This document shows positions 1-48,654 of a stretch of 48,654 nucleotides of DNA, piece by piece; the stretch's first letter is position 1; each line of letters starts with the position of its first letter. The notes below the pieces were generated by a model. The model was not told where the DNA came from. It made no database searches and saw only the letters and a list, made by a program, of their open reading frames with translations. A program made the translations under genes and the position numbers. Source of the stretch: a virus. The stretch covers positions 1 through 48,654 of the IMG/VR virus record IMGVR_UViG_3300045020_000027. The stretch is one strand, 5' to 3'.

Positions 1-74
1 GCCCCCCAAAAATACCCACAAGTTTTGAAGTTTTTTGGTCGTGTTCAATAAGCGGACAGTTCAATAGCGTCAAT

Positions 75-90
75 TCGAACAGCCGTTCGA
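75..90. promoter_or_regulatory. Perfect mycobacterial SOS (LexA) box 1
   Basis: The sequence TCGAAC-AGCC-GTTCGA is an exact match to the mycobacterial LexA operator TCGAAC-N4-GTTCGA. It lies 76 bases upstream of the terminase small subunit gene and 38 bp centre-to-centre from a second perfect copy. The motif is seen directly; LexA binding is inferred. Confidence 0.8.
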
Positions 91-104
91 TTTAATACGT
101 ACAG

Positions 105-132
105 TTGTTCGGTCGAACGGCCGTTCGATTAT
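105..132 (+). promoter_or_regulatory. Candidate late promoter upstream of terminase
   Basis: A -35-like TTGTTC (105-110) and a -10-like GATTAT (127-132) are separated by 16 bp, with SOS box 2 inside. Transcription would start near base 139 and give a leader of about 27 nt carrying the ribosome site AAGGAG (156-161), 4 nt before the ATG at 166. Both hexamers are imperfect, so the exact start is uncertain. Direct repeats of GTTCAATA (43-50, 59-66) lie further upstream. Confidence 0.5.
113..128. promoter_or_regulatory. Perfect mycobacterial SOS (LexA) box 2
   Basis: TCGAACGGCCGTTCGA is a fully palindromic 16-mer and again an exact match to TCGAAC-N4-GTTCGA. It fills the spacer between a candidate -35 (TTGTTC, 105-110) and -10 (GATTAT, 127-132), so bound LexA would be expected to block RNA polymerase. 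Confidence 0.82.
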
Positions 133-165
133 GCATTATTCACGGTTTATGCATTAAGGAGCCCG

Positions 166-627
166 ATGGGTAAGCGTGGACCTACGCCGCGCCCGACTCA
201 TCTGCGCGCGCTCGAAGGCGTCGATGAATCTCGCCTGAACCGTGACGAGCCAATCCCCGAGGCCAGCCTGGCGGTTCGGCCACCTGTCGATATGCCCGAG
301 GAAGCGTTAGCCATCTGGAATCGCCTAGCTCCTGACCTGATCGAGAAAAGGGTTCTGACCAGATGGGACGCGGACGAGTTCGCGAACGCCTGTCGCATCC
401 AGGCGTTGTTACACCGGGCGCTCGCAGACGCGGAGTCGACGCCACTGGTATCGGCCGGCTCTAACGACAACCTCGTGATGAATCCTGCGATTCGCATCGT
501 GACAACGCTGGAGGCGTCGCTGCGTTCGATTTGGTCGCGCTTTGGCCTTACGCCGGGCGATCGCGCCCAGTTGAAGGTGGACCAAAATGGCGGACAAAAG
601 TCCGGCGCCGAAGCCTACATCGTTTGA
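166..627 (+). CDS. Terminase small subunit (P27-like)
   Basis: This 153-residue protein starts with GKRGPTPRPTHLRALEG, the basic N-terminus typical of P27-family small terminases, followed by a helical region. It recognises the packaging site and hands DNA to the large subunit. The ATG at 166 is preceded by AAGGAG at ideal spacing. Its 3' end overlaps the large subunit start by 41 nt, suggesting coupled translation. It is the first gene after the SOS-box region. Family assignment rests on the N-terminal motif, size and position. Confidence 0.85.
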   Translation: MGKRGPTPRPTHLRALEGVDESRLNRDEPIPEASLAVRPPVDMPEEALAIWNRLAPDLIEKRVLTRWDADEFANACRIQALLHRALADAESTPLVSAGSNDNLVMNPAIRIVTTLEASLRSIWSRFGLTPGDRAQLKVDQNGGQKSGAEAYIV

Positions 628-2290
628 GCCGTGCGGCTGGGTTAACTCGGCCACTCAGCAGGAATGCACCGAGCGCGGCGATCACTTCTGCGAGCCCCGC
701 GCCGATCATGTGGTCGGTTTCTTCGAGAACCTGCTGGTTCACACCAAGGGCAGGCACGCACGTAAGCGGTTTCTGCTGCGCGACTGGCAGTCGCAGGAGA
801 TCCTGCGGCCGATCTTCGGCCGTGTGGTGTGGTCCGACGAGCATCAGGCGTATGTGCGGCAAACGCGCATCGCCTATGTGGAGATGGCCCGTAAGAACGG
901 CAAATCACAGCTTCTAGCAGGCATTATGCTGTATCTGCTGTTTGCTGACGGTGAAGAGTCGGCCGAGATTTTCTCGGTGGCCAAGGACCGTAACCAGGCT
1001 GGCCTCGTGTTCGACGTGGCGTCGCGCATGGTGTTGCTGTCGCCGATCCTGTCGCGGGCCGCGAAGGTCATTCCGTCGACGAAACGCATCATCCGCATTG
1101 AGACGAACAGCGTCTATCGGGTGATCGCCGCGGACGCCAGCAGCGCGCTCGGGTCCAACCCGTCGGGTGTGGCCGCTGATGAAATCCTGGCGTGGCCCAA
1201 GCCTGACATCTGGGACGCGCTGCGCTCCGGTATGGGCTCGGCCGACCGGATGCAGCCGCTAATGGTGGCCGCGACAACGGCCCCGGGCGATTCCGAGTCG
1301 TTCGGCGGTGACATGCACCGCGAGATGTCGCGCGTGCTCGAAGACCCCAGTCGGGCGCCGCACGTGTTCGCCTGGATCAAGAACCTGCCTCTCGACGCCG
1401 ACATCTACGAAGAACGCAACTGGCACATCCCCAACCCTGCCCTGGGCGACTTCCTGCTGCTTGAGGAAATGCGCCGCATGGCGCTCGAGGCCCGCAACGA
1501 CCCGGTTCGCGAGCTGGCATTCCGCCGGTTCCAGATGAATCAGACGCTGTCGTCGGAAGTCCACTGGATGCCGATGCATCTCTGGGATGAGACCGGCGGC
1601 ACCGTGTTTCAGAATGCTACGGCGACGTTGGATGCTTTTGCCGGCCGTGATTGCTGGATGGGTATCGACCTTGCCGGCCGCCAAGACTTGACCAGTATTT
1701 GTTATCTGTTTCCTGATGGCGAGGAATGCGACGCCGTCTGGCGGCATTGGATGCCCCGCGAAAGCTATGAACGCCTGAACAGGGCAAATGATGGCAAGCT
1801 CGCCAACTGGGCTGAGCAGGGCTGGCTAGAGGTCACCGAGGGCAACGTTCTGGACTTCAACGCCGTCTACGAGGCGATCGAAGCCGATTCGCAGCGCTAC
1901 ACCATTCTCGGTATCGACGCCGACCGCTGGTCAAGTGATCCGGTGCTGCAGGAGATCGGTTACCGCACGTATATCGCCGACGATGAGATTCAGGCGTATA
2001 GCAACGATTTCACCCACATGTCGGGTGGTATGCACCGCCTGTTCGAGCTGGTGATCGAGCGCAAGTTCCGTCATCACGGTAACCCGCTGGCCAGGTGGTG
2101 CTTCGACTGCTGCGAGGCGAGATTGCACACGTCAGATCCTGATCTGGTGATGCCCAGCAAGATCAAACGCGATGAGTCGTCGAATCGTATTGACGCGGTG
2201 CCTGCGGCGATTATGGCTGTTAATGCCTGGTGGGGACGTGGAAAAGACATCGAAAGCGTCTACAACAACGAGTCGCTGCTAATTGTGTGA
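587..2290 (+). CDS. Terminase large subunit
   Basis: This is a 567-residue packaging ATPase-nuclease. A Walker A-like motif ARKNGKSQ lies at residues 101-108 and a Walker B-like GVAADE at about 194-199. The C-terminal RNase H-like nuclease is marked by MGIDLAGRQD near residue 360, GIDADRW near 445 and the RIDAV segment near 533, which supply the acidic metal ligands. The N-terminus carries three cysteines (16, 27, 35). Length matches the siphoviral phage terminase_1 type. The ATG at 587 lies inside the small-subunit gene. Confidence 0.95.
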   Translation: MADKSPAPKPTSFEPCGWVNSATQQECTERGDHFCEPRADHVVGFFENLLVHTKGRHARKRFLLRDWQSQEILRPIFGRVVWSDEHQAYVRQTRIAYVEMARKNGKSQLLAGIMLYLLFADGEESAEIFSVAKDRNQAGLVFDVASRMVLLSPILSRAAKVIPSTKRIIRIETNSVYRVIAADASSALGSNPSGVAADEILAWPKPDIWDALRSGMGSADRMQPLMVAATTAPGDSESFGGDMHREMSRVLEDPSRAPHVFAWIKNLPLDADIYEERNWHIPNPALGDFLLLEEMRRMALEARNDPVRELAFRRFQMNQTLSSEVHWMPMHLWDETGGTVFQNATATLDAFAGRDCWMGIDLAGRQDLTSICYLFPDGEECDAVWRHWMPRESYERLNRANDGKLANWAEQGWLEVTEGNVLDFNAVYEAIEADSQRYTILGIDADRWSSDPVLQEIGYRTYIADDEIQAYSNDFTHMSGGMHRLFELVIERKFRHHGNPLARWCFDCCEARLHTSDPDLVMPSKIKRDESSNRIDAVPAAIMAVNAWWGRGKDIESVYNNESLLIV

Positions 2291-2299
2291 GGAATCGAC

Positions 2300-2530
2300 T
2301 TGTTTGGATCAAAGCGACTGCTAAAGAAGGCGATTCGACGCCGTTTCGCTGTCACTTTACGGGCAAATGAAGGCGCATTTTCAGGTGTGCTGACAGAACT
2401 CGACCCTGACGTTTTCGTGTTCGAGCAGTGCCAAACGGTGCCAACCAAAGATGGCGAGACTGTAGTTCCCATCAGGGGGCGCGTGTTTCAGCCCCGCGAG
2501 GCCGTCGCTTACCTTCAGGACCTTGGGTAG
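2300..2530 (+). CDS. Small protein between terminase and portal
   Basis: This encodes a basic 76-residue protein (begins MFGSKRLLKKAIRRRFAVTL) from a TTG start with a good site, GAGGAATCGAC, just upstream. The body ends in a segment resembling a small beta barrel (SGVLTELDPDVFVFEQC...VVPIRGRVFQ). Such a small gene often sits between terL and portal in actinophages, but its role is not known to me. It ends 6 nt before the portal start, so it is part of the packaging/head operon. Confidence 0.8.
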   Translation: MFGSKRLLKKAIRRRFAVTLRANEGAFSGVLTELDPDVFVFEQCQTVPTKDGETVVPIRGRVFQPREAVAYLQDLG

Positions 2531-2536
2531 GCCAGC

Positions 2537-4009
2537 GTGATCCTAGAAAACGGCCTGAACCAGCCGATTGCGCCGCAGGCGTTTGCCGAAACCGCGCCAC
2601 TGTTCTTCAATGGCTACTTTGTGCCCCGCCAGGGCATACAAATGGAAACGCAATTCCAGACGTATGCGCAGCTTTATCAGCGGCAGCCATGGGTTGCGAC
2701 GGTGGTCGACATCCTGGCTAAGTCGATAGCCCGCCTGGAAATCAAGGTCTGGGACACGGCGCCAGCGACAGGCAACATTCTCAAGCCGCACAAGGGCGAC
2801 GGGGCCACCGCGTACGCGAAGCTGATGGCCAGCCCGTGTCCGACGATGTTCCCTTACGAGTTCCGTATGTGGATGGCGTCGACGTTCCTGTTGTACGGCG
2901 AGGTCTACCTGATCAAGATTTTCGACGACAGCGGCCGGCGCATCGTCGGGCTGTTGCCGATGCATCCGTCGCTGGTGCAGATCTTCCGTAACCAGTTGGG
3001 TGAGATCACCTACCGGTTCATGGGGCAACCCAACGAATTGCTCAGCGAAGAGCAGGTCGTTCCGATCCGCAATTACAACCCCGAGACTCCCATGCGGGGA
3101 TTGTCGCGGCTGGAGGCGCTGCGTTCGACGCTGTTCAACGAGGATGCGTCGCGGCGCGCGTTCACTAAGTTCTGGCAGAACAACTTGCGACCGTCCGCGG
3201 TGATGCATGTTGACGGCAAGTTGAACCCTGAGGCTAAGCAGCGTCTGCGCGAAGACCTGAACATGATGTATTCCGGCGCTGAGAATGCCGGTAAGGCTGT
3301 CGTTCTGGAGAACGGTTCGAAGCTGGAGCAGTGGCAGCTCGGCGCCGAAGAGATGCAGTACATCGATTCTCGGAAGCTGAGCCGCGAAGAGGTCTGCGCC
3401 CGATTCGATTTGACGCCGACCGCTGCCCACATTCTCGACCACGCGACCTTTTCGAACGTGACCGAGAACTTGCGCGGCGTGTACCGCGACTCGGTGTGCC
3501 CGATTCTGGAGTTCTTCGAGTCGGCGCTCAACCACCACGTCGGTAGCTACTTCAACGGCCAGCTCGAAGCCAAGTTTGATACGCGCCAGGTAATGAGAGG
3601 CGACTTCGTGCAGCGGGCTCAGGCGCATGTGCAGCTCGTCCAGGCCGGTATTGAAATGCCCTCGGAGGCGCGTCCCGAGTTCGACCTCGGCGACGCAGGC
3701 CCGGTCGCGGCGAAGCTGTACGCCAATCAGGCTTTGCAGCCGCTGGGCACGTTGAACCAAAGCTCTGCCGATAAGCAGCCCGGCGACGACCAATCAGATA
3801 ACGCCGTGTCGACGACCGCGGAAGGCGGGGGCGCAGGCCCGTCGGCAGCCAAGAAATACGCTCTCGATATCAAGTCCCTGATGGGCCGGGGAAAGTCGCT
3901 GGCCGAATCGGTGCGGTTGCTATTGGAGCGCAACCCCGATGACATCGTGGCGATTCATGCGGCCTACCAGTTTTACGCGGGCCAGAAACAATTGGAGGCT
4001 GCTTCCTGA
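2537..4009 (+). CDS. Portal protein
   Basis: This 490-residue protein has the HK97/SPP1-type portal pattern: an N-terminal QPWVATVVDILAKSIARLEIKVWD, then a MASPCPTMFPYEFRMWMASTFLLYGEVYL core, and LSREEVCARFDLTP in the stem/clip region. The portal forms the dodecameric ring at the capsid vertex and docks the terminase. It starts at GTG and its stop TGA overlaps the ATG of the protease gene. The C-terminal 80 residues are Gly/Ala-rich and then helical, which is probably a variable tail. Confidence 0.93.
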   Translation: MILENGLNQPIAPQAFAETAPLFFNGYFVPRQGIQMETQFQTYAQLYQRQPWVATVVDILAKSIARLEIKVWDTAPATGNILKPHKGDGATAYAKLMASPCPTMFPYEFRMWMASTFLLYGEVYLIKIFDDSGRRIVGLLPMHPSLVQIFRNQLGEITYRFMGQPNELLSEEQVVPIRNYNPETPMRGLSRLEALRSTLFNEDASRRAFTKFWQNNLRPSAVMHVDGKLNPEAKQRLREDLNMMYSGAENAGKAVVLENGSKLEQWQLGAEEMQYIDSRKLSREEVCARFDLTPTAAHILDHATFSNVTENLRGVYRDSVCPILEFFESALNHHVGSYFNGQLEAKFDTRQVMRGDFVQRAQAHVQLVQAGIEMPSEARPEFDLGDAGPVAAKLYANQALQPLGTLNQSSADKQPGDDQSDNAVSTTAEGGGAGPSAAKKYALDIKSLMGRGKSLAESVRLLLERNPDDIVAIHAAYQFYAGQKQLEAAS

Positions 4010-4920
4010 TGGATGTAGTGAATAAAGCCACGGGAACTGTTGCGCCCGTTGAGGATTCAAAGTCCAAGCATGGTGAGTTCGACGTTATCCTCTCCACCAA
4101 CGCGCTGGACCGCGACGGCGACGAGCTGCACGCCGACGAATGGAAGACCCCGCTGCCCGACAAGATCAACTTCGACAGCGACCACGGCATGAGCGTGGCC
4201 ACCTGCGTCGGCAGCGGCAAACCGTTCATCAACGACAGCGGCCAGCTGCAGGTGCGTGGCACGTTCGCCTCAACCCCGCACGGGCAGGCTGTGCGGACGC
4301 TGGTCAAAGAGGGCCATATCGACAGTGTCTCGGTGGCATTCACACAGAACAAGAACCAAAAGAGCGGAAAACCGCAGCGCGAGCTGCTCAATGGCGCGTT
4401 CGTCGCGGTGCCAGCCAACCCCGAAGCGAAGGTGCTAGAAGTCAAAGGCCGTGGCTCGTTGATGAACCCCGACGATTCGAACGCCTCGAACTGGAACCCC
4501 GACACGATGAACGCTGTCGCGGACATCGTGTCGGGAGACGACCAAAGCGGTTCGTGGCAGAACGACTCACTCGATAGCTCAGGGCTCGCAGAGCACATCC
4601 GCGGTATCCATGAGATGGCAACCAGAATCCGCGATTACGCGGTGCGGCTGGGAAACGGGGCTCCCTACAGCGACCCTGACGCAACTCCGATTGACCTGGC
4701 GCCCAGCAACCGCAGCGTCTACGGCGCGGCTACCAAGGGCGTCTGTGACTGCTCCTGCGAAGGATGCACCGAACGTAGTACGAAGTCTGTTCCGCAACCC
4801 GCCGCTTCCATCGAGGCACCGGCAATCGCCGCTGTTCCCGCTGGGACCGATGACGTGGAGCTGCTCAAGGCAAAGGCTTGGGCCGATGCCTTCATGTTGA
4901 CAAGTATCGACGAAGACTAA
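4009..4920 (+). CDS. Capsid maturation protease (HK97 prohead protease)
   Basis: This 303-residue protein has the serine protease pattern of family S78: a candidate catalytic His in FDSDHGMSV (H59), the nucleophile region HIDSVSVAF (S108), and the NGAFVAVPANPEA segment that follows. It cleaves scaffold and capsid precursor during assembly. The protease domain takes up the first 150 residues. The rest is unusual: an acidic linker and a tight cysteine cluster CDCSCEGC near residues 245-252. Terminator hairpin follows immediately, as expected before the abundant capsid gene. Confidence 0.9.
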   Translation: MDVVNKATGTVAPVEDSKSKHGEFDVILSTNALDRDGDELHADEWKTPLPDKINFDSDHGMSVATCVGSGKPFINDSGQLQVRGTFASTPHGQAVRTLVKEGHIDSVSVAFTQNKNQKSGKPQRELLNGAFVAVPANPEAKVLEVKGRGSLMNPDDSNASNWNPDTMNAVADIVSGDDQSGSWQNDSLDSSGLAEHIRGIHEMATRIRDYAVRLGNGAPYSDPDATPIDLAPSNRSVYGAATKGVCDCSCEGCTERSTKSVPQPAASIEAPAIAAVPAGTDDVELLKAKAWADAFMLTSIDED

Positions 4921-4933
4921 CCCGGCGAAATTC

Positions 4934-4965
4934 AACCGCCCCGGCTACGGCCGAGGCGGTTTTTT
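4934..4965 (+). terminator. Intrinsic terminator between protease and capsid
   Basis: A GC-rich hairpin (arms AACCGCC..CGGC and GCCG..GGCGGTT around TAC) is followed by a run of six T. It sits only 22 bp before the capsid start, so it probably allows partial read-through or lies upstream of a processing site. Confidence 0.85.
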
Positions 4966-4987
4966 CGTGACCCCGAAAGGTATTTCA

Positions 4988-6445
4988 GTGAATAAAGACG
5001 CTATGCGTAAGCGCGCGAGCGAGATTCAGGCCGAGCTGAAGCAGCGCTCTGCCGACCTCGAAGCGGGCACCATCACCGCGGCCGAGTTTAAAGAGTTCAT
5101 TCCGAAGCTCGTCGCCGAGGGCGAAGACATCAAGTCAACTCTCGACCTGCACGCCAAGGCCGCCAAGTACGCCGGTTCCGCCGACGGCGCTGTTGTCGAG
5201 CGCAAGAGTGTCGAGGTGCCGCTGCGCGACCTCGAAGAGGCCGTGCCGATGACCCGGCCCGAGTACGACCGTGAGTTCGCCGCGATGAAGTCGTTTGCGT
5301 CGAACAAGCGTCAGGGCCAGTTCGCATTCGAGCTCGGTATGAAGTCCCAAGGCGACACCGGGATGATGGGTGAGAATGCCTACGGCACCACCGCGGGCAC
5401 GCAGATCGCGCCCGGTCAGTACTTCCTTCCTGGTACTGCCGGTCCCGACATCGAGCCGACCTTCATTCCCGGCATTCTGGAATTGCGCTGGTACAACAAC
5501 GTTGTTGCGTCGTTGATTCCGACGTTCCCGACTGATTCACCGGTTATCACCTACGTTCGTGAAACTCAGTGGAGCAACCAGTCCGCGGCTACCAATGAAG
5601 GCCAGACCTTCCCGTACTCGACCAACACCATTGTTCGGTTGAACGCGCAGGTCGGCAAGGTTGCCAACGCGATCAAGCTCACTGACGAAGAGGTTCAGGA
5701 CTCACGTTACTTCCTGGCCTTGGCCGAAAAGCGCGCCGCGCAGGGCGTTTCGCGTCAGGAAGAGGTGCAGATCCTCGCTGGTTCTGGCTTCCCCGGCGTC
5801 GAGGGTCTTCTGCAGTTGACGTCAGCGTTCCAGCTGCCGCAGACCGTCACCCCGGTCACCAACCTGGTGTGGCCTGCCTCCGGAACGCCCGGTCTGGGTG
5901 CTTTGCCGGCGACCATTTCCTCGGTGACACCGGGCCGCGCGATCCTCGGATCGGGCTCTGCATCGCCGAGTGGGCAGCAGTTGGCGATCGCAATGTTTGC
6001 GATGCTGACCGACATTCGCGTTGGAACGTTCTTCGAGCCGACCGCGTTCCTGATGAACCCGGCGGATTACTTCACTCTGCGGACCTGGACCGATGCTAAC
6101 GGTCAGTTCATGGCCGGTTCGCCGTGGAGCTACGACTACGGCAACCCGCAGCAGTCGCAGCCGATCGACATTCAGGCCACCATGGAGGGCCAGATCTGGG
6201 GTAAGCGCATCGCTGTCACCCCGGCCATCCCGGCGGGTTACATCCTGACGGGTGACTTCGAGAATGGCACGAGCCTGATCCGCCGCGGCGGCCTGCGCAT
6301 CGAGATGGTCAACACCAACGTCGACGACTTCGAAAAGGGTCTGTGGACGATGCGCGCTTACACGCGTGTTGGTTTGGCTGTCCTGCGTCCTGAGGTGTTC
6401 GAGCTCGCGCAGCTGCAGAACGGCTCTGGTACTCCAGTCGCCTGA
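4988..6445 (+). CDS. Major capsid protein (HK97 fold)
   Basis: This 485-residue protein has an N-terminal charged helical scaffold-like (delta) region (about residues 1-75) followed by the capsid body, with segments such as TNEGQTFPYSTNTI and KLTDEEVQDSRYF typical of HK97-like major capsid proteins of actinophages. I choose GTG at 4988 because AAAGG lies 7 nt upstream; an upstream in-frame start at 4967 would fall at the terminator. The protease gene precedes it and the hairpin at 6459-6498 follows it. Products assemble the icosahedral shell. Confidence 0.93.
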   Translation: MNKDAMRKRASEIQAELKQRSADLEAGTITAAEFKEFIPKLVAEGEDIKSTLDLHAKAAKYAGSADGAVVERKSVEVPLRDLEEAVPMTRPEYDREFAAMKSFASNKRQGQFAFELGMKSQGDTGMMGENAYGTTAGTQIAPGQYFLPGTAGPDIEPTFIPGILELRWYNNVVASLIPTFPTDSPVITYVRETQWSNQSAATNEGQTFPYSTNTIVRLNAQVGKVANAIKLTDEEVQDSRYFLALAEKRAAQGVSRQEEVQILAGSGFPGVEGLLQLTSAFQLPQTVTPVTNLVWPASGTPGLGALPATISSVTPGRAILGSGSASPSGQQLAIAMFAMLTDIRVGTFFEPTAFLMNPADYFTLRTWTDANGQFMAGSPWSYDYGNPQQSQPIDIQATMEGQIWGKRIAVTPAIPAGYILTGDFENGTSLIRRGGLRIEMVNTNVDDFEKGLWTMRAYTRVGLAVLRPEVFELAQLQNGSGTPVA

Positions 6446-6458
6446 TAACTGAATAGGC

Positions 6459-6498
6459 GCGGATGGGGGCGGCAGTGTTGCCGTCCCCATCCCGCTTT
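6459..6498 (+). terminator. Strong hairpin after capsid gene
   Basis: An almost perfect 16-bp stem (GCGGATGGGGGCGGCA against TGCCGTCCCCATCCCGC, one bulge and one G-U) with a short loop is followed by TTTC. It is likely a terminator or RNA-stabilising hairpin that sets capsid mRNA apart from downstream genes. Confidence 0.75.
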
Positions 6499-6514
6499 CA
6501 CCTGAGGGGACATT

Positions 6515-6592
6515 GTGAAGGTTAAAGCCAAGGTCATGGTTGCCCCGAAGAAGCCGAAACCCAAGGGTGCTCAAGAGGTCAAGACCAAGTGA
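6515..6592 (+). CDS. Lys-rich 25-residue microprotein
   Basis: A GTG start with a strong site GAGGGGACATT gives a 25-residue peptide, MKVKAKVMVAPKKPKPKG..., very rich in Lys and Pro. Its stop TGA overlaps the GTG of the head-tail connector (GTGA). The good ribosome site and tight coupling argue that it is translated. It could simply couple translation, or be a small basic structural or DNA-binding peptide. No family recognised. Confidence 0.6.
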   Translation: MKVKAKVMVAPKKPKPKGAQEVKTK

Positions 6593-7266
6593 GCCTGGTT
6601 CCCGCGGCAAAGGTCATGGGCATGCCGATGATCGTCGGCGCGCACAGTTACGACGAGGTTCAGCTTGCGCTGGACTGGGCGGCGGCGTCGGTCGAATCGT
6701 ATTGCGAGCGCAAGTTCTGCTACAACGAGGACGACACGATATTCGTCAACCCGTACCGCGACGGCCGCGGACGGGGAAGGGCGCTTCTGCCTAACCCTCC
6801 GGTGCAGAACGTGTCAGAAGTGCTGGGCCAGTTCAATGTTGGCGGCTCGCTGCAGTGGATTGAGTTGCAGCACTACCAGTGGACCACCGACGGACTGCTG
6901 TATGACACCCAGCCGTTTTACGGCTACTTCGGTGTTACCGGTAACGACTTCTGGTCGGGCGGTCCCGACGGGCAGTGTGAAAACCCTACGGCGTGGCCGT
7001 TTCTGCCGAAGTCGCTACAGGTGACGTACGCGCACGGTTTCGCGCCGCCGTTCACCACCACGGCGGCACCCGAAGGCGTGCCACCGCTGCCCGATGGCGT
7101 GATAGCGGCGGTGATCCGCGGCGCGGCAATATATCTCAGCAACCCGCAACAGGCCGTCGAGGGACGCGTCGGCGAGATCGCCAACCACTACGTCGACCCG
7201 ACGAGCGGCCCGGCGGGCTGGCTCGATGAGAAGCTGCTCGGCCAATACCGGCTGGTGCATCTGTGA
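6589..7266 (+). CDS. Head-to-tail connector (adaptor)
   Basis: This 225-residue protein begins with an alpha-helical stretch (VGAHSYDEVQLALDWAAASVESYCERKF), like the gp6/gp15-type adaptors that pack under the portal, followed by a beta-rich insert and a C-terminal helical part. In siphoviruses the gene after the capsid is the adaptor, and the sequence fits. It overlaps both neighbours by 4 nt (GTGA). Confidence 0.82.
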   Translation: MSLVPAAKVMGMPMIVGAHSYDEVQLALDWAAASVESYCERKFCYNEDDTIFVNPYRDGRGRGRALLPNPPVQNVSEVLGQFNVGGSLQWIELQHYQWTTDGLLYDTQPFYGYFGVTGNDFWSGGPDGQCENPTAWPFLPKSLQVTYAHGFAPPFTTTAAPEGVPPLPDGVIAAVIRGAAIYLSNPQQAVEGRVGEIANHYVDPTSGPAGWLDEKLLGQYRLVHL

Positions 7267-7616
7267 TCGGCGCCCAGGTGGTGACGTATCAGACTGCGGT
7301 GCTGAACACGCAGCTGGACCGCAAGAACATCGCGCAGCCCTACACCTACACCGACACAACGCTGTACGGATCGCTACAGCCGCTGGGCGTCACTGAAGAC
7401 GTGACCAACGTCGACTATGCGATTGAGCGCTACCGGTTCATCACGCCGCCAACGGCTGTCGCGCAAGCGGCGAAGGTGACCGACCGTGTCATCGACGCCA
7501 ACGGCGTGACCTACCGCGTCTTCGGCGCCAGGGTTCAGCCGCTGATCAACGGCGCGATTGACCACGTCGAGATTATGTTGGAAACCCCCAGCGGCCTGAA
7601 CCCGCCGGTGGCGTAA
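7263..7616 (+). CDS. Head closure / head-tail stopper
   Basis: A 117-residue beta-rich protein from a GTG start. Position directly after the adaptor, size and the overall strand pattern (YTYTDTTLYGSLQPLGV...VIDANGVTYRVFGARVQP) fit a stopper protein that seals the portal channel after packaging. TAATG links it to the next gene. Confidence 0.72.
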   Translation: MIGAQVVTYQTAVLNTQLDRKNIAQPYTYTDTTLYGSLQPLGVTEDVTNVDYAIERYRFITPPTAVAQAAKVTDRVIDANGVTYRVFGARVQPLINGAIDHVEIMLETPSGLNPPVA

Positions 7617-7945
7617 TGGCCAAGAAAAGCAGCGGCATCGACTTCAGCAAGGTACTCAAAGGCCCGAAAGTCGCGGCAGCTGTCCAGGCGAAAGCCGAGA
7701 AGGTCAAAGACTATTGGCAGTCGATCGCCCCTGTATTCGGCGATAAGCCGCCACACCGCTCCGCACCTTCCTACGGGTCACCCGGCGATTACAAAGATTC
7801 GGTACACGTCTCCGATGCGGGGAGCGACGGCGAGGCTAGATCGAGGGTCGGCACGGGCGACTTCAAAGCGAAGTGGATCGAATACGGCACTGCGCACATG
7901 CCGCCCTATGCGCCGCTAGCGAAAACCAAGGCGAGATTCCGGTGA
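7616..7945 (+). CDS. Tail completion protein (HK97 gp10-like)
   Basis: A 109-residue protein with basic N-terminus. The C-terminal WIEYGTAHMPPYAPLAKTKARF matches the end of HK97 gp10-type proteins (usually ..VEFGT..MPA.PF...A). It helps join head and tail. The stop overlaps the GTG of the next gene. Confidence 0.78.
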   Translation: MAKKSSGIDFSKVLKGPKVAAAVQAKAEKVKDYWQSIAPVFGDKPPHRSAPSYGSPGDYKDSVHVSDAGSDGEARSRVGTGDFKAKWIEYGTAHMPPYAPLAKTKARFR

Positions 7946-8367
7946 CCGCGCCGGAAGTCGACGTCGAGGACCTGGTCATTGCCTACCTGACGTCACAGAA
8001 TCTCGTGCCCGCGGGCCAGGTAGCGGCAGCGTTGCCGCCAGTCCTGCCAACGCCATTCGTCCTGGTGCGCCGTGTTGCGGGCGGCGACGACTACATCGTT
8101 GATCACGCCACAATCCAGATCGACAGCTTTCACACGACGATCACGGGCGCCAGCGGCACGGCTCGCGACATCAATCACGCTATGCGCCAACTGCACGCGA
8201 AAACCGTTGTCGCGGTAGACGGCGCGTCATGGAATATCTATCGCTGCGTCACCGAGCAAACCCCGATCTTCCTCGAATGGGAACCATCGGGCGGCGGCGC
8301 CGTCCTGTCCCGCTACGTGGCGCGCTACAGGATCGACGTTCGACTCCCGTCCATACAGGGCTACTAG
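7942..8367 (+). CDS. Tail terminator protein
   Basis: A 141-residue protein from GTG 7942 with PPVLPTPFVLVRRVAGGDD, IQIDSFHTT and SRYVARYRIDVRL, the strand pattern of gpU-like tail terminators, which cap the tail tube at the head side. Position just before the tail tube gene supports this. Start chosen for the GTGA overlap with the preceding gene. Confidence 0.75.
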   Translation: MTAPEVDVEDLVIAYLTSQNLVPAGQVAAALPPVLPTPFVLVRRVAGGDDYIVDHATIQIDSFHTTITGASGTARDINHAMRQLHAKTVVAVDGASWNIYRCVTEQTPIFLEWEPSGGGAVLSRYVARYRIDVRLPSIQGY

Positions 8368-8419
8368 CCCGAGATCCGCAGCACAAGAAAACCGATTCCC
8401 CCCTTTGTGAGAGGCCCCA

Positions 8420-9454
8420 ATGACCACCGGTGCGTTATGGCAGTCGCTATTTCAGGGCGACGAAGACAACATCCGCAAAGTCCCATATGGGTCGTGGCTG
8501 ATCCGAGACTGGAATTTCGCCACCACCTCCCTGACGGGGTTCACGCCGTTCAACACCTCCGACGGCAACCTGATCAGCACCCTGTTCTCGTCAACGAATC
8601 CCGGTGGGCCCTGGAACGATACGGGGTATATGGACGAGAAGGGGCCAAAGTTCACCCCAAAACTTGAGGTGAAGCCCACTAAGGTCATGCAGTCCCGGTG
8701 GCCGGCCCGTTATGACTACACCGGGCAGTCCGAGACGATCAGCGCGAACCTACTGGAAGCCAACCCGGTCGTCGACGCGCTATACAACAACGCGCCCCTG
8801 TGGAACTTCAGCACCGGAACAACCGCTCTACAGGAGATCGGCGCGCCCGGCTACAACATCTCAGCCCCGGTCAATGTTGATCTCAAGTGGCGCCAGTGCA
8901 TGTTCATCGCCGTGGATGGCCGCTCTGGCATCAACTACTACTGGATTCGCATCTATCCCAAGGTTCTTATCGCCGACTTCGGCGAGACCGCGTGGAACCT
9001 CGACGACCCGGCGGGCGTCCCCATGAAGGCGTTCGCCATTCCCGACGAGTACACTATCCCGCCGGACGGCGTGAATGTCGGTTCGCCACGGTGGACGCTG
9101 CGCGACGGCCCAGGCTGGCGGGCTCAGGGCCAGTCGAACTTCGAGATTGGATTCCCGACCGTCCCCGTCGCCACACCGGTCACCGGCCTCAAGGTGAATA
9201 TCTCGTTCACCACGCCGGCAGGTCTGATCGCTCCGGTTACCTACACGGCGACCAAGACCACGGGCAGCACGACCACGGCGCTGACCCTGTCTGGTTCTCC
9301 GACGGTGAGTGGCAACACCACCACCGTGCAGGGGACGTCGCTGTCCGCATCGACCGCATACACGGTGAGCGTGGTTGCGACCGACTCCGCTACCCCGACG
9401 GCGACTGTCATCACGTCGGCGTCGTCGGGCTCGTTCACGTCGACTTCCTCTTAA
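8420..9454 (+). CDS. Major tail (tube) protein with C-terminal Ig-like domain
   Basis: This 344-residue protein has the tail tube signature of actinophages in its first 255 residues (GSWLIRDWNF, FTPKLEVKPTKVMQSRWPARYDYTG-like segments). The last 90 residues form a Thr/Ser-rich beta-sandwich (VTGLKVNISFTTPAGL...LSASTAYTVSVVATD), like FN3/Ig-like decorations of tail tubes that may stick to cell surfaces. The ATG at 8420 follows GAGAGGCCCCA. It is the last gene before the tail chaperone pair. Confidence 0.88.
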   Translation: MTTGALWQSLFQGDEDNIRKVPYGSWLIRDWNFATTSLTGFTPFNTSDGNLISTLFSSTNPGGPWNDTGYMDEKGPKFTPKLEVKPTKVMQSRWPARYDYTGQSETISANLLEANPVVDALYNNAPLWNFSTGTTALQEIGAPGYNISAPVNVDLKWRQCMFIAVDGRSGINYYWIRIYPKVLIADFGETAWNLDDPAGVPMKAFAIPDEYTIPPDGVNVGSPRWTLRDGPGWRAQGQSNFEIGFPTVPVATPVTGLKVNISFTTPAGLIAPVTYTATKTTGSTTTALTLSGSPTVSGNTTTVQGTSLSASTAYTVSVVATDSATPTATVITSASSGSFTSTSS

Positions 9455-9530
9455 CCAGTCCCCTAACCGGGGTGGACGGCTGACCATCCCGGTTAGGTTC
9501 AGCCAACCTCAGCCGAAGATCGGAACAGCC

Positions 9531-9974
9531 ATGGATAAGCAGCGCCGCGTGAAAGCCCTTGGTTATGGGGAGCAGCGCATCGAGGCTTTGGGGCAGACCC
9601 CGCATATCGACTTTCAGCTGAAAGACGGCTCGACCGTTAGGCTTCCACATCCGCTGCGCCTCGATGACGCGGCGCTGGCTAGGGTGGAGGCTTTTGAGCG
9701 CGGCGACAGCCTGGACCGCGAGCCGATCATCGACAAGGACGGCAACCCGGCGGTTGATCCTGAAAGCGGTCAGCCGCGTACGCGGATCATCGACCCGCCG
9801 ACTGTCGATGGCGAGCCGGCCGAACCGTTCACGGTGCGGCTGATGAAAGCCCTTCTCGGTGACGAGGACTACGAGAAGCTGCGCCAGCACGGGTTGAGTG
9901 CGGCTGAACTGCGGCAGATCTGGAACGACATGTCGAAGCCTGTTAAAGCTGAGGCCGACCCAAAAGGCAGCTAG
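9531..9974 (+). CDS. Tail assembly chaperone, short form (G-like)
   Basis: A 147-residue acidic protein starting at ATG 9531, between tail tube and tape measure genes, where siphoviruses encode the G chaperone. Near the end it carries a canonical -1 slippery heptamer at 9959-9965, so a fraction of ribosomes continue into the T-like frame. The N-terminus MDKQRRVKALGYGEQRIEALGQ is helical; the centre contains the tail-chaperone-like FQLKDGSTVRLPHPLRLDD. Confidence 0.88.
   Translation: MDKQRRVKALGYGEQRIEALGQTPHIDFQLKDGSTVRLPHPLRLDDAALARVEAFERGDSLDREPIIDKDGNPAVDPESGQPRTRIIDPPTVDGEPAEPFTVRLMKALLGDEDYEKLRQHGLSAAELRQIWNDMSKPVKAEADPKGS
9959..9965 (+). promoter_or_regulatory. Programmed -1 frameshift site CCCAAAA
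   Basis: In the G frame the codons read GAC CCA AAA GGC AGC TAG, so C-CCA-AAA is a perfect X-XXY-YYZ heptamer, 6 nt before the G stop codon. A -1 slip continues as AGG CAG CTA GTC CTT GAG, which opens straight into the downstream T-like reading frame. Confidence 0.9.
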
Positions 9975-10342
9975 TCCTTGAGCTGTTGCGTGAGTACGCC
10001 GAGGACATCGAAGCCGACCTGCTCTACCGCGGGATCGACATCTTCGACTGGTATCAGGGCAAGATCAGTAGCCGTCGGATGTGGGCGTTGATCACAAAGC
10101 TGCCCGAGGATTCGGCGTTCAAGTCGGCGCTGCGGGACGACTGGAATATCGACCAGCATCTGACCGCCGCGGTGATCACTGAGTTGCGGGGTCTACGGGG
10201 CGACATCTGGGCGACCCGTGGCCAAACGTTCCCGTTCAAGCCAGCCGAGTCACCAAAGACGCGGCGGCAGCGCGAAAAGAAGCGCGCCGGAATGCGCGCC
10301 ATGCACGATCACCTCATCGGAATGATGCGCAAGAAGGACTAG
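9965..10342 (+). CDS. Tail assembly chaperone, frameshift extension (T-like)
   Basis: This frame has no convincing independent start; after the -1 slip at 9959-9965 it reads RQLVLELLREYAEDIEADLLYRG.., then a Trp/Arg-rich helical region ending in a basic tail (KTRRQREKKRAGMRAMHD..). The G-T fusion (9531-10342) binds the tape measure during tail assembly. Its stop codon overlaps the stop of a small leftward gene. Confidence 0.87.
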   Translation, partial: RQLVLELLREYAEDIEADLLYRGIDIFDWYQGKISSRRMWALITKLPEDSAFKSALRDDWNIDQHLTAAVITELRGLRGDIWATRGQTFPFKPAESPKTRRQREKKRAGMRAMHDHLIGMMRKKD

Positions 10343-10482
10343 ACGAAGATCACCAGCAAGACAATCGCCAGGGCGAGCATCAAGGTCCAGTCGAGCCGGT
10401 GACTCCCGGTGCTGGGCAGGTTAATCCGCATACCAGCCGGGGGAGAGTCGTCACGCCCCGCAAACCGCCGTTCGAAGTCCAT
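10339..10482 (-). CDS. Leftward 47-residue membrane protein
   Basis: A short leftward gene between chaperone and tape measure. The N-terminal half is charged (MDFERRFAGRDDSPPAG) and the last 18 residues are one membrane span (LMLALAIVLLVIFV). Its TAG stop overlaps the chaperone stop on the other strand. No strong ribosome site is visible, but a -10-like TAATAT lies 5 nt upstream of the ATG, compatible with a leaderless or nearly leaderless message. Only coding gene on this strand in the structural operon. Function unknown. Confidence 0.55.
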   Translation of the reverse strand: MDFERRFAGRDDSPPAGMRINLPSTGSHRLDWTLMLALAIVLLVIFV

Positions 10483-10552
10483 GCCGCATATTAACGCACT
10501 CCCCGGCGCCTTGTATGCCCGGAATTTCCTAAGAAAAGGCGGGTGATTGTCG
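10343..10552. other. Gap between chaperones and tape measure
   Basis: On the rightward strand this 210-bp gap holds no gene. It contains the leftward 47-codon gene (10339-10482), then about 70 bp with an AAAAGGCGGG ribosome-site region before the tape measure ATG at 10553. Confidence 0.6.
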
Positions 10553-12715
10553 ATGGCCGACGATGAAGATGTCATTTTCGTTGACGTGGTGGCCCGCCTC
10601 GACGAAGGTGCCGCCGAGGAAGCCGCCGAGTCACTCAAGGACAAGTTCAAGGACGCGACCGAGGGCGTTACCGACGGGCTCAAGGGCGCTGCCGACAAGA
10701 TCAAGGACGAGTTCGGCAGTATCGGCGACAAGTTCAAGGACGCCTTCAGTCGTAGTCTTCCTAAAGAGTTAGATACCGCGGCCGAGAAGGTCGGCGACAA
10801 TGTCGGCGACAAGATCAGCACCTCCATTGGCGAGAAGCTCAAGGAGAAGCTCGGGGGCGCTGGCGGAAAACTTAAGGACGTATTCGACGACGATCTGGCC
10901 AAAGACCTGGGCAAAGAGTTCGGCGGCCAACTAGGCGAGGTAGTAACCGCCGCGCTCGGTGACACGCTACCCAAGGGCATCAGCGAATCACTGGGAAAAG
11001 CAGTAGGCGAGGCCGTATCAGGAAAAGGCTGGAAAAAGTCATTCGGCGATGCTGCCGGCGATATTTTGAACCAAACCTTAGGCTTCAACGCCACCGACAG
11101 CTTCAGCGGCATACATGATCAAATTCACGCAACTGTCGGCAATGTAAAAGACACGATAGAGGAACTCGGCCTCACGGGTGTCGCGGGGGGAAAATTCGCT
11201 CCCGCATTCACATCGGCGCTCGGCCCGGTCGCGGCATCGCTGGCTACGTTGGGGCCAGCCGAGAGCCTCGTTGAAAAGCTCCCCTTCGGCATCGGCGATT
11301 TCGCGCAACAGACGCTTCCTGGCGCGGATGCCAGCTTAGGCGACAGGATTAAAGAGCCATTCCGGATACTCGGGGGCGATATCCTTCACCCCAGCCGCAT
11401 TGCGAAAGACCACCAGTACGACAACCTCGGCAATTTCGTCGGCGACGGGCCTCCGCAGGAAGACGGCACCGACAAGCTGTATAACAGCATTTTTGGCGGC
11501 GGTAGCGGTGGCGGCGGCGGTGGGTCATCGAGCACTAGCGCGAATGAAGTGGATGTACAGTCCAGCGTCGCAACGGTTTCGGCTGGCAGTGTAACCCTCG
11601 GCGGTAACATATCGCTACCGGGAGCGTCCGGAGCCGGCTCCGGCGGGGGCGGCGGCAGCTCGTCTATCCCGGCATCTATCGGCAAGAGCGGCGAACTCAC
11701 TGGCGGTTCATCCGGCGACGGCTACTCGGCACTAGGTAGCTACTCCAGCGGCGGCGACATCACCGGCCCCGGACCCACCGGCGTGGATTCAGTTCTGGCG
11801 ATGCTGGCCCCCGGCGAGCGTGTTCTGACGCCTGAGCAAAACGACGCCTGGAAATCCATGCTGCACTTCGCCGGTGGTGGCGAGACGCCCGCGTCACCCG
11901 CGGCACCGTCCGGCGATTCCGACGCTAGCGCCAGCGGCGAGGGTGAGAGTGTCGACTCTGGTGGTGGTAGCGATCAGGGCGGCGATGGTGGCGCGCCGGG
12001 CACGGTTAGTGGAACACAATCCCCTGGATCTGTTCAGGACGCGGCCGATCAGGCGCAGAACCCGCCGGACAATAGCGACACCAGTGTTGTCGACCCGACG
12101 CAAGAGGGAATCGCTGGCGGGACAAAGACTTCCAAGGGTATTCAAGATCAGAGTTTCGGTTATGGCAAAGGCTTCCAGGTCACCGGCCAAGGTCTGATCG
12201 GTTTCGCCGAGTCGGCGCCAGGTGCTATCGCGTCTGCGGCGGCATCGGGCGCGAGTGGCGGCCCGGCCCCGGCCGGAATCGCGGCGGGCGCGGGTGCTGC
12301 GGCGCTGACGTCGCTGTGGAACACCATCGGTGAGCCTGAGCTGAATGAGGCGATCACGCAGGGTGTGAAGATCGGCGCCGACATAGCCTCCGCGCCTGAA
12401 CAGGAGTTCGCGGTCGGTGGGGAGAACTTCCAGAACTGGTCGCAGAAGCTCATCGGCGGCGAGATCGGAAATGTCACCAACCTGATCAACACTGCGGCGA
12501 ATACACAGGCGCCGTTGACACCTCAGCAGGGCAGCGGCCAGGCGGGCCAGGTGGGTCAGGCTGCGCAGCCGAATGGAAACCTGGGCGGCCAACCCTCGCC
12601 GCAGGGCACCCCGAATGATCCGATGCACGTCAGCGTCGTCAACGGTGGCCCCAGCGGCGGCGACCAAAGCAGCTACATGAGTTCTGTCGGTATGAATTCG
12701 TCAGGGACCGCGTGA
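10553..12715 (+). CDS. Tape measure protein
   Basis: A 720-residue protein located after the tail chaperones. The first 170 residues are charged amphipathic helix with repeats such as LKDKFKDATEGVTDGLKGAADKIKDEF cut into short phased units; the middle is Gly/Ser-rich and contains GGDITGPGPTGVDSVLAMLAPGERVLTPEQ, a hallmark of actinophage tape measures. The C-terminal third is Gly/Gln-rich. The length suggests a rather short tail (about 110 nm by the usual rule of 0.15 nm per residue). No lytic peptidase domain is evident. Confidence 0.9.
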   Translation: MADDEDVIFVDVVARLDEGAAEEAAESLKDKFKDATEGVTDGLKGAADKIKDEFGSIGDKFKDAFSRSLPKELDTAAEKVGDNVGDKISTSIGEKLKEKLGGAGGKLKDVFDDDLAKDLGKEFGGQLGEVVTAALGDTLPKGISESLGKAVGEAVSGKGWKKSFGDAAGDILNQTLGFNATDSFSGIHDQIHATVGNVKDTIEELGLTGVAGGKFAPAFTSALGPVAASLATLGPAESLVEKLPFGIGDFAQQTLPGADASLGDRIKEPFRILGGDILHPSRIAKDHQYDNLGNFVGDGPPQEDGTDKLYNSIFGGGSGGGGGGSSSTSANEVDVQSSVATVSAGSVTLGGNISLPGASGAGSGGGGGSSSIPASIGKSGELTGGSSGDGYSALGSYSSGGDITGPGPTGVDSVLAMLAPGERVLTPEQNDAWKSMLHFAGGGETPASPAAPSGDSDASASGEGESVDSGGGSDQGGDGGAPGTVSGTQSPGSVQDAADQAQNPPDNSDTSVVDPTQEGIAGGTKTSKGIQDQSFGYGKGFQVTGQGLIGFAESAPGAIASAAASGASGGPAPAGIAAGAGAAALTSLWNTIGEPELNEAITQGVKIGADIASAPEQEFAVGGENFQNWSQKLIGGEIGNVTNLINTAANTQAPLTPQQGSGQAGQVGQAAQPNGNLGGQPSPQGTPNDPMHVSVVNGGPSGGDQSSYMSSVGMNSSGTA

Positions 12716-13851
12716 CCGGTCCAGTCCTTTTTCCGCCGGGTCTGGTGACCCCGCTGGGGGCCGCCACCATCATGTGCGGGGTCGTCCCCGACATCGACTT
12801 CATCGGCGCCGACGGCACCATCTGGCAACTGATGGGTGGCCGCTCCACCTTCCCCTCTGTTCAGGATGGGATGGTGCTGCTTCAAATCGGCGGCCTGAAC
12901 CCGAGTTTCGACCTGCTCGACGAACAGGGCGCGCGTCAGGATGGTATCACCAACCTGGACACGGTGTTTAACGCCTGCTACATCGGCATGAAGCTGGAAG
13001 CTTCTAGCGCCACGCAGCAGTCGTTTCGCCGCGTGGTGCGCATGTGGTTGTCGTCGTGGCAGCCGCCGAACGTGGGAACGCTGAACGTGACGACCCGCGA
13101 GCTGGGTCAGTGGTGGATGCCGGTGCGGCAGGCGAAGCCGATCGAGGACGACCTCATCGCTGAGCCCGCGCTGCACCAGCGAATGGAGTTCACCTGGGCG
13201 TGCCGCGGGGATAATGCGTTCTGGCAGGGCATCGACAGCACGTCGGTGTTTCCCGGCGGCGTATATCCCGGTGCGGCGCAATCGCTCACCAGCGGTGCGG
13301 CGACAGGCTTTTGCCCGCTCACCAATTTAGGAACGAGACCGGGATGGCCTCGCTATTTGGTGTATGGGCCTGGCACGTTCACGCTTGGCAACGGCGCGCT
13401 GCCCACCGCGCAGGGCACCATTTCTAATGCAGGGTCGCCGATCACGTTCGGCCCGCTGGAGGCCGGTCAGATTGCGCTGATCACCACACTGCCGCGGCTG
13501 CGTAGTGTCATCGACCTCTCGCCTAATCAGCCCGCGCAGAAGTTGACTGCGTTTCAGACGTGGCTGGAGAACGCGGTCAACCTTGTCGCCAACAGCAACA
13601 CGGCGCCGCTACTGGAATCACTGGAGAGTGTCTTTGGGATTCTGCCGCCGGTCGGCGTCATGTATTCGCTGCTGAATGGCCGCTTTACGAACCTGTCGGA
13701 GATACCGGGTAAGGCCGATGGTTACCCTCCGGTGACCACCTATATCCCCGTCAGTATCACGGGCGGCGGTGCCACTGGGTTGCCGTCGCCGGCCCCGCAG
13801 CAGTCGACCATTGTCGCGGCGCTGACGCCATATCGAACGTGGCCCTGGTGA
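12712..13851 (+). CDS. Distal tail protein (minor tail protein)
   Basis: This 379-residue protein follows the tape measure with a GTGA overlap. It has the pattern of actinophage distal tail proteins: an early VPDIDFIGADGTIWQLMGG segment, FRRVVRMWLSSW and a beta-rich galectin-like half with GTFTLGNGALPTAQGTI. It would form the hexameric hub at the tail end to which the tip proteins attach. Confidence 0.8.
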   Translation: MTGPVLFPPGLVTPLGAATIMCGVVPDIDFIGADGTIWQLMGGRSTFPSVQDGMVLLQIGGLNPSFDLLDEQGARQDGITNLDTVFNACYIGMKLEASSATQQSFRRVVRMWLSSWQPPNVGTLNVTTRELGQWWMPVRQAKPIEDDLIAEPALHQRMEFTWACRGDNAFWQGIDSTSVFPGGVYPGAAQSLTSGAATGFCPLTNLGTRPGWPRYLVYGPGTFTLGNGALPTAQGTISNAGSPITFGPLEAGQIALITTLPRLRSVIDLSPNQPAQKLTAFQTWLENAVNLVANSNTAPLLESLESVFGILPPVGVMYSLLNGRFTNLSEIPGKADGYPPVTTYIPVSITGGGATGLPSPAPQQSTIVAALTPYRTWPW

Positions 13852-15707
13852 CTGAGCCGATCAACCCGCTTCAGCCGGTCAACCCAGCGCCGCTGCAGAC
13901 CCCGTATCCGCCGAACGAGGTTCTACTGCCGTTCCAGCCGCCGGTGTCGTATATCGCTGGCCAATACTCCAGCGGCAAGACGCTTCTGGAGCTGATCGAG
14001 TCGGGTCATCCGCTCGCGGAAATGGGTGCGGCGACGATCGCGGGCAATGTCGCGCAGCAGCCGCCCGACGACATCACCGTCACCGTGTACGACCAGTTCT
14101 ATAACCCGGTCGGCGAGATCAACGACTACATCAGCCTGACGTGTCAGTTCGCCCGTAACAAGGTTGCCGGCGCTGAGATCGTGCTGAAGGGTATCGACCC
14201 GCTAGCCGACACTGTTCTTGGCTGTGCGCTGACGACGGTTCCGATCACGATCGAAACCGGAAACCTGAGATGGTCGGGCCGCGTATTCACCGCTGAGGGC
14301 AAGTTCGCGAATCGCGTGGATACCATTGTGGTGCAATGTGTTTCGGACTACGCATGGTTGGATAAGATTCTCTGCTGGCCTGCGCCAGAGCTGCCCATCG
14401 AAGTGCAGTTCCCAGCGCAGGCGTTGTACATCGGCCCGGCTTGCACTGTTGTCGCGACCTTGATTGCCGAGCAGGCGTTTCGGCTTCAGTCGGGCATCTA
14501 TAACGTGATCAACAACCTCGGCAGCGCGTCTATCGGAGACGTGGAAAGTTCCGAGGACGGCCCGAATACCGCGTACACGACTACCGCCGCGGACGTGGCC
14601 GGTTGGGCTGCGTGGAAAAAGAAACTCAACAGCGGCGGCATCATCAACGGCCTGCTGGAAATCCTGGCCGTCCCGCTGTGTGTCATTAGCCCTGACAGCT
14701 CTACGGACACGAGCCCGTGGGTCAGTATCACCGGCCGGATGGATAAGTGCTCGACGCTGATTGAGCAGGTGGTCAAGGACACCGGCACTAACGTCACGGT
14801 CAATCTGTGGCTGCCTGGCGACCCGCAACCGGACGGCCTTGTCGTTGATTTGACGGTGGCGACGCTCATCGTACAGGTTCAGGACGACCTCGGCGTGACG
14901 GGTGTCGCGGGGAACTTCCTCGACGGTATTTTGCAGGATGCCGTCGATCTGGGGCATTCGCTGCTCGGCAATGTGCTTGAGCCGCTGCTGAATCCCGATA
15001 ACGAGTTCTCGCCGCAGGGCATCAACATCGCGCCGGTTCTTGGTGTGAACTTCGTGCAGCCGTGGGTGTTGATGACGGATACCCCGCGCGGCGGTCTGAT
15101 TGATGCGTCGATTAAAGCCCGCACGCCCCTTGCATTTTCGATGATCGGTGGCGGCAAGAGTCCTCAGTGGCTCGACGATTTGCTCAACATCCTTGCTGAG
15201 TGGGCGCTATCCAGTATCAATATCCTTATCGGCCTAGACATTATCCCCACGTCGCTGTTCGACGGGATTATCGACGACGTGATTTTCGCCTTCCAAGAGG
15301 TCACGAACGAGTCTCGCCGGATGCAGTTGGGGCCGTATGCGTGGCCTGAGTACTTCACCCAAACGGGCACGGCCGCATACACGCTCGATGAGTGGTTCGC
15401 CTTACAGGTCGCCATGTGGGATACGCGAGGCATGTACACATATACATGGACTCTCTTAAATAACTTCCCTTATCAACTTGGGGTAGACCTGATTGTCGGA
15501 CAGCTGGCGTCGTACGCCTATCGCGGCCAGCTCTATACCGACTGGGTCGACTCGATCACCTTCACCGACGACAGGACGACCCGAGTCGCCAAGCTGTATG
15601 TCGTGGTCGGCGATGGCAAGTTCGTCGAGAACCCGGTAACCAAGCTTGAGCGCAAAGTCATCGAATTTGAAAATGCCGTGCAGACAATAACTTTGAGCTA
15701 CAACTAG
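13848..15707 (+). CDS. Minor tail protein (Gp37-like hub)
   Basis: This 619-residue protein resembles the siphoviral ReqiPepy6 Gp37-like family: after a Pro-rich start come VTVYDQFYNPVGEINDYIS, an early beta region around EIVLKGIDPLADTVLG, and a C-terminal YAYRGQLYTDWVDSITFTDD segment. It probably forms the baseplate hub below the distal tail protein. I choose GTG 13848, which overlaps the previous stop as GTGA, over GTG 13839. Confidence 0.8.
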   Translation: MTEPINPLQPVNPAPLQTPYPPNEVLLPFQPPVSYIAGQYSSGKTLLELIESGHPLAEMGAATIAGNVAQQPPDDITVTVYDQFYNPVGEINDYISLTCQFARNKVAGAEIVLKGIDPLADTVLGCALTTVPITIETGNLRWSGRVFTAEGKFANRVDTIVVQCVSDYAWLDKILCWPAPELPIEVQFPAQALYIGPACTVVATLIAEQAFRLQSGIYNVINNLGSASIGDVESSEDGPNTAYTTTAADVAGWAAWKKKLNSGGIINGLLEILAVPLCVISPDSSTDTSPWVSITGRMDKCSTLIEQVVKDTGTNVTVNLWLPGDPQPDGLVVDLTVATLIVQVQDDLGVTGVAGNFLDGILQDAVDLGHSLLGNVLEPLLNPDNEFSPQGINIAPVLGVNFVQPWVLMTDTPRGGLIDASIKARTPLAFSMIGGGKSPQWLDDLLNILAEWALSSINILIGLDIIPTSLFDGIIDDVIFAFQEVTNESRRMQLGPYAWPEYFTQTGTAAYTLDEWFALQVAMWDTRGMYTYTWTLLNNFPYQLGVDLIVGQLASYAYRGQLYTDWVDSITFTDDRTTRVAKLYVVVGDGKFVENPVTKLERKVIEFENAVQTITLSYN

Positions 15708-15715
15708 GAGACTTG

Positions 15716-16567
15716 ATGACGCAGCCAATCAATGTCGACGAGGATACTGGCACCGTCACTATCACCGACTGCACGATCACCTTCAATAACGCCTTCGACC
15801 CCACCACGGGCGTTGCCTCGATCACCATCACACCAGTGGGCGGACTTGGCACATTGCCCGGCGTGCTGCAGGGCCAGCCCGGATATCCCCCGACGCTACG
15901 CAATGTGAATCTCACGCAAGTTGCCTACGGCGAAGCGATCGGGGCTTCCACGTGGACGGAGATACAACCCGGCGGCGCTGGCGAGCCCAGCATCTATGAC
16001 CTCAACATCGAGCTCAACTCCGGTGCGCCGGGTGAGATCGCGTCATTCCTGATCACTGCCGCCGAGGATGTTGTCGGCGCGGTGGAGGACTTCACCACGC
16101 TGCTATGGAACTCGGCGGTCAACGCCTTTCAGTTGGTGGTGCCTCCGGTCGGTGTCTACACCTGGCCCACTGTCATCAACTCTACGTCGGGCACCTCATC
16201 TGGCCCAAGAACTCTTGCTCAGATAACTGTTCCGGCGCAGCCGTGGCCCTGGTATCCGATCGTCTCTGGCCATTCCGTGGTGGTCGGAAGTGTTAATACG
16301 CAGGTCAGTTTGACCGCGAACATCGGCGCTTCGGGTGGCGTGCAGGTCGGCTCAGGCTCCGGAGTGGCGGGAGTGGTCGCGCAGGACATCGGGCTTTATT
16401 CATCGCCGCCCGCGGGGACGACGGCGAGCGCTCCGCTGATCGGCACGAATACGCAGGCGACCATTGTGCTGTCGGCGACCCAGACTGGACCCAACGTCGA
16501 TGCGTGGTCAACGTCTGCGGAGACAACGACTTTCAGTGTGATGGCGCTCCCTGTTTTGGGAACATGA
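15716..16567 (+). CDS. Minor tail protein
   Basis: A 283-residue beta-rich, Gly/Thr/Val-rich protein without cysteine-rich or enzymatic motifs. ATG 15716 has TAGGAG six bases upstream. Its position between the hub and the giant fibre gene, and its composition, indicate a tail-tip component. ATGA overlap links it with the next gene. Confidence 0.75.
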   Translation: MTQPINVDEDTGTVTITDCTITFNNAFDPTTGVASITITPVGGLGTLPGVLQGQPGYPPTLRNVNLTQVAYGEAIGASTWTEIQPGGAGEPSIYDLNIELNSGAPGEIASFLITAAEDVVGAVEDFTTLLWNSAVNAFQLVVPPVGVYTWPTVINSTSGTSSGPRTLAQITVPAQPWPWYPIVSGHSVVVGSVNTQVSLTANIGASGGVQVGSGSGVAGVVAQDIGLYSSPPAGTTASAPLIGTNTQATIVLSATQTGPNVDAWSTSAETTTFSVMALPVLGT

Positions 16568-19563
16568 CCTATCCGATCACCCCTAATCCGGGTATCCACA
16601 ACGCCCCGGCGCAGTCGAACTTTGCGACAGGGCAAGGGGCCGCCGCCCAACTAGAGGCGTGGGCTAAGCAGTTGCCGCTGGCGATGACGCTGGATCTGAT
16701 CAACGTCATCCTCCAGGCACTCGGGCTCGGTGCCTACACAGGCCCGGTCGATGGCATCCTGACGGCGTTGAGCACCGCACTGACCGGACGCTTTCAGGCC
16801 CTCGGCGTCCTGTTGGAGGCGGTGTGGACTGCGATCACCACCGACTACAACGACTGGCCGCTGCTGATCGCCGCCCTCGAGGCGGCGTGGAAAGCCTACG
16901 TCTTAGAGGTCACCGAACTCGACGAAGCCGAGATCGTCACCCTCATTGAGATCATCGGCGCCCTTCTGGGTTTCAGTCCGCAGGAAATCCAAAGGCTGAT
17001 CGCAGATTTCGATGCCCTTGAAGCGGACAGCGAAGCCAAGGCGGCGGCGTTCACACTACTGCTTCAGACATGGTGGACGGACATCACCACCGACTATGCC
17101 GACTGGCCGGTGCTGATTGCGGCGATGGAGGCCGCATGGAAAACGTATATCACCACGATCAGCGACATCGACGAGTCTGAAGTCCTCACCCTTGAGGACA
17201 TTGTCGGCGCGCTTCTGGGTATCAGCGCCCAGAATTTACAGGAACTGAACAACGATTTCGCTGATCTACAAGAGGATTCGACGCTGCGGTCGGCTGCGTT
17301 TACCACACTGTTTCAAACAGTGTGGACGGACATCACCACCGAATCGGGCTCGACACTGCTAGCCAGCCTTGAAGCTGCGTGGAACACCTACATCAGCACG
17401 GTAACCACCATTAGCAGCGGCGAGGTCGCCACCCTCGAAGACATCGCCGCCGCGATATTCGGGGTGCCACCGGCCAACGTCGCCGCCGTGTACAACGACG
17501 TCGTCGGATTCCTTACCACTGGTTCATGGACGGACCTGTCCGGCGCGTGGGATGACCTGAAACAGGGCATATTCGGCAACGCCACCAACACTTCGGCCAT
17601 CGGGAACATCTCGGCCGCTTCGGTCACCAATGTGGCGAACAGTATTCAGCCGGTGCCTGATTTCCCGTACGCGCAGTCCATTCAGGCCGCGAGCACATGG
17701 TCGTGGGACGGCACCGTAGGACACACGGCGGTAGGGTCGGCCAAGGTTATCGCCAACGGCACCGAGCAGGTTCTGCGCGGCGTGGTGGGCGACGTCCAGG
17801 CGGCCCAGGTCATCACCGCGACCGCCTACGTCCAATGGAGTGGGCTGACAGCGACCGGCTCTCCGATTCAGCTGCAGCTGTTGCCGAACACGGGAACTCC
17901 GGTGGTTATCGGTGAGATAACGTCGCCGGGTTCGAGCGGTTCGTGGACAGAACTCACCGGTACCTACACCGTTCCCTCTAGTGGCGTGACGACGGTTCAG
18001 ATTCTGCTGGTGGTAACCTCGGCTGCGACGGCCGGGTCTATCTGGTTTGACGACTGCACCGACGACGCCTCGGGCGGATTTCTACCCACCCTATCGGCTG
18101 ATTTCACCGCGCTACAAACGGATTACAACGCGAAAGCCGCCGCGCTCACTACCTTCCTGACCGCGGTATGGACCGATGTCACCACCGACACCCCCGGCAA
18201 TCTCGGCTCTGGATGGTGGACGACGCTGATCGCCAACCTGGAATCGGCGTGGCACACCTATGTCTCCACCATCTCGTCAATCAACAGCTCCGAGATTGTG
18301 ACGCTGGAGAATATCGTCGGCTCGATTCTGGGGCTGTCTCCTGCGACGCTGCAAACACTGAATACCGACTTCGGTATCCTGCAAACCGATTTCACCGCCG
18401 GTAACACCGCATTCGCGACGCTGCTGTCAACGGCATGGACGGTCATTGAGGACGATCTCGGCAACTGGTTGGCGCTGATCTCCGGGCTAGAGGGCGCGTG
18501 GGATACCTACGTGACCACGGTATCTGCGCTGACGAGTGGCGAGTTCGCCACCTTGCGGCAGATCATCAACGCGCTACTGGGCATCAACACCACGACCGGT
18601 CAGATGCCGACATCGAACATCGGCAGCGGACTGGGTCTGGCCAGCCTTGAGCAGGATCTTGCGAACTTCTGGGACAACCTGTTCGGTGTCGGCAACTCGC
18701 CGACGACCGCTCCTGTCGCCGCGACGGCGCTGCCAACGATCAACATCGGCGGCGTGCTGGACACCATTGAGAACCACATCCAGGCGATCGTCGACCATTC
18801 CATTCAGGCACTGACTGGCGGGTCGTCTACCAATAATCCGACCTCGGCGATGTATTCGAACCTGACGGCGATACCCGCCGGAAATATCGTCGGCTCACTC
18901 AGCGGAACATCAGTCGCCTTCGGCGCCACGGGCGGCGGTAGTAGTAACTACCAGCTGTCCGGCGCAACAGTAACGGCGAGTTGGTCGCATACCATCGCCA
19001 CAGGTGACAACTACGTTGTTGTCGCGGTGAACTTTTACACCACGAAGGTGTTCGCCAACGTGGTCTACGCGGCCACCTACGGTGGCGCCTCCATGGCGAG
19101 CCTCGGCGTCGTTGAATACAACAGCGGTTTCTGCGGTATCGCGTTGTTCGGATTAGCGGCACCGGCATCGGGCTCAAAGTCGGTGGTAATCAGCGTCTCC
19201 GGTGGTGTCGGTACAGCGATTGCTATCGCGGGAAACTCGGTGTCGTATAGCGGTTGGAGTTCCACTAGTGCCGCCACGACGGCCAGTGGCGCCCAAAGTA
19301 CCAGCGTCGCGCTGACGGTGGCCTCCCAGACCGGTGATGCGGTAGTTCAGGTGTTCGGTCTGGCCGGCTCAGGCTCGGCCGCCCTATCCAGCTACAACGG
19401 GACTACCCGCTGGAATGAGGGCACCGTATCCGAGGGTGATGCCATCACGATGGTCATGGGGGACGCGGAGGGCGCATCCTCGGTGGTATTCGATGCGACC
19501 GCAAGCTCGCCGTCCACTCAGGTGTGGGGCTCCATCGCGGTTAGTTTGAAGCCGGCTACCTAA
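16564..19563 (+). CDS. 999-residue modular minor tail protein
   Basis: The N-terminal third and the middle contain five helical modules of about 70-85 residues. Each has a W-D/T-xITTD element, an LxxxLEAAWxTYxxxx element, E-xxTLExIxxALLG and a LxxDFxxLxxD element. Three come in a row (about 16806-17480); a carbohydrate-binding-like beta-sandwich follows (WSWDGTVGHTAVGSAK.., about 17690-18080), then two more modules (about 18140-18590). The C-terminus (18940-19560) is a Ser/Gly-rich beta domain with TYGGASMASLG and AGNSVSY, related to the protein at 24046. Likely a tail stalk with binding domains. Confidence 0.82.
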   Translation: MTYPITPNPGIHNAPAQSNFATGQGAAAQLEAWAKQLPLAMTLDLINVILQALGLGAYTGPVDGILTALSTALTGRFQALGVLLEAVWTAITTDYNDWPLLIAALEAAWKAYVLEVTELDEAEIVTLIEIIGALLGFSPQEIQRLIADFDALEADSEAKAAAFTLLLQTWWTDITTDYADWPVLIAAMEAAWKTYITTISDIDESEVLTLEDIVGALLGISAQNLQELNNDFADLQEDSTLRSAAFTTLFQTVWTDITTESGSTLLASLEAAWNTYISTVTTISSGEVATLEDIAAAIFGVPPANVAAVYNDVVGFLTTGSWTDLSGAWDDLKQGIFGNATNTSAIGNISAASVTNVANSIQPVPDFPYAQSIQAASTWSWDGTVGHTAVGSAKVIANGTEQVLRGVVGDVQAAQVITATAYVQWSGLTATGSPIQLQLLPNTGTPVVIGEITSPGSSGSWTELTGTYTVPSSGVTTVQILLVVTSAATAGSIWFDDCTDDASGGFLPTLSADFTALQTDYNAKAAALTTFLTAVWTDVTTDTPGNLGSGWWTTLIANLESAWHTYVSTISSINSSEIVTLENIVGSILGLSPATLQTLNTDFGILQTDFTAGNTAFATLLSTAWTVIEDDLGNWLALISGLEGAWDTYVTTVSALTSGEFATLRQIINALLGINTTTGQMPTSNIGSGLGLASLEQDLANFWDNLFGVGNSPTTAPVAATALPTINIGGVLDTIENHIQAIVDHSIQALTGGSSTNNPTSAMYSNLTAIPAGNIVGSLSGTSVAFGATGGGSSNYQLSGATVTASWSHTIATGDNYVVVAVNFYTTKVFANVVYAATYGGASMASLGVVEYNSGFCGIALFGLAAPASGSKSVVISVSGGVGTAIAIAGNSVSYSGWSSTSAATTASGAQSTSVALTVASQTGDAVVQVFGLAGSGSAALSSYNGTTRWNEGTVSEGDAITMVMGDAEGASSVVFDATASSPSTQVWGSIAVSLKPAT

Positions 19564-21113
19564 TGGCCCTGCAGGTTACCGGCTGGTGGGCAGATCCGCG
19601 AGCCGGTGCGGTGCTGACGGTCGGCGCAGAGTTCGACGCGATCATAGCCAACGCTTTCGGGCATGGCGCCGCCAAGACGGTGGCGCCCACATTCAGCGCC
19701 GCACTGGGCCATGTCACGAAGATATCTGCAGCGGCAACGGTTGCGCCGCTGTTCTACGCGGACAGCCTGGAGCGCAACGCATCCGCCGCACTGACGGTGA
19801 CGCCGACCGCATCGGCTACTTTACAGAACTTCAAACTCATCGCCGCCAGCACGGTCACGCCAACCTTCTCTACGGCAGTGCAGAACTCGTATCACACCAT
19901 CGGTGCTGGACTGGTTGTGTATATGGCCCATGCCACCGGAGTATCCATTTCGTTCGGCGCCGCGCTGACAGTGACGCCGACGTTTACGCCCGACGTGAAG
20001 TTCCCGCAGGTGACTGCCGCCAAGACCGTCACCCCGGTATCGGCTGCGGCACTTCTCCAGACGGCCCATGCGACTGCCACCAAGACTGTCACACCAACGT
20101 TCGCTGTAGCCGTGAAGCGCAGCATGACTGCCACCAAGACCGTTACCCCAACGTTCGCGACGACCTCCACGAAGGTCACCGCCGGACTATCCGCGGCCAA
20201 GACGGTCACACCCACGCGATCGGCGCACGTTGCCGCAAACCAACACGGCCCGCTGGTAGCGACACCGCAGTTTTCCACCGCCCTCAAGCTCACCGCGGAT
20301 ATCCACGCCGCGCCTACGGTTACGCCGTCCTTCGCGGCCGGCTTCACCGGGGCGACGACTGCCACCAAGACTGTCACACCAACGTTCGCTGCGGCAGTGA
20401 AGCGCAGCATGACTGCCACCAAGACTGTCACACCAACGTTCGCCGCAGCGGCGGCGCGCACGGTAACCGCATCAGTAACGGCCACGCCGATACTCGCTGC
20501 GGCCATCAACACATTAGCTACCGTCGTTTACGTTTCGGACATTGGCGACGCGAAAGTCATTTCACTGTCCAGCGGAACCCAAAGCACCCTGGGATTCACG
20601 GGATTGAATAGCCCAGCCGGCGTCGCGGTGGACTCGTCAGGGAACGTCTACGTAGCCGACAGCGGCAACGCCGCCGTGTACAAACTGTCCAGCGGAACCC
20701 AAAGCACCCTGGGATTCACGGGATTGAGCAATCCCTTTGGCGTCGCGGTGGACTCGTCAGGGAACGTCTACGTAGCCGACAGCGGCAACGCCGCCGTGTA
20801 CAAACTGTCCAGCGGAACCCAAAGCACCCTGGGGTTCATCGGATTGGATAGCCCAGCCGGCGTCGCGGTGGACTCGTCAGGGAACGTCTACGTAGCCGAC
20901 AGTCTCGGCGCCGCTGTATACAAACTGTCCGGCGGCACCCAAAGCACCGTTGGATTCACCGGATTGGGCAGCCCCATCGGTGTCGCGGTGGACTCGGGAG
21001 ACGTCTACGTGGCCGACATTTTCCGCGACGCCGTGTACAAACTGTCCGGCGGAACCCAAAGCACCCTGGGATTCATCGGCCTATCCGAACCGGCCGCAGT
21101 GGCCATCCGATGA
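19563..21113 (+). CDS. Tail fibre protein with TVTPTF repeats and NHL propeller
   Basis: This 516-residue protein has two halves. Residues 30-320 hold about a dozen strand repeats around TVTPTF, spaced 17-21 residues. Residues 322-516 are NHL repeats (SPAGVAVDSSGNVYVADSGN.., 40 residues each): four complete copies plus an N-terminal partial and a C-terminal strand SEPAAVAIR that together would close a five-bladed propeller. The blades resemble the sensor domain of mycobacterial kinase PknD. The propeller likely binds a host surface ligand. Confidence 0.82.
   Translation: MALQVTGWWADPRAGAVLTVGAEFDAIIANAFGHGAAKTVAPTFSAALGHVTKISAAATVAPLFYADSLERNASAALTVTPTASATLQNFKLIAASTVTPTFSTAVQNSYHTIGAGLVVYMAHATGVSISFGAALTVTPTFTPDVKFPQVTAAKTVTPVSAAALLQTAHATATKTVTPTFAVAVKRSMTATKTVTPTFATTSTKVTAGLSAAKTVTPTRSAHVAANQHGPLVATPQFSTALKLTADIHAAPTVTPSFAAGFTGATTATKTVTPTFAAAVKRSMTATKTVTPTFAAAAARTVTASVTATPILAAAINTLATVVYVSDIGDAKVISLSSGTQSTLGFTGLNSPAGVAVDSSGNVYVADSGNAAVYKLSSGTQSTLGFTGLSNPFGVAVDSSGNVYVADSGNAAVYKLSSGTQSTLGFIGLDSPAGVAVDSSGNVYVADSLGAAVYKLSGGTQSTVGFTGLGSPIGVAVDSGDVYVADIFRDAVYKLSGGTQSTLGFIGLSEPAAVAIR
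20567..21090 (+). repeat. 120-bp tandem repeats encoding NHL blades
   Basis: The coding DNA repeats with a period of exactly 120 bp. Bases 20641-20700 and 20761-20820 are identical, and the flanking 60-bp blocks differ at few positions; later copies (20881 on) diverge, and the last one is 3 bases shorter. High DNA identity points to recent unequal recombination. Confidence 0.92.
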
Positions 21114-21124
21114 AAGGAACACGC

Positions 21125-21211
21125 ATGGAAAACCTCTCCATCAACGCCGAATGCGTTGCCGAACTGAAGCTCATCACCACCGAAGAAAACAACAACAAGG
21201 AGAACAACTGA
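21125..21211 (+). CDS. 28-residue microprotein between tail genes
   Basis: An ATG with strong AAAGGA ribosome site opens a 28-codon frame (MENLSINAECVAELKLITTE..) that ends in an Asn/Lys/Glu-rich stretch. The stop TGA overlaps the next ATG (TGATG), and the AAGGAG of the next gene lies inside the end of this frame. It may serve mainly for translational coupling. No family recognised. Confidence 0.55.
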   Translation: MENLSINAECVAELKLITTEENNNKENN

Positions 21212-21594
21212 TGGCCGACGGATTTTCCAGCACGTTCGCTAACGCGCTGCTCGATGTGCTGGAGGGGACTGCCCCGACCACCTATTCCACCATCTATGTC
21301 GGTTTGCACACCGGCGATCCGGGTACCGCTGGAACGTCTAACGTCAGCGCAGGCAGTTCAACCCGCCAGTCCGCCACCTTCGGCGCAGCCTCTGCCGGCG
21401 TGATCTCGTTATCCAGCGAGCCATCGTGGACCAATGGCGGCACGTCGGAGACGATCACCGATCTGTCCATCTGGTCGGCGGCCACCTCTGGCACGTTCAT
21501 CGCCTCCATGACCGCGACGGCGTCGCAGGCGTGGGCGAGTGGAAACGTGCTGCAGCTGACGTCGCTGTCGATCACTATCCCCACAGCCTCCTAA
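21211..21594 (+). CDS. Minor tail protein, small beta domain
   Basis: A 127-residue protein of a type common in actinophage tail regions: FANALLDVLEGTAPTTYSTIYVGLHTGDPG.., then RQSATFGAAS and a Thr/Ser-rich C-terminal strand region. ATG 21211 has AAGGAG at good spacing. Probably a virion surface or tail tip module. Confidence 0.75.
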   Translation: MADGFSSTFANALLDVLEGTAPTTYSTIYVGLHTGDPGTAGTSNVSAGSSTRQSATFGAASAGVISLSSEPSWTNGGTSETITDLSIWSAATSGTFIASMTATASQAWASGNVLQLTSLSITIPTAS

Positions 21595-21599
21595 GGGTT

Positions 21600-21725
21600 G
21601 TGGCCGCCGATGCGCCGACGACGCTAGCGGCTCTGTCGTCAGCGTCGGAGGCGATCGGTGGGGTGCTGGAATACGTTTGGCGCGCCGTGAAATTCGGCCA
21701 TGGGAAGCGGTGGACCAATGGATGA
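21600..21725 (+). CDS. Small protein, 41 residues
   Basis: A short frame beginning GTG GCC GCC GAT, giving VAADAPTTLAALSSASEAI.. and ending RWTNG. An AAGGG lies only 2 nt upstream of the GTG, which is too close, so the start is uncertain; a later GTG at about 21662 is possible. The stop lies 8 nt inside the next gene. Function not recognised. Confidence 0.45.
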   Translation: MAADAPTTLAALSSASEAIGGVLEYVWRAVKFGHGKRWTNG

Positions 21726-21990
21726 CGTTTGGTTTAAAGACCCACTCGACACCCGGTGGTTTACCTTCAATTGGTCCCTGGCCGCGGGTGAAACCATCAC
21801 GTCATACACAGTGTCGTGTGATGCGAACATGACGCAGTTGTCTGAAAGCGTCGGCGTGACGTCGGTGTCGATTCAGGTGAGCGGCGGGGATGGCTGTCTC
21901 CAGTCGGTGGTGAGCTGCAACATCCATACGAGCGTGGGCAATATCTATGAGACAGAGAAGCCCGTTTATATCCAGACTCGTCACTCCTGA
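21718..21990 (+). CDS. Small tail-region protein, beta-rich
   Basis: A 90-residue protein: MDDVWFKDPLDTRWFTFNW.. followed by GETITSYTVSCDANMTQLSESV, an Ig/FN3-like strand pattern also found in small virion proteins of actinophages. Its ATG overlaps the previous frame by 8 nt. Likely a virion decoration or tail protein. Confidence 0.65.
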   Translation: MDDVWFKDPLDTRWFTFNWSLAAGETITSYTVSCDANMTQLSESVGVTSVSIQVSGGDGCLQSVVSCNIHTSVGNIYETEKPVYIQTRHS

Positions 21991-21999
21991 AGGGGCGCA

Positions 22000-23523
22000 A
22001 TGACTTGCGCCTCGGTCACCGTCTGCCCAGGGATTAGCTCGGTCACCGTCTACCCTGGTGTCAGTTCGGTCACCGTCTGCCCAGGGATTAGCTCGGTCAC
22101 CGTCTACCCTGGCAGCCTCGTGGTGGTAACGGCGCAGGATACTATCGGCTCTACCCTCGTCGTCGCTCCGAATATGGTTGCCGGGGTGTCCGTTACGGGC
22201 GGCCACCTGATTGCCGCGCTGGCGGTCACTCCTGGTCTCGCGTCGGCACTCAAGCGCACTGGGCATCTTGGGGCATCGCTCACTGTCACGCCGACGTTCT
22301 CGGTCGCCTTCGCCGAGACTCTGCACTTCGCAGCGTCCGCAAATGTCACGCCGACGTTCGCTGCGCACGTGACCGCCGATGTCCACGCATCGCGTACTGT
22401 CACGCCCACGTTCGCGACGGCCTTCACGAAGACGCTTCATATCGTCGCGTCAAAGACTGTCACGCCCACGTTCGCCGGGCACGTGACCGCTGATGTGCAC
22501 GCTGCCCCAACGGTTACCCCCGCATTCGCCGCGGGCCTCACCAAGACGCTGCATATCACCGCATCCGCAACGGCGACACCGACGTTCGCTGCGATGGTGA
22601 ACCCGAGGGCGGTAAACGCGGCTAAGACCGTCACGCCAACGTTCGCGGCGCACGTCACCGCTGACGCGCATGCGTCGCTTACCGTCACACCCACATTCAG
22701 TGCGATGGTGAAACTCAGGGCGGTGACCGCTTCCCCAACGGTTACCCCCACGTTCAGTGCGCATATGACCGCCGACCTGCACGCCACTCCGACGGTTACC
22801 CCGACGTTCTCGACGGCGTTCACCAAGACTCTTCACGTCACGGCGTCGGCGACCGTCACGCCCACATTCAGTGCGATGGTGAAACTCAGGGCGATCACGT
22901 CGGCGCCAACGGTCACGCCAACGTTCAGCGCTGGCGTGACGGCCGATGTGCATGCCACTCCGACCGTCACCCCAACGTTCGCGACGGCGTTTACCAAGAC
23001 GCTCCACATCAGCTCGGCGAAGACCGTCACCCCGACGCCCTCCGCGAACCTTTCCGCCGATGTGCACGCATCGCCTACTGTCACACCAACGTTCGCGACA
23101 GGCTTCACCAAGACGCTGCACGTCGCAGCGTCCGCAACGGTAACACCCACATTCAGTGCGATGGTGAAACTCAGGGCGGTGACCGCTTCCCCAACGGTTA
23201 CCCCCACGTTCGCTGCGAACGTGACTGCCGATGTGCACGCATCTCCCACGGTTACACCCACGTTTGCGACGGCGTTCACCAAGACCCTGCACATCACGGC
23301 GGCACCGACGGTCACGCCAACGTTCAATGCCCACGTCACCGCCGATATCCATGCCACGGCCACCGTCACCCCGTCCTTTGTGACGGCGTTCACCAAAACG
23401 CTGCACATCGCGGCAAGCTCGACCGTCACACCGACGTTCGCGACAACGTTCACGAAGACCGTGGCCGCGAAACCCCGGCCACAACAGGTCAACGTCGCGG
23501 TCACCCGCACGGCAACCCACTAA
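22000..23523 (+). CDS. Repetitive fibre protein with 21 VTPTF units
   Basis: This 507-residue protein starts (AAGGGG ribosome site) with four short SSVTVxPG repeats, then a 50-residue linker, then 21 repeats of 18-20 residues, each opening with TVTPTF or a near variant and closing with HVTADVHA, AFTKTLHI or MVKLRAVT. The types alternate in a semi-regular order. Alternating strand-turn repeats are typical of trimeric fibrous shafts. Threonines next to Pro in every unit would be good O-glycan acceptors, and a glycosyltransferase fusion lies 1.6 kb downstream. The same repeat occurs at 19563-20520. Confidence 0.8.
   Translation: MTCASVTVCPGISSVTVYPGVSSVTVCPGISSVTVYPGSLVVVTAQDTIGSTLVVAPNMVAGVSVTGGHLIAALAVTPGLASALKRTGHLGASLTVTPTFSVAFAETLHFAASANVTPTFAAHVTADVHASRTVTPTFATAFTKTLHIVASKTVTPTFAGHVTADVHAAPTVTPAFAAGLTKTLHITASATATPTFAAMVNPRAVNAAKTVTPTFAAHVTADAHASLTVTPTFSAMVKLRAVTASPTVTPTFSAHMTADLHATPTVTPTFSTAFTKTLHVTASATVTPTFSAMVKLRAITSAPTVTPTFSAGVTADVHATPTVTPTFATAFTKTLHISSAKTVTPTPSANLSADVHASPTVTPTFATGFTKTLHVAASATVTPTFSAMVKLRAVTASPTVTPTFAANVTADVHASPTVTPTFATAFTKTLHITAAPTVTPTFNAHVTADIHATATVTPSFVTAFTKTLHIAASSTVTPTFATTFTKTVAAKPRPQQVNVAVTRTATH
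22015..22112 (+). repeat. Short direct repeats at fibre gene start
   Basis: The block CTCGGTCACCGTCTGCCCAG and its variant with CTACCCTGG alternate, giving four tandem copies of SSVTV(C/Y)PG. Two of them are nearly identical at the DNA level with a period of about 51 bp. Confidence 0.85.
22270..23460 (+). repeat. Degenerate 54-60 bp repeats (VTPTF array)
   Basis: Twenty-one units around ACNGTNACNCCNACNTTC follow each other; neighbouring copies show longer identities, for example the segment coding for MVKLRAVTASP occurs twice almost unchanged (about 22706 and 23161). This array could vary in length by recombination. Confidence 0.85.
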
Positions 23524-23535
23524 TAAGGAGTCACC

Positions 23536-24045
23536 TTGGCCGCCCCGTGCTATATCGCCTGGAATGCTCTTGTCACAGACCTGACTTCGCCGATGTCCGG
23601 TGCCGCTACGTCGGCCAGCAGCGGCACTGTGAAAACCATGCTGCAGGTGAAAACCGGCAGCGGCAAGATACGAGTCGTCGAGTGGGGATATATCTTCACC
23701 ACTACTCCCACGGCTCCGGTTCAGATGGAACTCGTCGAAACGGGCACCGTGTTCGCCACCGTGACAACGGGTAGCACTCCGTCGAACTACAACGACGTGA
23801 CCGGTATCGCCACGTTGACAGCCAGCCCCGGCACCGCCTCAACCGGGTTCACGGCATCCGCCGAGGGTAGCATCACGGCCACTCGGCTGCTGGCCCAAAC
23901 ATGGGATACAGCAACGTATTTCAAGCAGCAATTTCCACTGGGCCGTGAGCCAGAGGTTAACGCCGCTTCGTCACTGCGCATCAGGGCAACCCCGAGCACA
24001 TCGACGGCAACTACCGTCCTGTGCTATGTGATTTGGGAAGAGTAG
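23536..24045 (+). CDS. Minor tail / virion protein
   Basis: A 169-residue beta-rich protein starting at TTG (AAGGAG five nt upstream). The body (KTMLQVKTGSGKIRVVEWGYIFT.. and FKQQFPLGREPEVNAASSLRIRATP) is of a type often found in actinophage virion gene clusters. Immediately followed, without gap, by the next gene (TAG-ATG). Confidence 0.7.
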   Translation: MAAPCYIAWNALVTDLTSPMSGAATSASSGTVKTMLQVKTGSGKIRVVEWGYIFTTTPTAPVQMELVETGTVFATVTTGSTPSNYNDVTGIATLTASPGTASTGFTASAEGSITATRLLAQTWDTATYFKQQFPLGREPEVNAASSLRIRATPSTSTATTVLCYVIWEE

Positions 24046-24705
24046 ATGGCGCGGCTGGGTAGATCCTATCCAGTCCAACGGATCTGGACACCACACGTTA
24101 AAGCGTCTACATCCGCGCACCCCGCCTACGATGCGACCGGCGCGGGCTCGGACACGGCGAGTAATACCTCATCGATTTCGTGGTCGCACACCGCAACGGC
24201 CGGCGCCTATGCGCTGGTTTTTACCGTGGCCGCGTCCGAGACGGTGACGGGCGTGACATACGGCGGCACCTCGATGACCGAACTCGGGTCGGTAACAGAC
24301 CCCAGTGGGCTTCCGTTCTATGTGTACGGGCTCGCCAATGTGGCGGCCGGTGCGAAAACCGTTGCCGTGACCGGAAGTAGTAGCTCGGGCCAACTGGCCG
24401 GTAACTCGGTGTCCTACACGAATGTTAGTTCGGTGGGAACGCCTGCCTCAACAACGGGGAGCGGGACGTCCTTGTCGCAGTCGGTGACGTGCTCGGCCAA
24501 TCAGGTGATTGTCCAATCATTCGAGGCATTCTTCGACGACACTGTCTCCTCCTACAGCGGCGGTAACGGACGTTCCCTGATGCTCTACGGCGGAGCGGCC
24601 GGGCAGGGCAGTTTAACGATCAGTGACGCCACCTCATCGACCACCTTCACCGCAAGTCAAGTGGACCCCGACCCGTGGGCGGCCCTCAGCGTTGTACTCA
24701 GCTAA
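24046..24705 (+). CDS. Minor tail protein, duplicate of C-terminal fibre domain
   Basis: A 219-residue protein whose beta domain has WSHTATAGAYALVFTV, TYGGTSMTELG and LAGNSVSYTNV, clearly related to the C-terminal 200 residues of the 999-residue tail protein. So the domain exists both as a fused and a free-standing form. Probably a surface-binding head domain. The ATG directly follows the stop of the previous gene. Confidence 0.75.
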   Translation: MARLGRSYPVQRIWTPHVKASTSAHPAYDATGAGSDTASNTSSISWSHTATAGAYALVFTVAASETVTGVTYGGTSMTELGSVTDPSGLPFYVYGLANVAAGAKTVAVTGSSSSGQLAGNSVSYTNVSSVGTPASTTGSGTSLSQSVTCSANQVIVQSFEAFFDDTVSSYSGGNGRSLMLYGGAAGQGSLTISDATSSTTFTASQVDPDPWAALSVVLS

Positions 24706-24731
24706 CTAAAACAAAGGAAAACCGCGCTGCT

Positions 24732-25037
24732 ATGGCATCACTTGTCACGTTGACCCCAATCACCGCCACCATTCAGGGCTTCCAGATCCAAGTCCCTGCC
24801 GACATGCTCACAGCACTGCAATACATTTCACCATCCGGCGGCCTGAACTCCACCGCCTACGGCGGCACTGTCAACTCGCAAAACTCTTCAGGAACTGCGA
24901 CCTGGACACTGCTGATTAACAACACGCAGGCGAACACCAGTCAGACGGCGAAGATTGGCGACTACATCATCCTGACGAATAACTCCATCGTCACAGTCTG
25001 CCCGCAAGCGTCCTTCGCATCCCTCTACACGGGATAG
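24732..25037 (+). CDS. Small tail-region protein
   Basis: A 101-residue protein: MASLVTLTPITATIQGFQIQV.. followed by NSSGTATWTLLINNTQ and IGDYIILTNNS. Compact beta pattern with no cysteine catalytic motif. An AAAGGAA lies 13 nt before ATG 24732. Possibly a head or tail decoration protein. Confidence 0.65.
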   Translation: MASLVTLTPITATIQGFQIQVPADMLTALQYISPSGGLNSTAYGGTVNSQNSSGTATWTLLINNTQANTSQTAKIGDYIILTNNSIVTVCPQASFASLYTG

Positions 25038-25108
25038 GGCCAGCGCACTACATCACAACGACAAGCACGAACTGCCCTGATCTTTTCAGCCAATCAACAG
25101 AGGGACAC

Positions 25109-26689
25109 ATGAAGGCGTACTGGTGGCGCGGTGACGACGGTCCAAAGGGGCCGAAAACAAACAACTTCGGTGACAGGATTACGGCATACGTCCTGAATCA
25201 GCTCGGCCTGACAAACGAGTGGGCCGAGCCCGAGGACGCCGAACTGATCCTGGTCGGCTCCATCCTCGAACAGCTGCCACATGATTGGAGCGGCACCATC
25301 TGCGGCGCCGGAAAGCTGCACGAGCGATCGCGCATACACCTCTCCGATGCTCGCGTGTTCGCGCTACGCGGCAAGCTGACACTGGCCGGCGTCACAGGGC
25401 TCGGCGGCCAGAAGCCCGTACTAGGTGACCCCGGCCTACTGGTGTCGCATTGGGTGCGTCAGCCAGTTGCCAAGTACGACTTGGGCGTTGTTCCACATTG
25501 GAGCGACAAGGAACTCGCGGGCCGCTACTCCTACGGGCATGTCATCGACCCGACGCAGACGGTTCAGAAGGTCGTCGAAGAAATCGCGGCGTGTAAGCGC
25601 ATCGTGTCATCGAGCCTGCACGGCTGCATCGTCGCCGACGCCTTTGGGATACCCCGCCGCGCCGAAATGCCCTCCACCCCGGCGTCTGCCGACAAGCTAC
25701 TGCCGCACGAAGACTCGAAGAATGGCGGCGACTTCAAGTTCCGCGACTACGCCAGCGTGTTTGACGGCGACCCGCACTTCGGCGAAATGTGGCTAGCCCC
25801 ACGACATCGCGTCGAAGAGATCCAGCGCGACCTATTCAACGCCATCACCACCGCTACAGGTATAGACCTAAGCACCGAGAACCGGCGCCACCCTCAGGTA
25901 AGCATGCTTGTTCCGTTCCGCGACGACGGCGAACACCGCAGCGTGGTCTGGAACTGGCTGCGCCGGTATTGGCGCGCAACCTTTCCCGAGGCCGAGATCA
26001 TCCAAGGGACCGATCATGGCACCCCGTTCAGCAAGGCCGTCGCAGTCAACCACGCCGCATCGCTGGCCAGGGGGCGCACCTTCGTCGTCATCGACGCCGA
26101 CGCCTACCTGCCGGCCGCAGTACTGAAGGGTTGCGCCAACGACATCGACCTGGCGCTGAGCAAGAAGCAGCGCGAGTGGTTCATCCCGTATAACGAGCTG
26201 TTCCGCCTCAGTGAGGCATACACGATGGACCTGCTCGAAACGTCACCGACTACACCAATCCCGCTGCCACCGCCGATGAGCGATGTCGAGGTAATGCCGC
26301 CGGGCGCATCCGGTTACGGCCACACGTACGGCGCGATGTGCCAGGTGATGCCACGCGAGGCGTTCGGCCTTGTTCACGGCATGGACCCCCGCTTTCGTGG
26401 CTGGGGCGGCGAAGATCAAAGTTTCCTGCGCGCCCTGGACACGCTCTACACGCAGCACAAGGTTGTCCCCGGCGATATCGCGCACTTCTGGCACGCCCGT
26501 ATCGGCCGCGTCGACAGCGGTATGACGCGCCGCTGGATCGGCCAGTCATGGAGCGCCGCCAACTCGCGGCTGTCCCAACGGTATGCACAAGCTGTTGCTG
26601 AGCCGTCGGCTATGCGCGGGCTCGCCAATGAGCATCCGCTCGGCTGGACTTCAGACCTCGTGCAGACCGCCGACGGCGACTCGGTCTGA
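25109..26689 (+). CDS. Bifunctional pyruvyltransferase-glycosyltransferase
   Basis: A 526-residue fusion. Residues 1-245 look like a polysaccharide pyruvyl transferase: NNFGDRITAYVLNQLG near 18-33, GAGK at 66-69, FALRGKLT and LGDPGLL (105-111), VVPHW (127-131) and the signature IVSSSLHGCIVADAFG (165-180). Residues 262-500 are a GT-A glycosyltransferase: VSMLVPFRDD, the metal-binding DAD (329-331) in FVVIDADAYLP, and GWGGEDQSF (431-439), as in the C-terminal part of galactosyl/GalNAc transferases. AGAGGGACAC precedes the ATG. No membrane segments. Likely adds a pyruvylated sugar to a virion protein. Confidence 0.8.
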   Translation: MKAYWWRGDDGPKGPKTNNFGDRITAYVLNQLGLTNEWAEPEDAELILVGSILEQLPHDWSGTICGAGKLHERSRIHLSDARVFALRGKLTLAGVTGLGGQKPVLGDPGLLVSHWVRQPVAKYDLGVVPHWSDKELAGRYSYGHVIDPTQTVQKVVEEIAACKRIVSSSLHGCIVADAFGIPRRAEMPSTPASADKLLPHEDSKNGGDFKFRDYASVFDGDPHFGEMWLAPRHRVEEIQRDLFNAITTATGIDLSTENRRHPQVSMLVPFRDDGEHRSVVWNWLRRYWRATFPEAEIIQGTDHGTPFSKAVAVNHAASLARGRTFVVIDADAYLPAAVLKGCANDIDLALSKKQREWFIPYNELFRLSEAYTMDLLETSPTTPIPLPPPMSDVEVMPPGASGYGHTYGAMCQVMPREAFGLVHGMDPRFRGWGGEDQSFLRALDTLYTQHKVVPGDIAHFWHARIGRVDSGMTRRWIGQSWSAANSRLSQRYAQAVAEPSAMRGLANEHPLGWTSDLVQTADGDSV

Positions 26690-26690
26690 C

Positions 26691-26786
26691 ATGGCCGCAC
26701 TCGACGGCTACGGCGTTAGCGGCTGCATGGATCAGTCAGTTGGACTCGGCGATGACATAGACACGGAGGATGAACAGTGGCGTTGA
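26691..26786 (+). CDS. 31-residue acidic microprotein
   Basis: A short frame MAALDGYGVSGCMDQSV.. ending TEDEQWR, just after the glycosyltransferase stop, overlapping the next gene start by 10 nt. It has no strong ribosome site and is likely translated by coupling if at all. Function not recognised. Confidence 0.4.
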   Translation: MAALDGYGVSGCMDQSVGLGDDIDTEDEQWR

Positions 26787-27631
26787 AGTATGGACTGAAG
26801 CCCGTCGATGAGCAGCCGCGCGTCAAGTTGCGTGACTACTACACAAGCGGCATCCCCACGGTGGACTCGCTGACATTCCCGCTCGGTCATGCCAGCCTGA
26901 TCCAACCGCACATGTTCTGTAACGACACCATCGGCGACTGCGCCATCGCGGGCAGCATCGAGGAAGTCCGGCTGGCTAACGCGCTACGCGGCGTGACGGT
27001 GAACTTCACCGACCAGACGGCAATCCAGAACTACTCGGACATCACGGGTTATAACCCCGATGACCCGTCGAGCGACCAGGGCACCGACGTACACGCCCTC
27101 TATCAGTACCGCAAGACAACCGGTCTAGTCGACGCAGATGGTAAGCGGCACACGGTTGTCGCCTACGCGGGCCTGACTCAGGGTGACTGGGACGAGCTGC
27201 TCGTCGCGCTCAGCCTGTTTGACATGGTGGGTATCGGCATTCAGGTTCCTGACTACGCACAGAACCAGTTCTCGGCAGGCCAGCCGTGGGACGTCGAACC
27301 GGGCCAACCGAATATCGAGGGCGGTCACTACATTCCTGTCGTCTCCGCTGCCAGTAACACGCTGGCCGACGTGTTCACATGGGGCGCGCTGCAGGGCATG
27401 ACCGAGGCGTTCTACCGGGCCTTCAACATCGTTGCCGTCGTCGGCCTTACCGCCGAAATGTTCAACGGCGACAAGGGGCCTGACGGTATCGACTTCGATC
27501 GACTTCAGGCCGACCTACCCGAGTTCAATACGGGCACAGTCTCGGCCAAGGCGCCGAAGCACGAGGCTGACACGGTCAACGACGACGAACTCGGTAAGTG
27601 GGCTGACGATGGCGCCAAACCCGTTGACTGA
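26777..27631 (+). CDS. Papain-fold-like protein of the lysis region
   Basis: A 284-residue protein of a family often found in actinophages. The pattern fits a papain-like hydrolase: CNDTIGDCAIAG (C55 in GDC), GGHYIPVVS near residues 182-190 with the His, and TWG near 201 as possible third residue. It lies directly before the lysins. It may be a peptidoglycan endopeptidase or an amidase-like processing enzyme; catalytic activity is not proven. The last 35 residues are a charged tail (KAPKHEADTVNDDELGKWAD..). GTG start. Confidence 0.6.
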   Translation: MALKYGLKPVDEQPRVKLRDYYTSGIPTVDSLTFPLGHASLIQPHMFCNDTIGDCAIAGSIEEVRLANALRGVTVNFTDQTAIQNYSDITGYNPDDPSSDQGTDVHALYQYRKTTGLVDADGKRHTVVAYAGLTQGDWDELLVALSLFDMVGIGIQVPDYAQNQFSAGQPWDVEPGQPNIEGGHYIPVVSAASNTLADVFTWGALQGMTEAFYRAFNIVAVVGLTAEMFNGDKGPDGIDFDRLQADLPEFNTGTVSAKAPKHEADTVNDDELGKWADDGAKPVD

Positions 27632-27770
27632 CGAACTCAGCGCCGAGGCCAAGGCCGAACTTGCCGCGACGTTTCGGGCGATGCGCGCGCGGTTCGAGGC
27701 GTTCGACGCGCCGCGCATATCGGTTCGCCGCATACGCAACCGCCGCGACCCGTGGGAACTGCGCGGATGA
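27609..27770 (+). CDS. Basic 53-residue protein
   Basis: MAPNPLTDELSAEAKAELAA.. turns into an Arg-rich helix (RRIRNRRDPWELRG). It overlaps the papain-like gene by 23 nt and the next gene by ATGA. A small cytoplasmic protein of the lysis cassette with unknown role. Confidence 0.6.
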   Translation: MAPNPLTDELSAEAKAELAATFRAMRARFEAFDAPRISVRRIRNRRDPWELRG

Positions 27771-27874
27771 TCGACAGCTTCATTATCGCGCTCACGGCGA
27801 TCCTGATGTGCATTGTCACGTGGGCTTCGTTCGCTGTCAACACCATTCGCAAATTTATCAAGGGTAGGAAATGA
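27767..27874 (+). CDS. Single-span membrane protein (35 residues)
   Basis: MIDSFIIALTAILMCIVTWASFAVN is a single hydrophobic segment, followed by a basic tail IRKFIKGRK. This topology fits a small holin, antiholin or membrane regulator just in front of the lysin gene (ATGA overlap on both sides). Confidence 0.6.
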   Translation: MIDSFIIALTAILMCIVTWASFAVNTIRKFIKGRK

Positions 27875-28569
27875 GCGTTCTTCAGTCGAGCGTGAACTGG
27901 GTTATCGAGCAGGCCAAAGCGCGCCTAGGCGATCCTTATGTATACGGCGGCTCATACTCACCGACCGACCTATCCCAGGGGGCGGACTGCTCAGGCGTCG
28001 TCGGCTGGGTTCTCGAAGCGCTGACACTCGGCCCCGACGGCGTGACATGGGATCACCCCGTCAGTACCGAATCCTGGTACTACGACTATGTCAACGGCAC
28101 CCCGGCGACACCCGGAACCGTCGGCCCATTCGGCACGATCGCCGTCGCCAGCCTGCACGATATCCCCACAGACGCCGCGCTCACAGTCAACATCATGCAC
28201 GGCGGCGGCGGCGAGCACTCGCATATGAACTGCGTTGTGCCGCTGCCGAACTCAGTGCCGTTCGATGGCGTGATCGTAGAGAGCAATGGGGATTCCGGGT
28301 CGTGCACCAACGGCACGGGCGGTAATCCTTCCGTCGCGAGTCTTTGGTCGGATCATTGGTACCTACCTGGACCGTGGGTGTTCGACGTCCCGCCGGGCGC
28401 TGAGCCACCCGCGCCCCCGCCCAGCGCGACGTACACCGTGCAGGACGGCGACAGCATGAGCCGCATCGCTGAGGGCCACGGCGTGACACTGGCAGCGCTT
28501 GAGGCCGCCAACCCCGGCGTCACCGACGACGACGAGATCTTCCCCGGCGAGCAGATCAACATACCGTGA
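27871..28569 (+). CDS. Lysin A: NlpC/P60-like peptidase with LysM
   Basis: This 232-residue endolysin has an N-terminal NlpC/P60-type peptidase (LGDPYVYGGSYS.. then GADCSGVVGW with catalytic C40, and GEHSHMNCV with His at 116/118). A Pro-rich linker (PPGAEPPAPPPSATY) leads to a LysM domain (residues about 188-232: YTVQDGDSMSRIAEGHGVTL..). It cuts peptidoglycan peptides. ATG 27871 is in an ATGA overlap with the membrane protein gene. Confidence 0.85.
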   Translation: MSVLQSSVNWVIEQAKARLGDPYVYGGSYSPTDLSQGADCSGVVGWVLEALTLGPDGVTWDHPVSTESWYYDYVNGTPATPGTVGPFGTIAVASLHDIPTDAALTVNIMHGGGGEHSHMNCVVPLPNSVPFDGVIVESNGDSGSCTNGTGGNPSVASLWSDHWYLPGPWVFDVPPGAEPPAPPPSATYTVQDGDSMSRIAEGHGVTLAALEAANPGVTDDDEIFPGEQINIP

Positions 28570-29267
28570 CAATTTTCTTCCCCGACCTGAGTAATAACAA
28601 CTGGGGCAGCGAGGAATTGACCGACGACGGACAGGCAAAACAGCTCACATTCCTGAACCAGATACGCAGCCTCGGCCTGTCGGGCCTAACACACAAAATG
28701 AGCGAAGGCAGCGGCTACGTCGACCCCTACGGCCGCATCGCGCAGAAGTACTGCAAGGAAAACCGGCTGCCGTTTCTCGGCTACCACTTCGCTACGACAG
28801 ACCCACCGGCGGCGCAGGTCAATAACTGGCTCTGCGCGGGCGGCGGCAACAGCGTCGAGATCGACTTCGAGGGGCTCGACGAAAACGGCAACCCCAACCT
28901 GAACATGGTCCAATTCTGGGACTTGGTCTACGCATTCAACGACGCCGGCATCAACGTCGCGCTCGCCTACCTACCACAGTGGTACGCCGACGACATCGGC
29001 GCGGACCTGTCTGCGTTCCCGAGTAGCGATATCCCGCTGCACTCATCGGCCTATCCGATGGGCTATTCCGTTGGACCACCGAGTGACGTCTATCGCGGCT
29101 GTGACGGTGACGCTGGCGAAGGATGGGCGCCGTACTGCGGTGGCCCACCGCCGAGTGTCTGGCAATTCACGAGCACTGCGAGCATCGCGGGCATCAACGT
29201 CGACTGCAACGCATATCACGGCTTATCAACCAACCTCGTCCAACTATTTACAGGAGTAACGCTATGA
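28566..29267 (+). CDS. Lysin A: GH25 muramidase
   Basis: A 233-residue glycoside hydrolase family 25 lysozyme: MTIFFPDLSNNNW, with D7 as in the DxS start motif, GYHFA and the catalytic pair in SVEIDFEG (D100, E102). It cleaves the glycan strands. It is separately encoded rather than fused to the peptidase, so this phage appears to run two lysin A polypeptides plus lysin B. GTGA overlap with the peptidase gene. Confidence 0.87.
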   Translation: MTIFFPDLSNNNWGSEELTDDGQAKQLTFLNQIRSLGLSGLTHKMSEGSGYVDPYGRIAQKYCKENRLPFLGYHFATTDPPAAQVNNWLCAGGGNSVEIDFEGLDENGNPNLNMVQFWDLVYAFNDAGINVALAYLPQWYADDIGADLSAFPSSDIPLHSSAYPMGYSVGPPSDVYRGCDGDAGEGWAPYCGGPPPSVWQFTSTASIAGINVDCNAYHGLSTNLVQLFTGVTL

Positions 29268-29620
29268 CTTCACCGGACCCGAACGCCGACGCCAGCCCCG
29301 AATCCATCGCCGACGCCATTGCGGGCATTGACGGCAACGCTAACGCGCTAGCGAACAGGCTGGTAGCACTCCTGTACGACGCCAACCTGCTTGGCCTGTC
29401 TGAGGATTACGCCTTCCCGGAAGGCAGCAACACGACACCGTCGCTGCTCGACCATGTCACCACGCTCGCGAAGCTGCTGACCCGCACGCACAAGCATGCT
29501 GACGGCAACACCTATGACATCTGGGACGCTGTACAGACCATCCTGAAATGGGTTCTGCTGCAGTCCGAGACGATCAACAACGACGAGAAGAACAGCGTTA
29601 ACTTCGAAGCCAAGCCATGA
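29264..29620 (+). CDS. Lysis-region protein, 118 residues
   Basis: A mostly helical soluble protein (ASPESIADAIAGIDGNANALANRLVALL..) of unknown function, between the muramidase and lysin B, with ATGA overlaps on both sides. A helix-only protein at this place may be a tail or lysis accessory. No known motif. Confidence 0.65.
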   Translation: MTSPDPNADASPESIADAIAGIDGNANALANRLVALLYDANLLGLSEDYAFPEGSNTTPSLLDHVTTLAKLLTRTHKHADGNTYDIWDAVQTILKWVLLQSETINNDEKNSVNFEAKP

Positions 29621-30528
29621 CGCGCCCGACCATTTTGACGGTCAACGGCACGGGCGACCCAGACCCCGCAGACACGGTTGGTTTCTCGGGCCAGCTCGGC
29701 AGCCTGGTTGGTGGCGTGAACCCGTGGCAGATCGTCGCCGACCAGATCGCGGGCACGGCAACGCCTGAGCCGCCGTACATCTGGCAAGCGATCGGCTACC
29801 CGGCGGCCGTGACGAACATGGAAGCGTCCTACACCAACGCCGTTGACCAGATCGTCGCGGCGCTCGGCGGCCCGCCGTGTCCGGATTACCAAGCGCCGGT
29901 TTACGACTCGGGACCGTTCGTGCTCAGCGGCTACTCGCAGGGCTCATGCGCCACCAATGTCGTGTTCTCCCAGTACCTATTCCCCGAAGATGGCCTACTC
30001 CACCACCGGCTGAACGACTGCCTGTCTGTCGTCAACTTCGGCGACGTGTTCCGCTGCGCCGGAATCGCTGCGGGCAATGTCCATCAAGGCATTCCGCTGC
30101 CAGCGATGAAGGACGGCACCACAACCGGCGGCATCGCCCAGTCGACGGGCGCGGCACCGCTGAACCTGACCGAGGCCGAATCGACCTACGTCAACCCCAA
30201 CAACCCGCTCGGGCTGCCGACCATCTTCAGTTACGCGCTCGCCGGTGACCTCTACGGATCATCGCCACAAGGCGCGGCCGGGGCCGTCGGCAAGTCGATC
30301 ATGGAAGTCATCTTCACGACCACGTTCGGCAACATCGTCAGGGTGCTCGGCGACCTCGCGCACCCCATCGGCATCTTCGAGGAAGCCGCTAACGCCATCG
30401 GATTCTTCAGCGAGGCAGGCGAAATCGGCGTCGGGGGATACCCCGTCGCGGCCCATTGGCAGTACGCAAACGCGGGCTGCGTCGCCGACGCGGCTCAGTA
30501 CCTACGGGCGCTCGCCGCCGCACTGTAA
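29617..30528 (+). CDS. Lysin B (mycolylarabinogalactan esterase)
   Basis: A 303-residue alpha/beta hydrolase with the nucleophile elbow GYSQG (S107), typical of lysin B cutinase-like esterases that release the mycolic acid layer from arabinogalactan. Other support: PTILTVNGTGDPDPAD at the start, a PAVTNMEASYTNAV region, and a Gly-His/Asp-rich end (VAAHWQYANAGC). The protein implies a mycolic-acid-containing host. Its start overlaps the preceding gene (ATGA). Confidence 0.92.
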   Translation: MTRPTILTVNGTGDPDPADTVGFSGQLGSLVGGVNPWQIVADQIAGTATPEPPYIWQAIGYPAAVTNMEASYTNAVDQIVAALGGPPCPDYQAPVYDSGPFVLSGYSQGSCATNVVFSQYLFPEDGLLHHRLNDCLSVVNFGDVFRCAGIAAGNVHQGIPLPAMKDGTTTGGIAQSTGAAPLNLTEAESTYVNPNNPLGLPTIFSYALAGDLYGSSPQGAAGAVGKSIMEVIFTTTFGNIVRVLGDLAHPIGIFEEAANAIGFFSEAGEIGVGGYPVAAHWQYANAGCVADAAQYLRALAAAL

Positions 30529-30553
30529 TACACAACAACGAAGGGGTTCCACC

Positions 30554-30751
30554 ATGGCCGTATCACTCACTAGTGTCATCGCTGAGATAGAGGCCGCTGT
30601 AGGCGACGCCGACAAAGCCGTCCCCGCACTGCAGGTCGTCGTGAAGGTTGTCGATGAAGTCAAGCCGCTGCTACCCTCGGATGAGCAGGCGTACGCCACC
30701 GACGCCGTGACCGTCCTGAACGGTCTCATCGCCGTTCTGTCGAAGGTCTAA
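30554..30751 (+). CDS. Small helical protein in lysis cassette
   Basis: A 65-residue protein, MAVSLTSVIAEIEAAVGDADKAVPALQVVVKVVDEV.., amphipathic and without a membrane segment. An AAGGGG lies 8 nt upstream of the ATG. It sits between lysin B and the holin-like gene. Function unknown. Confidence 0.7.
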   Translation: MAVSLTSVIAEIEAAVGDADKAVPALQVVVKVVDEVKPLLPSDEQAYATDAVTVLNGLIAVLSKV

Positions 30752-30755
30752 CGGC

Positions 30756-30977
30756 ATGGCCGGGACATTCCTGGCGCACGCGGGCGAAAACACGAGTTCG
30801 ACGGCCCTAGCCTCGGCACTGGCCGTCTGGAGCGCCGAGGCCACCAATCTGCACGGGGCGCTGCCTATCGCTTTATGGGCAGCGGCCTTTGCGGGCCTCT
30901 ATGCACTGGGCACACGCCTAGTTCCGAACAACACCGCGTCGCTGAACCCGAACGTCATCGCGAAGCGTCCGACGTGA
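30756..30977 (+). CDS. Holin-like membrane protein
   Basis: A 73-residue protein with one or two short hydrophobic segments (ALASALAVW.., ALPIALWAAAFAGLYALGTRL) and a polar tail. Located in the lysis cassette with GTGA overlap to the next membrane gene; likely a class II-type holin or its partner. Confidence 0.62.
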   Translation: MAGTFLAHAGENTSSTALASALAVWSAEATNLHGALPIALWAAAFAGLYALGTRLVPNNTASLNPNVIAKRPT

Positions 30978-31429
30978 ACTGGACACAAGTCGGCCTAGCC
31001 GCACTTCCCGTCCTCGCGACCATCCTCGTTGCATGGATGGGCCGGCATTCGGGAAAGGCCGCGCTGCGGCAAGCGGAGGCTGCGATAGCTACGGCCGAGA
31101 TAGCGGCGAAAACAGCCGTTGAGGAAGCCGCCACCAAGGCCAAGAAAGCTGCCACCGCGGACTGGGCTGCATACACCGCGGAGCTACGGCAAGAGAATGC
31201 CGATCTCCGCAAGCACAATGGCGAGCAGACCCACCGCCTCGACACGCTGGAGCAGCGCGTCGACGACTCGGACCTGCGCGCTGCGGCAGCAGAACTACGC
31301 GCATTGAAGGCACAGGAACTCTACTCACTGGCCATCGTTTACCTCAAGCGCGTCTTCATGTGGGCGAACGAGCATTTCCCTGGCGTCGATCTGCCATCGC
31401 CACCGCCCGAGCTTGAAGCGGATCTCTAA
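30974..31429 (+). CDS. Holin-like protein with coiled-coil tail
   Basis: A 151-residue protein with a single N-terminal membrane span (VGLAALPVLATILVAWMG), then a long Ala/Glu/Lys-rich coiled coil (residues 30-110) and a short Pro-rich end. Together with the previous gene it fits a two-component holin system, or a membrane regulator. GTG start with GTGA overlap. Confidence 0.6.
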   Translation: MNWTQVGLAALPVLATILVAWMGRHSGKAALRQAEAAIATAEIAAKTAVEEAATKAKKAATADWAAYTAELRQENADLRKHNGEQTHRLDTLEQRVDDSDLRAAAAELRALKAQELYSLAIVYLKRVFMWANEHFPGVDLPSPPPELEADL

Positions 31430-31451
31430 AACGTGACCTCGCGCATTAGGC

Positions 31452-31481
31452 GCTAGGCCCGAGCCCCTGAAAGGGGGCGCA
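31452..31481 (+). other. Hairpin overlapping ribosome site
   Basis: Bases around 31463-31478 (CCCCTGAAAGGGGGC) form a small hairpin whose right arm contains the AGGGGG ribosome site for the gene at 31482. No T run follows, so it looks more like a translational control element than a terminator. Confidence 0.45.
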
Positions 31482-31703
31482 ATGTCCCTGTCTGATCGGA
31501 TCGCCTCGGTTGTCGAGGCACCAACCTGCAAAACGTGTGCGTTCTACGACGCATTGCCACCGGGTGACAAGTCCGCATTCGACGAGTGGATAGCAGCCGG
31601 AAGGCCAATGATCGGGCTACACCGGCTCTGCGTGGAAGAGGGCCTCACTGCCACGAGAAGCCCCTTCGGCGTGCATATCCGCGAACACCACGGCAAGTCG
31701 TGA
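31482..31703 (+). CDS. Cys-containing small protein
   Basis: A 73-residue protein with CKTCAF near its start (APTCKTCAFYDALPPGDK) and HRLCVEEG in the middle, which suggests a zinc site (C16, C19, C50 region with His). Such proteins occur in many actinophages; the function is unknown. The stop overlaps the GTG of the next gene. Confidence 0.65.
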   Translation: MSLSDRIASVVEAPTCKTCAFYDALPPGDKSAFDEWIAAGRPMIGLHRLCVEEGLTATRSPFGVHIREHHGKS

Positions 31704-32512
31704 CACTTGCCGATCGTGTAAAGATCGCCAGCGGCGTCCGCAACCGCATCCTGATACTCGACGTCGAGAGGCTGCCAGGCATCACCAAGCAGTATTGGTG
31801 GGACAGGGGCGACCTGAAGAATAGGTACATCCATTACGAGACTGTCGAACGATCGCCCAGAACAACGATTGTCTGCGCCAAGTGGTACGACCGGCCAGAC
31901 GTCATCCGGCTAGCCGAATGGGACAAGGGGGGCCGTAGGAAATTCTTAACACGTGTGCACGCACTGTTGAGGAAATCCGACATCATCGTCGGGCACCATA
32001 TCGACGGCGCGGACGTGCCCTGGTTGCTCGGGGACCTGCATATCGAGGCCGGGCTACCGCCGCTGCCGCCGTTCAAAACCGTTGACACGCTGAAAGTCTT
32101 GCGCCAGCAGTTCAAGTCGGGGGCACCGTTCAAGTCGCTTGATGCGTTCTGCCAGATCGTCGGAATTCCCAGCAAAACCGACCGCTACGACCGCGAGGCG
32201 ATGGAACGTGCTGTGACTGGCAAGTCGGTGGAGGATCGGCAGCGCCTCGTCGACTACTGCGCCGGCGACGTCATCGCCACGCAAGGGCTCTACGACTACC
32301 TGCGCCCTTTCATCAAGAACCACCCAGCCCTGTTTGTCGACGGCAAAGACAAGCTCACCGTGTGTAACCGATGCGGCCACGATACCGAGCCAATCGCCAA
32401 GCGCTACGTGGCCTCAGTACTCACGTACTCAATGCGGCGCTGCTCAAACTGTGGCGCGCATTCACGCCTGAGCGTCGAGCCCGAACGGATGTCCATTGTG
32501 AAAGGCGTCTGA
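31700..32512 (+). CDS. DEDDy 3'-5' exonuclease with zinc ribbon
   Basis: A 270-residue RNase H-fold exonuclease of the DnaQ type. Motif I is LILDVE (D21, E23); motif II is IVGHHIDGAD near residues 97-105; motif III is VDYCAGD (Y186, D190), giving the DEDDy pattern. The last 60 residues carry a zinc ribbon (CNRCGHD 222-228, CSNCGAH 248-254). It may proofread, trim DNA ends or degrade nucleic acid. GTG 31700 overlaps the stop of the previous gene. Confidence 0.78.
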   Translation: MTLADRVKIASGVRNRILILDVERLPGITKQYWWDRGDLKNRYIHYETVERSPRTTIVCAKWYDRPDVIRLAEWDKGGRRKFLTRVHALLRKSDIIVGHHIDGADVPWLLGDLHIEAGLPPLPPFKTVDTLKVLRQQFKSGAPFKSLDAFCQIVGIPSKTDRYDREAMERAVTGKSVEDRQRLVDYCAGDVIATQGLYDYLRPFIKNHPALFVDGKDKLTVCNRCGHDTEPIAKRYVASVLTYSMRRCSNCGAHSRLSVEPERMSIVKGV

Positions 32513-32787
32513 TGGATGACCAGCACAGCATCGACCTAGTCCGCGACGCGCTGCAAGTCCACGTCAACGAGACCGGCGCCGACGTCAGTAACGGCGGCTG
32601 GCTCGTGGCGTATTACGTCGCCGTGATCGGGCTATACCGCGTCAACAGCGACGGGGGCACCGAAACACTCGCCGCGGTGACAGTGCCGAGCGAGCAACCC
32701 GACTACATCACCGACGGGCTACTGCTACGCGCGCCCGAACTACTCGCGACCGCGTGTGAAGACTGCGATGACACGATGGGCGAGTGA
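32512..32787 (+). CDS. Conserved-looking 91-residue protein
   Basis: MDDQHSIDLVRDALQVHVNE.. with a central hydrophobic GGWLVAYYVAVIGLYRVNS and a Cys-containing acidic end (TACEDCDDTMGE). TGATG overlap with the exonuclease stop. Function unknown; may be a DNA-metabolism accessory. Confidence 0.65.
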   Translation: MDDQHSIDLVRDALQVHVNETGADVSNGGWLVAYYVAVIGLYRVNSDGGTETLAAVTVPSEQPDYITDGLLLRAPELLATACEDCDDTMGE

Positions 32788-32896
32788 GCGCCTCGACCGC
32801 CTCGCCGACAGGTGGCGCTCAGTTGTCGCCGCCGGATTCCTACTCATCGGCGCCGAGTTCGCCGGCGCGCTCGGTGTGCTGGTGACGTTCGGGTGA
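32768..32896 (+). CDS. Single-span membrane protein (42 residues)
   Basis: MTRWASERLDRLADRW.. then SVVAAGFLLIGAEFAGALGVLVTF, one membrane span near the C-terminus. It starts 20 nt before the previous stop and ends in TGATG overlap with the next gene. Role unknown. Confidence 0.6.
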   Translation: MTRWASERLDRLADRWRSVVAAGFLLIGAEFAGALGVLVTFG

Positions 32897-33003
32897 TGCT
32901 GTGGAGGCTCTACATCGAGCGCGGCCGGGTGCAGTGGTTGGGGCCGTCCTACACGTGGACGCTGTGGCCGCATCTGTGGCGCGAACAACGGCGCAACCTG
33001 TAA
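32896..33003 (+). CDS. Trp-rich 35-residue protein
   Basis: MLWRLYIERGRVQWLGPSYT.. has six tryptophans and several Arg in 35 residues. It ends the rightward operon; the leftward operon ends 9 bases further. Function unknown. Confidence 0.55.
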   Translation: MLWRLYIERGRVQWLGPSYTWTLWPHLWREQRRNL

Positions 33004-33011
33004 TCAGCCGG

Positions 33012-33221
33012 TTAGTGGTCTATGTAGACGTGGCCGCTGGTCCGCGCTTCCACCACACGCAGAGCAGCCTCGGCCAGCTTCTCCATCTTGACGGAATCGG
33101 CATGCCCGACGTCGATAACACCGCTGTCGCGGTCCACGTATCCCATATCGACTTGGGCGATAAGGGCGTCCCACATGGCCCCGGTCATTTCCGTCAAAAC
33201 ATCATCACGGAAGTCACGCAT
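33012..33221 (-). CDS. Last gene of leftward operon (69 residues)
   Basis: MRDFRDDVLTEMTGAMWDALIAQVDMGYVD.. is a helical acidic protein without recognised domain. A good site GAGAGGGATCAAC lies before the ATG at 33221. It overlaps nothing and lies 11 nt from the next leftward gene. Function unknown. Confidence 0.65.
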   Translation of the reverse strand: MRDFRDDVLTEMTGAMWDALIAQVDMGYVDRDSGVIDVGHADSVKMEKLAEAALRVVEARTSGHVYIDH

Positions 33222-33232
33222 GTTGATCCCTC

Positions 33233-33406
33233 TCAGTCTCCGTACTTGCCGTCGTTATAGCCGCGCATGTAGGCGTCGTCGACAACGCCCTCGATGACCT
33301 CTAGCAACGCGGCCCTTGCTTCGCTGAGATCGTTTCGCGCGTAGGGCGCTACCTCAACCCAGCCGTCGATAAACTCATCGACCTTGTCAGCGACCGTGAC
33401 GCTCAT
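33233..33406 (-). CDS. Leftward small acidic protein (57 residues)
   Basis: MSVTVADKVDEFIDGWVEVA.. then NDLSEARAALLEVIEGVVDDAYMRG. Helical, acidic. The ribosome site AAAGGA is 6 nt before the ATG. Junction repeat A (33426-33442) lies just upstream of the ribosome site. Function unknown. Confidence 0.68.
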   Translation of the reverse strand: MSVTVADKVDEFIDGWVEVAPYARNDLSEARAALLEVIEGVVDDAYMRGYNDGKYGD

Positions 33407-33425
33407 GTCGTCCTTTCGTCGGTAA

Positions 33426-33442
33426 CCATCGGGTTAACGGTC
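33426..33442 (-). repeat. Junction repeat A
   Basis: GACCGTTAACCCGATGG on the coding strand. It carries the TAA stop of the 59-codon gene and lies upstream of the ribosome site of the 57-codon gene. Confidence 0.8.
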
Positions 33443-33613
33443 GCGTTTCAGCACTTGGCGGTTTATCCGCTGTATACGCCAGCCTAGGAATGTCACTCGC
33501 GCGTAGTAGGCATACCAGCTTGAGCAGATCCAGCATCGGAAGATGTTGCGCCGCAACGTATCGTCGCTATCCCAATTACGGAACCAGCTCGGCCACCTGT
33601 CTTCAAGTCTCAT
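33434..33613 (-). CDS. Leftward Trp/Arg-rich protein (59 residues)
   Basis: MRLEDRWPSWFRNWDSDDTLRRNIFRCWICSSWYAYYARV.. with a CWIC motif and basic end. GGAGGA is 9 nt before the ATG at 33613. Its stop codon TAA is part of junction repeat A (GAC CGT TAA), and junction repeat B lies upstream of its start. Possibly a zinc-binding DNA- or protein-interacting peptide. Confidence 0.65.
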   Translation of the reverse strand: MRLEDRWPSWFRNWDSDDTLRRNIFRCWICSSWYAYYARVTFLGWRIQRINRQVLKRDR

Positions 33614-33626
33614 CTGATGTTGTCCT

Positions 33627-33643
33627 CCATCGGGTTAACGGTC
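33627..33643 (-). repeat. Junction repeat B
   Basis: GACCGTTAACCCGATGG, identical to copy A over 17 bases, directly followed by AGGACAAC.. with the ribosome site of the 59-codon gene. The TGA stop of the 38-codon gene overlaps its first bases. Confidence 0.82.
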
Positions 33644-33758
33644 AGTTCTTGCGGTACCGGGCGCGATTACATGTGGCCTTGTCTTTGCAGCGGAATCCCC
33701 CCGAAAAGCGCTCCACGGCTTGATTCCAACGCCTACAAAGAATGCAGTGCCCGATCAT
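33642..33758 (-). CDS. Leftward zinc-finger-like microprotein (38 residues)
   Basis: MIGHCILCRRWNQAVERFSGG.. contains C5-x2-C8 and C26, C32, giving a plausible four-Cys zinc site. GAGAGGA ribosome site upstream; junction repeat C in front. Function unknown. Confidence 0.6.
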   Translation of the reverse strand: MIGHCILCRRWNQAVERFSGGFRCKDKATCNRARYRKN

Positions 33759-33772
33759 GGTCGACTTCCTCT

Positions 33773-33799
33773 CGGTCGTTAATCATCGGGTTAACGGTC
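33773..33799 (-). repeat. Junction repeat C (extended)
   Basis: Coding strand GACCGTTAACCCGATG is followed by ATTAACGACCG, giving CGTTAA-N8-TTAACG inverted repeats, then GAGAGGA as ribosome site of the 38-codon gene. The upstream gene ends GAC CGT TAA within it. Confidence 0.82.
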
Positions 33800-34084
33800 T
33801 AGGCCGCGTGGCGACTTACCGCCTTGGTAGAGGGTCGTCGTTTCAAACCCTGATAGCTCCCCGTCCAAAGCAAGTTCGAGTTGTCCAGCACAGAAGTTGA
33901 GCGCGTGCCGGAATGAGTCGTCGCCTTGGCATCGACGCCACCACGCAGCGAGCTGACGCAGCCGGTCGTTGGGCTCGACCCGGTACCCGGCGTCCGCCAG
34001 AGCTTGCAAAATGGCTCGCGTCTGCTCTACCGCTGTCCGGTGTTGATCTGACAGCGCGTTGTGAATTGTGTCGAATGCACTCAT
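33791..34084 (-). CDS. Leftward protein, 97 residues
   Basis: MSAFDTIHNALSDQHRTAVEQTRAILQALADAGYRVEPN.. is helical with a Trp-rich middle (LAAWWRRC). I choose this ATG at 34084 (ATGA overlap with the upstream gene's stop) over an in-frame upstream start. It ends GAC CGT TAA in junction repeat C. No family recognised. Confidence 0.68.
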   Translation of the reverse strand: MSAFDTIHNALSDQHRTAVEQTRAILQALADAGYRVEPNDRLRQLAAWWRRCQGDDSFRHALNFCAGQLELALDGELSGFETTTLYQGGKSPRGLDR

Positions 34085-34260
34085 ACGCTCAGCACCCGCA
34101 ACGCCTGAAATGAACCGTACCCGCGCTGCGGGCACTCGCGGTGAAAGATTTGCCCGTCGTGTCTTACCTGCCAGCCCACTGCTTTCCAGAGCTGTACGGA
34201 CAAGCCACAGCCGTCACACACGACGCGTTTCTGGCCAAACCAGTTTCGTTTGAGGGTCAC
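34081..34260 (-). CDS. Leftward zinc-finger protein (59 residues)
   Basis: MTLKRNWFGQKRVVCDGCGLSVQLWKAVGWQVRHD..HRECPQRG: C-x2-C plus H/C pair, a treble-clef or zinc-ribbon-like site of a type common in phage microproteins. GTG 34260 overlaps the TGA of the 11-codon frame in front (GTGA); GTG 34263 is an alternative. Confidence 0.65.
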   Translation of the reverse strand: MTLKRNWFGQKRVVCDGCGLSVQLWKAVGWQVRHDGQIFHRECPQRGYGSFQALRVLSV

Positions 34261-34292
34261 CACGTCACTCCGTTCTCGTCGTCGCTGCGCAT
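34257..34292 (-). CDS. 11-codon leader-like frame
   Basis: MRSDDENGVTW is preceded by a strong GAGAGGAC ribosome site and junction repeat D. It ends GTGA-overlapped with the zinc-finger gene, so it looks like a translated coupler or leader peptide for it. Product function is unknown and a mere coupling role is likely. Confidence 0.45.
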   Translation of the reverse strand: MRSDDENGVTW

Positions 34293-34304
34293 GCCCGGTC
34301 CTCT

Positions 34305-34331
34305 CGGTCGTTAATCACGGGGTTAACGGTC
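34305..34331 (-). repeat. Junction repeat D (extended)
   Basis: Same layout as copy C with two changes (CCCCGTG for CCCGATG), again ending before GAGAGGA. So C and D share a 27-bp element plus the ribosome site. Confidence 0.82.
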
Positions 34332-34358
34332 TGCTAGCAGTTCGCGGTATTCGCTCAT
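34323..34358 (-). CDS. 11-codon frame before junction repeat D
   Basis: MSEYRELLADR ends GAC CGT TAA inside junction repeat D, as three other genes do or nearly do. No clear ribosome site, but the stop of the 34-codon gene is 5 nt upstream. The same frame stays open further upstream without a good start, so this could be the end of a longer or decayed gene. Confidence 0.3.
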   Translation of the reverse strand: MSEYRELLADR

Positions 34359-34363
34359 GTTTG

Positions 34364-34468
34364 CTACGAAAGCTTGTAAACCGCTGCGGCGATCACTGCC
34401 GCGATGCACAAGAGTCCCCATAACGGCGACGGCGGCCAGATCAGGCGGTGTGGCATACCGTAGGGCAT
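34364..34468 (-). CDS. Leftward single-span membrane protein (34 residues)
   Basis: MPYGMPHRLIWPPSPLWGLLCIAAVIAAAVYKLS has one membrane span near its C-terminus. A GGAAG lies 10 nt upstream of the ATG. An overlapping alternative frame exists, so confidence is moderate. Confidence 0.5.
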   Translation of the reverse strand: MPYGMPHRLIWPPSPLWGLLCIAAVIAAAVYKLS

Positions 34469-34543
34469 TGTTTGCTCGCTTCCGTTGATAAATCCGCGGT
34501 CAGTCGTCATCCGCCGCTAGGCGAGTGCCACTGCGCAAGCTGT

Positions 34544-34708
34544 TCACAGGTGAACCTCACGCGCGAAGTAGTCATCGAGAATGAGTCGAATTGTCTCTGC
34601 ACGCGAGAAACCCTGTCGGGCTGCTTTCGCATCGACAGCGGCGAGCAATGCATCACCCAAGCGGATGTTGATCGGCTGCCCGATCTCGGGCCGGCCCGCG
34701 GGCGTCAT
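34544..34708 (-). CDS. Ribbon-helix-helix regulator (54 residues)
   Basis: MTPAGRPEIGQPINIRLGDALLAAVDAKAARQG.. SRAETIRLILDDYFAREVHL is a classic ribbon-helix-helix protein: beta strand QPINIRL, helix A, and helix B with SRAETIR. It is likely a small dimeric transcription regulator, maybe of its own operon or of the divergent genes. Its ATG overlaps the preceding stop by ATGA, and so is coupled to the leaderless gene. It is short enough to be missed by gene callers with a 60-codon cutoff. Confidence 0.8.
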   Translation of the reverse strand: MTPAGRPEIGQPINIRLGDALLAAVDAKAARQGFSRAETIRLILDDYFAREVHL

Positions 34709-34881
34709 TTGGCGCGGCCTGTGCGCTCGTATTCGTCGCGGTGGTAGTCGCAGCAGGCCGGCCCCCAGAACTCATCGTAGTGGCCGAAACCGAGTTCATC
34801 GCTGTAGTGGTAGTGCGGATCCGGCAACGGGGTGTTTCCGACGAACTTGATGCCCCAACTGTGTGGTGCCCGTGTGCTCAT
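34705..34881 (-). CDS. First gene behind leftward promoter (58 residues)
   Basis: MSTRAPHSWGIKFVGNTPLP.. HYHYSDELGFGHYDEFWGPACCDYHRDEYE, rich in His, Tyr and acidic residues. I choose ATG 34881 because the promoter at 34889-34917 puts the transcription start at or next to its A, making it leaderless; an in-frame ATG at 34917 lies inside the -35. Function unknown. Confidence 0.68.
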   Translation of the reverse strand: MSTRAPHSWGIKFVGNTPLPDPHYHYSDELGFGHYDEFWGPACCDYHRDEYERTGRAK

Positions 34882-34888
34882 AGGATTA

Positions 34889-34917
34889 ACGATACCGTCT
34901 ATCTCTAGATTAGTCAA
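34889..34917 (-). promoter_or_regulatory. Leftward promoter for leaderless transcript
   Basis: On the lower strand TTGACT (34917-34912), 17 bp, TATCGT (34894-34889), then 7 nt to the ATG at 34881. This is a good sigma-A-type promoter with an expected start at the A of the ATG. ACGGTAT occurs twice here, and the ATTAACGATACCGTC overlaps the junction-repeat motif, so it may also be an operator. Confidence 0.72.
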
Positions 34918-34936
34918 TACCGTTTATTGCGGCCCG

Positions 34937-35257
34937 TCACGCCTTTGTGTACCTTGTTGGGTCAGTCCACGGCGGATCTTCCTGACAGGTTGGCGGGACG
35001 GATGCCGACCGATCTTCTCCGCTAAATAACGAAAACGTCTGACCCGACAATTCATCGCGTCGCTTCCGGCTGGCCTCGGTGCGTTGGATCAGTCCAAACC
35101 TGATACGCCCTGAGAAGTGTTCGGCGAACTTCGACCATGTCTGCGCGGTGCTGAGGTCAATCAGCAGAATCAGGTTCTCCCCGATTGGGAAATAGATGAC
35201 CCGGCTGAGCCCCCAGTTCATCTTGAGGATCTTCCAGCGCGACTTCGGATGCATCAT
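34937..35257 (-). CDS. Leftward protein of 106 residues
   Basis: MMHPKSRWKILKMNWGLSRVIYFPIGENLILLIDLSTAQTW.. is basic, with an N-terminal beta/helix region and a low-complexity polar end (ASVPPTCQEDPPWTDPTRY). I choose the ATG at 35257 (after the junction element E) over a GTG at 35302 that lies inside the upstream gene. No family recognised. Confidence 0.6.
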   Translation of the reverse strand: MMHPKSRWKILKMNWGLSRVIYFPIGENLILLIDLSTAQTWSKFAEHFSGRIRFGLIQRTEASRKRRDELSGQTFSLFSGEDRSASVPPTCQEDPPWTDPTRYTKA

Positions 35258-35266
35258 TTGTCTCAA

Positions 35267-35291
35267 ACCGTTAATCGTCAGGTTGGTGGTC
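35267..35291 (-). repeat. Junction element E (degenerate)
   Basis: TGACGATTAACGGTTTGAG.. resembles the second half of copies C and D (GATGATTAACGACCGAGAG). It contains the stop of the 161-codon gene and lies upstream of the 106-codon gene. Confidence 0.5.
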
Positions 35292-35756
35292 ACCGATAAC
35301 ACCGCCGTCCTGTGCCACTGGTTCTACCGTTACCCGGTCGGCTCCATACTGGGCAATGGCTTCATCGCGGTACTTGTCGAGGTACTCGGCCGTCCAAACT
35401 TCGGTCTTCTTGTACACGGTTCCCTTTTGGATGCCATCAGGCCGGGGCGGTCCCGTGATGGTGATGCGGAATTTCGGCTGCTCTCGGTCTTCATCGCGCG
35501 ACCGCTTCTCTTCTTCGTCGTGACGAGTTCCGATTGACTCCCGCGCATCTCGGTATTCCCGCATATCGATGAAGTTACCTCCGGGGTCTTCGATACCGAT
35601 CACGTCGTTGACGCAGTCGTCGGCCTCGTTCTCCAGATGCCAGGCACCGTAGAAAGCTTCGTCTTTGGTTCTGTACCAGTCATTGGTTTCCACGCTGGAG
35701 CTATGGAAGCGCCAATGCAGGTACCAAACAACCCAGCGGCTGTCGTTGTTACTCAT
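35271..35756 (-). CDS. Leftward acidic protein (161 residues)
   Basis: MSNNDSRWVVWYLHWRFHSSSVETNDWYRTKDEAF.. then a highly charged stretch (RHDEEEKRSRDEDREQ) and a C-terminal beta region with TEVWTAEYLDKYRDE. A GGAG lies 6 nt before the ATG. The stop TAA is part of junction element E. Function unknown. Confidence 0.68.
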   Translation of the reverse strand: MSNNDSRWVVWYLHWRFHSSSVETNDWYRTKDEAFYGAWHLENEADDCVNDVIGIEDPGGNFIDMREYRDARESIGTRHDEEEKRSRDEDREQPKFRITITGPPRPDGIQKGTVYKKTEVWTAEYLDKYRDEAIAQYGADRVTVEPVAQDGGVIGDHQPDD

Positions 35757-35787
35757 GTTTCTCCATGTCTGATAAGTACGCCTTACG

Positions 35788-36153
35788 TCAGTCCCGCCAC
35801 CACGCCCTGTCTGAGCACAGCGCGTTCACCGCATCGTGCTCGGCCTGCATGGTCTGCGTGTAGGACAAGCCTGCCGCAAGAAACTCGCCGTTGGGTTTCC
35901 AGATCGCAAACCCGCTAGCGACATAGCCCTGCGCCATCGCGTCACACGTGTCATGGCCGGCATCGATCAGTGCCTGCGGATCGCCGGTGATGCCGTGACG
36001 GGAAAGCGCGGCAAGGTAGGTGTCGTCGGGCGTGGAAGCGTGCGCGCGGGCGCTGCCGAGTAGCGCGCCCGTGGCCATCGCACCCACAGCCATGAGCCAC
36101 AGGCACCACTTGACAGCGTCAATGCGTTTTGGTGAACCCGCAGGTCGTGTCAT
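35788..36153 (-). CDS. DUF732-type secreted protein
   Basis: A 121-residue protein with a signal peptide (basic N-terminus, hydrophobic CLWLMAVGAMATGALLG, cleavage near ARAHA-STPDD) and a domain of the mycobacterial DUF732 type: DDTYLAALSRHGI, then LIDAGHDTCDAMAQG with the paired Cys (C at DTCD and near the end, NALC). DUF732 proteins are common in mycobacteria and their prophages. Start at ATG 36153, GTG 36156 or a TTG further up is possible. It lies directly beside attP, as a possible lysogenic gene. Confidence 0.82.
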   Translation of the reverse strand: MTRPAGSPKRIDAVKWCLWLMAVGAMATGALLGSARAHASTPDDTYLAALSRHGITGDPQALIDAGHDTCDAMAQGYVASGFAIWKPNGEFLAAGLSYTQTMQAEHDAVNALCSDRAWWRD

Positions 36154-36194
36154 CACTTTTCGTGCCCTCAATTCTGCTTACGCCCTTGTGTTTA

Positions 36195-36264
36195 TGCAGG
36201 TCAATAGTAGTTTAGTCGCGTTTTGGATGGGGTTCGATTCCCCTTAGCTCCACTTAAACCTGCA
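36195..36264. repeat. Inverted repeat around attP core
   Basis: TGCAGGT (36195-36201) and ACCTGCA (36258-36264) flank the core as inverted repeats. They could be arm- or core-type integrase binding sites. Confidence 0.5.
36229..36253 (+). other. Candidate attP core (tRNA/tmRNA 3' end)
   Basis: Bases 36229-36253 look like the T-loop and acceptor 3' end of a tRNA or tmRNA: GGGGTTCGATTCCCC, then TTAGCTCCA. The 5' part of the tRNA is absent and the flank before GGGG does not pair (T-T instead of A-T), so this is a partial copy left by integration. It sits 260 bp before the integrase start, as attP does in many mycobacteriophages. Confidence 0.8.
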
Positions 36265-36295
36265 CGTAAAGTACTATAGCACCGTGCCGAAAACG

Positions 36296-36315
36296 TTTGT
36301 CAATCTCTTTGTCAA
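36296..36315 (+). repeat. Tandem TTTGTCAA arm-site candidates
   Basis: TTTGTCAA occurs twice, at 36296-36303 and 36308-36315, 12 bp apart. TGTCAAGTCTCTTG just after the integrase gene (37640 on) is similar. They fit the tandem arm-type sites of tyrosine integrases. Confidence 0.45.
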
Positions 36316-36330
36316 GACCAGGGGCGAGTG

Positions 36331-36489
36331 ATGGCCGAGAACTACGGGCCGCCGTGGTGGACAGACGAGAAGCGCGCCGAGGTGAAGGCGTACTTCGATT
36401 CGACTGAGATGTGCGACTACTGCTGTCAGCGCGTGCCTAAGACTGAGATCGCGGCCGGGCTACACGCGCACCCGGCGGTCATGGACTGA
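36331..36489 (+). CDS. Zinc-finger-like protein before integrase (52 residues)
   Basis: MAENYGPPWWTDEKRAEVKA.. then CDYCCQRVPKTEIAAGLHAHPAVMD: CxxCC followed by HxH makes a plausible zinc site. It ends in TGATG with the integrase start, so the two are translationally coupled. It might act in recombination directionality or be unrelated. GGGGCGAG precedes the ATG. Confidence 0.65.
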   Translation: MAENYGPPWWTDEKRAEVKAYFDSTEMCDYCCQRVPKTEIAAGLHAHPAVMD

Positions 36490-37613
36490 TGGCCTCGATC
36501 CGTCAGCGACCGCGCGGCAACGGCACCATCTGCTATTCGGTGCTCTACACCATCGACAAGCGCCAGTCGTCGCTGCCGTTCGATGACCCGCGCGCCGCAC
36601 AGGCGTTCAAAGCAGCGGTGGAAGTCCACGGCGCCGAACGCGCGCTCACCATGCACGGCATCGACCCCGCGCCGCGCCGCAAACAGGCCGAGGCGCTCAC
36701 CGTCGCGCAATGGGTGCGCCATCACATCGACCACCTGACCGGCGTCGAGCAATACACCCTCGACGTCTACGAGCGGTACCTGGCCAACGACATAGGCCCA
36801 TTCCTCGGCGACATCCCGCTGGCCGAACTCGCCGAGGAAGACATCGCCCGCTGGGTCAAGCACCTCGAAGTAACGCCGCGCGCCAAGACCGGCCGCGTCC
36901 CCAGGCCGAAGACGATCGCCAACATGCACGGCTTCCTATCCGGCGCACTCTCGGCCGCCGTGCCGAAGCACATACCTGCCAATGTCGCGGCCGGCCGAAC
37001 GCTACCGCGCAAAACCGGCGACGGTGACGACGGTGACGACGATGAGATCCGCACGCTGTCACGTGACGAATACGACCGCCTGCTGGCGGCTGGGACCGTT
37101 CCGTACTGGCACACGCTGATCGAGTTCCTGGTCAGTTCAGGTGCCCGCTGGGGCGAAGTCGTAGGACTCAAACCCGGCGATGTCGACCGCGCCGCGGGCA
37201 CCGTTCGGATACGCCGGGCGTGGAAGCACAGCAGCAAGGGCTACACGCTCGGGCCGACGAAGACTAAGCGGTCGAACCGTAAGATCAACGTGGCGGCCGA
37301 CGTCCTCGACCAGCTCGACTACTCGCACGAGTGGCTGTTCACGAACACGCGCGGCGGCCCTGTGCGCTACCACTCATTCAAGGGCAACGTGTGGGACTGC
37401 GCCGTCACCAAGTCGAAACTAGACCCCCAGCCCCGTATCCACGATCTGCGGCACACCTGCGCCTCGTGGATGCTGGCCGCCGGTGTCCCGCTCACCACTG
37501 TGTCGCGGCACCTAGGCCACGAGAATATTCAGATCACCGCTGATGTCTATACCGATGTCGACCGGACATCATTCGCGCTGGCGGCTGAGGCCATGCGGAA
37601 GCTGCTCAGTTGA
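36489..37613 (+). CDS. int: Tyrosine integrase
   Basis: A 374-residue tyrosine recombinase. Residues 1-65 form an arm-binding N-domain, 70-165 a SAM-like core-binding domain, 185-374 the catalytic domain. Active-site residues: R220 in SSGARWGEV, a Lys in the GPTKTKRSNRK turn, H318/R321 in IHDLRHTCASW, H344 in HLGHENIQ, and the nucleophile Y354 in ADVYTDVD. It integrates the phage at the tRNA/tmRNA copy at 36229. All five key residues are present, so it should be active. Confidence 0.93.
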   Translation: MASIRQRPRGNGTICYSVLYTIDKRQSSLPFDDPRAAQAFKAAVEVHGAERALTMHGIDPAPRRKQAEALTVAQWVRHHIDHLTGVEQYTLDVYERYLANDIGPFLGDIPLAELAEEDIARWVKHLEVTPRAKTGRVPRPKTIANMHGFLSGALSAAVPKHIPANVAAGRTLPRKTGDGDDGDDDEIRTLSRDEYDRLLAAGTVPYWHTLIEFLVSSGARWGEVVGLKPGDVDRAAGTVRIRRAWKHSSKGYTLGPTKTKRSNRKINVAADVLDQLDYSHEWLFTNTRGGPVRYHSFKGNVWDCAVTKSKLDPQPRIHDLRHTCASWMLAAGVPLTTVSRHLGHENIQITADVYTDVDRTSFALAAEAMRKLLS

Positions 37614-37627
37614 CATCGGTTAAGCGG

Positions 37628-37657
37628 TTGTCCAGCCAATGTCAAGTCTCTTGTAAT
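37628..37657 (+). promoter_or_regulatory. Candidate rightward promoter after integrase
   Basis: TTGTCC (37628-37633), 18 bp, TGTAAT (37652-37657, five of six consensus bases). It would transcribe the 37792 gene with a leader of about 130 nt. The dyad at 37673-37688 lies just behind the expected start, so it may be repressed. Confidence 0.5.
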
Positions 37658-37672
37658 GTGCATCACGGCCAT

Positions 37673-37688
37673 GTCCAACATATTGGAC
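37673..37688. promoter_or_regulatory. Perfect 6-4-6 dyad (operator-like)
   Basis: GTCCAA-CATA-TTGGAC is a perfect inverted repeat with a 4-bp spacer, about 10 bp downstream of the expected start of the promoter at 37628-37657. It differs from the operators near the repressor (TTGGTG-N4-CACCAA) though both share TTGG/CCAA. Confidence 0.5.
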
Positions 37689-37791
37689 GGGGTGCTAGCG
37701 TTCGCATCGTGGGTCAGGAAGTGGCTCACGGCGCAGGGCTGCCGCAGTTGCTGCCGTAGCGCCATCCTTATTCGGGTAGGGGCAGTCGGGA

Positions 37792-38073
37792 ATGGACGCT
37801 GGGCTACATGAAATATGCGCAAGAGTCGCCGTGGCGCTCGACATCGTTCCCGATGGGACCGAAGACGACATACGCGCGCACCTGGAATGGGTAGCGCGCG
37901 AGATGATTACACATCTCCCGCCGGACAGACTCACCAACCAGGAGCTGGCCGCGCTGATCGCCGTCCTACAGGCAGCGCATGCTCGGACGCTAGTTACGCC
38001 AGTCGGGGGGAGGCCACTCCTGCGACTCGCCACCACGCTGGAGTCGCCGGAAATCGGCCAGCCTGTCTGCTAG
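37792..38073 (+). CDS. Small helical protein overlapping repressor 3' end
   Basis: A 93-residue acidic protein, MDAGLHEICARVAVALDIVPDGTEDDIRAHLEWVAREM.., with a well-formed helical pattern (DRLTNQELAALIAVLQAAHA). Its last 28 codons overlap the end of the leftward repressor gene. The overlap makes one of the two ends doubtful, or they are antagonistic antisense genes. Function unknown; possibly a lysogeny regulator. Confidence 0.55.
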   Translation: MDAGLHEICARVAVALDIVPDGTEDDIRAHLEWVAREMITHLPPDRLTNQELAALIAVLQAAHARTLVTPVGGRPLLRLATTLESPEIGQPVC

Positions 38074-38376
38074 CTCCTTCATCAAGTCGCGGTCGGTGAC
38101 ATCGTGCATCGACCCGGCGAGCTCCACTGACGAAATCCCAGCTTCTTCGGGCTTGATGTAACCGGCATGGATCAGCGCCTCCACCGGGGCGCGGCCATAG
38201 GCTCTAGCGAACGCGACAACATGCTCGCCGCGCGGCTGAATACCCGTGTCTTTCCAGCGCCCGACGGTCGAGCTGGTTACGCCGATCTTGCCGGCGATGT
38301 CTTCCTGCTTGGCCCCGTGGGCGTGGCGCTGGACATACTCAATCCACGGCTCTATATCGCGGAGATGTTCAGTCAT
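37990..38376 (-). CDS. Immunity repressor (HTH)
   Basis: A 128-residue protein whose N-terminal half is a helix-turn-helix of the XRE type: YVQRHAHGAKQEDIAGKIGVTSSTVGRWKDTG.., then VVAFARAYGRAPVEALIHAGYI. The C-terminal half is helical and lacks the Ser-Lys pair of a LexA/CI autoprotease, so it cannot be cleaved like lambda CI as far as I can see. ATG 38376 has AGGG about 9 nt upstream. It is divergent from the Cro-like gene at 38604 with operator-like dyads in between. Confidence 0.82.
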   Translation of the reverse strand: MTEHLRDIEPWIEYVQRHAHGAKQEDIAGKIGVTSSTVGRWKDTGIQPRGEHVVAFARAYGRAPVEALIHAGYIKPEEAGISSVELAGSMHDVTDRDLMKELADRLADFRRLQRGGESQEWPPPDWRN

Positions 38377-38394
38377 AATGCGCAACCCTAGCGC

Positions 38395-38414
38395 GTAGAC
38401 GCAATTGACGCTAC
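38395..38414. promoter_or_regulatory. Imperfect palindrome near repressor start
   Basis: GTAG-ACG-CAATTG-ACG-CTAC, an imperfect 20-bp dyad, lies 19 bp upstream of the repressor start codon. It may be an autoregulatory operator. Confidence 0.45.
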
Positions 38415-38477
38415 CCGCAATTTAACAGGGAAACTAACGGTATGCCTGTTCACGCGCGTGCATAGGTAACCTATTCA

Positions 38478-38547
38478 TTGGTGTAGGCACCAACACGCCC
38501 TTGGTGTACGCACCATTGAACACGCCGCGCGATGGTGCTTGCGCACT
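38478..38547. promoter_or_regulatory. Operator-like repeats in immunity region
   Basis: TTGGTG-TAGG-CACCAA (38478-38493) is a perfect 6-4-6 dyad; TTGGTG-TACG-CACCAT (38501-38516) is a second copy 23 bp away; ATGGTG-CTTG-CGCACT (38532-38547) is a weak third. Their place between divergent repressor and Cro-like genes fits repressor operators. Confidence 0.65.
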
Positions 38548-38552
38548 CGATA

Positions 38553-38580
38553 GCGTTAACGTAAGTTGTCTACTTAACGC
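38553..38580. promoter_or_regulatory. GCGTTAA inverted repeat upstream of Cro-like gene
   Basis: GCGTTAA (38553-38559) and TTAACGC (38574-38580) are inverted around 14 bp. It overlaps the -10-like TAACGT (38557-38562), so it may be an operator for the rightward early promoter. Confidence 0.45.
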
Positions 38581-38603
38581 AATCACACCACATTTGGGGA
38601 CAC

Positions 38604-38861
38604 GTGTTGGCAACTCTTCGGCTTCGAAAAGATCAGCTCGACAGGCTTCGGCGCGTCACGAGAACAGTCGGCGGCGAGCTACTCACCGACAAGGAACTCG
38701 CCGCGCGCATCGGCATCCATCCGAGCAACCTGCACCGGGTTCTCGCGGGTAAAGCTGCCCCGGGCACCAAGTTCATCGCGGGCCTGCTCGACGTGTTCGG
38801 CATCGAATGGTTCGCCGACCTCTTTGAAATCCTGCCCGGCGATGAGGCGGCCGACGAATGA
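38604..38861 (+). CDS. Cro-like HTH protein
   Basis: An 85-residue protein, first rightward gene after the immunity operators. HTH: ELLTDKELAARIGIHPSNLHRVLAGKAAPGTKFIAGLLDVFG. Start GTG 38604 (TTG 38607 also possible) behind GGGGA. As the first early gene facing away from the repressor it likely plays the Cro or early regulator role. ATGA overlap with the next gene. Confidence 0.78.
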   Translation: MLATLRLRKDQLDRLRRVTRTVGGELLTDKELAARIGIHPSNLHRVLAGKAAPGTKFIAGLLDVFGIEWFADLFEILPGDEAADE

Positions 38862-39142
38862 CCCGCCGCACGCTCGCACAATCCGCCCGCATCATCTGCG
38901 GCGACGACAGTGGTCTCGCAGACCCGCAAGGCTTCGTACTCCGCAAGCTGCGCGCCGGCCGATTCCGCGGCCTCAAAGTCGGCCGCAACTGGTTTATGAC
39001 CGACGCCGATATCGAAGCGGCGATCGCCGGGTTACGCAACGACCCTGCGCCGCAACTGAAACCGGAGCCCGAGCTGCAACCCGTCGGTATCATCAGCGGC
39101 CTGTCCGAGCGCGCCGCACGACGTCTAGGGCGATCGGCATGA
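38858..39142 (+). CDS. Excisionase-like / MerR-type winged helix protein
   Basis: A 94-residue protein: LRKLRAGRFRGLKVGRNWFMTDADIEAAIAGL is the winged-helix (helix, wing KVGRNWF, second helix) found in excisionase and MerR-like phage proteins. Position two genes after the repressor fits an excisionase or second regulator. The polar tail is not conserved in families I know. Confidence 0.68.
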   Translation: MTRRTLAQSARIICGDDSGLADPQGFVLRKLRAGRFRGLKVGRNWFMTDADIEAAIAGLRNDPAPQLKPEPELQPVGIISGLSERAARRLGRSA

Positions 39143-39303
39143 CTGCCACCTATGCCGCGGGCGTGTGCGACCGCTGCGGCGAACTCTATTCCGCCCGCAA
39201 CGTCAGCGTAATGCTCTGCCCGAGCTGCTATCTGGGCGCTATGGAACCCGCCGAACGCGGCCGGCTACTGGGCTTCATCGAAAAGACAGGACGACGGTCG
39301 TGA
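39139..39303 (+). CDS. Zinc-ribbon microprotein (54 residues)
   Basis: MTATYAAGVCDRCGELYSARNVSVMLCPSCYLGAM.. has a clear C-x2-C ... C-x2-C zinc ribbon. ATGA overlap with the preceding gene and GTGA with the next. Function unknown. Confidence 0.7.
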   Translation: MTATYAAGVCDRCGELYSARNVSVMLCPSCYLGAMEPAERGRLLGFIEKTGRRS

Positions 39304-39503
39304 GCGCTGAATCGAAAGACGTCACCATCGCCGCACTCGTGCGCCAGATCGACGAGAACAACGAACGCCTCGGCGCGCTCGAATCCGAGAACGCGCGGCT
39401 ACGGGACGCGCTCGTCGAGACGCTAGCCCAACGCGACGCCGCGCGGGCCGTGCGAGATGACCTCGCGACCAAGGTGGCCCACGCCAACCGAAAGGGCTGG
39501 TAA
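39300..39503 (+). CDS. Coiled-coil protein (67 residues)
   Basis: MSAESKDVTIAALVRQIDENNERLGALESENARLRDALVE.. has heptad spacing (leucine-zipper-like) across residues 10-55. GTG start overlapping the previous stop. Likely a dimeric accessory protein; function unknown. Confidence 0.7.
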   Translation: MSAESKDVTIAALVRQIDENNERLGALESENARLRDALVETLAQRDAARAVRDDLATKVAHANRKGW

Positions 39504-39961
39504 TGCAGATCATCCGCGACTTGTTTTACCTGGCCCGCGAAGCCGTCGGCTGCATCCACGAGGGCGTTGCCCTGGGCCTCAAGATCGTTCGCGACGAGGG
39601 GCCGGAGCGCGATGAGATCACGCACGGGCCGAAATGGGAAGTCTTCGACTCGCTGCCGATCGATTACGGGCTGATGTACGACTCGGCCACATTCACGGCT
39701 GTTATACAGCCATCGCAATCTTCGCTAGCCGACGGCGAGATCGCCAACGGTGTCCCCAGGGTAGATCCCCCGGTTAGCGAACGCCCAGAGGCGGTTTCCG
39801 ACATTCGCCCGTCGGCCGCCTCTGGGCACCCAAACGTTGACTACTGGAAACTTGCCGACGCCGCCGTGTTTGGCCTTCGTCAATGGATAAGTGGCGAACC
39901 ATGCACAGCCCCAACATATTTCGGCAGCATCGCGCACGACCTCGAACAACTCAGCAAGTAG
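39503..39961 (+). CDS. Early protein of unknown function (152 residues)
   Basis: MQIIRDLFYLAREAVGCIHEGVALGLKIVRDEG.. with a low-complexity middle (residues 70-110) and a helical end (YWKLADAAVFGLRQWISGE). TAATG overlap with the coiled-coil gene. No family recognised. Confidence 0.68.
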   Translation: MQIIRDLFYLAREAVGCIHEGVALGLKIVRDEGPERDEITHGPKWEVFDSLPIDYGLMYDSATFTAVIQPSQSSLADGEIANGVPRVDPPVSERPEAVSDIRPSAASGHPNVDYWKLADAAVFGLRQWISGEPCTAPTYFGSIAHDLEQLSK

Positions 39962-39964
39962 AAA

Positions 39965-39992
39965 GCCCCCGGCCGGATCAGCGGCCGAGGGC
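39965..39992 (+). terminator. GC-rich hairpin after 39961
   Basis: GCCCCCGGCCG and CGGCCGAGGGC form a stem (one mismatch) around GATCAG. There is no T run, so it is either a factor-dependent terminator or a stability element before the gene at 40019. Confidence 0.4.
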
Positions 39993-40018
39993 GACGACAA
40001 CAGGAAGGTTGATTCCCG

Positions 40019-40246
40019 ATGCCAAAAGACAGCGTACGCGAACATATGAGGCGGTTCGCAGGCTGGCCCACGCTGCCGACCGTGACGGGCGCGTACATGC
40101 CCGAGCACGACGGAGATATGCAACAGCTCGACGACCTGGCCGAGCTGATCTTCGAGGGGCTCGATGATCTGATGCGGTACTGGCCAGACGACCGCGCCGC
40201 CGAGCTGCTAGCTATTTGGCGGGCTCAATTGGATGGAATCGCATGA
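40019..40246 (+). CDS. Small early protein (75 residues)
   Basis: MPKDSVREHMRRFAGWPTLP.. YMPEHDGDMQQLDDLAELIFEGLDDLMRY.. is helical and acidic. A ribosome site GGAAGG lies upstream. Function unknown; ATGA overlap with next gene. Confidence 0.68.
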   Translation: MPKDSVREHMRRFAGWPTLPTVTGAYMPEHDGDMQQLDDLAELIFEGLDDLMRYWPDDRAAELLAIWRAQLDGIA

Positions 40247-40557
40247 ACGGATTCACATTCCAATACGCGCTGCGTTTGCCGAATGGCGACCTGTACCTCA
40301 AGCCCACGCGACCCTCGATGTTCACGGCGATGTTCTACGCGACACCACCGGAGCCCGAGCGTGAACTCGCCGTTTTCGACACCAGGGCCGACGCCGAGGA
40401 AGTCCTCGAAGACATGCGCAAAGTGGCGCGCGAAGTCGGCGTCGACAACCTCGGCGCGACCATCGTCACCAGATTATTTAGCCCCTTCGTGGGCGAACAC
40501 GAAGACGGCACCGAGTTCGTCCAGGCGGTTATGGAATGGATAGAAGGAAAGAGATGA
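40243..40557 (+). CDS. Small early protein (104 residues)
   Basis: MNGFTFQYALRLPNGDLYLKPTRPSMFTAMFYATPPEPERELAVFDTRADAEEVLEDMRKVAREV.. is compact alpha/beta. I choose ATG 40243, coupled by ATGA. No family recognised. Confidence 0.7.
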   Translation: MNGFTFQYALRLPNGDLYLKPTRPSMFTAMFYATPPEPERELAVFDTRADAEEVLEDMRKVAREVGVDNLGATIVTRLFSPFVGEHEDGTEFVQAVMEWIEGKR

Positions 40558-40820
40558 ACATCGACATGACTGCCGAAGGTGATCTCGACACCGTCGCCCA
40601 AATCGCATTCGAGATCAGCGAGAAGCTACGCGAGGAAGATCTCGCCGAGCTGAACCGAGAACTGGTGAACCTGTGCAGATTTCATCCGGTGAAGAGCGCC
40701 CAGATCATCACCGCACTCGCAGCGTGGCTCGACCCAGAGACACCTACCACCGTTTTATGGGACCGCGTCGAGAGCATCACCGCCTCGCGCGTGGACAACG
40801 CTATAGGGGTGCGCGCATGA
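40554..40820 (+). CDS. Small early helical protein (88 residues)
   Basis: MNIDMTAEGDLDTVAQIAFEISEKLREEDLAELNRELVNL.. is an all-helical protein. A GGAAAG site before ATG 40554, with ATGA overlap on both sides. Function unknown. Confidence 0.7.
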   Translation: MNIDMTAEGDLDTVAQIAFEISEKLREEDLAELNRELVNLCRFHPVKSAQIITALAAWLDPETPTTVLWDRVESITASRVDNAIGVRA

Positions 40821-41164
40821 TCCGCGTCGCACTTCTATTCGCCACCACCGGCGCAGCAGCCTACGCGCTCGCCTCGTGGATCTGCGGGCTACTCACCGAC
40901 GCCGGCATCGCCGCAGCCGTCGCCGCAACACTCCTGCTTGTAGCCGAGGGAATCTCCTACTGCGAACGCCGCCGCGACGAACGGTCGCGCCGCACACGGG
41001 AAGAGGTCTGGGAACGGCGGGACGCGCAATACCCGCGCGTGATGACGTTCGGACCAATGGATATGAGCGCCGCCATGCATGTCATCGACACACGCCAGGG
41101 TATCTGGCGCTCGGAGGATGAGCATGGTGCCGTGTGGCCGCACGAGGTTGGCGGGTTCGAGTAA
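40817..41164 (+). CDS. Membrane hairpin protein (115 residues)
   Basis: Two N-terminal membrane segments (IRVALLFATTGAAAYALASWI and AGIAAAVAATLLLVAEGISY) are followed by a charged cytoplasmic tail (RRRDERSRRTREEVWERRD..). Could act in superinfection exclusion or membrane association; not established. ATGA overlap. Confidence 0.68.
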   Translation: MIRVALLFATTGAAAYALASWICGLLTDAGIAAAVAATLLLVAEGISYCERRRDERSRRTREEVWERRDAQYPRVMTFGPMDMSAAMHVIDTRQGIWRSEDEHGAVWPHEVGGFE

Positions 41165-41310
41165 TGGCCTACGAGTGGGAACGCGAAGAGGCCCGCGACG
41201 CAATGCGTTACACGACTGGGACGTGCTACCGGCACCACTACGTGTCGGATCGTCGCGGCGGGGGAGTGTGCACGGACTGCGGCGACACGATCGGGGCCGA
41301 CGAACTGTGA
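41164..41310 (+). CDS. Zinc-finger microprotein (48 residues)
   Basis: MAYEWEREEARDAMRYTTGT.. then CYRHHYV and CTDCGDTIG, a C-HH ... C-x2-C site. TAATG overlap with the previous gene. Unknown function. Confidence 0.65.
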   Translation: MAYEWEREEARDAMRYTTGTCYRHHYVSDRRGGGVCTDCGDTIGADEL

Positions 41311-41453
41311 ACGTTCCGTATTTGAGCTACGCGGAGATCGTGCGCTACCTAGACCAAGTGCGGCGTGTCATCAGCAACGACGCAACCAGCCAAGAGAAGC
41401 ACGACTTCTTTAGAGAAGTGGCCCAACGTCTCTCAGAAAGCGATCAGCCATGA
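41307..41453 (+). CDS. Small helical protein (48 residues)
   Basis: MNVPYLSYAEIVRYLDQVRRVISNDATSQEKHDFFREVAQRLSE.. starts at GTG 41307 overlapping the preceding stop. It directly precedes the exonuclease gene (ATGA overlap). Unknown function; may be part of the recombination cassette. Confidence 0.62.
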   Translation: MNVPYLSYAEIVRYLDQVRRVISNDATSQEKHDFFREVAQRLSESDQP

Positions 41454-42124
41454 CCCTCACTATCCACACCGACCTCGTTCAGCGTTCCGACGAGTGGTAC
41501 GCCGCCCGACTCGGCATCATCACGGCATCGGCAGTCGGAAAGCTCATCACCCCGAAAACCGTTAAGCCGGCCAGTAATCCAGAGTCACGAAAGCTCACAC
41601 TGACACTCGCGGCCGAGCGCATCACCGGCTGGGCTGAGACGTCATTTGTCAGCGATGACATGTGGAGAGGCATCGAAGACGAGCCGATTGCGCGCGCTAA
41701 GTACGCCGAACACTACGCGCCCGTCGCCGAGGCCGGCTTCATGGTCGAGGACCGCTTCGGATTCAAAATCGGTTACAGCCCAGACGGACTGGTTGGCGAC
41801 GACGGACTGATCGAAATCAAGTCGCGTCGGCCCAAAGCGCACCTCGAGACAATCGTCGCCGGGCTGCCACCGATTGAGAACATGGCGCAACTTCAATGCG
41901 CGCTACTGGTATCCGGCCGCAAGTGGATTGATTACGTCTCGTATGCGGGCGGCATGCCACTGTGGCGCAAACGCGTTGAGCCGCAACAGAAGTGGTTCGA
42001 CGCCATCATCGCGGCCAGCACCATCCTCGAATACAGCATCGACGAAATGCTGCGCGTCTACAACGCATCCATCGTCGGCCTTCACCCAACCGAACGAACC
42101 CTTGCACAGGAGATGGTGATATGA
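41450..42124 (+). CDS. YqaJ/lambda-type exonuclease
   Basis: A 224-residue nuclease of the lambda-exonuclease/YqaJ family: QRSDEWYAARLGIITASAVG, then E77 in GIEDEPIAR, D112 in YSPDGL, and the E-x-K motif IEIKSRR (E122, K124). It resects double-stranded DNA 5' to 3' in phage recombination, normally beside an annealing protein. The next gene is a candidate partner. ATGA overlaps on both sides. Confidence 0.88.
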   Translation: MTLTIHTDLVQRSDEWYAARLGIITASAVGKLITPKTVKPASNPESRKLTLTLAAERITGWAETSFVSDDMWRGIEDEPIARAKYAEHYAPVAEAGFMVEDRFGFKIGYSPDGLVGDDGLIEIKSRRPKAHLETIVAGLPPIENMAQLQCALLVSGRKWIDYVSYAGGMPLWRKRVEPQQKWFDAIIAASTILEYSIDEMLRVYNASIVGLHPTERTLAQEMVI

Positions 42125-42738
42125 CAACTCAGCCCTTTGACATCACCGAAACCCTGGCACCCAAGAGCGACCAACTGAACGCGGAGGACATGCTCACCGG
42201 ACCGAGGACTTTTGTTGTCGAGAAGGTCACAAGAGGATCGGACGAGCAGCCTGTCGAGATTCATCTCGTGGGACTGCCGGGCAGACCATTCAAGCCGTCA
42301 AAGACGGTGCGCCGCATCCTTGTTAGTGCCTGGGGACCAGAAGCGGCCAACTACACCGGGCGGCGCATGACGTTATTCCGCGACGAGACGGTGCGGTTTG
42401 GAGGCTCTGCCGTGGGCGGTATTAGGGTCAGCCACCTCTCGCACATCGACAAGCCGTTGACGATTTCGCTCACCGAGACGCGCGGAAAGCGGAAAGCGCA
42501 CCGCGTCGAGCCGCTTCCCGACGCGCTAGACGTCACCGGGTTCGAGCGCCGCATCGCCGAGTCGTCAACGAGGACAGAGCTTTATGCGGTGGCTGCCGAC
42601 CTCAAGGGATGCGACCTCGGGGCGAATCGTAGGCGGCTCCAGGGGCTCTGGGATGAGCGGCGCGCGGCTATTGCCAGCGTCGGCCGCAGCGACGAAGTTG
42701 CCGAACTGTTCGCAGCAGAAGCGGACGCCGAGGCGTGA
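42121..42738 (+). CDS. Exonuclease partner protein (205 residues)
   Basis: MTTQPFDITETLAPKSDQLNAEDMLTGPRTFVVEKVTRGSDEQPVEIHLV.. has a beta-rich N-terminal half (RTFVVEKV, PVEIHLVGLPG, KTVRRILVSAWGPEAANYTGRRMTLFRDE, GGIRVSHLSHI) and a helical C-terminal part. It is always paired with YqaJ-type nuclease in actinophage early regions as I recall. It may act as a single-strand annealing or DNA-binding partner. No sequence match to RecT or Redbeta can be seen by eye. Confidence 0.65.
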   Translation: MTTQPFDITETLAPKSDQLNAEDMLTGPRTFVVEKVTRGSDEQPVEIHLVGLPGRPFKPSKTVRRILVSAWGPEAANYTGRRMTLFRDETVRFGGSAVGGIRVSHLSHIDKPLTISLTETRGKRKAHRVEPLPDALDVTGFERRIAESSTRTELYAVAADLKGCDLGANRRRLQGLWDERRAAIASVGRSDEVAELFAAEADAEA

Positions 42739-42917
42739 ACCGGACGAACCCATTCGACCAACTCACAGACCGCGACAGCCCGCTAGTTCAGGACGCCCTG
42801 ACGCGCCCGTGTGAGGTCTGCAAGGTCAAGCCGGGCAAATTCTGCCAAAACATCATCGTGGTTGACGGTGACCCGCTACCGGGCCGCGTCGTCCACTTCG
42901 CGAGGTGTACCCCGTGA
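42735..42917 (+). CDS. Zinc-finger microprotein (60 residues)
   Basis: MNRTNPFDQLTDRDSPLVQD.. RPCEVCKVKPGKFCQNIIVVDGDPLPGRVVHFARC carries a Cys motif (CEVCKVKPGKFC) typical of an actinophage zinc finger. GTG start overlaps the previous stop. Confidence 0.68.
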   Translation: MNRTNPFDQLTDRDSPLVQDALTRPCEVCKVKPGKFCQNIIVVDGDPLPGRVVHFARCTP

Positions 42918-43123
42918 CCAAACGCATTGCGGCTGTGACGTTCCCGTTCTGCGTCCTGCTGGCGCTGCTGGCCGGTCACACACAGCCCGCAGCGTCCACG
43001 CCGGAACTGCCGCCACTCGACAAGGCATGGCACTTCTGCAGCTGCAATGACCACGGCCGCAGGTACTTCCACCGCGCGCCGCTGCTTATCAAAGAACGAC
43101 TAGATCTGGTGCAAGAGATATGA
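42914..43123 (+). CDS. Small secreted protein (69 residues)
   Basis: MTKRIAAVTFPFCVLLALLAGHTQPAASTPELPP.. has a typical signal peptide (residues 1-30) and a short Cys/His-containing mature part (FCSCNDHGRRYFHRAP). GTG 42914 overlaps the previous stop. Function unknown; a secreted early phage protein is unusual. Confidence 0.65.
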   Translation: MTKRIAAVTFPFCVLLALLAGHTQPAASTPELPPLDKAWHFCSCNDHGRRYFHRAPLLIKERLDLVQEI

Positions 43124-43153
43124 CATTGGCTTCGATTTCTAGGGGATTACGTA

Positions 43154-43984
43154 ATGCGGATACGGAGCACCAAACCAGAGTTCTGGCGCTCAAAGACAAT
43201 CGCCCGGCTCGACTGGTCGACGCGGCTTGTGCTTAAGGGGCTCGAATCCTATGTCGACGACAACGGCGTCGGCAAGGACGACCTCGCGCTGATCGCCGCC
43301 GACGTGTTCCCTCGCGACCTTTCCAGTAACCCTCGCGACACCCTCGCGAGACTGTCCGAAGCCATTTCCACACTCGCTGAGGGCGGTTTGATCGCTCGCT
43401 ACAAGCATGAAGCTGAGAATCTCCTGTACATCGACCGCTGGAAAGACCTACAGCGCATCGACAAACCAGGCAAAGGGCGTTTTCCCAGGCCAGACGGCAC
43501 TTTGGAGTACGCCGAACCCGTCAATCGCGAGAGTTACGGGAAGCCTCGCGAGAGTGTCGCGAATGTTCCCGAAGTAGTCGCGCCTGGAACAGGGGAACAG
43601 GGGAGCAGTGGAACAGAGGAACAGATCAGTGGTAGCGCAAGTCTGGTAACTCACCAGGGCGGCGACGAAGTTGCGCCACCCAAAAAATGCCGACGCCATA
43701 TCGACGACCCTCACCCGCCGTCCTGTGGCGCGTGCGCGCAAGCGCGCCGCGATTCCGACGACTGGGAATCCAACGCCGAAGCCCGACGCCGAGATGCGCA
43801 ACGCGCCAAAGCGGCCGAGCGCCAGCGTGCAGCCGACGATGCCACGCGCGCCATCCTCGCGTGCTCGCTTTGCGACGAAGACGGCTACATCGGCACGCGG
43901 GTTTGCGACCACATCGACCACACCACGAACGCCAAGGCCGGTATCGCCGCCGTCCGTCAAGCACTCGCGAAAGGCTCGCAATGA
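43154..43984 (+). CDS. DnaD-like replication initiation protein
   Basis: A 276-residue protein with an N-terminal winged helix typical of phage replication organisers: MRIRSTKPEFWRSKTIARLDWSTRLVLKGLESYVDDNGVGKDD.., LAEGGLIARYKH.. and YIDRWKDLQRIDKPGKGRFP. The C-terminal part carries zinc-like clusters (CRRHIDDPHPPSCGACAQ and CSLCDEDGYIG..VCDH) and a charged helix. As no polymerase or helicase is visible, it probably recruits host DnaB. AGGGGA lies before ATG 43154. Confidence 0.8.
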   Translation: MRIRSTKPEFWRSKTIARLDWSTRLVLKGLESYVDDNGVGKDDLALIAADVFPRDLSSNPRDTLARLSEAISTLAEGGLIARYKHEAENLLYIDRWKDLQRIDKPGKGRFPRPDGTLEYAEPVNRESYGKPRESVANVPEVVAPGTGEQGSSGTEEQISGSASLVTHQGGDEVAPPKKCRRHIDDPHPPSCGACAQARRDSDDWESNAEARRRDAQRAKAAERQRAADDATRAILACSLCDEDGYIGTRVCDHIDHTTNAKAGIAAVRQALAKGSQ

Positions 43985-44181
43985 CAGACAGAACCGGCCG
44001 CATCGGTCGCCCGCTGCGTTCCATTTCCATCGCCGAACAACGCCGCCAAGCCAAGTCACGAAGTAACGGCGGCAAAGCGGCACGGGCGCGCTCGCAGCAT
44101 CCAGCGCCCGTGTGGGACGGCGACAAGGCCACCGCTGGCCTCAGGGCCATCTTCGCAGAACTGGGATACGACGATGAGTGA
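43981..44181 (+). CDS. Basic small protein (66 residues)
   Basis: MTDRTGRIGRPLRSISIAEQRRQAKSRSNGGKAARARSQ.. is Arg/Lys-rich in its first half and acidic at the end. ATGA overlap with the replication gene. Likely nucleic-acid binding; family not recognised. Confidence 0.62.
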   Translation: MTDRTGRIGRPLRSISIAEQRRQAKSRSNGGKAARARSQHPAPVWDGDKATAGLRAIFAELGYDDE

Positions 44182-44347
44182 GATCGATTTCAAGACGGCC
44201 ATACTGCACGCCAGAAGCGCGCTGGCCGCATCAGAACGCCTACCCGGTGGTCCTTACCGCAGATTCGCCATTGACGACCTTAGATCGGCTGTCAGCTGGC
44301 TCAACCAAGCGCACGACGAATGGGCACAACGGGAGGCGAACAAGTGA
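44174..44347 (+). CDS. Small helical protein (57 residues)
   Basis: MSEIDFKTAILHARSALAAS.. YRRFAIDDLRSAVSWLNQAHDEW.. overlaps the preceding gene by 8 nt and the WhiB gene by GTGA. Function unknown. Confidence 0.65.
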   Translation: MSEIDFKTAILHARSALAASERLPGGPYRRFAIDDLRSAVSWLNQAHDEWAQREANK

Positions 44348-44742
44348 CACTCGGACTAGCCAACTCCGAACCGTGGGTCGCGATGGCGCTGTGCCGCCAG
44401 GTCGATCCCGAAATCTTCTATCCCCCATGGGGCGACAACGGTGCGTCGTACGACGCACAGCAGGTGTGCAAACAGTGTCCGGTGATAGACGAATGCCTCG
44501 AATACGCGCTTGCGCTCAATGAGCAGTTCGGCACCTGGGGCGGCATGACACCACGGCAGCGCACCGTTGAACGTCGACGGCGGCGCATGGAAGCCGCGCC
44601 ACCACCCAAGCCTAAGCGCACCGCGTGTAGCAAGGGCCACGACCTCACTCGCGTCGGGGTCGACCGCAGGGGCCAGTGCTGCGAATGCAGACGCAACTAC
44701 GACCGGCAACGACGCATCGACGGCAGAAAGGGCGGGAAGTGA
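44344..44742 (+). CDS. WhiB-family regulator with C-terminal zinc module
   Basis: A 132-residue protein from GTG 44344. WhiB domain: four Cys (C17, C42, C45, C51) that bind the Fe-S cluster in ALCRQVDPEIFYPP.., AQQVCKQCPVIDEC, and the GTWGGMT turn (63-69). Unusually, a second metal-binding module follows (TACSKGHDLTRVGVDRRGQCCECRRNYDRQRR, residues 93-124). Phage WhiB proteins can alter host transcription and exclusion; the fused tail is a notable extension. Confidence 0.85.
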   Translation: MTLGLANSEPWVAMALCRQVDPEIFYPPWGDNGASYDAQQVCKQCPVIDECLEYALALNEQFGTWGGMTPRQRTVERRRRRMEAAPPPKPKRTACSKGHDLTRVGVDRRGQCCECRRNYDRQRRIDGRKGGK

Positions 44743-45638
44743 CGCAATGCCAACGTTGTTTCGGACGCGCGCAACTGTTCGGCTGCAACACCTGTATCCG
44801 CGAGCTGCGAGACATGCTGCACGGCTTGGCGTACGGCCAGCGCCTTGCTACGGGCCAAACGAGCGCGGGCTGGATTGAGAACCTGCAGGATGGCGTGTGG
44901 GGCCATACACGGCTCGGTGAAAGCGCAAGGCGGTCAACGGATCGTAACTCGCCGCTGATGGTTCACCTCGACGCCAGCAGGTTGCTCGACAACGTCCACG
45001 CGACACTCGCGCGATGGGTTCAGGACTTGTGCGACGGCCGCGGAATCAACTACCCCGATGGCCGGTTCTATCCACGTGATTTCATTGGCCCGCTACCGAT
45101 CGACGGCTACCGCGGCCATGCGGGCGCAACACGAAGCGCCGCAATCTGGCTGTCGAAACACGTCAACGCCGTCGCCTGCAGCGAGGACTTCGGCATGTGC
45201 TACGCCGAAATCAAGCAGCTCATCGACGCCATCGAAAAGCAGATCAACCGGCCCGAAAACGAGATCGAATGCGGGCCGTGCCCAACGCTCGACGACGCCG
45301 GCGAGAAATGCCCGGTCGACTTGCGCGCCAAACAGGGCGATTCCGAGGTGACGTGCTGGAAATGCAAGCAGACGCATAACGTTCGCAAGCTGATCGACGA
45401 TGCGCTCGACGACTGCAAAGAATGGCTGTGGTCCGAGAAGGAAATCCTTGACATCATGGCGCAGATCGGCGAGCACATCCCGCGCGGCACGTGGTGGAAC
45501 TGGCGACAGCGTGGGTTGATCGAGTCGCGTAACGAGTGGGACGCTGAGCCGAAGTACACGCTTCAGGATGTGCGCGAGCTGTGGCGCGCGAAAGTGGGAA
45601 AACCAAAAGTGGACCGGTTCAAGGCGGCGCTGGCCTAA
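44739..45638 (+). CDS. Zinc-finger/winged-helix DNA-binding protein
   Basis: A 299-residue protein with N-terminal CxxC zinc finger (QCQRCFGRAQLFGCNTC), a central region with a second Cys motif (CGPCPTL..KCPVDL..VTCWKCKQTH near 205-240), and a C-terminal helix-turn-helix of MerR type (EKEILDIMAQIGEHIPRGTWWNWRQRGLIESR.. YTLQDVRELW). It may regulate late genes or participate in replication. GTGA overlap with the WhiB gene. Confidence 0.7.
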   Translation: MTQCQRCFGRAQLFGCNTCIRELRDMLHGLAYGQRLATGQTSAGWIENLQDGVWGHTRLGESARRSTDRNSPLMVHLDASRLLDNVHATLARWVQDLCDGRGINYPDGRFYPRDFIGPLPIDGYRGHAGATRSAAIWLSKHVNAVACSEDFGMCYAEIKQLIDAIEKQINRPENEIECGPCPTLDDAGEKCPVDLRAKQGDSEVTCWKCKQTHNVRKLIDDALDDCKEWLWSEKEILDIMAQIGEHIPRGTWWNWRQRGLIESRNEWDAEPKYTLQDVRELWRAKVGKPKVDRFKAALA

Positions 45639-45668
45639 ACGGTTACTTACACCGATGTAGTTTGAGCG

Positions 45669-45677
45669 TGCTATCCT
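45669..45677 (+). promoter_or_regulatory. Candidate promoter with extended -10
   Basis: TGCTATCCT carries an extended -10 (TG-N-TATCCT) in the 93-bp gap after 45638. A weak -35 (TTACAC, 45647-45652) is too far (19 bp), which fits an extended -10 promoter. It could drive the genes from 45732 on. Confidence 0.45.
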
Positions 45678-45731
45678 GGGACACGTTTGGCGTATTTGTC
45701 GCGCCTAAAATCCCGTGAATCGAGGCCAAGG

Positions 45732-45950
45732 ATGGCCGCTGACGAGACTCGGTTACTCCCGAAATCATTGATCAACGACTGCCATCGCGCCCTTCGACGC
45801 CTTGAGTTCTGCCGCAACGTCGACCGCGACCATCCACTTGTGCCATCAGTCCTACGGCCACACCCGGTCGATTGCGACATCTGCACATCGCAGCGCCGCC
45901 TCGACATCGCGCTCGACAACGTCCTAGCAGCCATCAGAAAGGCCGACTAG
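45732..45950 (+). CDS. Small protein with CDIC motif (72 residues)
   Basis: MAADETRLLPKSLINDCHRALRRLEFCRNVDRDH.. HPVDCDICTSQRRLDIALDNVL. I choose ATG 45732, which has AAGG just before it; a longer in-frame version from 45687 would start before the expected transcription start. Unknown function. Confidence 0.6.
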   Translation: MAADETRLLPKSLINDCHRALRRLEFCRNVDRDHPLVPSVLRPHPVDCDICTSQRRLDIALDNVLAAIRKAD

Positions 45951-45956
45951 ATCACG

Positions 45957-46220
45957 ATGACTAATCAGCCAGTCGCCCAGATCGAAGACAGAGAAACGCT
46001 GCAGCTGCTCATCGACAACATCCACAACCTTGAGCATCCGGCGGGTTGGATCAAGCATCCGTATTTCGATGAGCGTTTCGCGCAGAACCGTGAGGGTGTG
46101 CGCCAGGTGAAGCGCATCTTCTGCGAGGCCGTGGTGCTGCTGCTGGAAAAGCACGAGCGGTTGAAGGCAGCTCCACCGGCCGCACCTAAGCCAGGTCGAC
46201 CGCGCAAGACTGATGCCTGA
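45957..46220 (+). CDS. Small helical protein with AT-hook-like end (87 residues)
   Basis: MTNQPVAQIEDRETLQLLIDNIHNLEHPAGWIKHPYFDE.. is helical, ending APKPGRPRKTDA, which resembles a GRP AT-hook motif. A DNA-binding role is possible but unproven. Overlaps the next gene by 8 nt. Confidence 0.62.
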   Translation: MTNQPVAQIEDRETLQLLIDNIHNLEHPAGWIKHPYFDERFAQNREGVRQVKRIFCEAVVLLLEKHERLKAAPPAAPKPGRPRKTDA

Positions 46221-46389
46221 CTTCGACCCGTCCAAACTGCAAGCCCTGCTCAATACCGCCAACTCACGGGTCGGCTATGAGCGCTGGCTCGAGCAGTTCA
46301 TGATCCCCCTGCTCAAGAAAGTGGGATTCGCGGTGTCGGTCAAGCGGAATGTGAAGTCGTGGACTTTGACCGTGAGGTTTCCGGCATGA
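46213..46389 (+). CDS. Small protein (58 residues)
   Basis: MPDFDPSKLQALLNTANSRVG.. WLEQFMIPLLKKVGFAVSVKRN. ATG 46213 overlaps the preceding gene by 8 nt; next gene by ATGA. Function unknown. Confidence 0.6.
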   Translation: MPDFDPSKLQALLNTANSRVGYERWLEQFMIPLLKKVGFAVSVKRNVKSWTLTVRFPA

Positions 46390-46553
46390 CGGCACGATCC
46401 AGCCTCAGACACGCCGAGGATTGCCTGAATACCGCGCAACATGCGAATGACGCCTGGGGGCATGGCTCGAATGTAGGAGAGGCCCAGACGTACGCCCTGA
46501 TCGGCATCCTCAAGGCGCTCATAGACCTGACCGATGCCGTCAAAGCCATCTAG
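46386..46553 (+). CDS. Small helical protein (55 residues)
   Basis: MTARSSLRHAEDCLNTAQHANDAWGHGSN.. LIGILKALIDLTDAVKAI; helical. It overlaps the HNH gene by 20 nt. Function unknown. Confidence 0.62.
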   Translation: MTARSSLRHAEDCLNTAQHANDAWGHGSNVGEAQTYALIGILKALIDLTDAVKAI

Positions 46554-46830
46554 CCCCTGCACATTCTGCGGCGCTAAGGCCGTCAACCGTGGCCGCTGCG
46601 CACGCCACCAGCGCGGTACAACAGCGCAACGCGGCTACGGCAGATCGCACGAAGAGATCCGCGAGAAACTAGCGCCCCTCGTAGCCGCCGGCCGCGTCCG
46701 CTGCTGGCGCTGCAAGGAATACATCCAACCGGGCGAGCCATGGGACCTGGGCCACGCCAACGACCGCAGCCGATACAACGGCCCAGAACATTCGACCTGC
46801 AATAGACGAGCCGCAGCTCAAAGCAAGTGA
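46534..46830 (+). CDS. HNH endonuclease
   Basis: A 98-residue HNH nuclease: zinc-type Cys pairs CTFCGAKAV.. and CWRCKEY, and the HNH core DLGHANDRSRYNGPEHSTCNRRA. HNH nucleases near the terminase gene often take part in DNA packaging in siphoviruses; here it lies at the right end, next to the terminase only if the genome is circular. Start ATG 46534 is inside the preceding gene. Confidence 0.85.
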   Translation: MPSKPSSPCTFCGAKAVNRGRCARHQRGTTAQRGYGRSHEEIREKLAPLVAAGRVRCWRCKEYIQPGEPWDLGHANDRSRYNGPEHSTCNRRAAAQSK

Positions 46831-46839
46831 GGAAATAAC

Positions 46840-47268
46840 ATGCCCGTTTGGGACGCCGATGGCACCACTAATGACCAGGTCGGCCTCGTGCTGGACTCCG
46901 CTGGCAAGCTCGGCGCACGCTTCGACTACCGCGGCCGTCGCCGACTCAACTCCGATGTCGCGCCCACCGTGGCCGCTGGCACCGCTGCTGGTACCTCTCC
47001 CACGATCAGCGTGGCTGGAACCGACGAGTTCGGCGTCGTGACCATCACCCTCGGCACCTCGCCGACCACCGGCACGCTGGCCACGGTTACTTTCGCGCAG
47101 GCATACGGCACCACGCCGATTTGTATTGGGGTCACCCAGAATGACACTGTTGCGGCGCTGCAGCTCTACGCCAACGCCACCACTACCGCGCTCACCATCG
47201 GCAACCACACAGCGTCACCGACCGCGGGCACGTACAAGATCTCGTACCAAATCGTTGGCGGCGCGTAG
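46840..47268 (+). CDS. Beta-rich protein, possibly virion structural (142 residues)
   Basis: MPVWDADGTTNDQVGLVLDSAGKLGARFDYRGRR.. is followed by a Thr/Ala-rich beta domain (TVAAGTAAGTSPTISVAGTDEFGVV..TLATVTFAQAYGTTPICIGV). It resembles tail-fibre or surface domains more than early proteins. GAGGAA lies upstream of the ATG. It overlaps the next GTG by 1 nt. Confidence 0.6.
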   Translation: MPVWDADGTTNDQVGLVLDSAGKLGARFDYRGRRRLNSDVAPTVAAGTAAGTSPTISVAGTDEFGVVTITLGTSPTTGTLATVTFAQAYGTTPICIGVTQNDTVAALQLYANATTTALTIGNHTASPTAGTYKISYQIVGGA

Positions 47269-47594
47269 TGAGTTCACCCTTTTACGCCTTCCCTAGCGAC
47301 GTCCCGCCTGTCGGATTCACGTCTGGCCAGGTGAGCGTTGGCACGACAGCGACACTGATCGGCACATTCGAAGGCACTCAAACCGGCGTGCTCATCAGCA
47401 ACCCGGCCGGGCAAACCGTGTATCTCGGCGGCAGTGGAGTCACGACATCCACGGGATTCCCGGTAGCGGCCAGCACGGTCCTGACCGTCCCCACTAACGG
47501 CGGCGTTGGCTGTCAGTTGTACGGCGTCGTCACTTCGAGCACGGCGACAGTCTCATATCTCCATCCCACCAACGGCGGCTACGCCAACCTGTAA
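47268..47594 (+). CDS. Beta-rich paralog 1 (108 residues)
   Basis: MSSPFYAFPSDVPPVGFTSGQV.. contains VYLGGSGVTTSTGFPVAASTVLTV, shared with the next gene. Likely a small virion surface or decoration protein. GTG start overlapping the stop of the previous gene. Confidence 0.62.
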   Translation: MSSPFYAFPSDVPPVGFTSGQVSVGTTATLIGTFEGTQTGVLISNPAGQTVYLGGSGVTTSTGFPVAASTVLTVPTNGGVGCQLYGVVTSSTATVSYLHPTNGGYANL

Positions 47595-47610
47595 GTAGAA
47601 GAGGAAAACA

Positions 47611-48000
47611 ATGGCAGCGACATTCCCCGCCAATGGTGTTCAGAACTCGACCAACCCCGGTCTAGACCCCGCGGTTGTGCCAGTCACGGTCGCCACGGCC
47701 GTATCTGTGGCAAGCACCGCCGGCGGTACCAGCATTGTCACCATCCCCACAGACGGTGCCCCCGTGCTGCTGGTGAACACTGGCTCTAACACCGTGTTCC
47801 TGGGCCACAGTGGTGTTACCACCAGCACGGGCTACTCGCTAGCAGCGTCTGCTGCAGTGCTGGTCACCTACGGCCCACCGTCGCCCAACTACGGCGGCAC
47901 ATCACTTGCACTGTTCGGCATCACTGCATCGTCCACCAGCAACGTGGTTGCGTACAGCCCGACCAACTGGCCTGGCCTGGTCAACCCGGTGGATGTATAG
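47611..48000 (+). CDS. Beta-rich paralog 2 (129 residues)
   Basis: MAATFPANGVQNSTNPGLDP.. contains VFLGHSGVTTSTGYSLAASAAVLV, clearly related to the 108-residue neighbour. AGAGGAAAAC lies upstream of the ATG. Tandem duplication; role unknown but structural protein likely. Confidence 0.65.
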   Translation: MAATFPANGVQNSTNPGLDPAVVPVTVATAVSVASTAGGTSIVTIPTDGAPVLLVNTGSNTVFLGHSGVTTSTGYSLAASAAVLVTYGPPSPNYGGTSLALFGITASSTSNVVAYSPTNWPGLVNPVDV

Positions 48001-48005
48001 GCCAC

Positions 48006-48413
48006 ATGCTGTACGTGGTGACGGGTCCGCCAGCCGCCGGCAAGTCCACGTGGGTGCGTGAGCGTGCCAAGCATGGTGATATCACTGTCGACTTCGATGC
48101 ACTAGCTAGCACGCTTACGCCACCCGGCGAAAGCCATTTATATCCAGAGCATGTCAGAACCGTCGCCATGGCAGCACGCAACGCAGCCAAAGACACAGCA
48201 GTAGCAATGAGTCGACTGGTCGACGTCTACATCATCCACAGCACGCCAACTGCAAAGCAGCTTGGATGGTACGAACGCCAAGGCGCAGAGGTCATCACCA
48301 TTGATCCAGGTCAAGACGTTGTGCTTGAACGCTGCCGTACGCAGCGGCCTGCGCACATGGTTGAGGTCGCGCGGGATTGGTACGCCGACCGGGTATACAT
48401 CCCACTTGCATAA
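48006..48413 (+). CDS. P-loop kinase-like ATPase
   Basis: A 135-residue P-loop NTPase: MLYVVTGPPAAGKSTWVRERA with Walker A (GPPAAGKST), then ITVDFDALASTL and VDVYIIHSTPT as strand-rich parts, fitting polynucleotide kinase-like or AAA_33 proteins. It is the last gene before the right non-coding end. Function may be nucleic acid end repair; not proven. Confidence 0.75.
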   Translation: MLYVVTGPPAAGKSTWVRERAKHGDITVDFDALASTLTPPGESHLYPEHVRTVAMAARNAAKDTAVAMSRLVDVYIIHSTPTAKQLGWYERQGAEVITIDPGQDVVLERCRTQRPAHMVEVARDWYADRVYIPLA

Positions 48414-48444
48414 TCATGCATAGCGGTGGATGGCTGTATAGATA

Positions 48445-48460
48445 TCGAACACCTGATCGA
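48445..48460. promoter_or_regulatory. Near-perfect SOS box (one mismatch)
   Basis: TCGAAC-ACCT-GATCGA matches TCGAAC-N4-GTTCGA with one mismatch (11 of 12). Confidence 0.55.
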
Positions 48461-48467
48461 CCATCCT

Positions 48468-48483
48468 TAGTACACATGTTCGA
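48468..48483. promoter_or_regulatory. Degenerate SOS box (two mismatches)
   Basis: TAGTAC-ACAT-GTTCGA matches the SOS box at 10 of 12 positions; the right half is exact. Confidence 0.4.
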
Positions 48484-48495
48484 TATTGTGGCGGA

Positions 48496-48524
48496 TGGTC
48501 ACCATCGAACGTGTGTTTGTACAA
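48496..48524 (+). promoter_or_regulatory. Candidate right-end promoter
   Basis: TGGTCA (48496-48501), 17 bp, TACAAT (48519-48524). It points out of the window's right end; on a circular genome it would run through the joined ends towards the terminase gene. Confidence 0.5.
48505..48520. promoter_or_regulatory. Degenerate SOS box inside promoter spacer
   Basis: TCGAAC-GTGT-GTTTGT matches at 10 of 12 positions. It lies between the -35-like TGGTCA and the -10-like TACAAT, overlapping the latter by two bases. Confidence 0.45.
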
Positions 48525-48654
48525 TAGTGGGCTGATCTTGAATGACCATCCCAAAGCCGCAGCTCAGGGACTTGGAACTACATAGGGTATCTATAACCGC
48601 AGGTCAGAGGGCCAAGGGGGTCCTGAATCCCTCCGGCATCGACCCTGGTGCGAC

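Follow-up and report, generated by a model that had tools for sequence, protein, structure and literature searches.

To our knowledge, the timing of late genes in temperate actinobacteriophages and the sensing of DNA damage by those of their prophages whose repressor has no self-cleavage domain are largely unknown. In coliphage 186, the anti-repressor gene tum is under LexA control, and host LexA serves as the damage sensor of the phage. The closest precedent for the locus described here is the late promoter P3 of the Bacillus thuringiensis phage GIL01, which contains dinBox2 and dinBox3 and involves host LexA together with gp7 and gp6 (PMC6182141). At this capsid/lysis promoter, two boxes for host LexA follow the -35 element at a spacing of about two helical turns, and the promoter remains off until SOS. 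GIL01 does not integrate, has LexA acting on the early promoter as well, and possesses a LexA homologue of its own, gp6. In Streptomyces venezuelae, a LexA site was located 174 bp upstream of the prophage tail-fibre gene vnz_21525, whose induction by mitomycin C was 526-fold (PMC9380542). Searches of the open-access literature, with few subscription papers included, yielded no account of mycobacteriophage late genes under LexA control.

The locus belongs to an IMG/VR virus record of 48,654 nucleotides, which was analysed over its whole length and is referred to as the window. TerS, TerL and the portal protein are encoded at its left end, and an excisionase, a YqaJ exonuclease, a replication initiator and a WhiB protein are further gene products. 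The genes bordering the sites, and that of the integrase, are:

166-627, + strand: terS, terminase small subunit, first gene of the late operon (phrog_83 / PF05119)
587-2290, + strand: terL, terminase large subunit (phrog_9, PF03354, PF20441)
36489-37613, + strand: tyrosine integrase, as in a temperate phage (PF00589)
48006-48413, + strand: P-loop kinase/ATPase-like gene, the last one before the right-end array (phrog_4581; AAA_33 just under the cut-off)

The integrase shares 69% identity with a homologue from a Mycobacteriaceae MAG, and the deposited phages that match it best are mycobacteriophages. Judged from these similarities, the host of the phage is probably a Mycobacterium.

Sites resembling LexA operators were detected at both ends of the window. 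They were scored with a matrix for host LexA, which was derived from 17 LexA-type sites in the upstream regions of lexA and recA of five Mycobacterium-like genomes. The matrix contains no phage sequence, and its training sites were preselected at no more than two mismatches to the textbook consensus.

75-90, + strand: predicted LexA box R1, TCGAACAGCCGTTCGA, mismatch-free, matrix score 20.0, second in the genome
97-112, + strand: degenerate LexA-type site, ACGTACAGTTGTTCGG, three mismatches, matrix score 9.2
113-128, + strand: predicted LexA box R2, TCGAACGGCCGTTCGA, mismatch-free, matrix score 16.7
48445-48460, + strand: LexA-type site at the right end, TCGAACACCTGATCGA, one mismatch, matrix score 23.5, the highest in the genome
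48468-48483, + strand: LexA-type site at the right end, TAGTACACATGTTCGA, two mismatches, matrix score 17.0, 23 bp from the 48445 site
48505-48520, + strand: LexA-type site at the right end, TCGAACGTGTGTTTGT, two mismatches, matrix score 19.3, overlapping the -10-like TACAAT

The two mismatch-free TCGAAC-N4-GTTCGA boxes that the original prediction had placed before terS are present at 75-90 and 113-128. Together they span 54 bp, R2 ends 37 bp before the ATG of terS (166), and no other exact match exists in the whole 48,654-bp record. Under a first-order Markov model of the window, 0.006 exact matches are expected, while two were observed within 54 bp, and a chance origin of the perfect boxes was therefore ruled out. 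The description as a two-box arrangement proved incomplete, however. It omitted the degenerate site at 97-112, at distances of 22 bp to R1 and 16 bp to R2, a register found identically in the relatives L007 and L008, as well as the three right-end sites, all of which follow the last gene (ending at 48413) at the right end of the genome. Counted over the whole genome, there are two exact SOS boxes, and five strong LexA-type sites plus the degenerate one make up an array that flanks the genome ends (48445-48520, 75-128). In the right-end pair at 48445-48483, and in those of the relatives L011 and L012, the outer half-sites are perfect and the inner ones weak, resulting in a 39-bp near-palindrome.

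The phage sites fit the 16-bp dyad of actinobacterial LexA operators, tCGAAC-N4-GNNCGa / TCGAAC-N4-GTTCGA, of which the former is the ChIP consensus of S. venezuelae LexA (PMC9380542). The lexA-2 site of that species, TCGAACGTGTGTTT (PMC9380542), is identical to the initial 14 bases of the 48505 site, and TCGAACAGGTGTTCGG at the right end of the relative L118 is an exact copy of the recA box from one host genome. Among 48,654 bases, the five best matrix positions are 48445 (23.5), 75 (20.0), 48505 (19.3), 48468 (17.0) and 113 (16.7), and the sixth-best position in the window scores 12.9. The host sites used for training score from 17.5 to 25.4, a range that includes three of the phage sites, the values of 17.0 and 16.7 being just under it. 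The search for LexA and its box on the host side was also positive: LexA and RecA are encoded in all five candidate-host genomes, with boxes upstream of recA and lexA.

The arrangement of the sites has a chromosomal counterpart as well. The mycobacterial chiZ(Rv2719c)-lexA array is made up of tandem sites spaced 22-23 bp apart, in which a strong half is paired with a degenerate one. In the interval between host lexA and a divergent LysM (chiZ-type) gene, TCGCTCTTGTGTTCGA and TCGCTCAAGTGTTCGA are found 23 bp apart in L110, and TCGAACACACGAGCGA occurs twice in L109 at a distance of 22 bp. In the phage arrays, the spacing is mostly 21-23 bp and sometimes 16, and half-sites take the form of one perfect and one weak, exemplified by TCGCACAACCGTTCGA, TCGAACAACCGTGCGA, and TCGCTCTTTTGTTCGA. 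While the chromosomal array is located between divergent host genes, that of the phage precedes a late operon. The centres of the perfect boxes count against a LexA site, since they are G+C-rich (AGCC, GGCC), whereas A+T-rich centres are usual in the host.

Equivalent arrays were detected in the TerL relatives L005, L006, L007, L008, L009, L011, L012, and L118. Together with the window, these eight fall within one TerL clade of 11, which has a support of 100/100. Clade member L004 is uninformative, its contig beginning 30 bp before terS, and L010, which is placed on a long branch, is without array, so that, leaving L010 aside, all eight informative clade relatives carry the array. Upstream of terS in L010 (about 700-1160), CAGCAAACaCCAGCA-type repeats are found where the array would be; an exchange of operator sets might account for this. 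In G007, G008, and G017, which are near-complete relatives, the best matches are grouped to the left and right of cos, with scattered two-mismatch matches elsewhere. No comparable site pair was found in 62 other TerL-bearing loci (473 kb), nor an array at terS in the deposited Bernalvirus phages Bernal13 and Mendokysei (whole genomes) or in Lilac (both ends; cluster E), which ruled out the array as a general trait of the TerL family. Searches for nucleotide-level relatives among deposited phages and, via TerL, for prophage relatives in public genomes returned none. That the LexA-type arrays represent a real, conserved regulatory feature is well supported.

The ends of the window sequence look like physical (cos) ends, because the independent assemblies L118, L005, L006, L007, and L009 likewise begin with 65-79 bp ahead of the first main box. 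The contigs of L008, L011, and L012 continue through the genome-end junction. Sites flank the genome end in the window, L118, L012, L011, and L008, and the distance between the first right-hand site and the contig end is consistently 65-79 bp, L009 included, where an HNH gene is located between array and terS. Both observations would suit palindromes that are bound by the phage terminase (cosB-like) or by another packaging factor, their likeness to LexA operators being incidental. We regard this explanation as decidedly unlikely, since host recA and lexA sites alone predict the phage sites as the five best of the genome, so that their sequence is better explained by LexA, and since half-site degeneracy and spacing mirror the chromosomal chiZ-lexA array. 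Moreover, the distance of the left-hand sites to cos varies from about 100 to 250 bp, and L010 has a similar TerS (64%), yet no sites. The sites might also have a role at cos itself, where terminase could use them or LexA could hinder terminase.

Next to LexA, the phage's own regulators had to be considered as candidates for binding. The immunity region contains the following features:

37990-38376, - strand: immunity repressor, HTH only (phrog_5301, HTH_31; relatives annotated as immunity repressor)
38478-38493, + strand: putative operator of the phage repressor, TTGGTGTAGGCACCAA, a 16-bp palindrome
38501-38516, + strand: second putative operator of the phage repressor, TTGGTGTACGCACCAT, 23 bp from the first
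38604-38861, + strand: Cro-like HTH protein (PF01381, phrog_3642)

The palindrome pair at 38478-38516 has the form TTGGTG-N4-CACCAA, is positioned between the repressor and Cro-like genes, and is likely to constitute the operators of the phage repressor. No LexA-like site was detected in the immunity region (38386-38603). Because this region has its own operator pair and no LexA-like site, the array as a set of operators for the phage's own repressor was rejected as the most likely reading.

The repressor had been described as devoid of a self-cleavage domain, and this holds: searching the window and the near-complete relatives at E<=10 for an S24 peptidase domain gave no match. Nor did the window, G007, G008, G017, G001, and G002 yield a LexA DNA-binding domain (PF01726) at E<=10. 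With both domain searches empty, a phage-encoded LexA or self-cleaving repressor was discarded. More broadly, a phage regulator with LexA-like specificity could bind the array, either a truncated LexA homologue comparable to gp6 of GIL01 or an HTH or WhiB protein. The late promoter of GIL01 does use a phage LexA homologue (PMC6182141), and HTH, Cro-like and WhiB proteins are encoded in the window. Nevertheless, such a regulator appears unlikely in view of the absence of the LexA domain at the threshold given and of the different sequence, TTGGTG-N4-CACCAA, of the repressor's likely operators. WhiB proteins, moreover, are not known to bind such palindromes, which further counts against it.

In its tandem LexA-type boxes before terS and the late genes the locus resembles GIL01 P3, with a promoter that is predicted here. 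It differs by an integrase, a non-LexA repressor of its own with a separate operator, and sites on both sides of cos, and a LexA homologue was not found. Since a gp6-like LexA homologue is among the features not found, the array would only work like the GIL01 type and is not classed as one. With vnz_21525 it shares an actinobacterial LexA-type site upstream of a phage structural gene, but there a single degenerate site is present and here an array at cos/terS. In phage 186 it is an anti-repressor that LexA controls, whereas here LexA-type sites precede packaging genes.

The original prediction had also put R2 precisely in the gap between -35-like and -10-like hexamers. This geometry is unsupported, because a sigma-70 scan of positions 1-600 revealed no promoter and none of canonical type overlapping the left array; a canonical sigma-70 promoter around R2 was abandoned accordingly. 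A conserved promoter-like element is located upstream of the array instead, with a further copy at the right end:

43-51, + strand: putative -10-like element, conserved, GTTCAATAA (GTNNAATAR)
59-67, + strand: putative -10-like element, conserved, GTTCAATAG (GTNNAATAR), its first base 16 bp upstream of that of R1
48519-48527, + strand: -10-like element, GTACAATAG, with TACAAT at 48520-48525 and TGGTCA 18 bp upstream, kept in L012

On the + strand, GTNNAATAR has three copies genome-wide (43, 59, 48519), all in the array region, and in L118, L005, L007, and L008 it begins 16-17 bp before the first box. It may be a -10-like element that the array directly follows. TGGTCA-18-TACAAT at the right end is a plausible promoter with the 48505 site set into it.

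Taken together, it is likely that the sites are operators for host LexA, which hold the late operon off until LexA undergoes RecA-triggered self-cleavage. As the site clusters flank the genome ends and precede packaging and capsid genes, the late genes are probably locked until the SOS response of the host, or the replication of the phage, removes LexA. In the lysogen and in early infection, LexA dimers would occupy the tandem array on the promoter or the initial transcribed region of the late operon (terminase-capsid-tail-lysis) and block initiation or early elongation. A second promoter just left of cos would likewise be covered by LexA, leaving late transcription off, and the early genes would be controlled separately by the phage repressor at its different operator. 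RecA filaments on single-stranded DNA, resulting from damage or phage replication, would induce LexA self-cleavage, upon which the array would empty and the late genes be turned on. That LexA occupies the array, which promoters it covers, that it represses them and that it times late expression are inferences.

The proposal that host LexA represses the late operon, and that damage induces it directly, is thus retained in its first part: the sites match the LexA operator in sequence, half-site degeneracy, and spacing, and they are conserved before the late operon. Direct induction was over-stated, since the early switch is without LexA sites. Judged by sequence, LexA cleavage would free the late operon only, since the operator pair of the immunity region is of another kind and no LexA-like site is present there, and LexA release alone should be insufficient for full prophage induction. 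The separate operators suggest two locks, the phage repressor on the early genes and host LexA on the late genes. As loss of LexA alone would not start replication, either damage would free the early genes in some other way or LexA would act mainly as a timer, linking late expression to single-stranded DNA from phage replication. It is possible, though we put it forward tentatively, that in this clade host LexA is mainly a checkpoint of the lytic cycle and less a switch for prophage induction: the early genes would be freed otherwise, and late transcription, perhaps also access of terminase to cos, would be blocked by the arrays left and right of cos until enough single-stranded DNA from replication is present to activate RecA. 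If so, the DNA-damage sensor of the host would time virion assembly and DNA packaging.

Replication could also act through the number of sites. There are at least five LexA-type sites per genome, with a maximum of eight in L008, and these multiply as the phage replicates; the array might then be a sink that titrates LexA, turning on host SOS and late genes by copy number and not by damage. This appears highly improbable, as local repression alone accounts for the promoter-proximal position of the sites and their conservation. With the late operon probably under the host SOS repressor and the early switch on another operator, the clade makes the question of timing testable in a laboratory mycobacterium, and it suggests that SOS-inducing drugs could alter late expression in such phages.

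Tandem boxes are not restricted to this clade. Searching IMG/VR for pairs of perfect TCGAAC-N4-GTTCGA boxes yielded 44 stretches, none obviously ahead of a late operon. Two to five tandem perfect boxes are present in the unrelated viral contigs L018 (7105-7220), L019, L030, L032, L054, L029, L039, L043, L047, and L061, mostly not ahead of recognisable late genes.

Several other regions of the window deserve mention. The neighbouring frames 47268-47594 and 47611-48000 match no family and are kept beside the right-end array in relatives; they are probably paralogues, because they share their matching open frames in L012 and L011. The motif TCACACCRACGTTCGC repeats at 20089, 20374, 20428, 23081, and 23426 within the ORFs 19563-21113 and 22000-23523, which are probably repeat-bearing tail genes. 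Between tail and lysis genes, the ORF 25109-26689 shows matches to polysaccharide pyruvyl transferase and galactosyltransferase domains and could specify a glycan-modifying protein. Finally, a protein with DUF732, a family known from mycobacteria, is encoded beside the integrase (35788-36171, - strand) and is a possible lysogenic-conversion gene product.
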